64,000 nt of DNA from positions 1 through 64,000 of the forward strand of contig JAILHF010000056.1 of assembly GCA_024696005.1 (NCBI GenBank), read 5' to 3'. The notes under the pieces were generated by a model. That model did not search any database. It saw only the letters and a list, made by a program, of their open reading frames with translations, and was not told where the DNA came from. Below are positions 1-64,000 of the stretch, piece by piece; position 1 is the stretch's first letter; every line of letters begins with the position of its first letter. Source of the stretch: Lachnospiraceae bacterium (GTDB lineage: Bacteria; Bacillota; Clostridia; Lachnospirales; Lachnospiraceae). A program made the position numbers and the translations under genes.

Positions 1-372
1 GCATTCCATCCCCCAGCTTTTCAGCAGCCCATCCATGCCGGAGCCTTCTTCCCCCACGACCATACATTTCAGGGAATCCGCCTCAAACTGGCGGCAGACA
101 CGGAGCGCACGGTTCAAAAGCGCCGTCCCCACCTTCCTTCGCCGGTACTTTTCCGAAACAAACAGATACTCCAGTTCGCAATGCCGCTTCTCTTCGCTGA
201 TCGCAAGGAGCAGTACGCCGACCGCTTTGCCCTCCGCTTCCGCTCCGATCAGGATCTTGTCGTCCTCTTCCGTGAACTCGTGCCAGCCCGGTGCCAGAAG
301 CGGCATAAACGCTTCCGCTTTATCCTTTGCAAGCACATAAGTCTTTATCTCAGCTTCCCTTTTCTCTTTCAT
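1..372 (-). CDS. GNAT-family N-acetyltransferase (3' end outside window)
   Basis: The frame opens at an ATG at 372 and runs off the left edge, so 124 N-terminal residues are visible and the C-terminus is missing. The residues form a GNAT fold: a beta-strand core (KAVGVLLLAI), then ELEYLFVSEKYRRRKVGTALL. This is the conserved motif A, in which the R-R/K-x-G-x-G/A-type loop binds the acetyl-CoA pyrophosphate. A CMVVGEEGSG strand follows. The acceptor substrate cannot be told. The gene lies 46 bp downstream of the GH43 gene on the same strand and could be cotranscribed with it. Family assignment is firm; function beyond acyl transfer is not. Confidence 0.8.
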   Translation of the reverse strand, partial: MKEKREAEIKTYVLAKDKAEAFMPLLAPGWHEFTEEDDKILIGAEAEGKAVGVLLLAISEEKRHCELEYLFVSEKYRRRKVGTALLNRALRVCRQFEADSLKCMVVGEEGSGMDGLLKSWGMEC

Positions 373-418
373 CTCTTTTCTGCCTCTCTGCCCTCGTTGC
401 ATTCCGCACATCAACACA

Positions 419-1852
419 TCAGTCAAACGTAAATCTGTCAAATACGAATGTTTCCTCCGGGTTCTCCGAAACAAAGGCGAAATAGACCGCATGCTTTCCG
501 ATCACGCCGCCATTCAGCGGAACCGTCACTTCCGTCTCCTTTCCTGAAAAAACAGCCTCGGCGATCACACGTCCGCGATAGGAATCCAGCCGGACCTGCA
601 CCTTCCCTTTCTTCGGCTCCTCCAGGACCACGGTCACGCTCTTTGCGCTGTTGCTGCCAAACTGCAGATAACGGAAGCCCACGGTTGTGCCGCCGGTAAT
701 GTCCACGACCGGTGTGGAGATGTCGTCGCGCTGTTCGTAACCGGGGCGGATGTGGGCATTGGCTCTGCTCCCGAATATGTGGCAGGCATAGCCCGCCGAG
801 ATCCACTTGTATGCATCCAGACCGTTGACATGCGGCCCCTGGGACGTCATCTCCACGGGCTTCGAGGAGACGGGTTCGCCTTCCAGATATTTGATGTCGC
901 CGATATAAAGCTTTCCGTCGCTTCCCAGCGCCACATCCACGGGCTCCAGCATGGCCTGGCGGGAGTACTCGTTCACGCCGGTCTGCCGGTGGTAAAAGAT
1001 GTACCACTTCCCGTTCACTTCCATGATCGAACCGTGGTTGTTGCCCCAGCGGTAAGTCATGGTGCCGCGCCCCTCGCTGTCATGCAGGATCTCGCCGCCG
1101 TTAAAGCTGATGTCGCCTCCGTCATGGAAAGGACCGAAAGGCGTGTCGCTGATCCGGTAAGACAGGAAGCCGTTGCAGGGTTCAAAAACACCGAGCTCGG
1201 GAACCGGCTTTTCATAGCGCCTCGAAAAAAGGTACACGTATTTGCCCAGCACCTTTCTGGGGCTGGATGCTTCAAAGAAGGCATCGATCAGGGAAATGTG
1301 CCCGTCATCCACCGGATTCCAGGGGCAGGTGGAATGGCCGAGCGGATTCTCCACCAGCGTTCCCTCTTTGATCGTTGCCATGTCCTCTTCCATTTCCGCG
1401 ATGTAGCAGGGCGCAGCGCAGCCGCCCCAATAAGCATACACCCTGCCGTCATCATCCACCAGGACGCCGGGATCGAAACCCAGCTTCGTCTCTACCGGGT
1501 CCGTAAAGGGTCCCCAGGGCGTTTTGGAAGATGCGACCACCACAAGGCTTCCCTTTTTCTCGGCCGCATACATGTAATAGACATCGCCCTTCTTTACCAC
1601 ATCCGGGGCGTACAGGATGGAATCGTAATGCGTTTCATACGCGACGCCGTGGTATTTCCAGTCCGTCAGGTCATCCACCGGCGCCGACCACACCACGTAA
1701 TCGCGTCCGCAGTACTGCTCCCGCTCGATATCGTGAGAGCCGTAAACATACACTCTCTTCTCACCGTCGTGCTCGAATACACGGGGCTCGCCGTCGGGAA
1801 CGTGCTCCCAGAGCGGCATGTACGGGTTGGCTCCTTTAATGAATTCTTTCAT
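419..1852 (-). CDS. Glycoside hydrolase family 43 (arabinofuranosidase/xylosidase type), cytoplasmic
   Basis: A 477-residue protein started at the ATG at 1852, which has an AGGAGG ribosome binding site; the open frame extends further upstream without one. There is no signal peptide, so it probably trims imported oligosaccharides inside the cell. The N-terminal five-bladed propeller (about 1-330) carries the GH43 pattern: candidate base Asp20, a YAPD motif with Asp84 as the likely pKa modulator, and Glu194 in FFEASSPRK as the candidate acid. The last 120 residues look like a CBM6-type beta-sandwich. Family knowledge suggests alpha-L-arabinofuranosidase or beta-xylosidase activity, but the sequence alone does not separate these. 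Confidence 0.85.
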   Translation of the reverse strand: MKEFIKGANPYMPLWEHVPDGEPRVFEHDGEKRVYVYGSHDIEREQYCGRDYVVWSAPVDDLTDWKYHGVAYETHYDSILYAPDVVKKGDVYYMYAAEKKGSLVVVASSKTPWGPFTDPVETKLGFDPGVLVDDDGRVYAYWGGCAAPCYIAEMEEDMATIKEGTLVENPLGHSTCPWNPVDDGHISLIDAFFEASSPRKVLGKYVYLFSRRYEKPVPELGVFEPCNGFLSYRISDTPFGPFHDGGDISFNGGEILHDSEGRGTMTYRWGNNHGSIMEVNGKWYIFYHRQTGVNEYSRQAMLEPVDVALGSDGKLYIGDIKYLEGEPVSSKPVEMTSQGPHVNGLDAYKWISAGYACHIFGSRANAHIRPGYEQRDDISTPVVDITGGTTVGFRYLQFGSNSAKSVTVVLEEPKKGKVQVRLDSYRGRVIAEAVFSGKETEVTVPLNGGVIGKHAVYFAFVSENPEETFVFDRFTFD

Positions 1853-1870
1853 GTTTCCTCCTTTGTTCCA

Positions 1871-1896
1871 TCCTCCCCCGGATATCCGGAGGAGGA
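1871..1896. repeat. Perfect-arm inverted repeat upstream of the GH43 start
   Basis: TCCTCC-C-CCGGAT is followed directly by ATCCGG-A-GGAGGA, so all 12 arm positions pair with one mismatch in each arm. It sits 19 bp before the GH43 start codon on the minus strand and contains a decoy GGAGG. It could be an operator or an mRNA hairpin. Two further hairpins (1904-1918 and 1920-1948) follow immediately upstream. Confidence 0.5.
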
Positions 1897-1919
1897 AAAT
1901 GATCCGGGAGCTTCCCGGG

Positions 1920-1948
1920 AAAACCACAGGGTCCGTCCCCGTGGTTTT
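1920..1948. terminator. Probable bidirectional terminator downstream of bceB-like gene
   Basis: AAAACCAC and GTGGTTTT pair around a 13-nt loop, giving a U-run on either strand. Next to it, CCGGGA-gct-TCCCGG (1904-1918) forms a second hairpin. They lie about 100 bp past the stop of the minus-strand permease gene and before the GH43 gene, so they probably end the ABC transporter transcript. Long loop and modest stem keep confidence moderate. Confidence 0.45.
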
Positions 1949-2049
1949 TCTTTCCTCCAATCCGTATGTAAAAACGTCCGGTTCATTATATCACGTTTTA
2001 TATGAATGTTGCACTTTTGCATGTTCCCCTTTCCGCGAAACGAAAAAAA

Positions 2050-4035
2050 CTATTTCAGTACGATCCTGATATAAACCCTGTATGCGCCGAAATACATAAG
2101 AACATAGACCAGAAGGATAAACAGGCAAAACAGTACAACGCAAAGCTTCATGAATGCGATATCCGTAAGCATGAACAGTTTCATGATGTCACTCATCATG
2201 CCAAAGCAGGCAGCAACATGACAGAAGGCCATTCCCACAGGCAGGAAGAACAGCAGGCCGTTTTCCGCGAATATGCTTCTTTTGATCTCGGTATCGTACA
2301 TGCCGATCTTTCGCATGATAAGCACATTGGGCGCATCGTCCGTTGCTTCCTCGATCTGTTTGTAATACATGATAAAGACCATGTACATGACAAAGATCAG
2401 GCTGATAAAACAGCCGAGGAACAAAAAGATCGCATTCCTTGCATACCTTGTCCGAAGCTGGGTGGCATTGCTGTCAAAATAGTCAACGGTCGGGATCCGG
2501 GACAGCTTGTCGTACAAAACGGCGTCCAGTTTCACCTTGTCGTCTTTTGTACCGCTCACATAATACTCGCACCAGAAAGACAGTTCTCTGGTAAGGCCCT
2601 TTTCCTTAAGCTTTTCGTGCAGGTCCGTGAGAACCGCGAAATCCTTTACGACGATATGGTTTTCGTATGCATATTTTATGTTATCAACCCCGGCGTACCT
2701 GGCGGTATCAAAGTGATACTTCACCCTGAGTTTCTCCCCGTAAAAGTCTATGAACTCATAATCCTTCCTTTCAAGATCTTCATCCGTTACAAGCAGGATC
2801 TCCCCGTCTTCAAGGGTGTAGTTTTCCTTTTCATTCCTGTTAAAATCCGAAAGAACGCTCACTTCCACCACTTCGGGAAGGTCTTTGCTTTCGATCCCTT
2901 CATCACCGAACACGCCCTTTTCAACATCGAGCAGTGTCTGAAATCCCAGCAAAACGCTTTCCCTGCATTCTTCCACCTCCACTCCCACTTCCGCCGCCGC
3001 TTCGTATACGGCTTCCCTGCACAGCACCCTGTCTTCAAAGCTCCGGCAGTTTACGATCCCGTCCGCTTTAAAGGCTTCGCTTGCCTGCCTTTGCGTGCCG
3101 AGATACAGGGATATGGTCGTGGAAGCTCCGATGATCACGCAGGTAAAAAGGATATTGATCACCGAAAGCGACATGGCATTGTTCTTTGTTCCGGAAATAA
3201 GCTTTGCTATGGTGGAAAAGAAAGTGCTCTTATAGTAGATCGAATCCCGCTTTTTCAAAAACATTTCCAGCATCACAACAGCGCCCGAGATCACAAAGAA
3301 GCTTCCCACAAAGAACACGCCTACGGCAAGCAGGATCATCTCGATGCTTTCTCTGAGATCCACAGCCGTATTGATGTAATAATACGCTCCCCCGATCAGG
3401 ACAAGTCCAAACAGCCCTTTGATCACGTCAATGACTGAGAGTTCCTTTACCGGAGCGGCTTCGCCTTCCTCTTTCAAAAGAGAAACGACTTTGTTTTTCC
3501 TGATCCTTCTCATGTTCGAAAACAGAACAAACAGATCGATGAACAGAAATACAAGCATCGTGATCCATACGGGCGTAAAAGAAAAACCGGCCACATACGT
3601 CTTGCTGCATTTCATGAGTGTAAACAGTCCGTCGTATACAAGCTTTTGAAACACAAATCCTGCCAGGATCCCCAGGATAGAACCTGCCAGGTAAATATAG
3701 AGGCTTTCATAGAACAGGATGCTGTCGATGTTTCTGTACTCCAGGCCCCACGCGGCATAAAGCCCCATTTCGCGGTCCCTTCTTTTTGAAAGGATCCTGT
3801 TTGTATACATCTTAAAGAAAAGCGTGATAAACGCCACAAAAACACAGCCCAGGGACAGCACCATGATAAGGGTCGCATATCCGGGCGCCGCCTTTAATCC
3901 GGGATTGAGGGTCATGTATGTAAAAAGATAGAACGCCGTGATGGTGAATACATCCACCACAAGGTTGGCGATGTACAGATTCCTGTTTTCCACGATGTTT
4001 TTAAATGCGATCTTCGCCCAAAACGATTGTTTCAT
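2050..4035 (-). CDS. BceB-type ABC transporter permease (antimicrobial peptide resistance family)
   Basis: A 661-residue FtsX-type permease. The N-terminus (KIAFKNIVENRNLYIANL) and first membrane segments match BceB/YxdM-like permeases. About ten hydrophobic segments are seen, with a large hydrophilic domain of roughly 200 residues between the middle helices (about 335-545), the place where BceB proteins bind peptide antibiotics. The start overlaps the ATPase stop by 4 bp (ATGA), so the two are translationally coupled. In this family the pair removes cell-wall-active peptides from lipid II-cycle targets and also signals to a BceS-type kinase. No BceRS pair is adjacent here. The ligand is unknown. 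Confidence 0.85.
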   Translation of the reverse strand: MKQSFWAKIAFKNIVENRNLYIANLVVDVFTITAFYLFTYMTLNPGLKAAPGYATLIMVLSLGCVFVAFITLFFKMYTNRILSKRRDREMGLYAAWGLEYRNIDSILFYESLYIYLAGSILGILAGFVFQKLVYDGLFTLMKCSKTYVAGFSFTPVWITMLVFLFIDLFVLFSNMRRIRKNKVVSLLKEEGEAAPVKELSVIDVIKGLFGLVLIGGAYYYINTAVDLRESIEMILLAVGVFFVGSFFVISGAVVMLEMFLKKRDSIYYKSTFFSTIAKLISGTKNNAMSLSVINILFTCVIIGASTTISLYLGTQRQASEAFKADGIVNCRSFEDRVLCREAVYEAAAEVGVEVEECRESVLLGFQTLLDVEKGVFGDEGIESKDLPEVVEVSVLSDFNRNEKENYTLEDGEILLVTDEDLERKDYEFIDFYGEKLRVKYHFDTARYAGVDNIKYAYENHIVVKDFAVLTDLHEKLKEKGLTRELSFWCEYYVSGTKDDKVKLDAVLYDKLSRIPTVDYFDSNATQLRTRYARNAIFLFLGCFISLIFVMYMVFIMYYKQIEEATDDAPNVLIMRKIGMYDTEIKRSIFAENGLLFFLPVGMAFCHVAACFGMMSDIMKLFMLTDIAFMKLCVVLFCLFILLVYVLMYFGAYRVYIRIVLK

Positions 4036-4802
4036 CTTCCCGCCACCTGCTTTCCCGCACTGTATAAAAAGTCCGCTATGCCGTTTTCAAACGCTTCATC
4101 CTTTGCGCCTCCTTTTTCCAGAGAGGCCCCGATCACACCGTCTTTCAGGAAGAGTACCTTCTTTGCTTTTGAAGCCGATCTGACGCTGTGCGTCACCATG
4201 ATGATGGTCTGGCCAAGCTCGTTAAAGGTTTGGAAAAGCTCCATCAGCTGGTCGGAATTCTTTGAATCCAGGGCTCCCGTGGGTTCATCGGCCAGAAGAA
4301 GCGCCGGCCTGCAGACCAGCGCCCTTGCAACAGCGGTCCTTTGCTTTTCGCCGCCCGAGATCTCGTAAGGATATTTGTCCAGCAGCCCGGTGATGTTTGT
4401 TCTTTCCGCCAGTTCCCGGACTCTTTCGTCGATCTCCTTCTTGTTCTTATTCAGAAGCACCATGGGAAACGCGATGTTGTCCTTTACCGTAAAGTAATTG
4501 AGCAGGTTAAAATCCTGGAACACAAACCCCAGCTTTTCTCTTCGGAAGCGGCATATTTCCCTGTTTCCCATATTGGAAATGTCCGTACCGCCGATGATCA
4601 CATTTCCTTCCGTTGCGGTATCGAGCGATGCGATGATATTAAGGGTGGTGGTCTTCCCCGATCCCGACTCTCCCATGATCGCTATGAAGTCCCCCGCAAA
4701 AGCGTCAAAGGATATACCCTTTAGGGCTTCATATTGCACGGCTCCTCTCCCGGTCCGGTATATTTTGCGCAGATTTTTCAGTTCAAGCATCTTCTCACAC
4801 AT
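4032..4802 (-). CDS. BceA-type ABC transporter ATP-binding protein
   Basis: 256 residues from an ATG at 4802 with AAGGAGG eight bases upstream; longer in-frame starts lack such a site. Walker A is GESGSGKTT (44-52), the signature is SGGEKQR and Walker B is [12 protein letters not shown], followed by the switch His in MVTH. This is the MacB/LolD/BceA group of ATPases that energise FtsX-type permeases. It is the first gene of a two-gene unit with the permease. A BceR-like inverted repeat lies about 100 bp upstream of the start. Confidence 0.9.
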   Translation of the reverse strand: MCEKMLELKNLRKIYRTGRGAVQYEALKGISFDAFAGDFIAIMGESGSGKTTTLNIIASLDTATEGNVIIGGTDISNMGNREICRFRREKLGFVFQDFNLLNYFTVKDNIAFPMVLLNKNKKEIDERVRELAERTNITGLLDKYPYEISGGEKQRTAVARALVCRPALLLADEPTGALDSKNSDQLMELFQTFNELGQTIIMVTHSVRSASKAKKVLFLKDGVIGASLEKGGAKDEAFENGIADFLYSAGKQVAGR

Positions 4803-4904
4803 TTTTCCATCCTCCTTCGGAAACCCTTCCTGTCGTTTTGTAATAAGCGTAAAGAAAAGGAAAGCTTCCTTCCATCTCATTACCTTACATTTCCGCCCCG
4901 CTTT

Positions 4905-4920
4905 CTTACAATTTTGTAAG
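4905..4920. promoter_or_regulatory. BceR-like operator upstream of the bceAB-type genes
   Basis: CTTACAA-TT-TTGTAAG is an inverted repeat with 7-bp arms. It fits the published consensus for BceR-type response regulators, TNACA-N4-TGTAA. It lies between the divergent ABC pair (start 4802) and the propeller/HD-GYP gene (start 5010), about 100 bp ahead of the ABC start codon. The match is read directly; the regulator itself is not in the window. Confidence 0.6.
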
Positions 4921-4950
4921 TTCTTTCTTCTTTCCGTTTGACATTTGTGA

Positions 4951-4956
4951 TATGAT
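4951..4956 (+). promoter_or_regulatory. Possible extended -10 element for the propeller/HD-GYP gene
   Basis: TATGAT preceded by TGA, an extended -10 form, lies 54 bp ahead of the ATG at 5010. No good -35 box is found at 16-18 bp. An isolated TTGACA occurs, but only 7 bp upstream of the TATGAT. Confidence 0.3.
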
Positions 4957-5009
4957 GATCGGGAATAAATGTTTCCCAATCATACCGATGACAAGGGGAT
5001 CTGACTAAA

Positions 5010-8000
5010 ATGAAAACGAACAAGAAACTCAGGCTTCTTCCGTTGATCACACTTCTGTTCCTGCTGCCGGTCCTTCTGCCGCCCGCAAGCGCGGACGCGG
5101 CGCCATCGCACCGGCGGGATCTTCTCCAAAACAGCAAGGACTATACCGCCATCCTCTACGATTCCTCCAACGGTCTGCCCACCTCCGAGGCAAATGCCAT
5201 CGTGCAGGGCAGTGACGGCTTCATCTGGATGGGCGGGTACAGCGGCCTGATCCGCTACGACGGCACCTCGTTCCAGCGCTACGATTCCACAACGGGCGTT
5301 TCCAGCGTGTTCAGCCTCTACGTGGATTCCCGCGGCATCCTGTGGGTAGGCACCAACGAAAACGGCGTCGCCAGCATCGACCACGGCGAGCTTCACGTAT
5401 ACGGAAAGACCGAAGGCATCAAATCCCATTCCATACGTTCCATCATCGAGGATCCCGACGGGAACATCCTGATCGGCACCACACAGGGCCTGGCCTACGT
5501 CGACAGCGAGATGGAACTTCATCCGATCAACGATCCCCAGCTGAACACCGAATACATCTCACGTCTGCAGCGCGACCCTTCCGGCCGCGTGTTCGGCCTG
5601 ACCAACGACGGCGCACTCTTTGAAGTGAAGGATCTGCATGTCAGCGCCTTTTACGAGCCGGATGAATTCGGCGACACCCTCAACGCCATCTACGCCGATC
5701 CCACGCAGCCCGGCCTGCTCTACGCCGGTACCGTCGAATCCGAGCTGCTGGAGCTGAGCATCACCGACAACGTGAAAGTGACCAAGCGCCGCAATACCGG
5801 AAGCCTGCGCAACATCAACGCCTTCCAGCGTGCCGGAAACGTGCTCTGGATCTGCACCACCAGCGGCATAGGCTTCATGGATGAGGGCGGGCACTTCGAT
5901 GCCATCGCCGACGTTCCCAACTACGGTTCCGTCGGAAGCGTCATGCAGGATTACGAGGGCAACATCTGGTTCACCTCCACGCGCCAGGGCGTGCTGAAGC
6001 TGGTGCCCAACCGCTTCTCCGACATCAGCCGCATGGCCGGCCTGGACACCATGGTCGTCAACAGCACCTGCATCAACAATGAACTGCTCTATCTGGGCTG
6101 CGACGATGGCCTGCGCATCCTGGATCAGAAGACCAACAGTCTGGTCGAAAACGAACTCAGCCGGGAACTGAAGGGCATACGCATACGCTGCATCAAGAAC
6201 GATTCCGACGGCAATGTGTGGATCTGCTGCCACAGCGACGATCCCCTGATCCGTTATTCACCCGAAAACGGCGTGATACGCCGCTTCAACGCCGATGACG
6301 GCCTGGACGTGACGCGCGTTCGCACCTGCCTGGAGCTGAGCGACGGAAGGCTGGCCGCCGCCACCGGCGAGGGGCTGTTCCTTCTGAAGAACGACAAGGT
6401 CGTTTCCCATTACGGGCAGGACAACGGGATCAGCACCACCGAGATCCTCTCCGTCGCGGAAGGCTACGACGGAAAGCTCTATCTGGGCAGCGATGGCGAC
6501 GGCGTATATGTCGTGAACGGCAACAGCGTCTCGCGGCTCGGCCTCGAAGACGGCCTGACCAGCGGCGTGGTGATGCGCATCAAGCGGGACGATGAGAGAA
6601 AGCTTCTGTGGTTCATCACTTCCAATTCCATCGAATACATGGATGCCGCAGGCGGGACCATCACGCCCGTGACCACTTTCCCCTACTCCAATAACTACGA
6701 CATCTATTTCGACACGCGCGGCGGCGCCTGGATCCTTTCCTCGAACGGTGTGTACATCACCAGGGTGGACGAGCTGCTCGCCGACAAAAACATCGAATAC
6801 AGCTTCTACAATACCAAGAGCGGCCTGCCCTGCATCGCGACCGGGAATTCCCGCAGCCATCTGGGCAGCGACGGCATCCTTTACATCTCGGGCACCACGG
6901 GCGTGTGCAGCGTGGACATCAACGCCCGGCCCGGGAACAACGCTTCCATACGCCTCGCCATTCCTTCCATAGAAGTGGACGACCGCGTGATCCCGGCCGA
7001 AAACACCAACTCGGTCACGGTTCCCGCCGGCAGCCAGCGTGTGGTCATCAACGCTTTCGCCCTGACCTACGGGCTAAGCAATCCGCGCATCCGCTATTAT
7101 CTGGAAAGCTTCGACGAGAACCCGATCATCACGACCAAGCAGGACATGCACCCCTTCGTATACACCAACCTGGACGGCGGCCGCTATGTCTTTCATCTGG
7201 AACTGATCAACGAAGAAACCGGCGCGGTCGAGAACAGCACCTCGATCCTGATCATCAAGGAAAGCTCCCTTTATGAAAACACGCTCTTCTGGGTATTGCT
7301 GATGATCGGCCTGATCGCGGGCGTCTACTTCTTCGTGGCCTCGCGCTTCAAGCACCAGCAGGCCGTCCTTCTGGAAAAACAGCAGAAGGACCGTGAATTC
7401 ATCACACAGATCATGCATACCATCGCGAAATGCGTGGACCTGCGCGACACGATGAACATCGGGCATTCGTTCCGCGTGGCCTATTATACGCGCCTGCTGG
7501 CGACCAGGCTGGCGCCGCTGAAGGGCTATGACGAGGAAGAGATCAACGAATTCTACAACATCGCCCTTCTGCACGACATCGGAAAGATCGGCATTCCGGA
7601 CGCGATCCTGAACAAGCCTGAGAGACTCAACGACGATGAGTACCGGATCATGAAATCCCATACCAAACTGGGCGAAGACCTTTTGCGTGACGTCGACATC
7701 GTCCGGAACCTGGCCCTGGGCGCCGGCTATCATCATGAGCGTCTGGACGGAAAGGGCTATCCGCGCGGCCTTGAGGGAGAAGAGATCCCTGATGTGGCGC
7801 GCATCGTCGCGGTGGCCGACACCTTCGACGCGATGTACTCCACCAGGCCTTACCGCAAGCAGATGCTGCTTTCCGATGTGCTGGCCGAATTCAAGCGCAT
7901 CCGCGGGACCCAGCTGGATCCCGATGTGGTGGATGCCCTGATGGAACTGGCCGAAGAAAACCTGCTCGACAAGGATAAGGTGGACGCGTGGGTCGAGAAC

Positions 8001-8141
8001 GTGAAGGCCCCGAGAAAGAGTGAAGAAAGCGAAAACACGGACGAAGATGATGATGCCGATGATCTGGCCCGAAGGAACCGGGAATTCATGGAAAGCCTGG
8101 ACTTCGGAAAAGCGACGCACAAGTCCGATGAGGAGGAATAA
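5010..8141 (+). CDS. Propeller-type extracellular sensor fused to HD-GYP c-di-GMP phosphodiesterase
   Basis: 1043 residues. A signal peptide (1-31) leads into about 600 residues of two-component-regulator propeller repeats, with recurring W-[IMV]-G-T/G and D-G-[FIL] motifs. A Y_Y_Y-type domain (about 670-750), one membrane helix (about 757-778) and a cytoplasmic HD-GYP domain (about 795-975) follow, then an acidic tail. The HD-GYP motifs are intact: HDIGKIGIP near 855 and HHERLDGKGYPRG near 908. The family hydrolyses cyclic di-GMP. Propeller plus Y_Y_Y sensors usually end in a histidine kinase, as in the hybrid systems of Bacteroides, so an HD-GYP output is notable. The YfcC-type transporter gene follows 3 bp later, suggesting the propeller senses a related nutrient. 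Confidence 0.9.
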   Translation: MKTNKKLRLLPLITLLFLLPVLLPPASADAAPSHRRDLLQNSKDYTAILYDSSNGLPTSEANAIVQGSDGFIWMGGYSGLIRYDGTSFQRYDSTTGVSSVFSLYVDSRGILWVGTNENGVASIDHGELHVYGKTEGIKSHSIRSIIEDPDGNILIGTTQGLAYVDSEMELHPINDPQLNTEYISRLQRDPSGRVFGLTNDGALFEVKDLHVSAFYEPDEFGDTLNAIYADPTQPGLLYAGTVESELLELSITDNVKVTKRRNTGSLRNINAFQRAGNVLWICTTSGIGFMDEGGHFDAIADVPNYGSVGSVMQDYEGNIWFTSTRQGVLKLVPNRFSDISRMAGLDTMVVNSTCINNELLYLGCDDGLRILDQKTNSLVENELSRELKGIRIRCIKNDSDGNVWICCHSDDPLIRYSPENGVIRRFNADDGLDVTRVRTCLELSDGRLAAATGEGLFLLKNDKVVSHYGQDNGISTTEILSVAEGYDGKLYLGSDGDGVYVVNGNSVSRLGLEDGLTSGVVMRIKRDDERKLLWFITSNSIEYMDAAGGTITPVTTFPYSNNYDIYFDTRGGAWILSSNGVYITRVDELLADKNIEYSFYNTKSGLPCIATGNSRSHLGSDGILYISGTTGVCSVDINARPGNNASIRLAIPSIEVDDRVIPAENTNSVTVPAGSQRVVINAFALTYGLSNPRIRYYLESFDENPIITTKQDMHPFVYTNLDGGRYVFHLELINEETGAVENSTSILIIKESSLYENTLFWVLLMIGLIAGVYFFVASRFKHQQAVLLEKQQKDREFITQIMHTIAKCVDLRDTMNIGHSFRVAYYTRLLATRLAPLKGYDEEEINEFYNIALLHDIGKIGIPDAILNKPERLNDDEYRIMKSHTKLGEDLLRDVDIVRNLALGAGYHHERLDGKGYPRGLEGEEIPDVARIVAVADTFDAMYSTRPYRKQMLLSDVLAEFKRIRGTQLDPDVVDALMELAEENLLDKDKVDAWVENVKAPRKSEESENTDEDDDADDLARRNREFMESLDFGKATHKSDEEE

Positions 8142-8144
8142 GAC

Positions 8145-9569
8145 ATGAGCGAGCAAAACACAAAAACGGAAAAGAAACGGAACGGCGCACTGCTCCATCC
8201 CATGCTGCTCCTCGTGATCATCGTCGTGCTCTCCGCACTGGCTTCCTATGTGGTGCCGGCCGGGCAATACGAGCGCGTCATGGATGAAGAGATCGGCCGC
8301 GAGATCGTCGATCCCACCTCCTTCACCTACCTTGAGCGCACGCCCGTCAGCGTCTTTGACCTGCTGCAATCCCTGACGCAGGGCCTGCAGGAAGGTGCCG
8401 ACGTGATCTTCTTTCTGCTGATCATCGGCGGGATGTTTTCCATCCTGAACGGTACCGGCGCGCTGAACGTGGGCATGGCCAACCTGCTGCGCCTCCTGAA
8501 GGGAAAAGAATGGATGATCATCCCGATCTTCATGATACTCTTCGGCTGCGGCTCCACCTTCTGCGGAAACTTCGAGGAATTCCTGGTCTTTGTACCGCTG
8601 ATCGTCGCCTGCTGCATCACTTCGGGCTTTGATTCGCTCACGGCCGTGGGCATCATCTTCCTGGCAGCCACGGCAGGTTATGGCGCCAGCATCACCAATA
8701 CCTTCACCGTGGGCGTAGCCCAGCAGGTATGCGGTCTGCCGCAGTTTTCCGGCATGGAGCTGCGCATCGCCCTCTTCGCCGCGCTGGAGATCTCCGCGAT
8801 CCTCTTTCTGCTGCGCTATGTGCGTTTCATCCGAAAGAACCCCAGACTGTCCGGCTCCTACAGCCAGGACCAGGTCTATAACCAGGACAAGAAACTCAAT
8901 CTGGAAAAGATACCGCCTTTTACGCCCAGACAGACCCTGGTGCTCGTGGTCTTTGGGCTGGGCATCGTCGTGGCGGTGTGGGGCGTGATCGCAAAGGGCT
9001 TTTATGTGAATGAGCTTTCCGCGATCTTTCTGGCCGTCGGCATCCTGGGCGGCCTGGTGGGCGGGCTGCTTCCCGGCGAGATCTGCGAGCGTTTCGTGCG
9101 CGGCTGCCGCGACATGCTGCTGCCCGTGCTCATGATCGGCCTGGCACACGCCTGCATCATACTCCTGAACCGGTCCAATGTGCTCGATACCATATTGCAC
9201 GGCATGGCGGGGCTGCTGCGCAGCATGCCGGACGGCCTGATGCCGATCGGGATGTTACTCTTCCACGCGCTCTTTCACATCATCGTGCCTTCCGGTTCGG
9301 CGCATGCATCCATCACCATGCCCCTGATGGTATCCCTTGCCGACATGGGAGGGACCACTAGACAGACGGCCGTGCTGGCCTACCAGTTGGGCAGTTCCTT
9401 CACGAACATCCTCTCCCCCACCGGCGGAGAGATCCTTGCGGCCCTTGCGATCTGCCATGTACCCTTCGGCAAATGGCTGCGCTTCATCCTGCCGCTGATC
9501 TGCATCTGGTACATCATTTCCCTTGTCTTCCTGATCATCGCCACACAGTACGGCTACGGCCCGATGTGA
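8145..9569 (+). CDS. YfcC-family membrane transporter
   Basis: 474 residues with about 12 hydrophobic helices. The N-terminal HPMLLLVIIVVLSALASYVVPAGQYER region is typical of the YfcC/DcuC-like group of carboxylate and amino-acid carriers. GCGSTFCGNFEEF and the conserved loop TFTVGVAQQVCGLPQFSGMELR in the first half are also family features, as is PSGSAHASITMPL in the second half. It begins 3 bp after the HD-GYP sensor gene with a GAGGAATAAGAC leader, so it is cotranscribed and perhaps coupled. Substrate is not certain; members are proposed to carry basic amino acids or short-chain carboxylates. Confidence 0.85.
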   Translation: MSEQNTKTEKKRNGALLHPMLLLVIIVVLSALASYVVPAGQYERVMDEEIGREIVDPTSFTYLERTPVSVFDLLQSLTQGLQEGADVIFFLLIIGGMFSILNGTGALNVGMANLLRLLKGKEWMIIPIFMILFGCGSTFCGNFEEFLVFVPLIVACCITSGFDSLTAVGIIFLAATAGYGASITNTFTVGVAQQVCGLPQFSGMELRIALFAALEISAILFLLRYVRFIRKNPRLSGSYSQDQVYNQDKKLNLEKIPPFTPRQTLVLVVFGLGIVVAVWGVIAKGFYVNELSAIFLAVGILGGLVGGLLPGEICERFVRGCRDMLLPVLMIGLAHACIILLNRSNVLDTILHGMAGLLRSMPDGLMPIGMLLFHALFHIIVPSGSAHASITMPLMVSLADMGGTTRQTAVLAYQLGSSFTNILSPTGGEILAALAICHVPFGKWLRFILPLICIWYIISLVFLIIATQYGYGPM

Positions 9570-9570
9570 G

Positions 9571-9585
9571 CAGCCGGGAGCGTTC
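9571..9585 (+). repeat. Partial copy of a dispersed hairpin element
   Basis: The AGCCGGGAGCGTT stretch directly after the transporter stop matches the core of the repeats at 17177-17291 and 30883-30930. Only this part is shared, so it may be a decayed copy or coincidence in GC-rich intergenic sequence. Confidence 0.3.
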
Positions 9586-9666
9586 CCGCCGGACGCAGTG
9601 CCGGGTGCTGTAACCGGCCCGCCGGACGGCGTGCCGCGTTCTTTTTCGCCGCCACGGCAACATAAA

Positions 9667-9696
9667 AAAACAGCGCCCGCGATGCGGACGCTGTTT
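9667..9696. terminator. Bidirectional terminator between transporter and chemoreceptor genes
   Basis: AAACAGCG-CCCGC-gat-GCGGA-CGCTGTTT forms a long stem, with an A-run on one side and a T-run on the other, so it can end both converging transcripts. It lies about 100 bp after the plus-strand transporter and 15 bp after the stop of the minus-strand chemoreceptor gene. Confidence 0.85.
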
Positions 9697-9711
9697 TGCT
9701 TTCTGCGGTTC

Positions 9712-11421
9712 TTACAGCTTGAAGTAGCTGATGGAATCTGCCAGCTCTGTGGACAGGTTCTGCAGCTTCCCTGCTGCTTCGCTGATGATCGTGAAGGTCG
9801 CATTCAGCTCTTCCATGGAAGCGTTGGTCTCTTCGGTGGAAGCAGCGTTCTCTTCGCTGATCGCTGACAGGTCGCTGATGATCTCCATCAGGCCGTTCTT
9901 TGCGTCGTTCAGGGAAGCGATCCTCTGGGTGATGTGTGCGGAAGTATTCTTCACGCTTGCCACGTTCTCGTTCATCGTTACCATGTTGGAACGGGTGGAA
10001 TCCAGTTGCGTGGCCTGTACGCCGAAGCTTTCGTTCAGCTTTTCCAGAACGCTTACGGAAGAAGCGGAATCTGCCAGCAGACGCTCAACGATGCTCTTGA
10101 TCTTGTCTGCGCTCTCGCTGGACTGGTCAGCCAGCTGACGGATCTCGTCTGCCACAACGGCGAAGCCGCGCCCCGCGTCACCGGCACGTGCTGCCTCGAT
10201 AGACGCGTTCAGCGACAGCAGATTGGTCTGGGTTGCGATATCCGTGATCGCCTGCGTGAACTCGGAAATGGTCTTTGCAGAATCGTTGGTGGAATTGATC
10301 GTGTCACCGATCTCCTTCACCGAAACCGTAACCTCTTCGCTCTGGCGGATCAGCTTCTCCAGTGCATCCATAGCCTTGTCGCAGGCATCCTTCATCTCTT
10401 CCGCATAACGATCCATCTCGGTCACATCCGAGGTGATGTTCTCGATGTTCTTGCCGATGTCGTCGGTATCACTGACTGCACTTTCAACGCTCTCGGCCTG
10501 TGCCACCGCACCCTTGCTGATCTCGGTAACGGCATCGGTAACCTGGTCGCTGGCCTGGGAAGCCTGTGCCGCGGAATCCGCAAGATCGGAACTCTGGGTG
10601 TCAAGCTCTCTCGATGCAGCCTGGGAACGGGAAATGACTTCGTTCAGCTTTCCGGTAAGATTCTCCACACCTTCTCCGATGATGCCCAACTCGTCCTTGC
10701 GCCGGACGAGATCCTGGTCCACCTTCACGGACAGATCGCCGCTTGCCAGCGTATCCACGTTATCCGCGATCTCTTTCATCATCCTGGAATACTTCTGGCT
10801 CAGGATCAGACCGAGTACCACAAAACCGATGGTGATCAGAACCGCGATGACGATCAGCACCATGATCGCGCTGTTCATCCGGGAATCGATGTCCTCGGAA
10901 ACACGGCCCGCAAAGAAGCAGCCCACGTACTTGCCGTTCTGGTTCTCGGGCGTGTAATATACGTAATAGTTCTTTCCGTTGATCTTGGTCTTGAAGTCCG
11001 CAAAAGGCTTTCCGCTCTTCACTGCGTTATAAGCCGCATCGCCGATGTCCTTGCCCTTCATTCCCTCGATGGTGGTGACGGCACGGGTCTTGTCCATGAT
11101 GATGGTATAGTCCAGACCGGTATTGTCCTTGACTTCCTTCAGCATGCCTTCGATGTTCTCGGTATCGTTTTCCAGATCCCAGTCACCCTTCCACAGCCTG
11201 CCGTCCTCCATATGCCAGTCACCTTCGTACAGGTTATCCAGCGTATGCTGCAGTTCCAGGCAGGCAACCTTCAGTTCCTCCTCACCCATGCTGTGGTAAG
11301 AGGTACGCAGCTGCGTATAAGCTATGATGCAGAGCACCAGAGCCAGCGCCACAATACCTACCACTGCGATCGTCACGATGTGACCGATCAGATGTTTCTT
11401 TCTTACAGTATTGTTACCCAT
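9712..11421 (-). CDS. Methyl-accepting chemotaxis protein
   Basis: 569 residues. Membrane helix 1 (about 12-34), an extracytoplasmic single-Cache-like domain (about 35-180), membrane helix 2 (about 184-206), a HAMP domain (about 207-260) and a cytoplasmic signalling coiled coil follow in order. The hairpin tip holds [20 protein letters not shown] and the [15 protein letters not shown] sequence that contacts CheA/CheW, as in all receptors of the family. No ligand can be inferred. No other chemotaxis or flagellar gene is in the window, so this is a stand-alone receptor gene with its own promoter (11472-11500). Confidence 0.93.
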
Positions 11422-11471
11422 CTCCTTACCCTCACTTCCTGTTATTTTGCCAAGCTACAAGCAATGAATTT

Positions 11472-11500
11472 ATTATATACGCAATAAGGCTTTATAGCAA
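11472..11500 (-). promoter_or_regulatory. Sigma-A promoter of the chemoreceptor gene
   Basis: Read on the minus strand, TTGCTA is followed after 17 bp by a perfect TATAAT, about 50 bp upstream of the start codon at 11421. It does not resemble the sigma-28 motif often used for chemotaxis genes. Confidence 0.7.
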
Positions 11501-11648
11501 GCATTTTTAGTAAAGTAAGCCTAAGAAATCTTGTTTTATGCCGTCCATTTCAACATATTGCACAAAAAACGACTCACGGATGCAAAATAACATCCTTATG
11601 TCCTCCAAAATATATGCGCCATCCCTACTACACTTTTCTGTACAAATA

Positions 11649-11657
11649 TGTTATAAT
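11649..11657 (+). promoter_or_regulatory. Extended -10 promoter of the small membrane protein gene
   Basis: TGT-TATAAT is an extended -10 box 62 bp before the start codon at 11720; no strong -35 is present. The 298-bp gap 11422-11719 otherwise holds the divergent chemoreceptor promoter and nothing else recognisable. Confidence 0.55.
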
Positions 11658-11719
11658 ACACGTGGATTTATCCTTTCGCCGGCAGTCATATCCGGCCGAA
11701 AACGAAAGGGGGGGCTGAA

Positions 11720-12352
11720 ATGAACATCAAAACCTTAGTGACCATCATCTTCACTACCCTTGGTGTGGTACTGGCCGCAATGGCCGGGCATGACCTGTTT
11801 CTTCCCGATCTGGATCCCTGGCTCGCCGGGATCAAAGGCACCAGCCTGACCATCACCTTTGCGGCCGGCGTGGCCTGCATCGTACTGGTCCTTGCCATCC
11901 ATGTCGTAACGGGTCTGAACACGCACTTATATGCAGTCAAGGGCAAACCGAAAAAAGAAAAACGGGAATACTACGGTCCCGGCGCGGATTCCTTCAACGG
12001 CGCTTACGGCGATCGTGACGGCGGCGGAGCCGATGTGCAGAGCATGGTAAGAGGAGCATTCGCGACGCAGGCTCCTCCGGCCGAGATGCAGACGCCCATC
12101 CAGCAGCCGGTATCCTACGAGACCACGCCCATCCCGGTGGTGGTCCCCCAGCGTACCAACGACGCGGTCGACCCCCTGGCCTTTGTGCAGTCGGGCGAGA
12201 CCCCTGCCGGCGCGGCAGCCAGTGCCAATCCTCTCTACGGCGGCATCGTCGAGAAGAAAGCCACGACCAATGTATCCAATTATCCCGGACAGTCCGGAAA
12301 CGTGAACTACGATCCGGCATACGGCGGGGGCACGCCCCAGAAAAGGACCTGA
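11720..12352 (+). CDS. Small two-helix membrane protein with disordered tail, unknown function
   Basis: 210 residues. Two hydrophobic helices (about 5-25 and 42-63) precede a charged KGKPKKEKR stretch, so the long C-terminal part is probably cytoplasmic. That tail (about 80-210) is rich in Gly, Pro, Gln, Ala and Tyr and looks unstructured. I recognise no domain. A GAAAGGGGGGG ribosome binding site and an extended -10 promoter support expression. It is monocistronic, converging on the Wzt gene, and has no obvious partner. Confidence 0.7.
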   Translation: MNIKTLVTIIFTTLGVVLAAMAGHDLFLPDLDPWLAGIKGTSLTITFAAGVACIVLVLAIHVVTGLNTHLYAVKGKPKKEKREYYGPGADSFNGAYGDRDGGGADVQSMVRGAFATQAPPAEMQTPIQQPVSYETTPIPVVVPQRTNDAVDPLAFVQSGETPAGAAASANPLYGGIVEKKATTNVSNYPGQSGNVNYDPAYGGGTPQKRT

Positions 12353-12361
12353 GCCGGGCAC

Positions 12362-12387
12362 AAAAAACCTCCGGCCGCGGCCGGAGG
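12362..12387 (-). terminator. Terminator of the polysaccharide export operon
   Basis: CCTCCGGCCG-CGGCCGGAGG is a perfect 20-bp palindrome, followed on the minus strand by six T's (A's at 12362-12367). It lies 22 bp past the Wzt stop codon and closes the rml/Wzm/Wzt unit. Confidence 0.88.
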
Positions 12388-12408
12388 ATGAAAGAAGCAG
12401 CCTGATGC

Positions 12409-13644
12409 TCAAAGCTCCCTGATCGTGATCCTGGAATTCATATCGTAAAACCCCACGGTGTTCTTGTCACTGATCACCGTGACGTGCAGGGCATCATACA
12501 GACGGTGATAGACCGTAAAGTCCTCTCCTTCATAGCCGGTCAGGCCGAAGGAGAGGAGATATTCACCGCCCTGCAGATCCACGGCCTGCGTAAAGCAGAT
12601 CTCTTTCTTTTCCCCCGCCTTGCAGGCATCCAGAAAAGCTTTTTCGAACATGGTATTGGTACCGGTGATCTCGGTGCCTTTTACGTCTTTGAAGGAAAAC
12701 GCAAAGATCGGTGCCGGCACGTATTCGAGTATCTCCACGGACATGTGGATCGTGCATTCCGCCCCCTTGATCAGAGCGTTTGTACGCGTGCCTTTCGCGT
12801 CGGTGACCCACACTTCCCGTATCTTCGCCTTGCCGCTTCCGTATTCGAGCAGTTCGGGATCGCCTTCCATCGGTGACGGTTCCCGCTTCAGTATGCTCTC
12901 ATCCGCATCGTACTGGCCCACAAGCACCTGCTTGTAAACGTCGAGCATTTCCTTGGGCGCGCCTTCCCCGAGCTTGTGCCCCTTCTCCAGAAGGATCACG
13001 CGGTCGCAGTATTTCGCGATGCTGCTCATGTCGTGGCTCACGAAAAGGATCGTGCGGCCCTGGGCCTTGAACTCCTCGAACTTGCGGTAGCATTTTGCCT
13101 GGAAGAACACGTCACCCACCGAGAGCGCCTCATCCACGATCAGGATCTCGGGGTCGATGTTGATGGCCAGCGCAAAAGCCAGGCGCACGAACATGCCCGA
13201 GGAATAGGTCTTTACCGGCTGGTAGACAAAGTCGCCGATCTCGGCAAAGCGCAGGATGTCGTCCAGGCGCTCGTCGATCTCCTTTTTGGAAAAGCCGATC
13301 ATGGTCCCGTTCAGGTAGATGTTCTCGATGCCGGTATACTCGTAATTGAAGCCGGCTCCCAGCTCCAGCAGCGCCGATATCCTTCCGTCCACTTCCACGC
13401 TGCCTTCTGTGGGCGAGAGCACACCGGTGATGATCTTGAGGATCGTGGATTTGCCAGAGCCGTTGGTCCCGATCAGGCCCACGGTCTCGCCTTTTTTCAC
13501 TTCAAAGCTCACCCCGTCCAGGGCGCGGTGATCCTTGTGCCTGGGATGGCGGGTCAGATGCAGCGCCTCCCGCAGGCGGTCGGAATTCTTTTCATAAAGA
13601 TGATATACTTTGCTCAGATCTTTGACACGTATGACACTGTCCAT
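12409..13644 (-). CDS. wzt: Wzt-type polysaccharide ABC exporter ATPase
   Basis: 411 residues, longer than a plain ATPase. Residues 1-250 hold Walker A GTNGSGKST (59-67), the YSSGMFVRLAFA signature region and Walker B LIVDEALSVGD. The form is that of the polysaccharide/teichoic-acid exporters (TagH, RfbE, Wzt). The extra C-terminal domain (about 265-411) is a beta-sandwich of the Wzt_C type, which in O-antigen exporters binds the modified non-reducing end of the glycan. With the permease 9 bp upstream it would export the finished lipid-linked rhamnan-type polymer. Confidence 0.9.
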   Translation of the reverse strand: MDSVIRVKDLSKVYHLYEKNSDRLREALHLTRHPRHKDHRALDGVSFEVKKGETVGLIGTNGSGKSTILKIITGVLSPTEGSVEVDGRISALLELGAGFNYEYTGIENIYLNGTMIGFSKKEIDERLDDILRFAEIGDFVYQPVKTYSSGMFVRLAFALAINIDPEILIVDEALSVGDVFFQAKCYRKFEEFKAQGRTILFVSHDMSSIAKYCDRVILLEKGHKLGEGAPKEMLDVYKQVLVGQYDADESILKREPSPMEGDPELLEYGSGKAKIREVWVTDAKGTRTNALIKGAECTIHMSVEILEYVPAPIFAFSFKDVKGTEITGTNTMFEKAFLDACKAGEKKEICFTQAVDLQGGEYLLSFGLTGYEGEDFTVYHRLYDALHVTVISDKNTVGFYDMNSRITIREL

Positions 13645-13653
13645 TTTTTTACC

Positions 13654-14451
13654 CTATAAAACATCCGCAAGATGCGGCTTCAAGCGCTTATAGATCAGGC
13701 GCCCCAGCAGAAAGACGACCAGGCTGACGCCCCAGAAATACAAGCTCATCGGTACATCCTGCCAGAACCAGCGCTTGTCGAACAGCGCCTCGCGGTAGCC
13801 GTTCACGACATAGTATACCGGGTTCAGTTTGAGGATGAAACGCACGGGAACCCATTTTCCCTTGATGAAGGAAAGGTCCCAGAGGATCGGCGTCGCCCAC
13901 ATCCCGATCTGCAGCAGGATGTTAAAGATCTGCGTCAGATCACGGAAGAACACGACCACCGAGGAAGTGATATAGCTCAGCCCCAGCACGAAGAAAAAGA
14001 GACAGAGACTGTAGTACGGCAGCTGCAGCAGATACAGGTCCGGCTTCTGTCCGTACAGGAAATACATCAAAAGCAATACCAGAAGGAAAAAGACGTGAAC
14101 GAAGCTCGACGCGATCAGCTTTACCAAAGGGAGCACGCGGATCTCGAAGACGACCTTCTTAACAAGATAATGATACTGCAAAAAGGCCTGCATCCCCTGC
14201 ATGACCATCTCGTTGAAATAGAACCAGGGAACCAGCCCCGCCGTGAGCCAGAGCACATACGGCGCATCGATCCCGCTGGCAAGGCGCTGCGAGCGGTTGT
14301 CGAAGATCACCTCAAACACAAAATAGTACAGCACCACCGTTACCACGGGCTGCACCAATGCCCAGACAAAACCGAGATAGGAGCCGGAATAACGCGCCTT
14401 GAAATCGTTGGCCGCGAGTTTCCCGATCAGTTGCCGCTGCTTTTCGTTCAT
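13654..14451 (-). CDS. wzm: Wzm/TagG-type ABC-2 polysaccharide export permease
   Basis: 265 residues with six hydrophobic helices. The N-terminal RQLIGKLAANDFKARYSGSYLGFVWALVQPV sequence and the C-terminal NPVYYVVNGYREALF motif are typical of ABC-2 polysaccharide and teichoic-acid exporters. Its start overlaps the rmlC stop (ATGA), and the Wzt ATPase follows after 9 bp, so the three are one operon. It should translocate undecaprenyl-diphosphate-linked polymer. Confidence 0.92.
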   Translation of the reverse strand: MNEKQRQLIGKLAANDFKARYSGSYLGFVWALVQPVVTVVLYYFVFEVIFDNRSQRLASGIDAPYVLWLTAGLVPWFYFNEMVMQGMQAFLQYHYLVKKVVFEIRVLPLVKLIASSFVHVFFLLVLLLMYFLYGQKPDLYLLQLPYYSLCLFFFVLGLSYITSSVVVFFRDLTQIFNILLQIGMWATPILWDLSFIKGKWVPVRFILKLNPVYYVVNGYREALFDKRWFWQDVPMSLYFWGVSLVVFLLGRLIYKRLKPHLADVL

Positions 14452-14999
14452 TTGCGGTATTCCTTTATGCCTCCCCAGTTGCGGTCACGCTCGTTGATGT
14501 TCAGCTCCATGCCTTCATCAACGGGCCATTCGATGCCGATGTCCGGATCGTTGTAGCGCAGCCCGCCCTCGTCTCCGGGATGATAATAATCGGTGCACTT
14601 GTAGCAGAATTCCGCATAATCCGAAAGCACGAGAAAACCGTGCGCAAAACCTTCGGGGACATAGAACTGTTTGCGGTTTTCCGCGGAAAGACGCACGCCG
14701 AACCACTTTCCGAAGGTTGCGGAACCTTCGCGCAGATCCACCGCCACGTCAAACACCTCGCCGCGTACCACGCGCACGAGCTTGGCCTGCGGATGCTCGA
14801 TCTGGAAATGCAGGCCCCTGAGCACGCCGTGTGCCGAAGAGGACTGGTTATCCTGCACGAAAACGCGGTCGATGCCCGCTGCCTTGAAATCCTCGTATTG
14901 ATAAGTCTCCATGAAGTAGCCGCGCTCGTCTCCGTGAAGCTGGGGCGTGACCACCCGCAGTCCTTCGATCTCACAAGTCTCTACCGTAAGCTTTCCCAT
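14448..14999 (-). CDS. rmlC: dTDP-4-dehydrorhamnose 3,5-epimerase
   Basis: 183 residues, the usual family length, started at the ATG at 14999 behind a GGAGG site. Conserved cupin motifs are visible: GDERGYFMETY, FVQDNQSSSAHGVLRGLHFQ with the catalytic His, VFDVAVDLREGSATFGKW and PEGFAHGFLVLSD. It converts dTDP-4-keto-6-deoxyglucose to dTDP-4-keto-L-rhamnose, the third step to dTDP-L-rhamnose. rmlA and rmlB are upstream in the same cluster; the final reductase rmlD is not in the window. Confidence 0.95.
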   Translation of the reverse strand: MGKLTVETCEIEGLRVVTPQLHGDERGYFMETYQYEDFKAAGIDRVFVQDNQSSSAHGVLRGLHFQIEHPQAKLVRVVRGEVFDVAVDLREGSATFGKWFGVRLSAENRKQFYVPEGFAHGFLVLSDYAEFCYKCTDYYHPGDEGGLRYNDPDIGIEWPVDEGMELNINERDRNWGGIKEYRK

Positions 15000-15019
15000 T
15001 TGAAATGCCCCTCCTGTCT

Positions 15020-16258
15020 TTATCTTCCGTCCCAGATCAGATCCAGATCGACCCGGGTATTGATCCCGTCCACATTGCCGCCCGAGCTGTACTGCCATAT
15101 GCTGAATTTCCCCGTATACAGGGGATTGGCGCGGTATTCCGCCAGCCAGTGCACATAGTCCTGCAGTTCATCATCGACCAGATTGTTGTTGTACCACCAG
15201 CGCCCGGAATATACACCGCCCGAAAGCCCGGCGCTTTCGATGGTCTCACAGAATGCCTTCACCACATTGGTGCGCGTGTATTTGTCCAGTCCGTCCGCGC
15301 GTCCCTTTCCGCCGGCGCCCTCCACATCGATGAACACCGGATAATCCAGCCTGTAGTCGCGGCAGAGCATGACCACCATGGAGGCTTCCTCCACCGCTTC
15401 CACCTCGTTGACCGCCTGCGTGAAGAAGTATACGCCCACGGGAATGCCCGCGGCCGTGGCGCCTTCGATGTTCTGTTTGAACTTGCTGTCTTCGATCAGT
15501 CCGCCGATCGTGGATCCGCGGTAGCCGCAGCGGATGATCGCGAATTCCACGCCCGCGGCCGCCACCTTCTGCCAGTCAATGTCCTTCTGATAGGCCGACA
15601 CGTCGATCCCGAAGACCGCGTCCGTCCCTTCCCATCTGCCGGTGTGCTCGGTCGCATCCGCATCCTCGGCCGCAGCCGCGATGCGCGTATCCTCCTGCGT
15701 CACGTTCACCTCATCCTCGCTGTGGATGTAGAGCGAGATGTCCTCGATCACCGAATACTCCAGCTGGTCCTTTACCGAGATGCGCATCGGCTCGGAGGGA
15801 ACCCTGTAGCCGTCGACCGGCTTGAGCTCCGCGTAATAATCCCCTGCCTCCACATCCGGGATGTAGATCTGTCCGTCCCGGTCCAGATCCTTGAAATCCC
15901 CCAGCGGATCCACGTTCACGTAGAAGGCATGTCCTTTCACGGGGTAACCCTCGGCATCCGTCACCATGATGCGGATGTCCTTCAGCACGCTTCCCGCTTC
16001 CAGATAGAGCTGCTCGCGCGTGTCGCCGCGCTCTCCGGCCTCCGTTTCGGTCACAATGGTCTCGCTGTAGCCCGGTTCCTTGTCAAAGAAAGTCTCGTCC
16101 TTCAAAAAGGCACGGTACGGATCGTCCGTCTCCGTCTGCTCCGTCGTGACCGGGTCCGGTTTTTTCGCGGGCCGGTTGGCATACCACACCAGAAAGAGCA
16201 TGAAGAGCAGGACCGTGCTCACTCCGAAGATCGCAAGATTTCGTACCCGTTTCTCCAT
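15020..16258 (-). CDS. Membrane-anchored GH25 lysozyme (1,4-beta-N-acetylmuramidase)
   Basis: 412 residues. A short cytoplasmic tail and one membrane helix (about 9-27) tether it outside. A beta-sandwich domain (about 90-175) with D-x-D-x-D-G resembles SpaA/carboxypeptidase-regulatory folds. The GH25 domain (about 214-412) has GIDVSAYQ with Asp219 and FIDVE with Asp311 and Glu313, the catalytic residues of the family. It begins 3 bp after the rmlA stop, so it is within the rhamnose operon. A likely job is local opening of peptidoglycan during polymer export or attachment; that is inference. Confidence 0.88.
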   Translation of the reverse strand: MEKRVRNLAIFGVSTVLLFMLFLVWYANRPAKKPDPVTTEQTETDDPYRAFLKDETFFDKEPGYSETIVTETEAGERGDTREQLYLEAGSVLKDIRIMVTDAEGYPVKGHAFYVNVDPLGDFKDLDRDGQIYIPDVEAGDYYAELKPVDGYRVPSEPMRISVKDQLEYSVIEDISLYIHSEDEVNVTQEDTRIAAAAEDADATEHTGRWEGTDAVFGIDVSAYQKDIDWQKVAAAGVEFAIIRCGYRGSTIGGLIEDSKFKQNIEGATAAGIPVGVYFFTQAVNEVEAVEEASMVVMLCRDYRLDYPVFIDVEGAGGKGRADGLDKYTRTNVVKAFCETIESAGLSGGVYSGRWWYNNNLVDDELQDYVHWLAEYRANPLYTGKFSIWQYSSGGNVDGINTRVDLDLIWDGR

Positions 16259-16261
16259 GTA

Positions 16262-17131
16262 TTACAGTCCGTTCGCCACTTCCGTCAGGTACTGGCCGTA
16301 GGCCGTCTTCATCAGCGGCTTTGCCAGCGCCAAGAGCTGATCCTTCGTGATGAAACCGCGCTTGTACGCGATCTCTTCGATGCAGGAGATGTAGAGCCCC
16401 TGCCGTTTCTGGAAGGCTGCCACGAAATCGGCCGCATCCAGCAGGGCATCGTGATTTCCGGTATCCAGCCAGGCAAAGCCGCGTCCGAGTGTTTCCACAT
16501 GCAGCTCGCCCCTCTCCAGATACGCGTTGTTCACGCTGGTGATCTCGATCTCCCCGCGGGCGGAGGGTTTCACGTTCTTCGCGATCTCCACCACGCTGTT
16601 GTCGTAAAAATACAGGCCGGGCACCGCGTAATTGCTCCTGGGGTGCTCGGGTTTTTCTTCTATCGAAACGGCCATGCCGCTCTCGTCAAATTCCACCACG
16701 CCGTATTCCCTGGGGTCACGCACGTAATAACCGAAGATCGTCGCGCCCTTATCGCGCTCCGCCACCTTGCGCAGCAGGCGGGAAAAGCTCTGCCCGTAAA
16801 AGATGTTGTCGCCGAGGATCAGCGCCACGTGATCGTCCCCGATGAATTCCTCTCCGATCAGGAATGCGTCGGCCAGGCCGCGCGGCGTCTCCTGGATGGC
16901 ATAGGAAAAAGTAAGTCCAAGCTGGCTGCCGTCTCCGAACAGTTCCTTGAATACCGGCAGATCCCTGGGCGTGGAAATGATCAGGATCTCCCGTATCCCC
17001 GCCAGCATCAGGATCGAAAGGGGGTAATAGATCATCGGCTTGTCATAGACAGGCATGATCTGCTTGGACACCGCCTTCGTCAAAGGATACAGTCTGGTGC
17101 CGGAGCCGCCGGCCAATATGATACCTTTCAT
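16262..17131 (-). CDS. rmlA: Glucose-1-phosphate thymidylyltransferase
   Basis: 289 residues, the standard RmlA length. The N-terminal [22 protein letters not shown] nucleotide-binding loop, [21 protein letters not shown] and [16 protein letters not shown] are characteristic. It joins dTTP and glucose-1-phosphate to dTDP-glucose, the first committed step of the dTDP-rhamnose route. A GGAGGAGATGA site precedes the ATG. It lies 292 bp downstream of rmlB; the gap contains the hairpin repeat. Confidence 0.96.
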
Positions 17132-17161
17132 TCATCTCCTCCAAGAATATCTATACTGCTT

Positions 17162-17308
17162 TGTTCTGTCTCGCATGATCCGTCCCGGCTCGCTTTCGCT
17201 CCCGGCTCCGGATCATGACTCGACTCCACACAGTTCTCTGTTCTGTCTCGCATGATCCGTCCCGACCCGCTTTCGCTCCCGGCTCCGGATCATGACTCGA
17301 CTCCACAC
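17162..17308 (-). repeat. 77-bp tandem direct repeat, each unit with a strong hairpin
   Basis: Two nearly identical copies start at 17162 and 17239. Each has a hairpin core (17177-17214 and 17254-17291) whose ends ATGATCCG and CGGATCAT pair, with further pairing inside between GGCTCGC-like and GCTCCCGG-like blocks. On the minus strand the core begins GATCCGGAGCCGGGAGCG and ends GGGACGGATC; both blocks recur at 30887-30926. There is no T-run, so it is not a standard terminator. The intergenic region 17132-17423 holds nothing else recognisable. Confidence 0.85.
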
Positions 17309-17423
17309 CTCGACAGGACCAATAATACAGTTCCAAGCCAAATATGGCCCATAGCCACGAATCGGGGTGCTTAACTCGGCACAAACACTGCCCGAGCTGC
17401 TCCGGCACCATACTTCGGGGTAC

Positions 17424-18506
17424 TCATCGATTCTTGTACATGTCCTCGTAGTATTTCTGGTAGTCGCCGCTTGTAACGCCGGCCATCCAGTCTTCGTGCG
17501 AAAGATACCATTCGATGGTCTTGCGGATGCCGTCCTTGAACATGGTATCGGGCTGCCAGCCCACGGCTTCGCGGATCTTGTCCGGCGCGATCGCGTAACG
17601 ACGGTCGTGCCCCTTGCGGTCTTCCACATAGGTGATCAGATCGCGGGTAACGCCCGCTTTGCGGGGATCGCTGTCGGGAAGGATCTCGCGCAGCGTGTCG
17701 ATGATCAGTTCCACGATCTCGATGTTGTGCTTCTCGTTATGGCCGCCCACATTGTAGGTCTCGAAGAGCTTGCCCTTTTCCTGCACCAGATCGATGGCCT
17801 TGGCGTGATCGCGTACATAAAGCCAGTCGCGAACGTTTTTGCCGTCCCCGTAGACCGGAAGCTTTTTCCCCTGAAGCGCGTTGTTGATCATCAGCGGGAT
17901 CAGCTTCTCCGGGAACTGGTAAGGCCCGTAGTTGTTGGAGCAGTTTGTGATATTGGCCGGGAAATGATAGGTATCCATGTAGGCCTTCACCAGCATGTCC
18001 GAGCCGGCCTTGCTCGCCGAATAAGGCGAATGCGGCGCATAGGGCGTGGTCTCGTAGAAATAGCCGTTGCCCTCGGGCAGGGAACCGTACACCTCGTCGG
18101 TGGAGACGTGCAGGAAACGCTTGCCTTCCGGATACGTCCCGTCCTCGCGCTCCCAGGCTGCCCTCGCGCAGTTGAGCATGTTCGCGGTGCCCAGCACATT
18201 CGTGCGGACGAACACGCCGGGATCTTTGATGCTGCGGTCCACATGGCTTTCCGCCGCGAAATGCACCACGCGGTCGATGTCGTTTTCCGCAAAGATCTTT
18301 CCGATGGCCTCCGCGTCGCAGATGTCGGCCTTCACGAAGCTGTAGTTCGGGCGGCCTTCCACATCCTTGAGATTCTCCAGGTTTCCGGCATAGGTCAGCA
18401 GGTCCACATTGATGATGCGGATCTCGTCCCCGTATTTTTCAAACATGTAAAGAATGTAGTTGGAACCGATAAAGCCTGCTCCGCCCGTCACAAGATACGT
18501 TTTCAT
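17424..18506 (-). CDS. rmlB: dTDP-glucose 4,6-dehydratase
   Basis: 360 residues. An NAD-binding Rossmann fold with TGGAGFIGS (7-15), the DRVVHFAAESHVDRSI region, TDEVYG with the catalytic Asp/Glu pair and YSASKAG with the Tyr/Lys pair identify the short-chain dehydrogenase RmlB. It makes dTDP-4-keto-6-deoxyglucose. An AAAAAGGAGAG site precedes the ATG, and it begins 25 bp after the stop of the long GH25 gene, so both share a transcript. Confidence 0.96.
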   Translation of the reverse strand: MKTYLVTGGAGFIGSNYILYMFEKYGDEIRIINVDLLTYAGNLENLKDVEGRPNYSFVKADICDAEAIGKIFAENDIDRVVHFAAESHVDRSIKDPGVFVRTNVLGTANMLNCARAAWEREDGTYPEGKRFLHVSTDEVYGSLPEGNGYFYETTPYAPHSPYSASKAGSDMLVKAYMDTYHFPANITNCSNNYGPYQFPEKLIPLMINNALQGKKLPVYGDGKNVRDWLYVRDHAKAIDLVQEKGKLFETYNVGGHNEKHNIEIVELIIDTLREILPDSDPRKAGVTRDLITYVEDRKGHDRRYAIAPDKIREAVGWQPDTMFKDGIRKTIEWYLSHEDWMAGVTSGDYQKYYEDMYKNR

Positions 18507-18531
18507 AGTCCGTCTCTCCTTTTTCTCCGAT

Positions 18532-21171
18532 TCAATATCCCATGTAGCTCCAGTTCAGGTCCACGGCCCCTTTGATGCCCGAGATCGTGCCCTTCGAGGA
18601 ATGCTGCCAGATATCATAATGTCCTGCGTAATCGGTCTTGCTCGTGTAATGCGCCAGCCATACCTTTGCCCCGCCGATGCTGCCGATATCCACCATCGGT
18701 CCCAGCCAGGACTTGGAGGAATACACGCCTCCCGCATAGCCGCCGTTTCGTATGGTCTCGACAAAGGCGCGGCAGACTGCCGTACGGGTTGCCCGGTCGA
18801 TGCCGTCCGCGCGGCCGTTCTTGCCCACCGTAAACTCCGTATCGATGAAGATCGGATAGCTCACGGAGTAACCCGATGCAAGGCTTAAGCACATCGAGGC
18901 TTCTTCCACGGCTTCCACCTCGTTCACGGCCTGGGTGAAGAAGTAGAGCCCCACCTTGATGCCGGCCGCCTGCGCATTCTGGATGTTGTAGCGGAAGGTG
19001 GGATCCTCGACCAGCACGCCGGTGGAGGAGCCGCGGTAACCGCAGCGGATGATCGCGAAGTTCACTCCCGCGGCCTTTACCGCATTCCAGTCGATGGTGC
19101 CGTTCCACTTGGACACGTCGATGCCCATGATCCCTTCGCCGTTCTTCACGGTGCCCACGTTGCTGTTCGCCAGGCTGCCGTCCGAATTGAAGTGATAGCT
19201 CACGCCCTGGATCACCTGGTCGCCGGTCACCTTGTTCCCATTCTTGTCGAAGAAATAGGTCACGCCGTCAAAGGTCTGCCAGCCGGTGTAGACATACTCG
19301 ATCTCGGTCACGATGAAGAATTCCTTGCGGGTATAGTAATCGGCGTAAACGGCTTCCACATACTTGTCGCCGTCCTTGTAATACAGCTGGTTGCCGTTCT
19401 TGTCCTTGAGCTTGGTTTCCTTGTCCTTTTTGGGATCCGGTCCGGTCCCGGTAGGCGTGGGCGTCCCTTCACCCTCTGCTGCCGTGGGCGTGGGCGTCCC
19501 TTCCTTTTCCCCGCCGGAAGTGGGTGTGGGAGTTCCTTCCTCCTTCTCCTTCGGCGTGGGCGTGGGTGTCAGTTCCTCCACCGGTGTGGGCGTGGGCGTG
19601 GGATCGTCGATGGGAAGCGGTTCCGCATCCGGTCCGGGCGCTGCCGCCACGGGATGGGGCGCAGGCTTGTCCGCTGCCGCCGCCGCAGTCCGCGATGCCG
19701 CAGGTACGGGCATGACTGCCCTTGCATAAGCGGGTTCGGGGATGCTGTCCTTCTCGACCTTCTTGTATCCGTCCGAGCCTTCCTTCGGCTTTTTGGACGA
19801 TTCCACCCATTCCACGGTGTCCTTGCTGGCCGGCGTGGGCGTGGGATCGCTGCCCTTGTCGTTGCTCCCGCCGGTATCCTCCACCGCGGCATTCACCTCG
19901 GCTTCGGTCTTGATCTCTTCCTTCACGTCCACCTTCTGGTAGGCGATCTTGTCACGGACGTTCACGCTTGCCTGTACTTTGACAAAATTGAAGCCCTTGA
20001 TGTCCACGGCGGCCACCTGATAATCGCCGCCCTTCATTTCCTTTTCGTAGATGATGCCGTCCTTGTCCTCATCCCGCAGACGGATCTTTTCCCCGTCCCG
20101 GGTCAGCACCACTTCAAAGATCACATCACGGATCAGACGTTCCGTGTCCTTGTTGATGAACTTGATCTTCAGATCCTGCGAAACCGATGTAAAGCTGATC
20201 AGCACCGGCACGCTCTCTTCGTCCGTTTCCGGATCCGTCCCGGCCTGCTGCGTGGGATCGTCCTTCGGTCCGTGATCCGCTGCGGCAAAAGCGATCAGGC
20301 CGCTGCTTCCGGGCGTGCCGATCGTGCTCAGGTCCTGTCCCGCGGCAAGGAGCGGATTCTCCTTTTTCGGTGCCGCCGGCAGGCCGCGGCTTCCCAGCCA
20401 GATCAATATGCCCGCCGCAAGCAGGCAGATGCCCGCGATGACGGCAGCGATGATCACGCCCCTGCGGCCTCCGCGCCGCACCTCGGGACGTGCGCTCTTT
20501 CCGCGCGATACCAGCTTTTCCAGGTCGGAAAGGCCGATCAGTTCGCCTGTGCCGAAGGCATCGTCCGCATCGGGATCGTCCTCCGCATCGGAGCCGTCTT
20601 CCGAAGTCCCGTCCGCCACCTCTTCCGGAGCGCCTTCTTCCGGGGCACCTTCTCCGGCATAATCCTCCGGATTCTCTTCCGTCTGTCCCTCCGGATCCTC
20701 TCCGGCATAATCCTCCGGATAGTCTTCCGGGAAATCGCCTTCTTCGCCTTCCGGCAGGTCGTAGCCGTAATCCGCGCCTTCCGGCAGATCTTCCATCTCC
20801 GGGATCTGTGCCGTTTCATCAAAGTCCATGATCGGCATCGTATCGTCCGGCAGCTGTTCCTTCACCTTTTCGGGAAGCTCGATCACACGGGTCTGCTCCA
20901 GCAGGATCTTGTCGGTATCCTGCGGGAAATCCGGATTTGCGTTCTCCGTCAGGCTGTCAAGCGTCTGGAGCAGCTGGGTGTCTTCCATGTTCAGCGCGAT
21001 CTCGCCGCTCATGTCCCCCAGAAGGAGCGTGTCCACGGAAACCTCGCGCGGAAGCCCCTCCGGGATCTTTATGGTTCCGGTCTGATCCAGGTCTATGATC
21101 TCGGGTTCTTTATTCTCGGAAGCTTTGTTTTTCTCTTCCGGTTTTTCCGTATTATTCTCGTCTTTCATCAT
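18532..21171 (-). CDS. Large membrane-anchored GH25 lysozyme with acidic cytoplasmic domain and cell-wall-binding repeats
   Basis: 879 residues. Residues 1-237 are hydrophilic and very acidic, with repeats of the PEDYAGE type, and must lie inside because one membrane helix follows at about 238-259. Outside are a SpaA/prealbumin-like domain (about 330-415), a PTPTPTP-rich linker (about 440-580), choline-binding-type repeats (YTGWQTFDGVTYFFDKNG, about 625-670) and a GH25 domain (about 681-879) with catalytic Asp684, Asp777 and Glu779. A long cytoplasmic domain on a lysozyme is unusual and suggests intracellular control or recruitment. The start has an AGGGAGAG site; the second Met is equally possible. 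Confidence 0.9.
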   Translation of the reverse strand: MMKDENNTEKPEEKNKASENKEPEIIDLDQTGTIKIPEGLPREVSVDTLLLGDMSGEIALNMEDTQLLQTLDSLTENANPDFPQDTDKILLEQTRVIELPEKVKEQLPDDTMPIMDFDETAQIPEMEDLPEGADYGYDLPEGEEGDFPEDYPEDYAGEDPEGQTEENPEDYAGEGAPEEGAPEEVADGTSEDGSDAEDDPDADDAFGTGELIGLSDLEKLVSRGKSARPEVRRGGRRGVIIAAVIAGICLLAAGILIWLGSRGLPAAPKKENPLLAAGQDLSTIGTPGSSGLIAFAAADHGPKDDPTQQAGTDPETDEESVPVLISFTSVSQDLKIKFINKDTERLIRDVIFEVVLTRDGEKIRLRDEDKDGIIYEKEMKGGDYQVAAVDIKGFNFVKVQASVNVRDKIAYQKVDVKEEIKTEAEVNAAVEDTGGSNDKGSDPTPTPASKDTVEWVESSKKPKEGSDGYKKVEKDSIPEPAYARAVMPVPAASRTAAAAADKPAPHPVAAAPGPDAEPLPIDDPTPTPTPVEELTPTPTPKEKEEGTPTPTSGGEKEGTPTPTAAEGEGTPTPTGTGPDPKKDKETKLKDKNGNQLYYKDGDKYVEAVYADYYTRKEFFIVTEIEYVYTGWQTFDGVTYFFDKNGNKVTGDQVIQGVSYHFNSDGSLANSNVGTVKNGEGIMGIDVSKWNGTIDWNAVKAAGVNFAIIRCGYRGSSTGVLVEDPTFRYNIQNAQAAGIKVGLYFFTQAVNEVEAVEEASMCLSLASGYSVSYPIFIDTEFTVGKNGRADGIDRATRTAVCRAFVETIRNGGYAGGVYSSKSWLGPMVDIGSIGGAKVWLAHYTSKTDYAGHYDIWQHSSKGTISGIKGAVDLNWSYMGY

Positions 21172-21187
21172 CTCTCCCTTGTTATGA

Positions 21188-21198
21188 GTTTACATAAC
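21188..21198. promoter_or_regulatory. GTTATGTAAAC motif at the transcript start of the large lysozyme gene
   Basis: The 11-mer (minus-strand reading) directly follows the -10 box at 21204-21209 and forms an inverted repeat GTTATG-n6-CATAAC at 21181-21198. The same 11-mer lies just after the -10 of the exopolysaccharide operon at 46267-46277. It may be a shared operator. Confidence 0.4.
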
Positions 21199-21203
21199 AA
21201 GTA

Positions 21204-21233
21204 ATTATACCACAGGGAGGCTTTATCCTGCAA
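21204..21233 (-). promoter_or_regulatory. Promoter of the large GH25 gene
   Basis: On the minus strand TTGCAG is followed after 18 bp by a perfect TATAAT, about 35 bp ahead of the start codon at 21171. It separates this transcript from manC, whose stop is at 21267. Confidence 0.7.
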
Positions 21234-21266
21234 GCCGCGGCCGGGGCCACGCATTCCGCTTCAGGA

Positions 21267-22337
21267 TCAAAGATATTCGTCCCTGTTGCAGATCTTTAAG
21301 TTTTCCACGATCTTGCGGATGTCGGTCGTGCTGTCCTTTGCGCAGATCAGGATGGCGTCTTCGGTATCCACCACCACCAGATCCCGGATCCCGACTGCCG
21401 CGATCAGCTTTTTCTCGCCTTCGATGATGCAGTCCTTCACATTCACGGTCAGCACGTTTCCGGCCACGGTATTGCCCGATTCGTTCAGCGGGCGCATGCG
21501 CTCCACGGAAAGCCAGCTTCCCACATCATCCCAGCCGAAGGTGCCCGGAAGCACGTAGATGTTCTTCTCTTTTTCCAGCACGCCGTAATCGATGGATTCA
21601 GACGGCAGGCTCTCAAACACACCGCGCAGGATGCTGTCTTCGTCCTCAGTGCCGATCGCGCTCTCGATGCGGGTCAGGCCGGAATAGATCTCGGGCAGAT
21701 GCCGCTCCATCGATGCAAGGATCGTGGATGCCTTCCACACGAACATGCCGGAGTTCCAGAGGTATTCCTCGCTCTCCAGATATTCCTTGGCCTTGTTGAC
21801 ATCCGGCTTTTCCACAAAGCGGTCCACCTTGAACGCGTCTTCCTTCGTGCTCTCGGGATTGAACTTGATGTAGCCGTAGCCGGTCTCGGGCGCAACGGGC
21901 GTGATGCCGAGGGTTACCAGGTTCGTGCCCTCTTCCGCCACGCGGATGCCGTCCTTCAGGACGTTCAGGAACATGCCCTTGTATTTGATCTGGTGATCGC
22001 TGGGCAGGACAAGCATGATGGCATCGCCATATTTGCGGCGTATATGGACGGCCCCCAGGCCGATGCCGGGCGCGGTGTTGCGTCCCACCGGCTCATAGAG
22101 CACATTCTCCTCCGGGATCTCGGGCAGCTGCTCGCGTACCAGATCGCGATAGCTCTTGTTGGTCGCGATGAAAATGTCCTCGGGATCCACGAGCGGGCGA
22201 ATGCGCTCCACCGTCTGTTGGATCATGGTCCTGCCGTCTCCCGTGAGGCTCAGAAACTGCTTGGGGCAGTTCTTCCTGCTGCGGGGCCAGAAGCGCTCAC
22301 CCTTGCCGCCTGCGAGTATCAATGCTGTGATCTTCAA
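21267..22337 (-). CDS. manC: Mannose-1-phosphate guanylyltransferase
   Basis: 356 residues, the length of the monofunctional enzyme without the isomerase domain. LILAGGKGERFWPRSRKNCPKQFL is the nucleotidyl-transfer loop; VLPSDHQI, ETGYGYIKF, FVEKPD and WNSGMFVWK are family motifs. The start is TTG at 22337, with GGGGAGG nine bases upstream and no nearby ATG in a better position. It makes GDP-mannose, the substrate of Gmd upstream in the cluster and probably of the divergent mannosyltransferase-like gene. Confidence 0.95.
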   Translation of the reverse strand: MKITALILAGGKGERFWPRSRKNCPKQFLSLTGDGRTMIQQTVERIRPLVDPEDIFIATNKSYRDLVREQLPEIPEENVLYEPVGRNTAPGIGLGAVHIRRKYGDAIMLVLPSDHQIKYKGMFLNVLKDGIRVAEEGTNLVTLGITPVAPETGYGYIKFNPESTKEDAFKVDRFVEKPDVNKAKEYLESEEYLWNSGMFVWKASTILASMERHLPEIYSGLTRIESAIGTEDEDSILRGVFESLPSESIDYGVLEKEKNIYVLPGTFGWDDVGSWLSVERMRPLNESGNTVAGNVLTVNVKDCIIEGEKKLIAAVGIRDLVVVDTEDAILICAKDSTTDIRKIVENLKICNRDEYL

Positions 22338-22354
22338 TTTCTTTTTCCTCCCCT

Positions 22355-22383
22355 TTGTATCTCTTATTCTTTTATGCTATAAT
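22355..22383 (+). promoter_or_regulatory. Promoter of the polyprenyl-phosphate mannosyltransferase-like gene
   Basis: TTGTAT, 17 bp, then TGC-TATAAT (extended -10 at 22375-22383). It lies 38 bp before the start at 22421, in the gap shared with manC. Confidence 0.65.
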
Positions 22384-22420
22384 GCATCCGAAAACTATTT
22401 TATGGCAAAGGAGGTTTCCC

Positions 22421-23176
22421 ATGATCTCTATCGTGGTTCCCACCTATAATGAAAAGGACAACATCCTTCCCCTGCTTTCGCGCATCCACGGTGCCCTGGG
22501 GGATATCCCGCACGAGGTCATCTTTGTGGATGACTCCACGGACGAAACGCCCCGCGTGATCGAAGACATCGCAAAGAGCGATCCTGCCGTGCGGCTGCAT
22601 CACCGTGAAAACGAAAAGGGCCTTGCCACTGCCGTGGTGCTGGGCTTCCGCCTTGCCAAGGGCGATTACGTCGCCTGCATGGACGCGGATCTGCAGCATC
22701 CGCCCGAGGTTCTTCTGGACATGTACGCTGCCATGCGCGCACACGCCGACATGGCCATTCCCAGCCGCTTCATTCCGGGCGGTGACGACGGCGGCCTGGA
22801 CCTGATCCGCAAGATCATCTCCGGCACGGCGCGCTATCTGGGCAAGATCCTGCTTCCCTGCCTGCGCCACATCAGCGATCCCACCAGCGGTCTCTTCATG
22901 ATCCGCCGGGAGCTGCTCGAAGGGGCAAACCTCAATCCGATCGGCTGGAAGATCATGGTCGAAGTGCTGGCCATGTGTCCCGTGAAAAAGGTCCTGGAAA
23001 CGCCCTATGTCTTCCATGACCGTGAAAACGGCGAGTCCAAGCTTTCCACCAAGGTGAGCGTGGAATATGTCAAGCAGCTGCTGCATCTGATGCTTGTCGC
23101 TCCCAACCGCGGCAAGGGCATGCGCGTGGCCCGCTGGAGCACCAAAAAGCTCGAGATGAAAAAAGCTAGTCTTTGA
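22421..23176 (+). CDS. Polyprenyl-phosphate mannosyltransferase-like GT2 glycosyltransferase
   Basis: 251 residues from the ATG at 22421 behind AAAGGAGGT. The GT-A fold motifs SIVVPTYNEKDNI, FVDDSTDET, GLATAVVLGF and ACMDADLQHPP are those of dolichol/polyprenol-phosphate mannose synthases (DPM1 type). It has no C-terminal membrane helices, like the short DPM1 form. It diverges from manC, which makes its probable donor GDP-mannose, and would load mannose onto a polyprenyl phosphate for use outside the membrane. The last 11 bp overlap the convergent AraC gene. Confidence 0.85.
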   Translation: MISIVVPTYNEKDNILPLLSRIHGALGDIPHEVIFVDDSTDETPRVIEDIAKSDPAVRLHHRENEKGLATAVVLGFRLAKGDYVACMDADLQHPPEVLLDMYAAMRAHADMAIPSRFIPGGDDGGLDLIRKIISGTARYLGKILLPCLRHISDPTSGLFMIRRELLEGANLNPIGWKIMVEVLAMCPVKKVLETPYVFHDRENGESKLSTKVSVEYVKQLLHLMLVAPNRGKGMRVARWSTKKLEMKKASL

Positions 23177-24030
23177 TCCACTGCGCCCAGCGCTTGCGAT
23201 AGTCCTCGGGACTCATCTTTTCGTTATCCATAAAGAGCTCGCGAAGCTTTTCCGCATCGCCGACACCCGATTCGGCGGCCACCTCTTCCAGAGGCTTGAT
23301 GGTAAAGCGCAGCAGCTCTTTTGCTTTGTTCAGGATGCGGCTTTTCACATAGCCTTCCACGGATATGCCGTAGCGCTCGGCAAACACGGCGTCGATGCGC
23401 GCGAAATCCGCTCCGTAACGCTCTTCCAGGGCATGGCGGATCGCTCCGATCTCTTTGCACTCCAGCAGCTTTTCGTTCAGGGTCTCGCGCAGGCCTTCAA
23501 ACTTCTGCTCCTCATCCTCCCTGCATCTGGCCTGTTCCGTGCACAGAAGCAGGATCTCGGCGATCACGGCATCGGCACGCAGCTCATTTTCCGGGCTGTT
23601 TTCGCCGCGGTGTTCCATGATGCGCCCGATCAGCCCCTCTGCCTCCGCAAGGCGTTTTCCGAGCGGGATGCGAGCGCTTTCGCCATTATCCTTCCAGAAG
23701 AGCGGATAGACTGCTTCGGCCCTGGCCCCGTCAAAATGCACCCAGGCAAGCTCCCAGGGCGAGCTTTCGCTGCTCTCCTGCTCGTAATGCATGCGGCAGT
23801 CGATCAGCACGGCATCTCCCGTCCGCAGCTCGTATTGCTTTTCTTCATAGCGCAGCCAGCCGCTGCCGCTCTTCACAACAAAAAAGAGAAAGGACTCCAG
23901 GCCGTCCCGCACGGTCACGTGGGGTTTCAGGCTCTTCAGGGTCCCCGCCTCCTGCGCATAGCACAGATGCTTTCGCGCGAATGCGGAAGGCGTGAAAAAC
24001 AGACGGTCGGAACTCGTGATCCCTTCCGCG

Positions 24031-24047
<17 letters not shown>
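23166..24047 (-). CDS. AraC-family transcriptional regulator
   Basis: 293 residues. The N-terminal part (about 20-130) is an AraC cupin-type sensing domain, with GSGWLRYEEKQYELRTGDAVLIDCRMHYEQ followed by WELAWVHFDGA. The C-terminal 90 residues hold a two-helix-turn-helix AraC domain, although the second half (SGVGDAEKLRELFMDNEKMSPEDYRKRW) is divergent. Its start overlaps rmd by 17 bp, so it is cotranscribed with gmd-rmd and is probably a sugar- or envelope-responsive regulator. Targets are not visible. Confidence 0.82.
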
Positions 24048-26170
<2,123 letters not shown>

Positions 26171-26205
26171 TCAAAAACATTATCTAAAAATTCAACAAAA
26201 ATGGT

Positions 26206-26234
26206 TTTACAAACAGCCGTTTTTCCGTTACTAT
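26206..26234 (+). promoter_or_regulatory. Promoter of the GntR regulator gene
   Basis: TTTACA, 17 bp, TACTAT, about 70 bp ahead of the start codon at 26303. Confidence 0.65.
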
Positions 26235-26248
26235 TTGGGTATACCATA

Positions 26249-26260
26249 CTTGTATACAAG
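26249..26260. promoter_or_regulatory. GntR-type operator
   Basis: CTTGTATACAAG is a perfect 12-bp palindrome containing GTATAC, as in the GT-N-AC core of GntR/FCD operators. It lies around +8 to +20 of the predicted transcript, where a bound regulator would block transcription, so autoregulation is likely. Confidence 0.6.
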
Positions 26261-26302
26261 TGCACCATATGTCAAAGCGTCCAAAGAATACGAGAGGTAA
26301 GA

Positions 26303-26980
26303 ATGATTACAGACACAAAATACCCCCGTGAGACAGCCCGGGATTACGCCCTGAGAATGTTGAAAGAGAATATCCTCTCCCTGGAGCTGAAGCCGGGGAC
26401 CGCGATCTCGGAAAACGAGCTCTCGGCCGCGCTGAAGATCTCCCGCACACCGCTCCGGGAAGCGATCGTGGAACTCGCCAAGGCCTATCTGATCGAGATC
26501 TACCCGCAGAAAGGCAGCTTCATCTCCCTGATCGATCCCAAGATGGTAGAAGAAGCGAGATTCCTGAGACGGATAACGGATACCGCGGTCATCGAAACGG
26601 CCTGCGACGAGATCACCGATGAAGGGATTGCCCTGCTGGAGGACAACGTGGCCCTTCAGGAGTACTACCTCTCCAAGGGCATGACGGACAAGATCTTTGA
26701 GCTGGACAACCAATTTCATAAGAGCATCTACGTTGTGGCAAAGAAAGACATCATCTACGAGATCCACTCGACCCTGATGATCCACTTCGACCGGGTCCGA
26801 AACCTTTCGGTCGAGACCGTAAAGGACTTCAAGGTGGTAGGCGATCACCGCGCCATGCTGGAAGCCATCAAAAACAAGGACAAGAAAACGGCGGTAGAAC
26901 TGGTCAACAAACATCTGGGACGCTACCAGATCGACGAGAAAGAGATACGAAGCCACAGACCCGAATATTTCAAAGCTTGA
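26303..26980 (+). CDS. GntR/FCD-family transcriptional regulator
   Basis: 225 residues from the ATG at 26303, preceded by a GAGAGG site. A winged helix-turn-helix (about 10-75; LKPGTAISENELSAALKISRTPLREAIVELA) is followed by an all-helical FCD domain (about 90-215) with DNQFHKSIYVVA and a VGDHRAMLEAIKNKD metal-site helix, typical for sugar-acid or carboxylate sensing. It lies 82 bp upstream of, and on the same strand as, the LplB-type importer, which it probably controls. Confidence 0.9.
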   Translation: MITDTKYPRETARDYALRMLKENILSLELKPGTAISENELSAALKISRTPLREAIVELAKAYLIEIYPQKGSFISLIDPKMVEEARFLRRITDTAVIETACDEITDEGIALLEDNVALQEYYLSKGMTDKIFELDNQFHKSIYVVAKKDIIYEIHSTLMIHFDRVRNLSVETVKDFKVVGDHRAMLEAIKNKDKKTAVELVNKHLGRYQIDEKEIRSHRPEYFKA

Positions 26981-27062
26981 ATATTTCAGAACGAAAAGCC
27001 CACGGAACTCCGGACAAAACACCGGAACGGAAGGCGGGCTTGCAAATCGCAAGGAGGTTAAC

Positions 27063-28058
27063 ATGGCCGATTTAGAAGAACAGGCATTGCAGGCAGAAGA
27101 AAAACCGAAAAAGCCGGAAAAACCCAAAAAGGAATTCGTTCCCAAGTCAAGCGCGGGTATCTACCTTAAAAGGTACTGGCAGCTGTATGTGCTTTTGCTC
27201 ATCCCGCTTGTCTATCTGTTCATCTTCAAGTACAGTCCCATGTACTACGTGCTGATCGCGTTCAAGAAGTACAGCATCGTTCAGAGCGTTTCCGAGATGC
27301 CCTGGGCGAAGAACCACGGTTTCGAATACTTCATCAAGGCTTTCCAGAACAAGGATTTCCGCTACGCCCTGCGTAACACGGTCTTCCTGAACCTGCTGGA
27401 CATCCTTGCCGGTTTCCCGATCCCCATCATCTTTGCTCTGCTTTTGAACGAGCTGCGCCTGAAGTTCTTCAAAAAGACGGTCCAGACCATCGCCTACATG
27501 CCCCACTTCCTTTCGTGGGTCATCATCTACGGACTGGCCCTGCAGCTCTTCACTCCGACCGATGGTCTGATCAACATGCTCATCCAGAAGCTGGGCGGCG
27601 AGCCGATCCACTTCCTCGATAACGCCAACAACTGGGTGGGCACCTACATCGGCCTGGGCATATGGCAATCCTTCGGATGGAACTCCATCATCTACCTGGC
27701 AGCGATCTCCGGCATCTCCCCCGAGCTCTACGAAGCGGCTTCGGTGGATGGCGCGGGACGTTTCCAGAAGATGTGGCATGTCACCCTGCCCTGCATCAGA
27801 CCCACCATCGTGGTGCTCCTGATCCTGGCACTGGGCAACATCCTGGGTTCCAACTTCGACAGACCCTTCGCCCTGCAGAACAACCTGGTCCTGAAGAACG
27901 CCGAGGTTATCTCCACCTTCGTATACAAAAACGGTATCAAAGGACTGCAGTTCTCGCTCACCACAGCGGTCGGTCTGTTCCAGTCCATCGTAAACGTGAT
28001 ATTCCTTTGTATAGCAAACTGGTTCTCCCGTAAGATGGGTGAACGCGGAATCGTTTAG
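27063..28058 (+). CDS. Oligosaccharide ABC transporter permease, LplB type
   Basis: 331 residues with a cytoplasmic Lys/Glu/Pro-rich N-terminus (about 1-30) and six membrane helices. The binding-protein-dependent EAA loop EAASVDGAGRFQKMWHVTLPCIRP is intact and contacts the ATPase. The sequence is of the LplB/YteP group, which imports oligosaccharides or uronate-containing sugars. AAGGAGGTTAAC precedes the ATG. No cognate ATPase is in the operon; such systems often share a common MsmX-type ATPase encoded elsewhere. Confidence 0.92.
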   Translation: MADLEEQALQAEEKPKKPEKPKKEFVPKSSAGIYLKRYWQLYVLLLIPLVYLFIFKYSPMYYVLIAFKKYSIVQSVSEMPWAKNHGFEYFIKAFQNKDFRYALRNTVFLNLLDILAGFPIPIIFALLLNELRLKFFKKTVQTIAYMPHFLSWVIIYGLALQLFTPTDGLINMLIQKLGGEPIHFLDNANNWVGTYIGLGIWQSFGWNSIIYLAAISGISPELYEAASVDGAGRFQKMWHVTLPCIRPTIVVLLILALGNILGSNFDRPFALQNNLVLKNAEVISTFVYKNGIKGLQFSLTTAVGLFQSIVNVIFLCIANWFSRKMGERGIV

Positions 28059-28067
28059 GAGGTAATT

Positions 28068-28967
28068 ATGAAGATACATGTTGATGAAACAAGCCGCGAG
28101 ATCCACTCGCTGAGAACAAAGATCGGAGACTGGGTGATCATCTTCATCTGCGTCCTGATCGCGATCATATGTCTTCTGCCCATGCTGAACCTCCTGGCCA
28201 GGTCCCTGTCCTCTTCGGAGTATCTGGTAAAGCACCAGGTGTACCTGCTGCCCAAGGGCCTGAATTTCAACGCCTACAGCACCGTGCTTGATGATCCGAA
28301 GTACATCCGTGCCTTCGGATGGACCGTGCTCCTGACCGTGATCTGCACGTTTTTGAGCCTTGCGGTCAGCACGCTCTGCGCCTTCCCGCTCATCTTCGAG
28401 AAACTGAAGGGCCGCAGCGTGTTCAACGTCATCATCACCGTCACGATGTTCTTCAACGCCGGCACGATCCCCAACTACCTGCTGATGCAGAAGCTGCACC
28501 TGCTGGACAACCCGCTGGTGCTCATCATTCCCGGCTGCCTGAGCGTTTACAACATGATCATACTCCGCAGCTTCTTCTACGGCATACCGGATTCCCTGCG
28601 TGAGTCTGCCGAGATCGACGGTGCGAGCTATTTCACGATCCTCTGGAAGATCTATCTTCCTCTTTCCAAGCCCGTGCTGGCTACCCTCGCCCTCTTCTAC
28701 GCGGTAGGACGCTGGAACGGCTATTCGGATGCCCTTATGTATATGAAGAACAAGGATTACTATCCCCTGCAGCTTCTTCTGTACAACATCCTGAACAACA
28801 TCAACTCAGTCGAGGTGAGCACGCAGGAAGGCTTCTCGACGCCGGGACTTTCGGAATCCTTAAGGGCTGCGGTGGTCATGTTCTCCACGATCCCGATCCT
28901 GTGCATCTATCCTTTCCTGCAGAAGTACTTCATCCAGGGCGTGACCCTCGGAGCCGTAAAGGAATGA
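28068..28967 (+). CDS. Oligosaccharide ABC transporter permease, LplC/YtcP type
   Basis: 299 residues with six membrane helices. The motif ESAEIDGASYFTILWKIYLPLSKPVLATLAL is the EAA loop of the MalG-like half. The C-terminal QKYFIQGVTLGAVKE ending is typical of LplC/YtcP permeases. It starts 9 bp after the LplB gene with a TAGGAGG site and forms the channel heterodimer with it. Confidence 0.93.
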   Translation: MKIHVDETSREIHSLRTKIGDWVIIFICVLIAIICLLPMLNLLARSLSSSEYLVKHQVYLLPKGLNFNAYSTVLDDPKYIRAFGWTVLLTVICTFLSLAVSTLCAFPLIFEKLKGRSVFNVIITVTMFFNAGTIPNYLLMQKLHLLDNPLVLIIPGCLSVYNMIILRSFFYGIPDSLRESAEIDGASYFTILWKIYLPLSKPVLATLALFYAVGRWNGYSDALMYMKNKDYYPLQLLLYNILNNINSVEVSTQEGFSTPGLSESLRAAVVMFSTIPILCIYPFLQKYFIQGVTLGAVKE

Positions 28968-29044
28968 TCATTACACCAACATTGTGATCCGGGCGGGAAA
29001 CCGCCGCAAATCATAAAGTCACACCAATCAATAAGGAGGGAAAA

Positions 29045-30769
29045 ATGAAGAAGAGAATTTTGTCAATGTTGCTTGCCGGCATCATGGTCGTCTCCATGGC
29101 AGGCTGCGAAAGCGGCAACGGCGGAAACGCCGAGCCGACCGGAACCGGAGTACCCGATCCCGCCGAGCCCGTTACCCAGGACACCTTTGAAGGTGACGGA
29201 TCCGAGATCGAAGGCGGCAATGCCGCAGAACTGACGGACGGCAAATTTGCCGAGACCAGAAAGATCACCGTCGAGGTCTATGACCGCGAAAACGACGGCG
29301 GTTCCGATCCCACCAACAATATGTATACCGATTACATCAAGAAGGGCATGCTCGAAGATCACAACGTGGAAGTGGAGTTCGTGTCCGTTCCCCGCTGGAC
29401 CGAGGTTGAAGAGATCAACCACCTGCTGGCGGCCAACACCGCTCCCGACATCTGCCTGACCTACGACTATCCCACCATCCAGACCTATGCCGACATGGGC
29501 GGCGTGCTGGATCTGCAGAACCTGGTCGTGGACAACAAGAACGACCTGCCTCATCTCTGGGACTGGCTGGGCACCACCAACATGTACTGGGACAAGAGCG
29601 TAAAGGACGGCACCCTGTGGGCCATCGAAGGAAAGCGCGCAAACAACAACCGTATCGTTACCTTCGTCCGCAAGGACTGGCTTGATACCCTCGGCCTCAA
29701 GGAGCCCACGACGACGGAAGAGTTCCACGAGATGCTCGTAGCATTCAAGGACAATGCAAAGACCCTGCTTGGCGATGACGCCTCCAAGATGATCCCGTTC
29801 TCCTGCTCCGTGGACGTAGGCTGGAGAGCAGCCCTGCTGATCGAATCCAAGCTCGATCCCGCCATCACCGACAAAGAGTTCTATGTGAACGGTTTTGATG
29901 ACAGAAAGCTTACCCAGAACGGAACCAAGGATGCTCTGAAGATCCTGAACGGCTGGTACAACGAAGGCCTTATGTGGAACGACTTCGCTCTTCACAAAGG
30001 CGATACCGTAGAAGACGATAACATGAAGGCCGGTTTTGTCGGCGCATTCATGCACAACTGGGATTATCCTTTCCGTAACGGCGAGGATTCCATCAACGCA
30101 AACCTGAAGAGGATCGTGGGCGACAACGCGAAGTTTGTTGCGGTTGACTGCTTCGAAGATGCCAACGGCAATTACACCAAGTACTGTGACTCCACCGCAG
30201 GTGACAGAAAGATCTTCTTCCCCGCTACAAACGACGAGCCTCTGGCTTCCCTGCTGTACCTTGACTGGATCTCCGATCCCACGCACATCGAGTACCTGCA
30301 GATCGGTGAAGAAGGCGTGAACCACAACACCCTGGCTGACGGCGCGTTTACCTTCATGCCCGCTACCGGAGAAGCGATCATGAACTCCGGCCAGAACATC
30401 GACTACACCATCACCTGCAACGGTCTGCACCTGTCCACTCCGGAGCTGACCGAGAAGTCCCAGAACAACAACTATCCTCCCTGCGATCCCGAGGATGTTG
30501 CAAAGGCAAACGCTGTAGCAAACAACGGCAAGAAGCCTACCAAGAATGCCAAGATCACCGCGATCGAAGCTGAGAACGGCATGGGTGAATCTCTGAGCTC
30601 CAAGAGAGACGCTCTCTACGATTCGGTCCTTGTCTGCAAGCCCGAAGAGTTCGATGCTACCTGGGATCAGTTCATGGATGAGTACCTTTCCGCAGGCGGA
30701 CAGGCCATCATGACCGAGCGCCAGGCTGCATGGGAAGCTCTGTACGGTGACAGCGTGACCCTGGAGTAA
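29045..30769 (+). CDS. Extracellular sugar-binding lipoprotein of the LplA type
   Basis: 574 residues. The signal peptide ends in a VSMAGC lipobox with Cys21 as the lipidation site, followed by a Gly/Asn-rich linker. The mature protein is a family-1 solute-binding protein of the large LplA type (over 500 residues, many Trp/Tyr/Asp), with motifs such as PDICLTYDYPTIQTYADMGGVLDL and LLYLDWISDPTH. AAGGAGGGAAAA precedes the ATG. It delivers the sugar to the two permeases upstream, and a terminator follows directly. Confidence 0.92.
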   Translation: MKKRILSMLLAGIMVVSMAGCESGNGGNAEPTGTGVPDPAEPVTQDTFEGDGSEIEGGNAAELTDGKFAETRKITVEVYDRENDGGSDPTNNMYTDYIKKGMLEDHNVEVEFVSVPRWTEVEEINHLLAANTAPDICLTYDYPTIQTYADMGGVLDLQNLVVDNKNDLPHLWDWLGTTNMYWDKSVKDGTLWAIEGKRANNNRIVTFVRKDWLDTLGLKEPTTTEEFHEMLVAFKDNAKTLLGDDASKMIPFSCSVDVGWRAALLIESKLDPAITDKEFYVNGFDDRKLTQNGTKDALKILNGWYNEGLMWNDFALHKGDTVEDDNMKAGFVGAFMHNWDYPFRNGEDSINANLKRIVGDNAKFVAVDCFEDANGNYTKYCDSTAGDRKIFFPATNDEPLASLLYLDWISDPTHIEYLQIGEEGVNHNTLADGAFTFMPATGEAIMNSGQNIDYTITCNGLHLSTPELTEKSQNNNYPPCDPEDVAKANAVANNGKKPTKNAKITAIEAENGMGESLSSKRDALYDSVLVCKPEEFDATWDQFMDEYLSAGGQAIMTERQAAWEALYGDSVTLE

Positions 30770-30803
30770 GTTAATTCCTACCTACCCATAAGAATACAAC
30801 AGG

Positions 30804-30834
30804 AAAGATGCTCCGCAAAAGCGGGGCATCTTTT
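30804..30834 (+). terminator. Terminator of the sugar importer operon
   Basis: AAAGATGCTCCGC-aaaa-GCGGGGCATCTTTT forms a 13-bp stem with one wobble pair and a T-run, 34 bp after the lipoprotein stop codon. Confidence 0.88.
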
Positions 30835-30856
30835 CCATTTGGCATACGGAATGGCA

Positions 30857-30937
30857 AGCCGTCGCAGGGCAGGAAGCCGGTGGCGGGATCCGGAGCCGGG
30901 AGCGTTTCAGCGGGACGGGACGGATCCCGCGACGGCT
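30857..30937. repeat. Dispersed hairpin element with nested inverted repeats
   Basis: GCGGGATCCG (30883-30892) pairs with CGGATCCCGC (30921-30930), extended outside by AGCCG/CGGCT. A competing pairing joins AGCCGTCGC (30857-30865) with GCGACGGCT (30929-30937). The interior GATCCGGAGCCGGGAGCG and GGGACGGATC match the 77-bp repeats near 17.2 kb. The 256-bp gap 30770-31025 holds this element, the terminator before it and the leader of the next gene. Confidence 0.7.
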
Positions 30938-31025
30938 CCGACCAATTGGGGAACAATACCCCTTGTGGTTTTCCGGATTATGTGATATTCCAAAAGGGTA
31001 TTCATTCAGAAGTGAGGAAGAGAGC

Positions 31026-32114
31026 ATGGACAGTCTGATCGATTATGTACAGTGGATGAGCGATATCCCCATCAGGGCAACGGGCTTTCGGGACGTGGAT
31101 GCGCTCGTATTAAGCAACCTGATCTACATCAACCTGTCTTCGGTATTTGAAGAAGGCTCGAAAGAGGTGTACCTGAAAGATTGCCGGAAGATCCTTGATT
31201 CGGGAAAGGTAGAGACCGCGATCGCGATCCGCGATGACAAATATGCCGAGCTGCTTCGGGCCACTGTTGATTCCGTGCGCTTCGGCGAGCTGCGGATCAG
31301 CGATTACGTCGACATCATCCGCAATGATCCGCCGGTGCAGTTTGCCGTGGTGAGTTTTCATGATGATGACGGCCTGTCCTTCATCTCTTTCCGGGGAACC
31401 GATGACACGCTGCCCGGATGGTACGAGGATTTCATTACCTGCTATACCGTGACCGAGGCCCAGAAGATGGCGCGGGAATACGCCGACCGTGTGATCGCGG
31501 CAGCGCCTGAGCGGCGCTGGATCATGGGTGGCCACTCCAAAGGCGGCAATCTGGCTCTGTATGCAGGCGCCACCATGAAGAGCGAGCTCTTCTCCCACGT
31601 GACAAAGATCTATGACCTGGACGGGCCGGGCCTGTGTCCCGAAGTGATGGAATGCCCTTCGATCGACCGCCTGCTGCCCCTGACCACCCGCATCGTTCCG
31701 GAGTTTTCCGTGATCGGAAAGGTGTTCGACATGGACATCCCGGACACCAAGATCATCAAGTCCTTTGCAAAAGGGCTGTTCCAGCACGCGCCGATCTCCT
31801 GGGGCGTGGATCACGGCAACATCGCCGCTGCCGCGAAGAACAATCCCTTCAGCATCTGGTTCAACGATTTCTTTGCCAACTGGATCGCCCGCACGAACAT
31901 TGACGAGCGCAAGATCTTTTTCAGTGAAGTGTTCGAAGCCATCAACGCCGGCGGAGCCACCAACCTGGAGGAGCTGGCAGATCAGGGCATCGAAGGCTTC
32001 TTCGCGATTCAGAACCGCCTGAAAAACGCCAGCGATGTGACCAAGCGGGTAATGTACGACTTTACCAAGCAGGCATTCTTCTCCAGCATCTTCCCGGGAC
32101 AGAAGACGACGTGA
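31026..32114 (+). CDS. DUF2974 (Mbeg1-like) alpha/beta-hydrolase
   Basis: 362 residues from the ATG at 31026. The lipase-type nucleophile elbow WIMGGHSKGGNLALYAG has its Ser near residue 172; upstream come FISFRGTDDTLPGWYEDF and downstream KIYDLDGPGL. These are the signature blocks of DUF2974 proteins, common in Clostridia. The natural substrate is unknown. It follows the sugar importer after a terminator, so it probably has its own promoter. No signal peptide is seen, so it is cytoplasmic. Confidence 0.85.
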   Translation: MDSLIDYVQWMSDIPIRATGFRDVDALVLSNLIYINLSSVFEEGSKEVYLKDCRKILDSGKVETAIAIRDDKYAELLRATVDSVRFGELRISDYVDIIRNDPPVQFAVVSFHDDDGLSFISFRGTDDTLPGWYEDFITCYTVTEAQKMAREYADRVIAAAPERRWIMGGHSKGGNLALYAGATMKSELFSHVTKIYDLDGPGLCPEVMECPSIDRLLPLTTRIVPEFSVIGKVFDMDIPDTKIIKSFAKGLFQHAPISWGVDHGNIAAAAKNNPFSIWFNDFFANWIARTNIDERKIFFSEVFEAINAGGATNLEELADQGIEGFFAIQNRLKNASDVTKRVMYDFTKQAFFSSIFPGQKTT

Positions 32115-32170
32115 TCGTGGCGGTTCAGCGGCTTCTGAACCTGGCGTATAACTCAAGCACCGCCACGATC
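32113..32170. repeat. Nested inverted repeat at the convergent gene ends
   Basis: GATCGTGGCGGT (32113-32124) and ACCGCCACGATC (32159-32170) are perfect 12-bp arms. Inside them GGTTCAG/CTGAACC (32122-32141) forms a second hairpin. It spans the stop codons of the two converging genes and may act as a mutual transcription stop, although no T-run follows. Confidence 0.6.
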
Positions 32171-32832
32171 CCCATGAGGATCCAGAAAAAGATAAAGAAG
32201 CCGATGACAAACTTCAGGCGGATGTCGTTGATGTAGCTCCGGTAGGCCTCCCGGGACTCCGGCGCGTCTTCCTCTGCTTTCCGGAGGATATCCAGTTCGT
32301 TAAACCCGTTAATGTCCTCGGGGATCGGCTCGCCGCCCTCGGGGATCGCGTCGATCCCGCCCTTTTCCAGGCGCTCCATCAGGTATTTCTTCGCCCGCTG
32401 CTCCTTGCCCCCTCCGATCAGCCTTATAAGAAGCAGATGCAGCAAAAGGACCAGCGGCAACCCAAGCAGGAACAGGAGCTTGCCGGGCTCCATCCGCGAA
32501 TTCACATAACCGTAAAGCGCCCCGGCCGTCAACCCGCCCCAGAGCAGGATCCCCAACACGCCCATGACCCGCAGAAAGCCCGAGCGCCGGATCACATACT
32601 TTCCTTTTTTGTTTTTGACAAAAGGGACACGGTCATAATAATGGCTTCGTTTTCCGATCTGCCATACGTACACATCGATCCCGTCCCCGTCCGTGCGTTT
32701 CAGCTGAAATGCGGGGCGCAGCTTCTCCGCGCCTCTCGTGATCCGCATGTTGATCCAGCTTATCCCATTCAGAAACAGGATCACGAGAGCACAGATCAAG
32801 AGCCCCATCAAGCCTGAGCGTATATCATTCAC
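32125..32832 (-). CDS. Membrane protein of unknown function
   Basis: 235 residues with about four hydrophobic helices (about 8-28, 88-110, 118-140 and 208-230) and a charged domain of about 65 residues between the last two. I recognise no family. The first start is a GTG at 32832 without a clear ribosome binding site; an ATG eight codons later is also possible. A good promoter overlaps the 3' end of the S41 peptidase gene upstream. Confidence 0.65.
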   Translation of the reverse strand: MNDIRSGLMGLLICALVILFLNGISWINMRITRGAEKLRPAFQLKRTDGDGIDVYVWQIGKRSHYYDRVPFVKNKKGKYVIRRSGFLRVMGVLGILLWGGLTAGALYGYVNSRMEPGKLLFLLGLPLVLLLHLLLIRLIGGGKEQRAKKYLMERLEKGGIDAIPEGGEPIPEDINGFNELDILRKAEEDAPESREAYRSYINDIRLKFVIGFFIFFWILMGIVAVLELYARFRSR

Positions 32833-32882
32833 TTTTTATGCACTTGTTTCATGTTCATGAGCTTTGTTTTCAAACCATTCCC

Positions 32883-32911
32883 ATTATAGTACTGACCGGT
32901 GGCATCGGCAA
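32883..32911 (-). promoter_or_regulatory. Promoter of the unknown membrane protein gene
   Basis: Minus strand: TTGCCG, 17 bp, perfect TATAAT, about 50 bp before the GTG start. It lies at the end of the upstream S41 peptidase gene. Confidence 0.65.
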
Positions 32912-34654
32912 TCACTTATGCCCCTCGAGCTGATCGACCGCATATTTCAGCTCCGGATCGATCCCCTCGGAACTGAGATGCCTGTACATGTCAAACAGTT
33001 CCAACGCATACTCCTTCGTCATCGGGATCCGGACATCGAGCGGGATGCGGTTTTCACGGCTATCATCGGTATCGATGAGCGGAACGCGTTCAGAAGAAAG
33101 CGTAAGATTGGCCGGATAGGCAATGCCCAGGCCATCCGGAATACAGATCTCTCCTCCGTTATTCTGATTGACGCCCGCGCTCGCCGTCATGCCCATGAGT
33201 GTCACACCCGGACAATCCCCCATGAATTTGGCCACACCGTCACCCGCACTCATGCATCTCGCATTCACCAGCACAACAACAGGCAGATCACTGTAGCGTC
33301 CGTCGGGAAAGATGTAATGTTCTTCTTTTACGTGATATCCCGCTGCATCCTCATATCCGAAGCAACAGAGCGGCAGTTTTTCCTTTGTAAAAAGCGAAGC
33401 AAGTGCTCCTGCAACGAAATCCGAACCGCCCATGTTATTTCTCAGGTCGATGACCAGATATTTCATGCCCTGAGCCTCGAGACCGGCGATGATGTTCGCA
33501 AAGTACTCCGTCAGCTCAGGATAATAGCCGTTTTTCAGCACGGCCCCGGCATCCAGAAGATCGTCATATTGCTCGGCGGTCACACGAAGATAAGCGCATT
33601 CTTCATCGAGCATGAAGGATTCGAAGTTCTTCCCGAACGCCTCGTGGCCCAGCAGGACGCTGCGCGCAAAAGACAGCCGGTTTTCGTAAGTGCCATGCTC
33701 TTTGAGTTCTGCTGTCCGCACATTCCCGTCGTCGTCCAGAAATGTGACCGTCACGCTTTCCCCTCCTCTGCCCGCGAGGAAAACGGGACGAAATACGTCC
33801 TCATTGCTCCTGACAGGGAATTCAAAGCCCGGATATATGCATTCGGTGTCGGCAATCGCTTCCTCGATGTCGCGCCCATCCCAGGACAGTATCTGTGTCC
33901 CGTCATGAATGCCCAGCCCGTTCAGGCCGAAAATGCCGGGCTCGTCTGTAAGAAAGCCGGAATCCGGTTCGGTGCATACAGCGATGACACTGCCATCATC
34001 CAGCTTTATCATTGACAAGCCATAGTCATTTCCCGAAAGCTCTTCGCGGAGTTCATTCTCAAAGTCGTCCGAAAGGCGGACATAGACGTGTGAATCATAA
34101 AAGCGGTAGGTCACTTCATTAAGCACCATCGCATAGGCAAGCTTGTCCCTGTTCTTTTCGGCTTCCTCCACCCTCGGAAGATATTCCCGGAGCAGGGCAT
34201 CGCAGTCGATCTTTTTCCAGCTGCCGAGGCAATACTCCTTCGACAGGGTATCCATCATCTTTCTGAAGCCCTCGACATAGCTGCAGCGGGAATAATTGTG
34301 CACGACCAAATTGATCGAAACAAACAGAAAATACACGCACAAAACAAACACTGCCGTCAGCGATACCGCCGACTTCACGGCGAGCGGCTTTTTGCCCTTT
34401 CCGGGCAGAAGATACAAAAGCGGCAGAAGGGCCTCCAGATACAGACATGCAAAATTCCGGAACAAAAGTGTTCCGAACACGGCTAAGTGAATGCCCGCGG
34501 CGATGGCCGGCAGAACACAGAGCAGCCTAAGCAGCCCCTGCTTCTCCTTTTTTCTCAGAAGGGGGCACAGCAGCGCAAGGATGAGCGCATATAACAATAT
34601 CCCGAGCGACAGCATGCCGCTCGGTGTTTTCATGGCAAGAAAGAACAGATACAT
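32912..34654 (-). CDS. Membrane-anchored S41-family (C-terminal processing) peptidase
   Basis: 580 residues. Four hydrophobic helices occupy about 1-120. A Tricorn/Ctp-like extracellular part follows, with a PDZ-like segment (about 210-275; GLGIHDGTQILSWDGRDIEEA). The S41 core has YLVIDLRNNMGGSDF and VVVLVNARCMSAGDGVA, the latter with the likely nucleophile Ser near 468. A GAGG site precedes the ATG. It starts 24 bp after the beta-lactamase-fold gene. Substrates are unknown. Confidence 0.85.
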   Translation of the reverse strand: MYLFFLAMKTPSGMLSLGILLYALILALLCPLLRKKEKQGLLRLLCVLPAIAAGIHLAVFGTLLFRNFACLYLEALLPLLYLLPGKGKKPLAVKSAVSLTAVFVLCVYFLFVSINLVVHNYSRCSYVEGFRKMMDTLSKEYCLGSWKKIDCDALLREYLPRVEEAEKNRDKLAYAMVLNEVTYRFYDSHVYVRLSDDFENELREELSGNDYGLSMIKLDDGSVIAVCTEPDSGFLTDEPGIFGLNGLGIHDGTQILSWDGRDIEEAIADTECIYPGFEFPVRSNEDVFRPVFLAGRGGESVTVTFLDDDGNVRTAELKEHGTYENRLSFARSVLLGHEAFGKNFESFMLDEECAYLRVTAEQYDDLLDAGAVLKNGYYPELTEYFANIIAGLEAQGMKYLVIDLRNNMGGSDFVAGALASLFTKEKLPLCCFGYEDAAGYHVKEEHYIFPDGRYSDLPVVVLVNARCMSAGDGVAKFMGDCPGVTLMGMTASAGVNQNNGGEICIPDGLGIAYPANLTLSSERVPLIDTDDSRENRIPLDVRIPMTKEYALELFDMYRHLSSEGIDPELKYAVDQLEGHK

Positions 34655-34678
34655 GTAGATTACTTCCTCATTCCGTGC

Positions 34679-35848
34679 TCACAGCATGATCCCGTTCACC
34701 ACGGCGCGGACCCTGTGGTGATGGTACAGCTCCTCATTCGGGCTCATGTTGTGCATGTACACAACCGAGAAACGGTCCACCGGATCCGCTTCCACCCAGA
34801 TGCCGGTGCCGCCGGTCCAGCCGAAATTCCCGACATGCCCGTTATGGCCGTACTTCTGCGTCATCAGGGTGCGGAAACCGAGGCCGTAGCCGTAGCCGGC
34901 AAGATAGTCATTCTCAAAGTCCTTCAGCTGTTCCGGCCCGAGCTGGTTTTCGTGCAGCATCGCCACCGTTCCGCTGCCCATGAGCTTTTTGCCCTTGTAG
35001 GTGCCGCCGTTTGCGAGCATCTGCATGAAGACCGCGAAATCGTGCGCGCTGATCAGCAGGTTCGGACGTGCTCCTGCGGGCGTCGTGTCCGGATCGGCGG
35101 CCAGGAAATACTTCGTCGGTTCAAACTGCCCCGGTCCTTTCTTCGCATAGTTCGTGACCAGGCGGTCTTTGTTGCCGGGACGGGGGAAGGTATCCGCGTC
35201 CTCCATCTCCAGGGGATCGATCAGACGGTCCTTGAAGACTTCGCGCAGCGCTTTCCCTTCAAAGGTTTCCACCAGAACACCCGTGATCTCGGAGCCAAAG
35301 CCGTACAGCCAGTGGGAGCCCGGCTCGAACATCACCGGGACATCCGCCATCGCTCTCACTTCCTCCGCGATCGTCGGTGTCCCCTTTTTCAGGAGTTCTT
35401 CCATCTTTTTGCTCATTGCGGCCAGGGTCGGGGTATTCGGGCTGACCGCAGGCATCATGCAATACGGCAGGCCGCACATCATCGCGACCGCATCCCGGAT
35501 CGTGATCGGCTTTTCCAGCGGGACTGTATCGATGTCGCCGTTGGGACGGCAGACATATCTCTGCGTGTTTTTCCACTCCGGCAGATAGTAATACAGCGGA
35601 TCACTGAACAGGAACTTTCCTTCTTCAAAGATCATCCCGAGTATCGCATAGGTGAAGAGCTTCGTCGTGGAAGCCTGGCTGAACATGCTGTGCACATCCA
35701 CCTTCTTCCCCGACTCGATGTCGGCATATCCCGCCTCGCCGTGATAGATCAGCTCATCTCCCTGCATCACGGCGACGGCGCATCCCGGATTGCTCCCCTG
35801 CTCCACAAAGCCGTTGATCAATCTGTCCAGTTTAGAAAAGTCTCTCAT
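34679..35848 (-). CDS. Beta-lactamase-fold serine hydrolase (class C/esterase type)
   Basis: 389 residues from the ATG at 35848 with GGGAGG upstream. QASTTKLFTYAIL has the S-x-x-K catalytic motif, YGFGSEITG is the Y-x-S/N motif, and HNGHVGNFGWTGG is in the position of the third motif. There is no signal peptide, so it is probably a cytoplasmic esterase or peptidase rather than a true antibiotic-hydrolysing enzyme. The S41 peptidase follows on the same strand. Confidence 0.85.
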   Translation of the reverse strand: MRDFSKLDRLINGFVEQGSNPGCAVAVMQGDELIYHGEAGYADIESGKKVDVHSMFSQASTTKLFTYAILGMIFEEGKFLFSDPLYYYLPEWKNTQRYVCRPNGDIDTVPLEKPITIRDAVAMMCGLPYCMMPAVSPNTPTLAAMSKKMEELLKKGTPTIAEEVRAMADVPVMFEPGSHWLYGFGSEITGVLVETFEGKALREVFKDRLIDPLEMEDADTFPRPGNKDRLVTNYAKKGPGQFEPTKYFLAADPDTTPAGARPNLLISAHDFAVFMQMLANGGTYKGKKLMGSGTVAMLHENQLGPEQLKDFENDYLAGYGYGLGFRTLMTQKYGHNGHVGNFGWTGGTGIWVEADPVDRFSVVYMHNMSPNEELYHHHRVRAVVNGIML

Positions 35849-35865
35849 TTTGTAACCTCCCGAAT

Positions 35866-36861
35866 TCAATTGCTCGATGACGAAGAAGTGACACAGATCA
35901 TGATGCACATCATGATGGCAACTTCTTCCGCAATAACCATAGCCACGGTGCTGTTAAGGGCCGAGCTGTTCATCAATGCGCCATTCATGCTGTAAGAATC
36001 GCCTACCAGCATGGCCGAGAACAAAAGCCTCTGCTTGCTGTCAATCGACCAATTGCCGAAGCCTTTTATCGATTTGAGATAGTCGGAAACCTCGACGATC
36101 TCGTCCACAAGAGCGTCGTTGTCACTGTCCGCGTCGATGAGCGTTCCGAGGGCAGCGAACTCGTTATAGGCATTTCCCCACTTGACGCCGTGCTCCTTGA
36201 TCGTGTTGTAAAGCCTGACAACCCTGTCGCTCTTTTCCCTGATGTTGCCATCCGTAAGCGCAAGGATCTCTCCCAGGCCCTGAAGCTCATTTTTCTCCAC
36301 CTTGATCCTGATCTCATCCTTCAGATAGGAATAGCATTCCTCTATTTCTTCACAGATGCTGTCTGCGCTCTTGTCCGTCATGGCCAGCATGATCACGAAT
36401 ATGATATCTTCCGAGGATGTAAGAATGGGATGCTTCTTCGCCATTTTCTTATACAGCTCCTCGGCTTTCTTTTTCACCAGCTCCGTGTCATCCGCTCTGC
36501 CGGCTTCGTATATGCTGATCGCTCCCTGGAGCATGAAGGAACTGTCAAACAGCTCGCCCTTGTTGAGTCTGTCATATACCGCCTTGACCTCTTTCAGATA
36601 CCGCTCCGGATCGTCCGCAAGCGCCATCTTGCTGACCACGATCGCCTCGGACGTATCCCGGAAGACCGAAAATGCGCCTGTATTCTTCTTGAGGATCTCT
36701 TTGCATGCTTTCACTCTTTCGATATCCGCTTCTTTGCCGGCAGCGGAGAAAACAAGCGCCGCCGCGATGTTCATGAGCGAATATCCCCACTTGAACTCCT
36801 TCTCGATCTTTTCTCTGTTGGCAACCAGCAGGTCCACTTTGGTTTTGATGGCGTCTTTCAT
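35866..36861 (-). CDS. DUF4003 family protein
   Basis: 331 residues, mostly helical, no membrane segment until a hydrophobic Ala/Met/Ile/Cys-rich end with a run of Ser. FKWGYSLMNIAAALVFSAAGKEAD at the N-terminus and LTSSEDIIFVIMLA in the middle match DUF4003 proteins of Bacillota, whose function is unknown. AAAGGGGTACAAAA precedes the ATG. It sits between the HD-domain gene and the beta-lactamase-fold gene with gaps under 25 bp, so the set is likely one operon. Confidence 0.8.
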   Translation of the reverse strand: MKDAIKTKVDLLVANREKIEKEFKWGYSLMNIAAALVFSAAGKEADIERVKACKEILKKNTGAFSVFRDTSEAIVVSKMALADDPERYLKEVKAVYDRLNKGELFDSSFMLQGAISIYEAGRADDTELVKKKAEELYKKMAKKHPILTSSEDIIFVIMLAMTDKSADSICEEIEECYSYLKDEIRIKVEKNELQGLGEILALTDGNIREKSDRVVRLYNTIKEHGVKWGNAYNEFAALGTLIDADSDNDALVDEIVEVSDYLKSIKGFGNWSIDSKQRLLFSAMLVGDSYSMNGALMNSSALNSTVAMVIAEEVAIMMCIMICVTSSSSSN

Positions 36862-36881
36862 TTTTGTACCCCTTTCTTTTT

Positions 36882-37478
36882 TTAGTTAGTGGTTAAGAAG
36901 TCGTATTTGTCCTTCTCTACAGCTTCATACAGATCTTTTCCCATTTTAGCCTCAAAATATGCTTTCAGTTCAAGATTCGTCTGCCATTTGCCGGGATCGT
37001 ATGACCCATACCGCCTCTTCACATCTGACATGCGGTCTATGATATCCATTATACCATCTGCTCCGGCAATGGCATCACATAATTGGATCAGTTTATCATA
37101 ATCGTCCTGTCCCGTTTCCCGGAGCTTCTCCCGGATCATTTCGGTATCTTCTTCAGAAGTGTCGAATTTGCCCACATAAGCTTCTATCTTGTCTTCATTG
37201 AAGGAATGTGTCAGGCATATCCTGGCGACCTCATCAAACCCGAGGGACATCATGTATTTATATCCCTCGGAAACGTGTTTCAGCTGAAACACGCCGAATT
37301 TGCGTCCGATATCGTGTAACAGGCCCAAAACATATGCCTTCTCGGGATCCATTCCCGCGTATTGCGCGATCTTCTCCGCACAATGCGCCGTTATCATGCT
37401 ATGACTGACCCACTGACCGGGGTTGAAAGTTTCTGCGTCTTTCAGCAGTTTTTCAGCTTCTTCTCTTGTTGGGTACAT
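36882..37478 (-). CDS. HD-domain phosphohydrolase
   Basis: 198 residues. The HD motif is HSMITAHCAEKIAQYAG followed by GLLHDIGRKFG, giving the metal-binding His...His-Asp pattern, with a further LTHSF His downstream. Such small HD proteins act on nucleotides or phospho-metabolites; the substrate cannot be told. A GAGAGGAGC site precedes the ATG. It leads the HD/DUF4003/hydrolase group and follows the flippase gene. Confidence 0.85.
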   Translation of the reverse strand: MYPTREEAEKLLKDAETFNPGQWVSHSMITAHCAEKIAQYAGMDPEKAYVLGLLHDIGRKFGVFQLKHVSEGYKYMMSLGFDEVARICLTHSFNEDKIEAYVGKFDTSEEDTEMIREKLRETGQDDYDKLIQLCDAIAGADGIMDIIDRMSDVKRRYGSYDPGKWQTNLELKAYFEAKMGKDLYEAVEKDKYDFLTTN

Positions 37479-37545
37479 GGTGGATAGCTCCTCTCTGGTG
37501 GAATATCATACCTATTATTTCCGCTTCACTACTTTTTTAATTCAT

Positions 37546-39057
37546 TTATTCGTTCTTTTCATGCATATTCCCTTTTATCAATTTCCCTACAAGGCTCATC
37601 ATGTTATTTTTGTAAAAAACCAGATTTACGATCATTGATATGCCAACAGCCACAAACAGCACCTTTATGGCTAATCTCGCCCACGAAAGATAATCCGTGT
37701 TCGACAAGGAAAACAAGCCACTCACAAGGTAAACAGCTGAAAATACCAGAATATCAACAAGGACATTCTTGGCAAAACATAGCATTGACCTATGAATCAA
37801 ATGCTTCGAATCATATGCAGCCATCCAAATCGTCTGATATACCATCGCAACAAGCGTGCCGATGGCCACCCCTACCAATCCCCATTTCAACACGCAGACG
37901 ACGGAGATCACAACATTCATGGCAGCCGCAACTATGTAATTGCTCTGAGTCTGTCGATAGTGCCCGGCCGCAAGGATCAACAGATTATACGGCAAGCGGA
38001 TGCAGTGCCCGGCATGCGCCAGCGTTATCAAAAAAGCAAATGCCGGCACAATATATTCTGCATCAAAAATGTTTTTTGTGTATACCTTAACGAACGGTAT
38101 GATCAACGCGGCCGTGCACGAGAAAACGATTGCGATCACGGTATGAGAGATCCATTCGAATCGCGAAAAAAGCTCTTCCAGCTTTTTCTGTTCCTTTTTG
38201 GCAATGTATTCTCCCATTAAGGACTGTATTCCATTGGTCATCGAGAAAAGCAGATTTTTAACACCTGCAAGGACAAGATTATAAACGGAGTATACCGATA
38301 CCAAATCCAATTTAGAAAAAACCGTAAGTACCAGTACGTCCGTTTGCCCCAGGACTACAGCCGCGATATGCTGTGCGATCCCGTTCCATTTCTGACTGAT
38401 CGGCTCTTTTGTATAACGAATCTTTCGATTGATCTGATACTTTTTCTTTATGTACAAAGAAACAAGGAAAACCTGGAGCAGGAAACTCCCGGCCCCAACC
38501 AGCTTTACCACATGAATAGAAAACCCATTCTTCGCAAAAACAACACCTAATACCGTGGTGAAAATGATAGCCAACGTCTGAAGGCTGTATATCACATACC
38601 CCTTTTGATCCGCCAACAAAAGAGTTCTGTTAACAATACCAAAGAGGTACTGCGCCAATAAACTGATGCTCAGAACAATGGTCAAAGATGCCTCAAACGA
38701 GTACGTGAAACTCTTCTCAAACAAAGGATATACCAACGCCAGAACTATGGCGTAGCTTGCCATGGCCAAACCTATCAGGGTATAAAACTTCTGTCCGGAT
38801 ACCATGATGCGGCTCACTTCATCCGTATCATTTTCAGCCAACGGTTTGTAGAGTGCGGACTGCATAACGGCCATGACACCCATATCCATAAATGAGATGA
38901 CTCCAAGAAACTGCTGCAGCGAGTTAATAAGTCCGTTTGTATTGGATCCGTATACTTCCAGTATTACTCTGGGCAAAATAAAACCGCATATCAGTAAAAC
39001 GATATGATATACTGCGGAGGATATGGTGTTGTATGTAAGTTTACGGCGGCTATTCAT
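37546..39057 (-). CDS. wzx: Wzx-type oligosaccharide flippase
   Basis: 503 residues with about 12-14 membrane helices. The N-terminal NTISSAVYHIVLLICGFILPRVILEVYGSNTNGLINSLQQFLG is characteristic of the polysaccharide-transport (PST) branch of the MOP superfamily in Bacillota. It flips undecaprenyl-diphosphate-linked repeat units across the membrane. I chose the ATG at 39057; a TTG two codons earlier is possible, and the ribosome binding site is weak. It is the last gene of the exopolysaccharide operon. Confidence 0.88.
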   Translation of the reverse strand: MNSRRKLTYNTISSAVYHIVLLICGFILPRVILEVYGSNTNGLINSLQQFLGVISFMDMGVMAVMQSALYKPLAENDTDEVSRIMVSGQKFYTLIGLAMASYAIVLALVYPLFEKSFTYSFEASLTIVLSISLLAQYLFGIVNRTLLLADQKGYVIYSLQTLAIIFTTVLGVVFAKNGFSIHVVKLVGAGSFLLQVFLVSLYIKKKYQINRKIRYTKEPISQKWNGIAQHIAAVVLGQTDVLVLTVFSKLDLVSVYSVYNLVLAGVKNLLFSMTNGIQSLMGEYIAKKEQKKLEELFSRFEWISHTVIAIVFSCTAALIIPFVKVYTKNIFDAEYIVPAFAFLITLAHAGHCIRLPYNLLILAAGHYRQTQSNYIVAAAMNVVISVVCVLKWGLVGVAIGTLVAMVYQTIWMAAYDSKHLIHRSMLCFAKNVLVDILVFSAVYLVSGLFSLSNTDYLSWARLAIKVLFVAVGISMIVNLVFYKNNMMSLVGKLIKGNMHEKNE

Positions 39058-39111
39058 CCACAAAGCTCTCTTTTTCCTTGAACAGTTGCAATACGATCAT
39101 TGCACGCTCCA

Positions 39112-40029
39112 TTAAACAGAGCGTTTCGGCAATTCTATCCAACTACCAAGGATTTCATCCCACTCAGGCGGATTAAACTCTTCAAATCCACTACCGGGAT
39201 AAAATGTCATTTCACCAAAATAGATAGTCCCATCACAGTCATATAGATCAACCCTAACGAAAGGAATATCTTTGCTTAGTTTTTCAGCAATAGTTATCAT
39301 ACTATCGAGATTATCCGGTCTGGGTATTCTGATGTCAGATGAAGGGTAATGTCTCTCAAATGGCAATCTATTCCATTCAGGGTCAAAAAAAGTCACTTTT
39401 AGCCCCGTTTTTGAAAAACGCTCCGAACACACAAACAAGCACTTCACCTTTCCATTAAAACACATCAACTTATAATCCTTGATATCCTCCTGGTTCTCCG
39501 CGATCATCTTTTCCGCGATAATTCTCGGAGGGACATTTTTATACGGCCATTCCCGGCCAGCATAATAGAAATTTCTTTTTAGACATCTGGTCAGTTTCTT
39601 TTCAATCGCCTTCAGATCCATTGTGCTTTTATTCCGAACAATAACTACTGATCCGGAATCGTGCGTGCACTTCAGTACAAAAGCAGATGGCAGAGTATCA
39701 AAATCTATATCAGAAAACCTTTTCCACACGCCAAGAGTTGGAATAACATATTGACTCCCAAGCATTTTCGAAACATAATCCTTCACCTCATACTTATCAA
39801 CCAGCGTTGTGTATATTGGTTTTCGATCGTATAGTTTTAGCCATTGAATCTTTTCATTAAAAGATATCGGTTTAATAATATTTGAATCATTTCCAAGCCG
39901 TCCCCTCATCATCTTATCAAGAAAAACATCATCTGGCATAGTTTTATATAATCCCATACTAGAGTTTATAATAAACCTATAATCGCGATCAAAACAATAT
40001 CGTCCTATTTTTCTAAAATATTCTAACAT
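39112..40029 (-). CDS. TupA-like ATP-grasp family protein
   Basis: 305 residues. ISFNEKIQWLKLYDR, YVIPTLGVWKRFSDIDFDTLP and AFVLKCTHDSGSVVIV belong to the ATPgrasp_TupA family, as do PRIIAEKMI, DYKLMCFNGK and RVDLYDCDGTIYFGEMTFYPGSGF. Named after a teichuronopeptide gene, the family joins amino acids to uronic acids. By inference it attaches an amino acid or similar group to a sugar of this polymer. A GAGG site precedes the ATG; the DUF616 gene ends 2 bp upstream. The gene is AT-rich. Confidence 0.85.
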   Translation of the reverse strand: MLEYFRKIGRYCFDRDYRFIINSSMGLYKTMPDDVFLDKMMRGRLGNDSNIIKPISFNEKIQWLKLYDRKPIYTTLVDKYEVKDYVSKMLGSQYVIPTLGVWKRFSDIDFDTLPSAFVLKCTHDSGSVVIVRNKSTMDLKAIEKKLTRCLKRNFYYAGREWPYKNVPPRIIAEKMIAENQEDIKDYKLMCFNGKVKCLFVCSERFSKTGLKVTFFDPEWNRLPFERHYPSSDIRIPRPDNLDSMITIAEKLSKDIPFVRVDLYDCDGTIYFGEMTFYPGSGFEEFNPPEWDEILGSWIELPKRSV

Positions 40030-40031
40030 TT

Positions 40032-40877
40032 TTATCCTCTATGTTTTCGATTATAGGCAACTCGAAATACCGGATTTTTATGAATATCATTTCCAAGAAT
40101 CGCAACATCATCCTTTGTATATCCATTTTTCCACAAGACATATGGCAGTGAGAGTTGATCTCTCCCACTCTTTGAACGCACGTATTCTTTCCACCAATCA
40201 TCCATTATTTTTTTTGAAATAGGATTTGTCAAATCCGTTGCTATTACAGTATTTTCAAACAATCCAAAACCCCTTGGAAATCCCTCCTTTTTATACTCAA
40301 TCATTTGCCTGATAATTGCCCCGGCATGCCCCCTACGAAACAATAGACATGCTAGAGCTTCTTTATATACGCTTTTTCTTTTTGGGTGTGAATGAATAGC
40401 TATACCGCACTTTGATTGTTTCACCTGCGAAAAGATTTCGTTTATATTTCCTTCTATCCTTACATTTCCATCAATATATAGTGCATAATCATATTTCCCA
40501 AAAATATGTGGATGCGTTTTGTAGAATCTATTCAACGCTGATCCATGCATCTTTTTTTGAGTTATTACTTTGTGCCACCCATCGCAGCTTATACTCTTCA
40601 TGTTGGTAAACAAAACGCATTTATATCCACTTTCCATTTTATCTATTCCCGGTTCATATCCGTCCGAAATACAAGTATAAACCACCGCATTAAAATTGTA
40701 ATCTTCACCATTATCAATTTTGCTCTTGCACTCTTTGGAGATAATGCTTTCTGTATGAATCTCTGTCAGAAAGACATATTCAATTATCTGTAATGCTTTT
40801 CTGATCAACAAATCAATCAACTCACCAACCGTTCTATTTTTCGTCTTTTCCCTGATAAAACGCACAATTGATTTCAT
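40032..40877 (-). CDS. DUF616 (TOD1/MUCI70-like) glycosyltransferase-like protein
   Basis: 281 residues. VYTCISDGYEP near the N-terminus, then FYKTHPHIFGKYDYALYIDGNVRIEG with a D-x-D-like triplet, and SGRDQLSLPYVLWKNG are hallmarks of the DUF616 family. This family is proposed to hold GT-A-type glycosyltransferases and is best known from plants; bacterial members appear in capsule loci. A GAGGTGATG site precedes the ATG. The donor sugar is unknown. Confidence 0.8.
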   Translation of the reverse strand: MKSIVRFIREKTKNRTVGELIDLLIRKALQIIEYVFLTEIHTESIISKECKSKIDNGEDYNFNAVVYTCISDGYEPGIDKMESGYKCVLFTNMKSISCDGWHKVITQKKMHGSALNRFYKTHPHIFGKYDYALYIDGNVRIEGNINEIFSQVKQSKCGIAIHSHPKRKSVYKEALACLLFRRGHAGAIIRQMIEYKKEGFPRGFGLFENTVIATDLTNPISKKIMDDWWKEYVRSKSGRDQLSLPYVLWKNGYTKDDVAILGNDIHKNPVFRVAYNRKHRG

Positions 40878-40884
40878 AAACCCA

Positions 40885-41973
40885 TCACCTCATAATACAC
40901 TGAATTATGTATTCTATATTATGATAATGCATTTCAGCCATAATGATAAAGAAAAAGACAAGTATCACTGCAAGCTTCTTATTTTTTGCATATACAACTA
41001 TCCCAGTGGTCATGATCGCTAATACTTGATTCAGCATCTCCGGATATCGATAAGCAATCATAGGACTCGATTTTGCGCCAAAAAAATAACAAAACAATGA
41101 CATCATCATAACGGCAAGCCCTCCTATCTGCAACTCGGAAAAGGGCTTCGCGCCAACAAAGTACAGATACAAATAGTAGATGATAACAATGGCCAAAGAA
41201 AAACGATTGAATGGATTGACATATGATCTTAAGTACTGCGCACTGTTAAATAACAGAAACCTCTCTGCAATTCTCCCACCAAACGTATTTTGGCTAAGCA
41301 ATCGTGTCAAAAAAATATGAATGCTATTTGAAAATAGCCATGCACTAATTATGGTAAGCAGTGGTAAAATAAGAAGAAATAATCTGTTCTGTTTCTTTAT
41401 AAGATAATAAACAGGATAAATAAACACAAATAAAATAGCAGAACTGTGAATCATTACAGCGAATAGTATTTTTATATAATGCTTTTTCCAATCTACGCCC
41501 AAATCATGCAATGAATCAAGCATAACAAGTGTTGCTAAGCCACTTCGGATTTGTATGGCTATGTTTATCTTAAATGAAATAACGAACCACAATAATAAAG
41601 CTATTATCGGGTATTCTGTTTTCTTCATTATTCGTTTTATTAATATCCATGACACCAACGAGTAAATGATAAGAACCACCCTAAATCCAGCCTTATCTCC
41701 TATTATGTTTCGCACCAGAATTGATAATAATACATATGTCTTTTCTAACGAATTGGAGGAGAGTCTTGCCGCCATATATGAACTGAAATAGGCAGGCGTA
41801 TCTATAGTCGCAAATATGTTTCTGAAGTCGCATAGTATCATTACTGCAAGTAGTAAATAACACAAAATATCAAATGCGGCATACTGTGTCTTTCGCTTTC
41901 GAATTATTATTTTATTATTACATAATTCTATGTTATTCATTGTGTTTTTTTTGTATTTTAGTATTGTAATCAT
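40885..41973 (-). CDS. EpsG-like polysaccharide polymerase (Wzy)
   Basis: 362 residues with about ten membrane helices. The segment DTPAYFSSYMAARLSSNSLEKTYVLLSILVRNIIGDKAGFRVV resembles the conserved N-terminal part of EpsG polymerases. It would join the flipped repeat units outside. The frame from the ATG at 41973 overlaps the upstream glycosyltransferase by 41 bp and has an AAGG close by; an ATG at 41940 would nearly remove the overlap but has no site. Confidence 0.78.
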   Translation of the reverse strand: MITILKYKKNTMNNIELCNNKIIIRKRKTQYAAFDILCYLLLAVMILCDFRNIFATIDTPAYFSSYMAARLSSNSLEKTYVLLSILVRNIIGDKAGFRVVLIIYSLVSWILIKRIMKKTEYPIIALLLWFVISFKINIAIQIRSGLATLVMLDSLHDLGVDWKKHYIKILFAVMIHSSAILFVFIYPVYYLIKKQNRLFLLILPLLTIISAWLFSNSIHIFLTRLLSQNTFGGRIAERFLLFNSAQYLRSYVNPFNRFSLAIVIIYYLYLYFVGAKPFSELQIGGLAVMMMSLFCYFFGAKSSPMIAYRYPEMLNQVLAIMTTGIVVYAKNKKLAVILVFFFIIMAEMHYHNIEYIIQCIMR

Positions 41974-42871
41974 ATATCCTTCTATATGCCGCCGCGTATA
42001 TTCGATACTGTTTTACCAGATTAGACTTCCTTAGTATACGGGCCAAGCATCTTTTGATTATACTCGAAACATAATATCCTTTGATACACTCTGTAGCTTT
42101 TTTTATCCCGTAATATCGTATTAACAAATGATTAATGTTTCGTGTCATATGATGAACCTTTAATCCTGGTTTAGCCAGTTCCTCACTCTTCCCCCCATAA
42201 TGAATCAAAGTGTTGTTCGATATATACAGGTTTTTATGTCTTCGTTCATATCGCATAGCTAATTCAATATCCTCGGCATACAAAAAAAATCTATCAGGAT
42301 ATCCTCCCAGGTCAATCAATTCATTTTTACGAATCATTTGAGCCGCGCCTATTGAAGCACATTTTGTTTTCTTTCCTACAATTAGTCTCCTTCCATTCTT
42401 TACTTTCAAAACCACATGTATCAAAAGCGGTCGAATCAACACTTCTTCAAATATAACAGACAAACCATTTGTGGGCAATTTCCCATAAAACCCTTGGACA
42501 GAATAATCCGCATTAAGTAAAACCGGGCTAACTATTCCTACTGATTCATCCTTTTTAAGTATTTTAACCATCTCAGAAAAAATATTATCAACGAAAAAAA
42601 CATCCGGATTAAGGAAAACACAGTATTCTCCTCTTGCCCGTTCCAATCCGATATTATTAGCCTTTCCAAACCCGATGTTTTCTTTGTTTTTAATAAGAAT
42701 AATATGGCTCCTGCTCTCCATGAGTTTCTCTACAATTTCCGTTGTTTTGTCATTTGAATCATTATCAATAACAATCACCTCAACATCTTCGTTACTATGT
42801 CGAAATAACGATTCTATACATTTCTCTATATATTCAGCACTATTCCAAGTCACAATAATAACACTAATCAT
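41933..42871 (-). CDS. GT2 glycosyltransferase (rhamnosyltransferase-like)
   Basis: 312 residues. ISVIIVTWNSAEYIEKCIESLF, VIVIDNDSNDKT, NIGFGKANNIGLERARGEYCVFLNPDV and GAAQMIRKNELIDLGGYPDRFFLYAEDIELAMR are the GT-A motifs of the WcaA/RfbF-like family; L-rhamnosyltransferases are common among close relatives. It would add one sugar of the repeat unit on the cytoplasmic face. An AGAGAGATGAAAA site precedes the ATG. Confidence 0.87.
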   Translation of the reverse strand: MISVIIVTWNSAEYIEKCIESLFRHSNEDVEVIVIDNDSNDKTTEIVEKLMESRSHIILIKNKENIGFGKANNIGLERARGEYCVFLNPDVFFVDNIFSEMVKILKKDESVGIVSPVLLNADYSVQGFYGKLPTNGLSVIFEEVLIRPLLIHVVLKVKNGRRLIVGKKTKCASIGAAQMIRKNELIDLGGYPDRFFLYAEDIELAMRYERRHKNLYISNNTLIHYGGKSEELAKPGLKVHHMTRNINHLLIRYYGIKKATECIKGYYVSSIIKRCLARILRKSNLVKQYRIYAAAYRRIYDYNTKIQKKHNE

Positions 42872-42890
42872 TTTTCATCTCTCTATTCTT

Positions 42891-44042
42891 TTATTGAGAT
42901 ATCAGATTGTTATCTTTCACCCATTGTTCCTTCTTTTTCATTATACTCGTATAAATACTATTCAAGGAATACTCAGATTCCTCTCCATTGCTTTTATTAT
43001 ATATTTCTGCGCAAGCACTTCCTTTCATTACAATAACATATGTACCGCACGATTGCGCTTCAACAACTGTCATTCCAAACGTTTCTTCTATACTAGGATT
43101 TACGAAAACATTTGCAGCAGAATATATTTCTGCCAACATCTGCTTGCTATGTGTACGATTTATGCAAAGAATATTTGAAGGCATTTTTCTTTTTAGTCCA
43201 TTATCAATACCAACCAAGACTATAATCATTTGATCATCCACGAGTTTTGATAGATTGCAAAAAAGGTTTATACCTTTTCTTTCATTCCAGACATTGGCAA
43301 CCCCAAGAACAATAAACTTGTTATCAAGATTATATCTCTTCCGAAAATCACTTTGAGTAGGCTTGAAGATACTACTATCTATCGAATTATACTGTACTGA
43401 AATAGGGTAATTCGATAAAAAGCTTTTGCCAACCCGTTCCAACAACCAATTTGATGGAACTATCAATTTCATTCCTTCAACATCCGAAAACAGTTTTCTT
43501 TTTTTCTTATAGTTCCTTTCACTTCTATCCATGAAATAACTAATAGGGTATATATTTCTTTGTGGACATTTTTCGCATTTCTCCATCCATTTATTACAGC
43601 CAATATAAGAAAAATACGCGCAATGTCCAGTAAAAGCCCAGCAATCATGTAGCGTCCACTTTATTTCTTTATTATTTAATGATTTCAGCCAGGCAAAAAG
43701 ATACTCAATATTGATATAGTATCCATGCAGATTATGAAGCCATATCAAATCCGGATCATAATCTGAAGCCCATCTCAGAAATCTCTTTGTTGCATTTTTA
43801 CTCCCAAATCCAGCATTATCAAACAACCTGGCCCCCAGTGCATGACAATATACATCTATCGATCCTCCTATACGCACCGAGTAGTCTTGGAGTTTTTCTG
43901 GTACATATGCATCTCTTCCATATGCAGCCTTAACAACCCAGCCCTTTTTTCTATACTCGTCCGCAATATCAGCACATATTACCCCTGTGCTCGAATGGCC
44001 AAAAACCTCATTGATAATTAATAGTCTTTTTTTCTCGCCCAT
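42891..44042 (-). CDS. GT4-type glycosyltransferase (GT-B fold)
   Basis: 383 residues. The N-terminal domain begins RLLIINEVFGHSSTGVICADIADEYRKKG. A middle part WTLHDCWAFTGHCAYFSYIGCNKW with several Cys resembles the WcaC-like subgroup. The C-terminal domain has VLGVANVWNERKGINLFCNL and VNPSIEETFGMTVVEAQSCGTYVI, the E-x7-E donor-binding motif of GT4. It acts in assembly of the repeat unit. It begins 2 bp after the upstream GT2 stop. Confidence 0.87.
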   Translation of the reverse strand: MGEKKRLLIINEVFGHSSTGVICADIADEYRKKGWVVKAAYGRDAYVPEKLQDYSVRIGGSIDVYCHALGARLFDNAGFGSKNATKRFLRWASDYDPDLIWLHNLHGYYINIEYLFAWLKSLNNKEIKWTLHDCWAFTGHCAYFSYIGCNKWMEKCEKCPQRNIYPISYFMDRSERNYKKKRKLFSDVEGMKLIVPSNWLLERVGKSFLSNYPISVQYNSIDSSIFKPTQSDFRKRYNLDNKFIVLGVANVWNERKGINLFCNLSKLVDDQMIIVLVGIDNGLKRKMPSNILCINRTHSKQMLAEIYSAANVFVNPSIEETFGMTVVEAQSCGTYVIVMKGSACAEIYNKSNGEESEYSLNSIYTSIMKKKEQWVKDNNLISQ

Positions 44043-44044
44043 CT

Positions 44045-44791
44045 CTATGCCATAAAGAATTTCAATCCTTCAATCCCAACACAATACATCCAATACAACC
44101 TCGAATATCCATTACGTCTATAAGTGCTATATTTCATCAAAACTCTTTTTTTCAAATCTTTCAGACTTTTTCTAGTGCTTATTCCACCCAGAGAATAATT
44201 TGCGATAGGAATCCTCGCTACACTTATCTTTGCACTCCCATTATTCGCCCTTAACACCATATCATAATCAGCATCAAGAAATCGGGGATCATAAGGATAT
44301 TTCAAGAGAATGCTTCTTCTGGCAAACATTGAGGGATGGCAAAAATGATTCGTAGTCCAGATTTTTCCTATTGCAGCTTTTTTTCGTATCAGATGATTCT
44401 TATTATGTATATAGATATCCGACCACGCTATATCGTATTGTTCTTTCGCATATTTCAATGCCATCACCTTAACGGCGTTGAGTTCATACCAGTCATCAGA
44501 ATTGATACTGCCAATCAATTCTCCGGATGCTATCCTGATCCCTTTATTCAGAGCATCATACATCCCTTTATCTTTTTCAGAAACGATGGCATACTTTATG
44601 CGTCGCTCCTCAAATGCTTTTTCATAGCTTTTTGCTATTTCTACCGACCTGTCCGTCGATAAACCATCAATGATCAGATATTCTGACGGTCTATAGCTCT
44701 GATTCAAAACAGATTCTATGGTTCTTGCCAGCGTCTTTTCGCCATTATAGACAGGCGTCACTATACTGACCCGTATCCGAGACTTACCCAA
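44045..44791 (-). CDS. GT2 glycosyltransferase of the exopolysaccharide operon
   Basis: 248 residues from a TTG at 44791, which has GGAGG eight bases upstream and gives the usual short N-terminus MGKSRIRVSIVTPVYNGEKTL; another TTG lies 13 codons earlier. The motifs IDGLSTDRSVEIAKSYE, SEKDKGMYDALNKGI and GSINSDDWY define the GT-A fold. It is the second gene of the operon, right after the priming transferase, so it probably adds the second sugar of the unit. Confidence 0.86.
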   Translation of the reverse strand: MGKSRIRVSIVTPVYNGEKTLARTIESVLNQSYRPSEYLIIDGLSTDRSVEIAKSYEKAFEERRIKYAIVSEKDKGMYDALNKGIRIASGELIGSINSDDWYELNAVKVMALKYAKEQYDIAWSDIYIHNKNHLIRKKAAIGKIWTTNHFCHPSMFARRSILLKYPYDPRFLDADYDMVLRANNGSAKISVARIPIANYSLGGISTRKSLKDLKKRVLMKYSTYRRNGYSRLYWMYCVGIEGLKFFMA

Positions 44792-44836
44792 CCTGCACTC
44801 CTCCAATGCAATCCGGAACACCTTACCCAAATATCA

Positions 44837-46252
44837 TCAGCCAACTCTCCTTGTATCGCTGACTGTCCCTTTTCGTGTTTCCTCATAGTTCCAAGACGCT
44901 TTTTTACCAAACCCCTCTGTGCTCTCCCTCAAAAACAAGATCTTCACCGTCTCAAAAATGATCTGAATATCCAGCATCAGATTCCAGTTCATCACGTACA
45001 CCAGATCCATCTTGAGCTTATCCAGTGCGCTGGTATTGTACTTTCCGTATACCTGGGCATATCCGGTCAGGCCGCCCTTGACCTTGGTGCGGAACGCAAA
45101 TTCCGATATCTCCTCGGTATATTTTTCCACATGTTCCACGCGCTCCGGCCGGGGACCCACGATCGACATTTCACCCTTTAATATATTGATCAGCTGCGGC
45201 AGCTCATCGATCCTCGTCTTTCGGATGAAGCGTCCGACATTGGTGATCCGCTCATCTCCGTCCACTGCCGGCTGCGGTTTGCCATCCTTTTCCGCATCAA
45301 CGATCATCGAGCGGAACTTGATGATCTTGAAGCGCTTCCCTCCTATTGTGCACCGTTCCTGCTTAAACAATACAGGCCCGCCGTCCTCCAGCTTGATCGC
45401 GATCGCCGTTATGAGCATCACCGGCGACAGAACGATCAGGGCAATAAAAGAGAAAAACAGATCAAAACAGCGCTTCATGAAACGCTGCCATCCATTCATC
45501 CCGGAATTTCTGGCCAGATACAGGGGGGTATCGAAGAGATTCAGGCTTTCCGAAGCCATTACAAGGATGTCCGAAAGCTTAGGCGTAAAATAGACACGTT
45601 TATTCAGTCCGTAGCAGTTCTTCAAAATATGGTTTTCTTCTTCGTCCGGCAGATCATTGATCAATACCGCATCGTAATCCTTTATCAGCTCGGCAAAGCT
45701 GTCACCGATCTGTTCCCAGTGAATCCTTTTCGCCACATGGTATTTATCCGGACGCCCGTGAAGCTTCATCGCCAGATTATTGGGGTGCTCTCCGTAAATC
45801 TCCAGTATTTCCAGCGGAGGAAACAGCTTTTTGTAAATGTCGATCATGCCATTGGCAAGAATAATGCATACCAGGGACTGACCGATCCAAAGAAGCGCAT
45901 AACGCCACATAAAAGCCAGAACAAATCGCCATTGTCCGGTGATCGCCATGGAAACGGGAACTTCGACAAGATTTACGAGAAACAGCCCGACTATGATGGC
46001 CGTGAGCACACTGGTTTTTCGATCCACCCCGATCTTGAACGCGCGTATCCAGGGCAGGATCACGCAGCTGATGGCCAGATACACCCCGATGGCCATGCCC
46101 AGGTTGCCCCAGCCGGTAAGATGTCCAGTCTGGTTATTATCGATGACAAATTCAAGCCAAACACAAAAGAAGCTACCCACGCACAGCAATAAAAGAAGAC
46201 ATGCGCAGAATCCACGGTATATGTATTTTCCGCCCCCCTTGTTTTTGGACAT
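44837..46252 (-). CDS. Priming undecaprenyl-phosphate sugar phosphotransferase (WbaP/EpsE type)
   Basis: 471 residues. Four hydrophobic helices (about 10-140) and a soluble domain precede the C-terminal bacterial-sugar-transferase domain (about 265-471): RCFDLFFSFIALIVLSPVMLITAIAIKLEDGGPVLFKQERC, FKIIKFRSM, RKTRIDELPQLINILKGEMSIVGPRPE. These are the membrane re-entrant helix and the catalytic D-E motif of the family. It starts the repeat unit by moving a sugar-phosphate onto undecaprenyl phosphate. It is the first gene of the operon, behind a clear promoter. Confidence 0.93.
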   Translation of the reverse strand: MSKNKGGGKYIYRGFCACLLLLLCVGSFFCVWLEFVIDNNQTGHLTGWGNLGMAIGVYLAISCVILPWIRAFKIGVDRKTSVLTAIIVGLFLVNLVEVPVSMAITGQWRFVLAFMWRYALLWIGQSLVCIILANGMIDIYKKLFPPLEILEIYGEHPNNLAMKLHGRPDKYHVAKRIHWEQIGDSFAELIKDYDAVLINDLPDEEENHILKNCYGLNKRVYFTPKLSDILVMASESLNLFDTPLYLARNSGMNGWQRFMKRCFDLFFSFIALIVLSPVMLITAIAIKLEDGGPVLFKQERCTIGGKRFKIIKFRSMIVDAEKDGKPQPAVDGDERITNVGRFIRKTRIDELPQLINILKGEMSIVGPRPERVEHVEKYTEEISEFAFRTKVKGGLTGYAQVYGKYNTSALDKLKMDLVYVMNWNLMLDIQIIFETVKILFLRESTEGFGKKASWNYEETRKGTVSDTRRVG

Positions 46253-46266
46253 AATTCACCCATTTT

Positions 46267-46277
46267 GTTTACATAAC
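46267..46277. promoter_or_regulatory. GTTATGTAAAC motif at the transcript start of the exopolysaccharide operon
   Basis: Minus-strand GTTATGTAAAC begins about 10 bp after the -10 box and is the same 11-mer as at 21188-21198 ahead of the large GH25 gene. Confidence 0.4.
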
Positions 46278-46286
46278 TCAAATTTA

Positions 46287-46315
46287 ACTTTATTGCAAAG
46301 CCCTTGCAATGTCAA
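46287..46315 (-). promoter_or_regulatory. Promoter of the exopolysaccharide operon
   Basis: Minus strand: perfect TTGACA, 17 bp, TAAAGT. The spacer is TTGCAAGGGCTTTGCAA, in which two self-complementary TTGCAA blocks form an inverted repeat that could serve as an operator. Confidence 0.7.
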
Positions 46316-46362
46316 GAAAAATCCTCTTTCCTTTCCCCTCCAAATGGTGTAAAATATGATGT

Positions 46363-47010
46363 ATGGTTGATTACAAGAATCTGGAAAAACAGATACAGAC
46401 GCTGACTAAAGAAGAAAACCATTATCTTCCGACACTGAGCAACGCCGTTTCGCTGCTCATGCATGCCCTTCCGGGAGTCAACTGGATCGGGGTCTACCTG
46501 GCCGATGATAAAGGCCTCTTTCTCGGTCCTTTTCAAGGCAAACCCTGCCTTCCGCGGCTTCCTGCGGGCAAAGGTGTGTGCGGTGTGGCCATGAAGAAAA
46601 ACGACTCGGTTTACGTGCCCAACGTACACGACCACGCCGATTATGTTTCCCACGACCCGACAACGGATTCCGAATTCGTGATCCCTCTGCGCTTCAATAA
46701 GAAGGTGATCGGCGTCTTCATCATCGACAGCCCCATCATCAACCGTTTTTCGGTAAGCGACCGCGACGATCTGCGCCGCTTTGTGCTGGCAGTTGAGCGT
46801 TCAGCCGATTTTTCCGATCTTCTGAAGGAGGATACCGTGGCTCCCGCTGCGGTCACGCCGCCCCTGAAGAGCCACAGCATGCCTTTCGAGCTCTGGCTTT
46901 ACGCGATCAAGGGCCTGGCGCAGACCTACGAGATGGTGGAGCCCATCTATTCGCAGCTTTCCGAGCAGGAGAAGAAAGCCCTGCGCGATGAATACGAGAA
47001 AACCGACTGA
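46363..47010 (+). CDS. GAF-domain protein related to free methionine-(R)-sulfoxide reductase
   Basis: 215 residues. NWIGVYLADDKGLFLGPFQGKPCLPRLPAGKGVCGVAM and DSEFVIPLRF follow the fRMsr (YebR) family closely. Of its three conserved Cys, Cys62 and Cys73 are kept, but the one in the family motif IACD is replaced by His97 (VSHD), so normal reductase activity is doubtful. A C-terminal extension of about 60 residues is extra. The ATG has no Shine-Dalgarno site, and TAAAAT/TATGAT lies only 2-13 bp before it, which suggests a leaderless mRNA. Confidence 0.8.
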   Translation: MVDYKNLEKQIQTLTKEENHYLPTLSNAVSLLMHALPGVNWIGVYLADDKGLFLGPFQGKPCLPRLPAGKGVCGVAMKKNDSVYVPNVHDHADYVSHDPTTDSEFVIPLRFNKKVIGVFIIDSPIINRFSVSDRDDLRRFVLAVERSADFSDLLKEDTVAPAAVTPPLKSHSMPFELWLYAIKGLAQTYEMVEPIYSQLSEQEKKALRDEYEKTD

Positions 47011-47047
47011 GCAAAACCCGCTCAGCCGGCAATCCCGATAAAAGCAC

Positions 47048-47072
47048 AGTCCGGAAATCCCGGGCTATTTTT
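47048..47072 (+). terminator. Terminator of the GAF gene
   Basis: AGTCCGG-aaatc-CCGGGCT pairs over 7 bp with one G-T wobble and is followed by ATTTTTATT. It ends at the stop codon of the convergent ABC permease gene. Confidence 0.7.
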
Positions 47073-49755
47073 ATTCCACGTTCTTCAGCGCCACATCCAT
47101 CGGTATCTTTTTGATCCGGAAGTAGTCGATCACCGAAACAAGCGCATAGCCGATCAGCAGATACACCACGGAAAGGACCATTGAAACAGGCTTCATGAAG
47201 AATCGGAAGTATCCGTCCATCGAAAGCATGATCACCTTGAAGAGATACAGCATCAGGCCGTAACCGGCCGCAAACCCGGCCACCGCAAACAGGGTCACGA
47301 CGACCGCCGTGGGCCGGATGTACAGGGAACCGATCTCGCCGTTCAGGAACCCGAGTATCTTTACCATCGAGATGGAATGCTCGTTCCTTTCGATGATGAT
47401 CTTGGCCAGCAGGTAGATGAGCGCCGCCGCCAGCACCACCAGCACGTATTTGAACACATCAATGACCGAGCCGAAGGAATGCATCAGCTGGACCGTCACC
47501 TTCGCCATGTCGTCCGAAGTGATCACGGTCGCGATGTACTCCTCATCGATGTCCTTTATCTCATTCTGCGAGAAATACCCGCTGAATTCATCCTCATCCA
47601 TGTCGAAGCGCTCGCCAAAGCTCTTCCGGTCCATGAACACGGCCACGGCACCGTCGTAATCCACCACTCCGGCGATCGTGAAATCGTAGCTTTTGTTCTC
47701 GTACTCTTCGTGCAGGCTGATCCCGTCCCCGGCACCCAGCCCGTATTTTTCACTGAAGGCGCTTGAAATGTAGGTACCCTCGCTTGCCAGGCTTACATAG
47801 CTGCTGTCATCCGCAATGCCGTATACCGTCACGCTTTCGTCCTTGCCGCTGCCGAAGGCCCTCATCTTCTTCGCGTCATTGTTCCTCGGAAACAGAAGCG
47901 TCTTTGCGCTGAAGCGCTCCGCCGTCTCCTCAGAGGTTTCGATCACTTCGTTATCCGAATCCCTGCTGCTCATCAGCATATACTGGTATTCGGCAAACAT
48001 CATCTCCGATGCCTTGTCCCCGTAATTGTTCAGCGAATCCGGCAGGCCGAAGGCAAAGCACATCATCAGCTCGATAAAGATCACGCCAAAGGCCAGAACA
48101 ATGTAGTTCGGGATGTTCTGGAACAGGATCCGCAGGCGGAAACGGCTTAAGAATGACCAGGAGGGCAGCCTCATGGCCTTGCTCCTTTTCTTGGTGGCAA
48201 GGTCGTGCCGCAGGAAACGGAGCGGGCTGAGCTGCAGCTTCTTCACGATCACGATCAGGTTGATGAAAAACATGAGGATGAGTGGTATGATCGTTGTCTT
48301 GACAAGTGCCGTCCTGCTCCAGACAAAGCCGCAGGGTGGAAGGCTGTAGCTCTCATAATACAGGCTCATCATCAGATTGCGGAACGCCGTATAGCCCAGC
48401 ACATTTCCGAGCAGCGCGCCGAAAAGCGTGACAATGACGGGCATGGTCATGTAATGAACGACCAGCTCGCTCCTGCTGTAGCCGGAAGCCCGCAGTGTCC
48501 CGATGACCGAAGCCTCCTTTTCAATCGTATTGTTGATCGTGATCGCAAAGATGAAAGCGATGACCGCGATCAGAACATAGCACAACACCGCTGTCGTTGT
48601 GGAATCCCCGTCGATGTCGGAAGGTGCGAAATTGCTGGCCTGCCTCAGATACTCGGGCAGGAAATCCTCGATCTCGTTGTCATGCACCAGCGTCTGCGTG
48701 ATGAGGGCCTTCAGCAGGCGGTTTCCCCTGTCCGCCAGCTCGATCTTGTCGTCCGTCTTTTCGGGGTACTTATAGGAATACTCATAATGCACCCGGGAGC
48801 TGAGCCTGTCAAAGCCCGAGGGCGTGAGCATCGCCACGTCGAAACCGAAGGAATCAAACATCAGATCCGTGTTCGATTCATGCAGCGTCAGATAGTTCAC
48901 ATAGGAAAGGAGACCCACGATCTCATATTTCCTGCCCCCGATGCTGATCGAATCGCCGATCCCGGCCCCCGCATTGGAAGCGTGCATCCTGTCGATCGCG
49001 ATCTCCGAATCCGTCTCGGGCGCACGTCCTTCGATAAAGGCCGCTTTGTCAATGGCCGAATCGCTCTTAAAGATCCGGACCGTCGCGTCCCTGTTCCCGT
49101 CATTGTCGTTGTCCTCGGCTTCTTCCCGGTAGAAATGCTCGTAAATCTTTATCGGAACAGGCACAAAGCCTTCTTCATCCAACTCGTAGCGCTTCGCGGT
49201 CTCGTCCCACTCTTCATCCACGGCTTTGACCACTTCTTCGTGTGCCTCGCTGTAAGCCTCCTCTACGGCCTTTTGGAAGTCCTCGGAGCCTCGCGCTTCC
49301 TCCAGCGCATCCTCCAGCTTTTCTTCCAGGGCCGCATCGGTCTGCTCGCGGATCATCTGCTCATCCGTGATCCCGAAGGCAAGGCACTGCTCCCGCACGG
49401 CATCCTCGATCGCCTTCGTCACTTCTTCGTTCAGATTTTCCTCGATGGCCTTCGCCACCTCTTCATCCGCTTCTTTGGTGCCCTTGTCGATGAAATAGCT
49501 GCGCACATCCGCCATGTCACCCTTGGAAAGGTCGTCGAGGAGCTCCTGCGAAGCCTTTTTCTTCAGCTCGAAGCAGCCGTCCTCCAGGTTCAGCTCTTCC
49601 GGTCCCGCATTGATCGTCGCCATCAGGCTGTCGTGCCCCACATACATGCCCGACACGACGCCGATCATCAGCACCATGAAGATCACGATGACCGCATATT
49701 TATGCCACTCCGCAACCAGCTCTTTCGGTATGCGTTTGATAAGAGGATTCTTCAT
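47071..49755 (-). CDS. FtsX-type ABC exporter permease with large extracellular coiled-coil domain
   Basis: 894 residues. After one membrane helix (about 20-40) comes an extracellular segment with a long Glu/Ala/Lys-rich stretch (about 85-195), predicted coiled coil, then a MacB-like periplasmic-core domain. The FtsX core helices begin near 385 and are followed by a second extracellular domain; the last helices are near 775-880. The organisation (ten or so helices, two ABC-FtsX halves) matches large FtsX-like permeases paired with LolD/MacB ATPases. It begins 12 bp after the ATPase stop with a TAGGAGG site. Cargo is unknown. Confidence 0.87.
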   Translation of the reverse strand: MKNPLIKRIPKELVAEWHKYAVIVIFMVLMIGVVSGMYVGHDSLMATINAGPEELNLEDGCFELKKKASQELLDDLSKGDMADVRSYFIDKGTKEADEEVAKAIEENLNEEVTKAIEDAVREQCLAFGITDEQMIREQTDAALEEKLEDALEEARGSEDFQKAVEEAYSEAHEEVVKAVDEEWDETAKRYELDEEGFVPVPIKIYEHFYREEAEDNDNDGNRDATVRIFKSDSAIDKAAFIEGRAPETDSEIAIDRMHASNAGAGIGDSISIGGRKYEIVGLLSYVNYLTLHESNTDLMFDSFGFDVAMLTPSGFDRLSSRVHYEYSYKYPEKTDDKIELADRGNRLLKALITQTLVHDNEIEDFLPEYLRQASNFAPSDIDGDSTTTAVLCYVLIAVIAFIFAITINNTIEKEASVIGTLRASGYSRSELVVHYMTMPVIVTLFGALLGNVLGYTAFRNLMMSLYYESYSLPPCGFVWSRTALVKTTIIPLILMFFINLIVIVKKLQLSPLRFLRHDLATKKRSKAMRLPSWSFLSRFRLRILFQNIPNYIVLAFGVIFIELMMCFAFGLPDSLNNYGDKASEMMFAEYQYMLMSSRDSDNEVIETSEETAERFSAKTLLFPRNNDAKKMRAFGSGKDESVTVYGIADDSSYVSLASEGTYISSAFSEKYGLGAGDGISLHEEYENKSYDFTIAGVVDYDGAVAVFMDRKSFGERFDMDEDEFSGYFSQNEIKDIDEEYIATVITSDDMAKVTVQLMHSFGSVIDVFKYVLVVLAAALIYLLAKIIIERNEHSISMVKILGFLNGEIGSLYIRPTAVVVTLFAVAGFAAGYGLMLYLFKVIMLSMDGYFRFFMKPVSMVLSVVYLLIGYALVSVIDYFRIKKIPMDVALKNVE

Positions 49756-49767
49756 CTGTCCGTCCTC

Positions 49768-50475
49768 CTACCATTCCAGCTCGGCAGCCGGGATCTTTTT
49801 CTCGTTGATGTCGTTGTGCCGCACCACGCCGTCCCTCAGCTTGATCACATGATCGGCCATGTACTTGATCGCCTCGTTGTGCGTGACCATGATGACCGTG
49901 CTCCCGAATTTGTTGTTGCAGTCCTCGATCAGGGCAAGGATCTCCTTGGAGGTTTTGTAATCCAGCGCGCCGGTCGGCTCATCGCACATGAGGATGTCCG
50001 GATTCTTCACAACGGCCCGCCCGATCGAAACCCTCTGCTGCTGGCCGCCGGACAGCTGGTTCGGATATTTGTGCTTGTGTTCCCCAAGGCCCAGCGTGGC
50101 GATGACTTCCTCCACATCCAGGGGCTTTTCCGAAAGATAGGCGCCCACTTCAATGTTTTCCTTCACGTTCAGGTTGGGGATCAGATTGTACATCTGAAAG
50201 ACATAGCCCAGATGCCTGCGCCTGTACATCGTCAGCTGCTTCTCGCTCATGTCCTCGAGCTTGTCGCCGTTGATGCTCACATAGCCGGAATCGGGCGTGT
50301 CGATGCCGCCGATGATGTTCAGGAGGGTGGATTTGCCGGAACCCGACGGCCCGAGCAGCACGCAGAACTCGCCTTTCTTTACCGTGAAATCCATGCCTCT
50401 CAATACATCCTGTTTCGCTTCGCCGCTGCCGAAGCTCTTTTTCAGATCGCTGATCTGAAGAAAATCCTCTTTCAT
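49768..50475 (-). CDS. ABC transporter ATPase (MacB/LolD group)
   Basis: 235 residues. Walker [10 protein letters not shown] (about 37-45), signature [14 protein letters not shown], Walker [12 protein letters not shown] and switch His in MVTHNE. It pairs with the 894-residue permease immediately downstream. GGGAGG precedes the ATG. Its promoter is flanked by two copies of the repeat ATTAGCYTTCGCTAACC. Confidence 0.92.
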
Positions 50476-50538
50476 GAATCCTGTCCTCCCTCAAGTCACC
50501 ATCGCGATCCCAAAGTGCCGCCTTTCTCTGCCTTCTTT

Positions 50539-50555
50539 ATTAGCCTTCGCTAACC
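50539..50555. promoter_or_regulatory. Operator repeat downstream of the second ABC pair promoter
   Basis: ATTAGCCTTCGCTAACC contains the inverted repeat TTAGC-n4-GCTAA. A second copy differing by one base lies at 50608-50624, on the far side of the promoter at 50566-50594. Confidence 0.6.
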
Positions 50556-50565
50556 GCTATGTGAT

Positions 50566-50594
50566 TTTTTAGCCCCATTCCGGGGCCTTTGCAA
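50566..50594 (-). promoter_or_regulatory. Promoter of the second ABC pair
   Basis: Minus strand: TTGCAA, 17 bp, TAAAAA, about 90 bp before the ATPase start. The spacer contains a GCCCC/GGGGC hairpin. Confidence 0.55.
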
Positions 50595-50598
50595 AAAG

Positions 50599-50632
50599 CA
50601 TCACGTGATTAGCTTTCGCTAACCACGTGATG
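50599..50632. promoter_or_regulatory. Large palindromic operator upstream of the second ABC pair promoter
   Basis: CATCACGTG-a-TTAGC-tttc-GCTAA-c-CACGTGATG has 14 paired bases per arm. The inner part (50608-50624) repeats the operator at 50539-50555. Confidence 0.6.
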
Positions 50633-50692
50633 TTACCACCATTAAACAGATCTGTCAACCGTCAGCGGATACCGCTCCCTCTCCCGCGCTTC

Positions 50693-53425
50693 TTACTCCC
50701 TGTTCTTCAGGATCTCCGCCGGGGTGAATTTATCCAGCCTTCTGACCAGGATCGCATTGATCACGAAATACAGCGCAAGGATCACCAGAAACGCCACCAC
50801 ATAGAACGCAAAGGGCGTATCCACGTTCAGGCCGCAGGCCACGTTGGAGATCATGAACGGGAACATCATGTTCATGAGCTTTTTGGAAAGCGGCAGGACG
50901 ATCAGCGCTCCGATGGCGATGACGTAAAAGTTCCCGTCCAGATACAGCTTGCGGATCTCTCCCCTTCTGTAGCCGAACACCTTGATCAGCGAGATGTTCT
51001 GCGCGCTCCGGTCTATCATCACCTTCATCATCAGATAAAGGACCACACAGAAGATCACGGCCGAGGAACCGGAAAGTGTGTAGATCATCGGCATCATCAG
51101 CGTGCTGAACACCTCGGAGCCCTTCACCACATCGTCCCTGCTCGTGGTCGAATACAGCCTGCCCGGATCGATGTCCAGGGCCTTGTCGCTGAAGAGCACA
51201 TTGTAATAGTCCTTCGATTCGCCCATCATCTCGCGCATCACATCGATGTCCATGAAGATGTAGAAGCCCGAAGAATATCTCGTGATGTCCTTCACCGAAA
51301 AAGCGTATTTCACTTCTTTTTCATCATCGGTCACGATGAACTCGTCCCCCTGCTTCAGGCCGTACTTTTCTGCCATGGCCGACGAGATCGTCACATCGGT
51401 CTTGCTCTTTCCGGGCTTCACATCAAAGAAGGGATTGTCACTATCGATCCCGAGTATCGTCACATCGAAATTGAAGCCGAGCACTTCCTTTTTGCAGCCG
51501 TACGCGTATGCCGCCTCTGCTTCCGCAGGCGCTTCCTTCTCCGGATACTTCAGGGTGTACATGTATTCAAACTTTGTATCGTTCGCATAGTCTTTGGCGA
51601 TGTTGTTGCACAGCACATAGCAGTCCACGCCGATCATGAACACCATCAGCGAAAGGAACATCCCAAGCACCACTGCCAGGGTGGAACGCATCTCCCGGAG
51701 CATCTGGCGGATCCGGAACGCCGTGATGAATTTCATGCCCCCCAGCCTGAATTTCCCGTTTCTGCCCTGTTTTGCCTCGTTCCGGATGAGCGAGAGCGCC
51801 GTTCTGTTCAGCTTGCTGCTTATGACCAGCACGTTCACGATCACCGCCATGAGAGGCGGGCACACCAGCGAATAGACCCAGAGATAGTCCGGTACCGCGA
51901 ACGAAAACTTCGGGATCGAGAAATACTGATAGGAGCTTTCCGCTATCATCGGCGCCATGATGCCGGTGGAGGCCACCAGTGCTCCTATGAGCCCGGACAG
52001 GAACGTAACGACAACAGGCAGCGAGATGTAATGCAGCAGCAGGTCGTTTTTTGTCACTCCCATCGAATAGAGCGTGCCGATGATGCTGCTCTCGCTCTCG
52101 ATGGAATGAACAACAAAGACCGAAATGACGTACGCCAGGAGGATGAGCACGATCACGCCCGCGATGATCCCGACCTCGATGTCCACGACCTTGTCGTTCT
52201 TGGTGGCAAAGATCCTCGGGTTATCGGAGGCCTTCATAAACGAGGTGAGGTTCGAGAGTTCAAAATCAAATTCCTCCAGGGCATCGTCCACCGATGTGTC
52301 CAGCTCCTCTACGCCGTCCGACATCTCCGCGGTGCCGTCTTTCAGCTCATCCACGGCATCCGTGTATTCCTTCAGTCCGTCCCTGTAGTCCCTTAAGTCA
52401 CACAGCTGCTCCTTCACGTCCGCAAGAGAGGCTTTCAGGATCGGATCGGGCACCGCATCGGCAAGCCTGTCCAGTTCATCCTCAAAGTTGTCAGGGGTGA
52501 GTTCGATCTCCATGCCGTAACTCTTTATGGTGGAAGCCGTCACTCCGAGGTAGGAATCCAGGATCCTGCCCGTCGCATCATTGATGTCTTCGTTGTTTTC
52601 CGAAAGCTCATCGATTGCATCGGCCACTTCATCGGTGGCTTCCCGCAGATCCTTCACCGCATCGCGCAGTTCATCCTCCACGCCGCCGGTCCTCTCCCAG
52701 TATTCGGCAAAGAGCTCATCATCCACTTCCGAGGCGTCGATCTTCAGGTCCTTCAGATAATCCTTCAGATCGCGGTCCGTCCTGCCGCCGCCAAGCTTGT
52801 AAGCATAGAGGTAATCCTCCGATTTCTGCGTCTTTCCGGAGGCACTGAATTCCTCATACGCTTCATCCGTGAGAAACGCCAGGCCGAAAAGCCCGGAATT
52901 GCAGGAAGTATCCGACACTTCCTTGAAGGGCCCGTCGTAGTCGGATACGACTGCGATGCCGCTCACCCGATAGCTCACACCGGCGATCGAAAACGCGTCT
53001 CCCACCCGGATATCGTGCTCCTCTGCATATCGCTTCTCCAGGACCAGCTCGTCCTTCGCGGAAGGCTCTGCGCCGTCCACCATGTGAAGCCTGTTGATGG
53101 TTCCCCGCACCTTGAAAACCCTCAGGGTGCCATCTTTTTCGTTTTCCATCTGCTGGTCGTAATAGAACTGCTCCTCCAGCGTTATCCCCATTCCGGCAAT
53201 GTGGTCTTTTTCGCTTTCTGTCAGGGGAACGAACACCTCGAATTCACCATCTTCGAGATTGGTCTCCCTCGCCATTTCCTCGGTCCCTCTGGTAAGCATC
53301 TCGCCGGAGCCCACGATCGTGACCACGAGAAAGATGCCGAGAGCGATCATCATTCCGAGCATCGCATACCGCACGAAGTGTTTTTTCAGGCTCCGGAATA
53401 CCCTTTTCCTAAGTACTTTCTGCAT
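50693..53425 (-). CDS. FtsX-type ABC exporter permease with extracellular coiled coil
   Basis: 910 residues from the ATG at 53425 with GGAGG nine bases upstream. One helix near 20-40, then an extracellular domain of about 370 residues. This domain contains alternating acidic heptads (about 240-290 and 310-380; ELRDAVKDLREATDEVADAIDELSEN), predicted coiled coil. FtsX core helices and a second extracellular domain follow. It resembles the 894-residue permease, and the two ABC pairs look like duplicated modules. The ATPase gene ends 1 bp before its start. Confidence 0.87.
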   Translation of the reverse strand: MQKVLRKRVFRSLKKHFVRYAMLGMMIALGIFLVVTIVGSGEMLTRGTEEMARETNLEDGEFEVFVPLTESEKDHIAGMGITLEEQFYYDQQMENEKDGTLRVFKVRGTINRLHMVDGAEPSAKDELVLEKRYAEEHDIRVGDAFSIAGVSYRVSGIAVVSDYDGPFKEVSDTSCNSGLFGLAFLTDEAYEEFSASGKTQKSEDYLYAYKLGGGRTDRDLKDYLKDLKIDASEVDDELFAEYWERTGGVEDELRDAVKDLREATDEVADAIDELSENNEDINDATGRILDSYLGVTASTIKSYGMEIELTPDNFEDELDRLADAVPDPILKASLADVKEQLCDLRDYRDGLKEYTDAVDELKDGTAEMSDGVEELDTSVDDALEEFDFELSNLTSFMKASDNPRIFATKNDKVVDIEVGIIAGVIVLILLAYVISVFVVHSIESESSIIGTLYSMGVTKNDLLLHYISLPVVVTFLSGLIGALVASTGIMAPMIAESSYQYFSIPKFSFAVPDYLWVYSLVCPPLMAVIVNVLVISSKLNRTALSLIRNEAKQGRNGKFRLGGMKFITAFRIRQMLREMRSTLAVVLGMFLSLMVFMIGVDCYVLCNNIAKDYANDTKFEYMYTLKYPEKEAPAEAEAAYAYGCKKEVLGFNFDVTILGIDSDNPFFDVKPGKSKTDVTISSAMAEKYGLKQGDEFIVTDDEKEVKYAFSVKDITRYSSGFYIFMDIDVMREMMGESKDYYNVLFSDKALDIDPGRLYSTTSRDDVVKGSEVFSTLMMPMIYTLSGSSAVIFCVVLYLMMKVMIDRSAQNISLIKVFGYRRGEIRKLYLDGNFYVIAIGALIVLPLSKKLMNMMFPFMISNVACGLNVDTPFAFYVVAFLVILALYFVINAILVRRLDKFTPAEILKNRE

Positions 53426-53426
53426 C

Positions 53427-54128
53427 TTACAGGTCCTCCAATTCTCTTGCGGGCACACGGGTTTCATTGACATAGTGCTTTGCGATCTCGCCGTCTTTCA
53501 GAAAGATCACCCGGTGTACCATGTTCTTGATCGAATTGTTGTGGGTGACGATCAGCATCGTGGTGCCGTACTTCTCATTGATCTTTTCCAGAAGGATCAG
53601 GATGTCCCTGGAAGTTTTGGAATCGAGGGCGCCCGTTGGTTCGTCGCACAAAAGCAGCTTGGGATTCTTGATCAGGGCTCTTGCGATGGCCGTGCGCTGC
53701 TGCTGGCCGCCGGAAAGCTGCGAGGGGAATTTATCCGCATGTTCCTTCAGGCCCAGGGTCTCCAGCAGTTCATCCATGTCCAGCGGGTCTTTCGTCAGAT
53801 AACGGCATACCTCGATGTTCTCCCGCACCGTGAGGTTCGGGACCAGGTTATAGAACTGAAAGATGAAGCCCAGCGTGTCCCTTCTGTACTCGGAAAGCTT
53901 ATCCTTCCTGAGGCCTGCGATCTCCAGGCCGTCGATCCTGCAGGAGCCGGAATCGATGTCGTCCAGGCCGCCGATGCAGTTGAGCAAAGTCGATTTGCCC
54001 GAGCCGGAGGTGCCCTGGATCACGCACATCTCTCCGCGCTCCACGCCGACGGACACACCCTTGAGCACCTCGACGTAGCTGCCGCCTTCCCCATAGCTCT
54101 TTTTCACATTTGATACTTCGACATACAT
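53427..54128 (-). CDS. ABC transporter ATPase (MacB/LolD group)
   Basis: 233 residues from the ATG at 54128 with GGGGAGG upstream; an earlier in-frame ATG at 54149 would put the site inside the gene. Walker A GTSGSGKST, signature [14 protein letters not shown], Walker [13 protein letters not shown], switch His in IVTHN. It forms a pair with the 910-residue permease. A TetR-type half-palindrome TAACATCGTTA lies about 50 bp upstream. Confidence 0.92.
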   Translation of the reverse strand: MYVEVSNVKKSYGEGGSYVEVLKGVSVGVERGEMCVIQGTSGSGKSTLLNCIGGLDDIDSGSCRIDGLEIAGLRKDKLSEYRRDTLGFIFQFYNLVPNLTVRENIEVCRYLTKDPLDMDELLETLGLKEHADKFPSQLSGGQQQRTAIARALIKNPKLLLCDEPTGALDSKTSRDILILLEKINEKYGTTMLIVTHNNSIKNMVHRVIFLKDGEIAKHYVNETRVPARELEDL

Positions 54129-54174
54129 CTCTTTATCCTCCCCTTTCATTTCGTTATATGTTCACTCGTTCACA

Positions 54175-54185
54175 TAACATCGTTA
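54175..54185. promoter_or_regulatory. TetR-type operator upstream of the first ABC pair
   Basis: TAACATCGTTA matches the core TAAC-n3-GTTA of the two operators at the tetR promoter (54887-54902 and 54920-54935). A second inverted repeat, ATGT-n2-AC...GT-n2-ACAT, follows at 54158-54175 between the operator and the start codon. Confidence 0.55.
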
Positions 54186-54232
54186 CGTACTTTTGCTTTT
54201 ATAAGACGGGATCTCTCCCGTCTCCTGAAACC

Positions 54233-54871
54233 CTATGGAATGATGTCTTGCCGGATCGTGGCGATCCAGCCGCCCACCAGGTAGTTGAACATGTTCTTCA
54301 TCTGCTTTGCCGCCTCCTTCTCCGTCTCGCAATGCGTCAGCAGATGGATGAAGATGTCGATCTGGTCATGCGACATCCAGTGGACGATGAACCTGTCTTC
54401 CGATGTGATGCTCTCTTTGGATGTGTATCCCTTCATCCTGCAGTACAGAGCGAGGTAATGCTCATAGAAGCGTCCCACAAAAACATCGACGATGTTTTCA
54501 TATTTCGATCCCTGGGCCTTATTCATCAAAAGCAGGTATTCCTCTCTGTAGCGGAACAGGACCGAAAGGATGTCGCTTGCCGCGACGAAATCGTCTTTCA
54601 TGTCCGGAGTCCTGATGCTGTTGATGTCCTCGAGCTGAACATCTTCCTGATCGAAATGGCTCCTGATCGCATTCTCAAGCGTTTGAAGCGGTCCCAGCAC
54701 CACGCTCTCGAAGAGCTCTTCCTTGTCCTTGAAGAAGAAGTACATCGCGCCCGTGGTAACACCCGCTTCCTTGCAGATGTTGCGGAGGGATGCCTTCATG
54801 TATCCCTTTTCGATGAACTCCTTTTTCGCGCACTCCGTCAGTTTTTTCTTTGTCTGCTTTTCGTTTTCCAT
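54233..54871 (-). CDS. TetR-family transcriptional repressor
   Basis: 212 residues from an ATG at 54871; another ATG four codons earlier lacks any ribosome binding site. The helix-turn-helix lies at about 8-50: LTECAKKEFIEKGYMKASLRNICKEAGVTTGAMYFFFKDKEELF is the classical TetR/AcrR recognition region. The rest is an all-helical ligand domain. It is placed between the LytTR/kinase genes and the first ABC pair. Its own promoter carries two near-identical palindromes, and a related one precedes the ABC pair, so it probably represses both itself and the exporter. Confidence 0.92.
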   Translation of the reverse strand: MENEKQTKKKLTECAKKEFIEKGYMKASLRNICKEAGVTTGAMYFFFKDKEELFESVVLGPLQTLENAIRSHFDQEDVQLEDINSIRTPDMKDDFVAASDILSVLFRYREEYLLLMNKAQGSKYENIVDVFVGRFYEHYLALYCRMKGYTSKESITSEDRFIVHWMSHDQIDIFIHLLTHCETEKEAAKQMKNMFNYLVGGWIATIRQDIIP

Positions 54872-54886
54872 GTATCCCCGCATTTA

Positions 54887-54902
54887 GGATAACAGTGTTA
54901 TG
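54887..54902. promoter_or_regulatory. TetR operator, downstream copy
   Basis: GGATAACAGTGTTATG has the inverted core TAACA-g-TGTTA. Read on the opposite strand it equals the copy at 54920-54935 in 15 of 16 positions. It lies between the -10 box and the start codon. Confidence 0.7.
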
Positions 54903-54912
54903 TACAGATAGG

Positions 54913-54941
54913 ATCATAACATAACACCGTTATCCTGTCAA
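54913..54941 (-). promoter_or_regulatory. Promoter of the tetR gene
   Basis: Minus strand: perfect TTGACA, 17 bp, TATGAT. The spacer is itself an operator copy. Confidence 0.85.
54920..54935. promoter_or_regulatory. TetR operator inside the promoter spacer
   Basis: CATAACACCGTTATCC fills the spacer of the tetR promoter and is the inverted copy of the site at 54887-54902. A bound repressor would block RNA polymerase directly. Confidence 0.7.
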
Positions 54942-54952
54942 TCACTGTTTCT

Positions 54953-56104
54953 TCAGTCTTTGATCAACGGAAGCATGATCTCCGTTTCCACAAGATAAAG
55001 ACCGTCTTCTTCTCTGCAGTTTATGTTGTATTCGCCGCCGTATTTCTTTACGGTCCTGCGGATGTTCATGATCCCGAAGCCGTGGTCCGGCGAGTCCTTG
55101 GCCGACACGATCCGGAGCGGATCCAGCTTTGCCGGGCTTTTATTCGTCTGCGTCATCAGGATGAAATTGGCGTTCTTCTTGAAATCGAGAACGATCTTCT
55201 TGTCCTCGTCCGAAAGATCCCTGCCGTACAGCCTGCTTACCGCCTCGATCGCATTGTCGAGCAGGTTCGAAAGGATCGTGACCAGATCCGCCGCCTCGAT
55301 CGAAAGCCCCGCGAGATTGCCGGAGAGCACGAGCTTCAGGCCCCTCTTTTCCGCTTTGGCGTATTTGTCGGCGATGATGAAATCCGCGATGTCATTGCCG
55401 CTTCTAAAGGGCGGTGCCGCTGCCTCGATCTGTTCCGCGATCGTATCGATGTAGGCAAGCAGCTCTTCCCGGCGCGATTGCTGGGCCAGTTCCCGCAGCG
55501 CGATCAGGTGATTCTTCATGTCGTGCCGGCTGCGCCGTATCTCCTGACTGCTCTTTTTGACCGCTTCGTAATAGGTGTTCCGCGCTTCCGAAAGCTCGCT
55601 GTCGATCTTTTGAAGCTCTGCCTTGTACCGGTCCCTTGAAAGCTGCGGGGTGTTAATGACCGTGACATAACACAAAAGCGCCGTTACCAGAAAACCCAGT
55701 CCCGCGGATACGTCGGAATGATCCTTCAGAAAGCCGAAACACAGAAGATTGAGCAAAAGCATGAACAAAAATGCGGAAACCAGATTTGCAATGCCGGGGA
55801 CGATCGCCTCCCGCCGCGAAAAGACAAAGCACGCCGGAAAAAGAAGCATGACAAGCGCAAGCGCGCTTACCGGATAAAACAGAAGATTAAGGAAGGCGCG
55901 GTCTCCGTATTGCTCAAGAACGGAAAGCGCCATTCGGAGATCATAAACCATGACGAGCGCAGACAGAAGGGAAAGCAGCAGTGATGCCGGGTATTCCTTT
56001 CTCTGCCCACCCCGCAGCTCTCTTCTCCCGTAAATAAAAAACCACATGAGAAATGCGGCTGCCAAAAGCAATATGAGCGTTAACACATAGTACAGGAATT
56101 CCAT
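54953..56104 (-). CDS. GHKL-type sensor histidine kinase (AgrC/CitS-like)
   Basis: 383 residues. Five or six membrane helices occupy about 1-165. A cytoplasmic helix with SRRSRHDMKNHLIALRELAQQ follows, whose His is the phosphorylation site, and then a GHKL ATPase domain with LDNAIEA and HGFGIMNIRRTVKKYGG. It begins 2 bp after the LytTR regulator stop, so the two are partners. Kinases of this class often sense peptides or peptide-exporter activity. Confidence 0.92.
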   Translation of the reverse strand: MEFLYYVLTLILLLAAAFLMWFFIYGRRELRGGQRKEYPASLLLSLLSALVMVYDLRMALSVLEQYGDRAFLNLLFYPVSALALVMLLFPACFVFSRREAIVPGIANLVSAFLFMLLLNLLCFGFLKDHSDVSAGLGFLVTALLCYVTVINTPQLSRDRYKAELQKIDSELSEARNTYYEAVKKSSQEIRRSRHDMKNHLIALRELAQQSRREELLAYIDTIAEQIEAAAPPFRSGNDIADFIIADKYAKAEKRGLKLVLSGNLAGLSIEAADLVTILSNLLDNAIEAVSRLYGRDLSDEDKKIVLDFKKNANFILMTQTNKSPAKLDPLRIVSAKDSPDHGFGIMNIRRTVKKYGGEYNINCREEDGLYLVETEIMLPLIKD

Positions 56105-56106
56105 CT

Positions 56107-56808
56107 CTATCTGGCTGTCTTCTTTACGTGATCGTAAAGCTGATTTTTAAACTCATTGAAGCAGGAACGGCTGATGCCGATCACGCTTCCGTCATCCAGC
56201 ACCGCTTCCCTGTCGCGAAGACGGGCCACATGGTCAAGGTTCACCGCGCTGCAGCGGTGAACTTTCCGGATCGTGTCGTTGATCCTGTTAAAGATGTCGA
56301 TCGCTTCGCCCAGCTTCATCCTGGTGGTAAAGGAACCGGAGGTCGTAATGATCCTGACATTGTTATTGTCCGATTCCAGAAACAGGATCTCGGAAGGGAT
56401 CACCAGGATCTCTTCGCCGCCGGCCTTGATCAGCACGCCTTTGTGGCTGGCCCTGACCAGCTGGATGTCCTGAAGCGTCTGCAGGAGTTTTTCATCTTCG
56501 ACCGGCTTTTTCAGGAAACGGAAGGCATTGACCTCGTAGCCTTCTATGGCCATTTCCGCATGGCTTGTCAGAAAAACGATCGGGATCTCGTAATCGTCCA
56601 TGCGGATCTGTCTGGCCGCGCTCATGCCGTCCATGCCGCCCATTTCGATGTCGAGAAAGATCAGGTCGAAGTGTTCGGGCGAGCCCAGCAGTTCTTCGGC
56701 ACTCGAAAAGGGGAAAACCTCACAGTCAAGCTTCGAAACATGACTGTAGATCTTCTGTTCAAGATCGCTCAAAAAAAGCTTCTCGTCATCGCAGATCGCG
56801 ATCTTCAT
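56107..56808 (-). CDS. LytTR-family response regulator
   Basis: 233 residues. The receiver domain (1-120) has CDDE, LIFLDIEMGGMDGM with the phosphoacceptor Asp, and LTSHAEMAIEGYEVNAFRFLKKP. The LytTR DNA-binding domain (about 135-233) has FLESDNNNVRIITTSG and VHRCSAVNLDHVARL. GGGGAGAG precedes the ATG. It is cotranscribed with the kinase and lies after the ABC pair, which is a likely target. Confidence 0.93.
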   Translation of the reverse strand: MKIAICDDEKLFLSDLEQKIYSHVSKLDCEVFPFSSAEELLGSPEHFDLIFLDIEMGGMDGMSAARQIRMDDYEIPIVFLTSHAEMAIEGYEVNAFRFLKKPVEDEKLLQTLQDIQLVRASHKGVLIKAGGEEILVIPSEILFLESDNNNVRIITTSGSFTTRMKLGEAIDIFNRINDTIRKVHRCSAVNLDHVARLRDREAVLDDGSVIGISRSCFNEFKNQLYDHVKKTAR

Positions 56809-56837
56809 CTCTCCCCGCCCTCCAGGCCCAAATTATA

Positions 56838-57509
56838 TCAGATGAGCTTTCCGTTGTCGAGTTTGACGACGCGGCTGCCATAGCTGCTGTTTTCCTCGGA
56901 ATGCGTTACCTGAAGGATCGTCATGCCTTTTTCTTCATTGATCCTCTTGAAAAGTTCCATGATGTTCCGGCCCGATTCCTTGTCAAGATTGCCGGTGGGT
57001 TCGTCCGCCAGAATGATCTCGGGCTCTCCCATGAGCGCTCTTGCAATAGCCACACGCTGCTGCTGTCCGCCGGACAGTTTTGCGGGCATTACTTTTCTCT
57101 TGTCAGCGATACCCGTGATATCAAGGATCTCGGTGAGTCTTTTCTCCGCCTCACTGTTATATCTCTTGGAAACCTTTAAGGGGAGCATGATATTATCCTC
57201 TACCGTAAGGTTCTGTACAAGATTGTAAAACTGGAAGATAAAACCCACCTTTGAAAGCCGCAGCTCGGATAGCTTTTTCTCTTTTATCTTTCCTATGTTC
57301 TCACCGCAGACCACGATATCCCCTGCATAATTGCGGTCAAGGCCGCCGATCAGATACAGCAGCGTGGATTTTCCCGATCCGGAGGGACCCATGAGGGAAA
57401 CAAACTCCCCCTTCTGCACCGTCATGTCGGCCCCCTGAAGCACCTTCACCTCCAGATCTTCTTTGCCGAACGATTTGTAAACATTATCAACCGTGATGAT
57501 CGTATCCAT
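56838..57509 (-). CDS. ABC transporter ATPase (LolD/MacB group)
   Basis: 223 residues. Walker [10 protein letters not shown] (about 39-47), signature [14 protein letters not shown], Walker [12 protein letters not shown] and switch His in VTHSEE. An AAAGGAGAG site precedes the ATG, 27 bp after the permease stop. It energises the 828-residue permease. Confidence 0.92.
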
Positions 57510-57536
57510 AATCTTCTCTCCTTTCGACTCCGTCTT

Positions 57537-60023
57537 TTATTCGTATTTCAGTTCTTCCGCAATGTTCATCTTCTTCAGATACTTTGAAGGTATCAGCGTG
57601 GTCAGAAGGAATACCGCCAGTATGATCGCAAGAAAGATCACGCCATGCGCCGTTCCCATCGCCTCCGTGTTTTCCAGGGACAGATCCCCGTCGGTGATCA
57701 CATCCAGAAGATGTATGAGCACCCTGTAGAGGAAGGGAGAAGCGATCGCCGATACAATGGCAGAAATCCCCATGGAAAACAGGCTTTCAAGGAACAACAG
57801 TCTTTTGAGCTTATGCCTCGGCATCGCAACGGAATAGAGCAGCGCTGTCTCCCTTTTTCGTGTCAGGAATCCGATGGACTGGTTTCCGGCAATGCCGATC
57901 ATCGTAAGGATCACGCTTCCCGCAACGACCAGCCTGAGAACGGCCAGAAGCCCCCCGGAATTCTGCTGCTGCTGCGTATCAAACTCTTCAGCAGTCTTTA
58001 CATCGATCGCTCCGGATTCCGAATTCTTAATGATCAGGTCTTTAACGCTTTCGGGATCCCCGGCATTCAGCAGTACCGTGCTTATCCGGGACATGAACAT
58101 GTGATCATACAGATCACGGTTAAGGATCAGCGAATCAAAACCGTAGATCATGGTATCCTTTGTTTTTAACAGTTCCTTGATCGTAAAGCTCCGTTCGATC
58201 GGGAAATCCGTTTCCGGATCGAAAACCAGCCTGACCTCATCACCGGCCTTCACGCCGACCCTTTTTGCCATGATCTCGGTTATGACGATCTCATCAGGCT
58301 CAAGACCGTACCCGTCCTGCGGAAGTCCGTCAAGCATTGTATGCGGGCTGTCCGCAAATACGGACCAGAGCCTTTTCTTTTCATCTCCCATCGCAGCGGT
58401 GGAAGACGTTTCATACACATAGTCCGCCTCCGTTACTCCTTCCACGGCCGTAAGATACCTGTAATCATGGTCTTCATCGTTTACACGCACCTGCACGATC
58501 AGGTCACAATCATATGTATCCGTAAGATCGCCTGTGAGAGCCTTGCCTATGCCTTCTATGAGAAGAGCAAGCGTCAGGGACGTCACACACAATACCGCAG
58601 TCCCCATGATGATCCTGTTTCTGGAAATGTTTTCCGAGGCAAGCTGTGCGAGCGGGAAGGCCAGCTTCCGAAACACCGTCGTCAACCCCTTTGAGATAAG
58701 ACGGATCAGATAGGGTATGAGGACTGCCAGGGCTACAACTCCGCAGGAGAGCGAAACAGCCAGCGTGAAAAAGTTTTTGACCAGCAGTCCCGATACCAGA
58801 GAGACAACAAGCAATGTGATTCCCGCATAAAGCCTGCCCCATCTGTATTTGAATTCCGTATCCTTGTTGTCAAATATGATATCCCTTATGGGTGTCTTTA
58901 CTGCTTTTGCCAGCTCAAACAAAGGATAGGCACATTCCACGAGGATGGCTCCTGCGAGCACGATCAGATATACATATAACGGAGTCGATCCGAAATACTG
59001 CGCGGGGTCGATCGCTTCACCGGCGCTTGTAGCGCTGACATTTAAAAACGATCCCAGCATCCCCGGTTTGACCGCATTATAGGCCAGAATACCAAAGAAA
59101 GTTCCTGTCACTGCATATATGATGTTCTCGATGAGAAGAAGAAACGTTGTCTTTCCCTGTGTTACCCCCAGGCTTCTCAAGGTCCCTATGACGGACATTC
59201 TTTCGTTTACGATCTTTTCCGCCATGGATGTCGTCACGAATATCACGAGAAGGAAAGAGATCAGAAACAACAGATAAAACATGTTATACAGACTCTGGAT
59301 ATCAGGATCGTCCGCCATTTCGCTGACCACCTGCAACTCGGAACCGGGCGCTTTTTCCCTTATGGCATCGGCAAGCTCCTGTATCCTGCTGTCATCTTCC
59401 ACATCCAGAAACCAGTATCCGTAATCCATCTTTTTTACACATGCAATCCGTCTCAGGGTTTCAGATGATACGATCACAAAATCATTGTTGAGGACCGCAT
59501 TGTCGACACTTACGACAGCAATGGCTTTGAGAGCGATGTCAACCTCATCCCTCGTTTCGAAATGCAGGATTTCTCCGACAGCTTTCCCGTATTTTTCGGC
59601 ATAGCTCCTGCTCATGATCACCGATTCATCATCAAGCTCATACTTGTCCGGAAGAATGCACATTTCATGTGCAACCGTCAGATCGGATATCGCAGCCACC
59701 TGGATCGGTTTCTCAAAGGAATAGGAATAACCGGAATCGTCTCTTTCATATTCATACTCCGTTATCGAATTGATCCCCAGTTTTTTTACCGGAGTTATCG
59801 CATTAACCGCGTCTATCTCATCCTCTGTAACATCATAGGCAATGATATCCATCTTCCCGATCATGTCCAGCATGTAGCCCTTCATGAGGTCATGTATGTT
59901 GTTTTTCATGTCCACAGCCAGCAGAGCCGTCATGGAAGCAAAACTGATACAGAACACAAGCAGCAGGAGCCTGAATGGCTTTGTAAATATGTTTTTCAGT
60001 GAATGTTTTATCATCAGTCCCAT
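57537..60023 (-). CDS. FtsX-type ABC exporter permease
   Basis: 828 residues with the two-domain FtsX layout: helix near 18-35, an extracellular domain (about 40-245), FtsX helices (about 250-400), more helices near 405-470 and a second extracellular domain (about 510-690). The last three helices are near 700-815. The motif MAEKIVNERMSVIGTLRSLGVTQGKTTFLL is the typical cytoplasmic loop. It starts 13 bp after the M13 peptidase stop with GGAGGGGAGAG. It lacks the long coiled coils of the other two permeases in this window. Confidence 0.88.
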   Translation of the reverse strand: MGLMIKHSLKNIFTKPFRLLLLVFCISFASMTALLAVDMKNNIHDLMKGYMLDMIGKMDIIAYDVTEDEIDAVNAITPVKKLGINSITEYEYERDDSGYSYSFEKPIQVAAISDLTVAHEMCILPDKYELDDESVIMSRSYAEKYGKAVGEILHFETRDEVDIALKAIAVVSVDNAVLNNDFVIVSSETLRRIACVKKMDYGYWFLDVEDDSRIQELADAIREKAPGSELQVVSEMADDPDIQSLYNMFYLLFLISFLLVIFVTTSMAEKIVNERMSVIGTLRSLGVTQGKTTFLLLIENIIYAVTGTFFGILAYNAVKPGMLGSFLNVSATSAGEAIDPAQYFGSTPLYVYLIVLAGAILVECAYPLFELAKAVKTPIRDIIFDNKDTEFKYRWGRLYAGITLLVVSLVSGLLVKNFFTLAVSLSCGVVALAVLIPYLIRLISKGLTTVFRKLAFPLAQLASENISRNRIIMGTAVLCVTSLTLALLIEGIGKALTGDLTDTYDCDLIVQVRVNDEDHDYRYLTAVEGVTEADYVYETSSTAAMGDEKKRLWSVFADSPHTMLDGLPQDGYGLEPDEIVITEIMAKRVGVKAGDEVRLVFDPETDFPIERSFTIKELLKTKDTMIYGFDSLILNRDLYDHMFMSRISTVLLNAGDPESVKDLIIKNSESGAIDVKTAEEFDTQQQQNSGGLLAVLRLVVAGSVILTMIGIAGNQSIGFLTRKRETALLYSVAMPRHKLKRLLFLESLFSMGISAIVSAIASPFLYRVLIHLLDVITDGDLSLENTEAMGTAHGVIFLAIILAVFLLTTLIPSKYLKKMNIAEELKYE

Positions 60024-60036
60024 TTTCTCTCCCCTC

Positions 60037-62058
60037 CTACCATCTCTTTATCCTGTCTTCCGGTGCCACATACAGTGCGTCACCTTCTTTTACGCCGTAT
60101 ATCTCGTAATAGGGATCAAACAGGGGAACTACGGCATTTACCCTTGCCACGGCCGGGCTGTGGACATCCGAGTAAAGCCGGGTCAATACATCATCCTTCG
60201 GAGATATTTCCGCCCAGATCCTGGCGTAGTTTTCAAACAGTTCCTTTTTCTGAGCATTCGTATCCGCAAGACGCAGCACGCAGTCCACTCCGCTGATATC
60301 AGCCAGATTTTCACCCAGTGTCAGTTCCCCGTCCACAGGATGTATGTCGAGTATTTTCTGCTTCGAATAGTATTCCTCTATGTGCTGTGCCATCTCATCA
60401 AATGCCTTCCTGTCCTCCCCGGGGATCCATTCCGGATCATAATTCCCGTTCATGTCAAACAGCATTCCGTGGTCATCAAACGCATGTGATATCTCATGTC
60501 CGACCACTGCACCTATGCCGCCGAGATTCTGATAATAGCTTTGATCGGAGCTGTAAAAAGGCGCGTCCATGATCGCAAGCGTGATGTTGATCGCATTCAT
60601 GTCCGGTGAATAGCAGGCATTTACCGTCTGGGGAGCCATCATCCGGAATCCGTTTCTTTCTACGCCCGAACGCAGCATGTCGATCTGTTCTTCGTATTTT
60701 TTCAGATTCAGCCTGTATCTGGTCTCATATACGGAGTTTCCGATCAGCTCCGCATCTTTCGGATCTGTGGCATGCGGTTCATCCGCGCCGATAAAATAAG
60801 CCATGTTATCCAGCTTTTGCCGGATCGCACTTTTTCCTTTTTCACTGAGCCAGCTGCAGTCTTTTATCATCTCTTTATACTCTTCGACTATGGCTTTTGT
60901 CATGTCCGTTACTTCCTCAACCGCCTTGCTGTCATACCAGCGTTTTACATATTCCTCACCGAGCTCCCGGGGCAAAGCGTTTTTCACCGCTTCTTTTGCA
61001 TACTTGTCATTGGAGTAAAGAACCGGTGTACCTCCGTACTCTTCCGAAAGATACTCCGATATACCCTCCCTGTAGCAAACAAGCGCGATGTCCTGCCATT
61101 CCTTCAGGTGCTCATCGGTCAGAAGAGCATCTATGGCAGCGATCTGTCCCTCATCCCAGAGATAGAACCCTTTTGTCAGTCTGCTTTCCATCCCCAAGGA
61201 TAAAAGCATCCCGTCCGCACCCACATTGGGACAGAGTGCATCAAACTCTTCATTGGTTTTATACTTTGCAGTCTGCAGGGCTGTGGTCCAGTCCTCATCG
61301 ATACTGTCAACCAGTTCAAGATCCGTGGCAAGAGCAATGTCTATGATCATCTTTACATCGGCCACGCTTCTTTCCTTTGCTTCCTCGCCGTCCATCCCAA
61401 AGTCCATGAGCATATTCCGCATCTGTACCGCAGCTGCCTGTCCCATCTGCCCGCCCGTGCAGATCTGCTCGAGCGAACCGCCTATCGGTGAACAAAACGG
61501 GCGAAGGGAAATGCTTCCCGACGCGGAATCCTTCATATCCGTATCGATGTCAATACCGAAGATCGGATTGACACCCCAGCCCGAAAACAGTTTTCCGCTG
61601 ACCCTGAGAAACTCATCCATCGTAGAAGTGTTGTATATCTCATCAACCGTTGCCTGCATGCTTTTGATATCATCGTCATTCATGAGGCTGCCGCCGGTAG
61701 ATGCTTCCAGCGCCTGTTGATAGACATCACAGATCAGCTGCTCGTTACTGCCGGGCGCATAGGAATCCCTGTTTCCCTTCACGATGTCTTCTATGATCTC
61801 ATCCAACCTGTCATCGACTTTTTCGGTCAGCCCGACAAAAGATCCGTATCTGCCCTTGTACTTATCAAGATCAGCCTCAAGAAGTTCTTTTGCATTTACA
61901 TATCCGTTAAAATCATCTCCCGGCCTTATGCTGTCCGGATCGAAAGGTTCTTCCTCCGCGGGTTCGGGAGCAGCCGCCGGCGGCTCGACGATCGCGGCAC
62001 CGCAACCGGGTATCAGCAGCAGGGAAAGCAGCAGCACTGCAATGCTCTTTTTCTTCAT
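60037..62058 (-). CDS. M13-family (neprilysin-type) metallopeptidase lipoprotein
   Basis: 673 residues from an ATG at 62058 with AAAGGAGG upstream. A signal peptide with the lipobox LIPGC anchors it to the membrane. VVGHEISHAFDDHG contains the zinc motif HExxH, and LGENLADISGVDCVL holds the third zinc ligand Glu. The substrate-binding N-A-x-Y/F-type motif is present as VNACYSPDMNAI. It cleaves short peptides outside the cell. Its position as first gene before an FtsX-type ABC pair and a LytTR/GHKL system suggests a role in peptide turnover or peptide sensing. Confidence 0.93.
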   Translation of the reverse strand: MKKKSIAVLLLSLLLIPGCGAAIVEPPAAAPEPAEEEPFDPDSIRPGDDFNGYVNAKELLEADLDKYKGRYGSFVGLTEKVDDRLDEIIEDIVKGNRDSYAPGSNEQLICDVYQQALEASTGGSLMNDDDIKSMQATVDEIYNTSTMDEFLRVSGKLFSGWGVNPIFGIDIDTDMKDSASGSISLRPFCSPIGGSLEQICTGGQMGQAAAVQMRNMLMDFGMDGEEAKERSVADVKMIIDIALATDLELVDSIDEDWTTALQTAKYKTNEEFDALCPNVGADGMLLSLGMESRLTKGFYLWDEGQIAAIDALLTDEHLKEWQDIALVCYREGISEYLSEEYGGTPVLYSNDKYAKEAVKNALPRELGEEYVKRWYDSKAVEEVTDMTKAIVEEYKEMIKDCSWLSEKGKSAIRQKLDNMAYFIGADEPHATDPKDAELIGNSVYETRYRLNLKKYEEQIDMLRSGVERNGFRMMAPQTVNACYSPDMNAINITLAIMDAPFYSSDQSYYQNLGGIGAVVGHEISHAFDDHGMLFDMNGNYDPEWIPGEDRKAFDEMAQHIEEYYSKQKILDIHPVDGELTLGENLADISGVDCVLRLADTNAQKKELFENYARIWAEISPKDDVLTRLYSDVHSPAVARVNAVVPLFDPYYEIYGVKEGDALYVAPEDRIKRW

Positions 62059-62088
62059 AAACGCACTTCCTCCTTTATCACTATGGCG

Positions 62089-62094
62089 ATTATA
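62089..62094 (-). promoter_or_regulatory. -10 element of the M13 peptidase gene
   Basis: Perfect TATAAT on the minus strand, 31 bp before the start codon. The best -35 candidate, TTGATC, is only 15 bp away. Confidence 0.45.
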
Positions 62095-62154
62095 GCGCAC
62101 GAAACGGAAGATCAACGGAAATGTGGTGAACGGTTTTGGTTTTGTGGTGAAATG

Positions 62155-62180
62155 AAAAACTGCCGGTCGAAAGCCGGCAG
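62155..62180 (-). terminator. Terminator of the MntP-ZIP fusion gene
   Basis: CTGCCGG and CCGGCAG pair around a 6-nt loop, followed on the minus strand by five T's. It lies 25 bp past the stop codon of the transporter gene. Confidence 0.85.
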
Positions 62181-62204
62181 CAGGAAATGTCATATATCGA
62201 ATGA

Positions 62205-63566
62205 TCACATGAAGATCAGCAGCATGACGATCGCGAATCCGATCACAAAGGCAAAGGCTCCCTTGTCGTTATCCTTCTTCGAGCCAAGCTGCGGGATCTC
62301 CTCCACCGTGGCATAGATCAATGCGCCGCCGGCCAGCGCCATGATATAAGGCAGTGCAGCGGGAAAGAGCAGGGACACAATGACAGTGATGATGCCAAGC
62401 AGCGGGATGGGCACGCCCGAGATCACGCCCATGAAGAAGGCCTTTCCGGTATTCGTTCCCTTGTCGCGTATCGGCAGGGAAACAAAGAGTGCTTCCGGGA
62501 TGTTCTGGACCGCGATGGCGATCGCAAGGACCAGTGCCGTGGAAGCCTTGATCCAATCCGTTTCCAGAAAATGGCCGGCATAGATCGCTCCCAGGGCGAT
62601 GCCTTCCGGCACATGATGGACCACTTCCGAGAGCATCACCTTCATGTCGGGACCCAGTTTGCTCTTCGGTCCCTCGGTGATGTCTGCAAATGCGTGAGTG
62701 TGCGGGACCAGACTGTCCACGAGGAACTGGAACAGAACGCCGCCGCAAAAGCAGAGGACAAGCGGGATGATCCCTTTCTCCGTCCGGGCTTTCAATCCCA
62801 GGACCGCCGGCTCGATCATGCCCCAGACCGCGATCGATATCATGATCCCCGAAGTCACGCCGATCAGTATGCTCCGCACGTCATCCGAGAGCCTGCGGCT
62901 TGCATACACGACCGCAGCACCCAGCACGGTACCGGCCAGCGGGATCAGCATTCCGAAGATTGTTTCGCTGTCCGAAAGTGCCTGCGAGCGGTCCAGATGT
63001 GTGATCAGCGAGCGGAAGCCGATGAAGATCAGGATCGTTCCGCCCATGATCTCGGAACCGGATTTATAGCGCGTGCCGAAGATATGCCCGATCTTAACGC
63101 CGATCATCGAGATGATGCAGGTAATGACCGCGATCACGACGACCGCAAACAGCACATTCGGGAGCCCTTCTGCCGGAAAGACTTTTACCGGGACAGCCAC
63201 AAAGGTGATGCCGACTGCCAGGGCGTCGATGCTGGTGGCCACCGCCATCATGAACATCGTTTTCACGTCAAACTCCGGCTTCACTTCTTCCGGAGGCGAG
63301 AATGCTTCCTTTACCATGTTCCCGCCGATCAGGCTGAGCAGCCCGAAAGCGAGCCAGGGGGCGATGATGCTGATCAGATGCTCGAAACGGGAACCGACCA
63401 GATAACCGATGAGCGGCATGATGCCCTGAAACGAACCGAACCATATGCCGCAGAGCAGATACTCTTTCGCGCTTATCTTCTTTACAGCCAGCCCCTTGCA
63501 GATCGAAACGGCAAATGCATCCATTGCCAGACCGACCGCCAGGAGCAGCAATTCAAACAGTCCCAT
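62205..63566 (-). CDS. MntP-type manganese exporter fused to a ZIP-family metal transporter
   Basis: 453 residues from an ATG at 63566 with GAGGTGA upstream. Residues 1-190 are a complete MntP (DUF204): six helices with the Asp residues GLAMDAF (Asp16) and TSIDALAVG (Asp114). Residues about 203-453 are a complete ZIP domain with HHVPEG (317-322) and QNIPEA (354-359), the two metal-site helices. The second motif has Gln and Ala where ZupT-like proteins have His and Gly. MntP exports Mn(II), whereas ZIP proteins usually import Zn, Fe or Mn, so joining both in one chain is unusual. There is no frame break and no yybP-ykoY element. Confidence 0.9.
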   Translation of the reverse strand: MGLFELLLLAVGLAMDAFAVSICKGLAVKKISAKEYLLCGIWFGSFQGIMPLIGYLVGSRFEHLISIIAPWLAFGLLSLIGGNMVKEAFSPPEEVKPEFDVKTMFMMAVATSIDALAVGITFVAVPVKVFPAEGLPNVLFAVVVIAVITCIISMIGVKIGHIFGTRYKSGSEIMGGTILIFIGFRSLITHLDRSQALSDSETIFGMLIPLAGTVLGAAVVYASRRLSDDVRSILIGVTSGIMISIAVWGMIEPAVLGLKARTEKGIIPLVLCFCGGVLFQFLVDSLVPHTHAFADITEGPKSKLGPDMKVMLSEVVHHVPEGIALGAIYAGHFLETDWIKASTALVLAIAIAVQNIPEALFVSLPIRDKGTNTGKAFFMGVISGVPIPLLGIITVIVSLLFPAALPYIMALAGGALIYATVEEIPQLGSKKDNDKGAFAFVIGFAIVMLLIFM

Positions 63567-63599
63567 TGTCACTCACCTCAGCAAAGATATAGCTACGTC

Positions 63600-63628
63600 A
63601 TTTTATAGGATTTCTCCCTTCTTTTCAA
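63600..63628 (-). promoter_or_regulatory. Promoter of the MntP-ZIP fusion gene
   Basis: Minus strand: TTGAAA, 17 bp, TAAAAT, 34 bp upstream of the ATG. The gap to the next gene (63567-63666) is too short for a manganese riboswitch. Confidence 0.65.
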
Positions 63629-63666
63629 GGAAAATCGGCCGTCAGCGTTTGAATTAAATGACATCA

Positions 63667-64000
63667 TCAGGCGATCTTCCAGGATACCGCCTCTTTTCGT
63701 TCGGAAACAAAATCCTTATAGATGCCCTCAACTGCCATCAGCTCTTCATGGGTTCCTTTTTGCGTGATCTTCCCGTTTGCCACTACCAGGATCTGATCGG
63801 CATCCCGTACGGTCTTCAGGCGGTGTGCGATCATGATGATCGTCTTGTCTCTGGTCAGTTCCGCGATCGCTTTGGAAAGCTCCGCTTCGTTTTCCGGATC
63901 CACATTGGCGGTCGCCTCATCCAGGATGATGATCGGCGCATCCTTCATGATGGCACGGGCTATGGAAATGCGCTGTTTTTCACCGCCGGAAAGCGATGCT
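63667..64000 (-). CDS. ABC exporter ATPase domain, C-terminal part (gene continues past the right edge)
   Basis: The visible 111 residues begin inside the signature ASLSGGEKQRISIARAIMKDAPIIILDEATANVDPENE and run through the switch His in MIAHRLKTVRDADQILVV to the end. This is the MsbA/LmrA type, where ATPase and membrane domains are fused, as shown by the GKITQKGTHEEL C-terminus. The membrane domain and start lie beyond position 64000. Its stop is 38 bp upstream of the promoter of the MntP-ZIP gene. Exported substrate is unknown. Confidence 0.9.
   Translation of the reverse strand, partial: ASLSGGEKQRISIARAIMKDAPIIILDEATANVDPENEAELSKAIAELTRDKTIIMIAHRLKTVRDADQILVVANGKITQKGTHEELMAVEGIYKDFVSERKEAVSWKIA

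Follow-up and report, generated by a model that had tools for sequence, protein, structure and literature searches.

A single-frame fusion of an MntP manganese exporter and an altered ZIP-family protein in Lachnospiraceae

The fusion gene and its protein

The window, meaning the whole 64-kb stretch of DNA analysed, carries on its minus strand a gene of 453 codons plus stop (62205..63566) in which an MntP half and a ZIP half share one frame. Translation of this interval yielded 453 residues with the sole stop at the end. The open frame begins two codons before 63566 with GTG; relatives start at the position matching 63566, most of them with ATG and some with GTG or TTG. The MntP half (residues 1-190; 62997..63566, minus) has six TM helices by hydropathy. 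It is followed by a linker (residues 191-203; 62958..62996, minus), predicted to be extracellular, and by the ZIP half (residues 204-453; 62208..62957, minus), to which eight TM helices were assigned by hydropathy and alignment with BbZIP.

In Pfam searches, Mntp (PF02659) matched residues 31-185 at 137.7 bits (cut-off 24.4), and the best stretch for Zip (PF02535) was residues 311-450 at 43.7 bits (cut-off 35.1), a modest score above the cut-off. Scores with two NCBIfam models stayed under the cut-offs: 84.6 for the MntP equivalog (cut-off 214) and 84.3 for ZupT (cut-off 252). BbZIP chains were the only solved structures matched by sequence; BbZIP was aligned with residues 183-450 by phmmer (E 7e-18) and with residues 178-451 when a profile was used. 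As the phmmer alignment spans residues 183-450, the whole ZIP core is present and not just its C-terminal part. The preliminary description of this gene, which had called a full MntP and a full ZIP domain in a single frame, is thus confirmed by the one open frame, by the profile searches of both halves and by the aligned BbZIP core, and the residues and motifs it had listed (Asp16, Asp114, HHVPEG, QNIPEA, Gln354 and Ala359) are in the translation where it had placed them. An assembly error or a stop between the halves, or a poor ZIP score, had been named as grounds for rejecting the fusion; the frame passes from one half into the other without a stop or break, and the ZIP score exceeds the Pfam cut-off. 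Assembly error or frame artefact was ruled out by the recovery of 71 distinct uninterrupted fusions, the window's included. Within the window's genome the fusion is the sole MntP match and the sole complete ZIP match; a ZIP fragment was found at a contig edge.

Sequence searches located a terminator-like hairpin whose first base lies 24 bases past the gene end (62159..62181, minus) and, upstream of the gene, a promoter-like site, TTGAAA-17-TAAAAT (63600..63628, minus). The stretch held four terminator-like sites against 2.1 expected by shuffling and two promoter-like sites against 1.2 expected, and because sites of both kinds are expected by chance these two features are weak evidence. The promoter-like site sits where other fusions have the riboswitch-like leader described below. 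Downstream of the fusion (57540-62208, minus) are genes for an M13-family peptidase (PF01431/PF05649) and an FtsX-type permease; the latter has an ABC ATPase alongside, identified by eye, and is only weakly similar to the riboswitch-linked permease noted below.

Asp16, Gln47 and Asp114 were each present in 64/64 fusions and 25/25 standalone MntP rows, counts that leave out the contig-cut loci L084 and L086. From the E. coli literature we take the Asp16/Asp114 pair of TM1 and TM4 to be essential. Positions kept in fusions but not in standalone MntP were mostly hydrophobic, small or in loops, the main exception being Cys39 (64/64 fusions vs 11/25 standalone). By its residues the MntP half is ordinary, and its exporter function is the safest part of the interpretation, with indirect support from the riboswitch-like leaders of relatives described below.

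The last MntP helix and the first ZIP helix are equally far apart in 70 of 71 fusions, the remaining row giving no pattern match. With loop and helix limits placed by hydropathy and by eye, the Lys+Arg sum was 20.4 in 113 predicted inner loop residues vs 5.8 in 78 outer ones; three predicted inner loops are net acidic despite this overall bias. The product is probably one membrane protein of 14 helices with the ZIP half in the usual ZIP orientation. Since the predicted end of MntP and the predicted start of ZIP both lie outside, the fusion would not call for an added helix. In BbZIP dimers the N-termini are inside and the C-termini outside, with nine helices per protomer, according to excerpted text of PMC10256678; the last MntP helix would stand in the sequence where BbZIP has its extra first helix.

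Of 58 close pairs, which are not independent, 36 gave usable dS in both halves; over these the median dN/dS was 0.055 (MntP half) and 0.059 (ZIP half), and mean pairwise identity over 64 fusions was 77% and 69%, respectively. The two halves are under similar purifying selection. A decaying ZIP half was ruled out by the dN/dS of 0.059.

Distribution, origin and upstream leaders

The 70 other fusion proteins in the pool of 71 were 50-89% identical to that of the window. A full fusion without a stop was found in 12 of 60 relatives searched (own genome included) at 50-100% identity, and the genome collection yielded 69 loci, made up of 61 full-length or nearly full-length fusions, five cut by contig ends and three standalone MntP genes. 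Record titles with the fusion named Lachnospiraceae, Butyrivibrio, Eubacterium ruminantium and Lachnobacterium bovis, with a few further records from Ruminococcaceae, Saccharofermentans, Solobacterium and others; many came from rumen or gut, and both isolates and metagenome bins were represented. The survey of fusion frequency proposed in the preliminary description shows the fusion to be rare. In even samples, with own genome counted in each, it was found in 11/397 genomes and 10/334 genera of the family (E limit 1e-75), 3/291 genomes of the class (E limit 1e-30) and 1/398 genomes of the phylum (E limit 1e-60); these counts describe the samples, and fusions outside them or too unlike the query could escape. 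Among plasmids, 149 records matched and none covered 80% of the query in one place. A second MntP-family match was present in one of the 12 fusion-bearing relatives (G002, 35% identity) and a separate ZIP in nine of the 12, the window's genome having the contig-edge ZIP piece. Since fusion genomes mostly lack another MntP and mostly have a separate ZIP, the fusion takes the place of MntP and not of ZIP.

In trees, from which the contig-cut loci L084, L086, L087, L088 and L092 were left out, the fused ZIP halves formed one clade against 30 standalone ZIPs (SH-aLRT 99, with 64 and with 71 fusions), and this clade has a long stem branch. A quick MntP tree placed FUS_L015 beside the standalone genes L016-L018 (SH-aLRT 91), an arrangement that needs two changes; when all fusions were grouped in one clade the likelihood was higher, and that tree was not rejected (p-AU 0.71). 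A single fusion event fits both the MntP and the ZIP trees, but the ZIP half may have been lost in the L016-L018 lineage.

No conserved neighbours of the fusion were found across 66 loci. ABC transporter proteins occurred near 24 of them in scattered places, and other neighbour families at five loci or fewer each, with a copper-type pair near six of the 66. An HMA-domain P-type metal ATPase and a metal-sensitive repressor (PF02583) lie beside the fusion in L077 (3124-7365), L083 (3109-7365), L030, L029, L033 and L053, with the fusion downstream of both genes in L077 and L083 and upstream of both in L029, L033 and L053; the L077 pair was identified by Pfam and those at the other loci by clustering and by eye. 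In L026 (1019-3428) and L101 (genome G022), the gene immediately upstream of the fusion is a standalone ZIP whose site is ordinary. Downstream of the fusion in L024 (2358-6515) are a Fur-family regulator and a ZnuABC-like metal ABC importer, both assigned by eye.

Genomes were searched with Rfam's manganese riboswitch model (yybP-ykoY, RF00080). A set of 17, in which 12 carry the fusion, gave three matches, each just upstream of a fusion. Among 50 fusion genomes, a match was found in 14 at E <= 1 and in 12 at E <= 0.005; for 11 of these 12, coordinates compared by hand put it 11-127 bases before the fusion, in the sense orientation. The two sets share at least two members (G030 is G072, and G025 is G083). 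In neither search did a match reach the gathering score of 45 bits. The best, at 33.2 bits (G068), precedes an ABC transporter gene and is not beside a fusion, the match at L041 scored 32.8 bits, and three weaker matches sit away from fusions.

All three core motifs were found in 23 of 64 upstream regions of fusions, and alignment of these 23 leaders gave a branched fold of 27 pairs, eight of them with compensatory changes. A covariance model (R1) built from the 23 leaders and run on 100 sources returned 36 matches at E <= 1. With it, an aptamer was located upstream of the fusion in 24/66 fusion loci (the model's own 23 members and L061) and just upstream of MntP in 6/15 standalone MntP loci; none was found beside ZIP in 18 standalone ZIP loci. 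Weak matches adjacent to neither gene were returned in L038 (E 0.003) and L127 (E 0.14). By the same model the leader was absent from 42/66 fusion loci, and it was absent from 9/9 later fusion loci. Whole genomes of 40 relatives gave R1 matches before standalone MntP in G005, G009, G036, G038 and G051, of which G009 and G038 are common to this and the 100-source search. The leader is present in L128, a deep fusion branch. Judged by its distribution, it belongs to the MntP lineage and was probably inherited by the fusion.

A permissive search detected both a terminator and a hairpin following the aptamer in 23/23 scored leaders (L078 being left out); for 16 of the 23, the antiterminator pairing scored better than shuffled sequence (p <= 0.06). 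The predicted aptamer-hairpin-terminator arrangement is that of an ON switch. The abstract of PMC9190785 describes the Lactococcus yybP-ykoY riboswitch as a manganese-specific ON switch. At the window, Rfam at gathering gave no manganese riboswitch, the 261-base upstream stretch gave no RF00080 match, and R1 matched neither the window nor the window's whole genome (G000), in which RF00080 also had no match. The core motifs were absent upstream of the window's gene and of its nearest relatives L024-L027 (for L024, within the 68 bases available). As the leader occurs in part of the fusions and not at the window, manganese control is indicated for part of the family only.

The leader model also marked genes of other kinds. 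Manganese-riboswitch-like elements precede an ABC transporter (ATPase and large permease) in L143-L146, L148-L150 and L133, and in L042 (2306-5915), L050 (2052-5658) and L053 (2073-5679) such a leader-bearing ABC operon lies directly before the fusion, accounting for second leader matches; the proteins were identified by Pfam (ABC_tran, FtsX) for the L050 pair and the L143 permease. This operon is possibly a manganese-regulated export system. The model also matched before Na/Ca-exchanger-like genes in L147 (384-1349; PF01699) and, identified by eye, in L152, L153 and L154.

Kept and changed residues of the ZIP half

The comparison set the ZIP halves of 71 fusions against 30 standalone proteins from related genomes and left out the distant L112 ZIP; positions are in BbZIP numbering where so indicated. 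Met99, Asp144, His149, His151, His177, Glu181, Gln207, Glu211 and Glu276 (BbZIP) were present in 71/71 fusions and 30/30 standalone proteins. The M1 metal site (His177, Glu181, Gln/His207, Glu211) is accordingly intact in all fusions; in the numbering of the window protein, the M1 residues together with D284, H289, H291, E422 and E423 are kept in 71/71. His289 to His291 (62694..62702, minus) correspond to BbZIP H149/H151, both being His in 71/71 fusions, and the QNIPE motif, Gln354-Glu358 (62493..62507, minus), supplies the M1 ligands Gln354 and Glu358 as in standalone ZIPs.

Losses and gains are set against this background. Gly249 (62820..62822, minus) occupies the position of BbZIP Ser106 at the outer entrance, where Ser is found in 30/30 standalone ZIPs and 0/71 fusions (G in 62, A in 4, T in 4 and C in 1). 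Asn178 (BbZIP) is present in 30/30 standalone proteins and in none of the 71 fusions, in which it is always His. Ile387 (62406..62408, minus) occupies the position of the metal-centre residue Glu240, kept in 30/30 standalone ZIPs and 6/71 fusions and otherwise replaced by Ile, Val or Thr; Asp208, the third metal-centre residue, is Asn in both groups. In BbZIP numbering again, Gly212 fell from 30/30 to 4/71, Asp305 from 30/30 to 0/71, and an acid (Asp or Glu) at 113 from 30/30 to 20/71. Among the gains, Glu314 and His318 are fusion-specific and lie on TM4 (Glu314 to His318, 62613..62627, minus) around the M1 ligand H317; Glu314 is found in 70/71 fusions against Val in 30/30 standalone ZIPs, and His318 was gained in 71/71. 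Four residues apart on one helix, the two would have the usual spacing of a metal-binding pair. Gln280 is present in 68/71 fusions (Leu in 30/30 standalone), Glu252, at the outer end of TM2 (62811..62813, minus), in 63/71 (1/30 standalone), and His332 in 62/71 (0/30 standalone).

The preliminary description had read Gln354 in place of His, and Ala359 in place of Gly, as signs of a changed metal site. The Gln354 argument fails, Gln being found also in BbZIP (Q207) and in 30/30 standalone ZIPs. Ala359 is a real and fusion-specific change (67/71 vs 0/30), but it is not among the residues listed for the BbZIP metal centre. That the site is changed nonetheless stands, through Asn178, Glu240, Ser106 and Glu314 and not through Gln354.

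The six fusions that keep Glu240 (L014, L015 and L173-L176) have Gln280, Glu314 and His318 and are without Glu252. In a tree of 101 ZIPs, five of them formed the deepest branch with L014 next, and the other 65 fusions, all without Glu240, formed one subclade (SH-aLRT 97). Glu252 is present in 63 of these 65 and in none of the six, a pattern that represents one event and not many, because a single transition accounts for all of it. The tree orders the changes as loss of Ser106 and Asn178 with gain of Gln280, Glu314 and His318 clade-wide (with few exceptions), followed by that of Glu240 in the 65-member subclade, where Glu252 arises. Changes were not concentrated on one side: the outer half of the membrane held 22/47 lost vs 19/43 kept TM positions (Fisher p 0.83). 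Part of the change may therefore be drift on a long branch, and no claim is made of a dismantling limited to the entrance.

The excerpted text of PMC9278863 reports that S106A impairs BbZIP transport, that D144 and E276 are important, and that D305A, H275A, M99A and H177A have little effect. Ser106 being lost in all fusions, the ZIP half may no longer import; and because H177A and M99A are tolerated in BbZIP, the conservation of H177 and M99 is weaker proof of transport. According to PMC9873690, S106 and Q207 are near each other at the outer entrance in an outward-facing model of BbZIP, the position equivalent to S106 takes part in ZIP8 metal selection according to an excerpt of PMC10372143, and H149/H151 appear in that of PMC10256678 as the inner zinc sensor of BbZIP. 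The GufA type is assigned to the ZIP half by its closeness to BbZIP. Judged by profile and M1 it is a ZIP, yet as aligned it falls outside the GufA ZIPs of the ordinary binuclear kind, lacking two of their hallmarks.

Interpretation and comparison with known systems

Metal exporters and importers are normally separate proteins under opposite regulation. The fusion puts members of an exporter family and of one known chiefly for import on one chain, and its clade is a natural experiment on the roles of the ZIP second metal site and outer entrance and on a possible coupling of metal influx with efflux. A literature search, at abstract level and mostly without subscription papers, found no description of an MntP-ZIP fusion.

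The fusion, its conservation, the selection on it, the changed residues and the leaders in relatives are computed results. The topology, and whether the ZIP half is active, with which metal and in which direction, are inferred from them. The proposals of the preliminary description, a bidirectional or exchanging carrier or a ZIP half serving as sensor or oligomerising partner, are each possible on these results. We tentatively favour, at somewhat less than even confidence, a ZIP half that is still a metal pathway working with the MntP exporter, a partnership that would at first have served the response to manganese excess. The N-terminal half would be the lineage's own Mn(II) exporter, to which a single fusion event would have attached a GufA-type ZIP that later became re-tuned. 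Its M1 site, inner metal-release residues and inner histidine sensor have been kept, the second-site and outer-entrance residues of ordinary GufA ZIPs lost, and new ligand-type residues acquired within TM4 (Glu314/His318) and later outside (Glu252 and His332). As M1 is kept and selection is strong, the ZIP half probably binds metal; and as import of manganese through a manganese-induced exporter would be futile, it likeliest moves another metal. Mn(II) would leave through the MntP half, and another divalent metal, zinc or iron, would enter through the ZIP half. A full single-chain metal swap, in which a fixed linker, Glu314/His318 and the inner histidines couple the Mn(II) exporter to a re-tuned ZIP importer, is a possibility we hold with considerable doubt; if true, cells under manganese stress would expel Mn(II) while importing the metal that manganese displaces.

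Close behind the favoured metal pathway comes a ZIP half without transport; facing the cytosol, it would sense metal and gate the MntP half or load it. It is the less probable of the two, though a serious contender. Metal at M1, Glu314/His318 and His289/His291 would alter the exporter through the short linker, whose length is fixed, and the residue pattern agrees in that the outer residues of BbZIP uptake are lost or variable (Ser106 0/71, Asp305 0/71, acid at 113 20/71 vs 30/30) and the inner D144, H149, H151, E275 and E276 are kept in 71/71. So do the excerpted BbZIP reports, in which S106A impairs transport (PMC9278863) and H149/H151 serve as the inner zinc sensor (PMC10256678). However, new conserved residues arose on the outside too (Glu252 in 63/71, His332 in 62/71), D305A had little effect in BbZIP by the excerpt of PMC9278863, and the ZIP changes show no general outer/inner bias. 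If instead the ZIP half were mainly structural, dimerising like BbZIP and stabilising or pairing two MntP units, the changes in TM3, TM7 and TM8 would find a place, as these helices hold 18 of the 47 standalone-conserved TM positions changed in fusions and form the BbZIP dimer interface in the excerpt of PMC10256678; such a role has no need for M1 in 71/71 fusions or for new intramembrane ligand-type residues, and we consider it unlikely.

Still less probable is a manganese homeostat, in which the ZIP half imports scarce manganese, the MntP half exports it when plentiful and the inner histidines choose the direction. According to the excerpted PMC9334652, manganese import in Salmonella and Streptococcus relies in part on ZIP proteins, and the window's lineage, with a promoter-like site only and no riboswitch, may express the gene at low manganese too; the leader of manganese-ON class before the gene in 24/66 loci, however, fits export. 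Finally, the ZIP half might be a passenger without selected function, as the long stem branch of the fused clade would allow and as the standalone L016-L018 beside FUS_L015 in the quick MntP tree would suggest if they had lost the ZIP half. Against this, dN/dS is about 0.06 as in the MntP half, M1 is invariant and the one-clade tree without ZIP loss was not rejected. This last reading is already disfavoured by the selection result, and we regard it as very improbable.

Among known systems, MntP (YebN) is a Mn(II) exporter of the LysE superfamily (PF02659, TC 2.A.107). The N-terminal half of the fusion is alike in its six-helix 3+3 plan, with Asp16 in TM1 and Asp114 in TM4, and in the manganese-riboswitch-like leader found before part of the fusions and part of the standalone relatives; known members have about 200 residues and six helices in the excerpted PMC4608589, whereas the fusion adds a ZIP at the C-terminus. 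Fusion leaders share with yybP-ykoY (RF00080) the conserved core, a terminator and a possible antiterminator pairing (24/66 loci), and differ in scoring below Rfam gathering and in being absent at the window. An unfused counterpart lies at L112 (genome G011, 2079-3516), where separate ZIP and MntP genes adjoin on one strand with matches about 100 bases apart; the order, ZIP then MntP, is the reverse of that in the fusion, and the proteins resemble its halves only distantly (27% and 38%). With the BbZIP/GufA ZIPs (PF02535), the fusion shares the eight-helix core, M1 of His/Glu/Gln/Glu, the inner bowl and the inner histidine pair. It differs from them in the change of Asn178 to His, the loss of Ser106 and Asp305 and mostly of Glu240, the gain of Glu314 and Gln280 and later of Glu252 and His332, and in being joined to an exporter.
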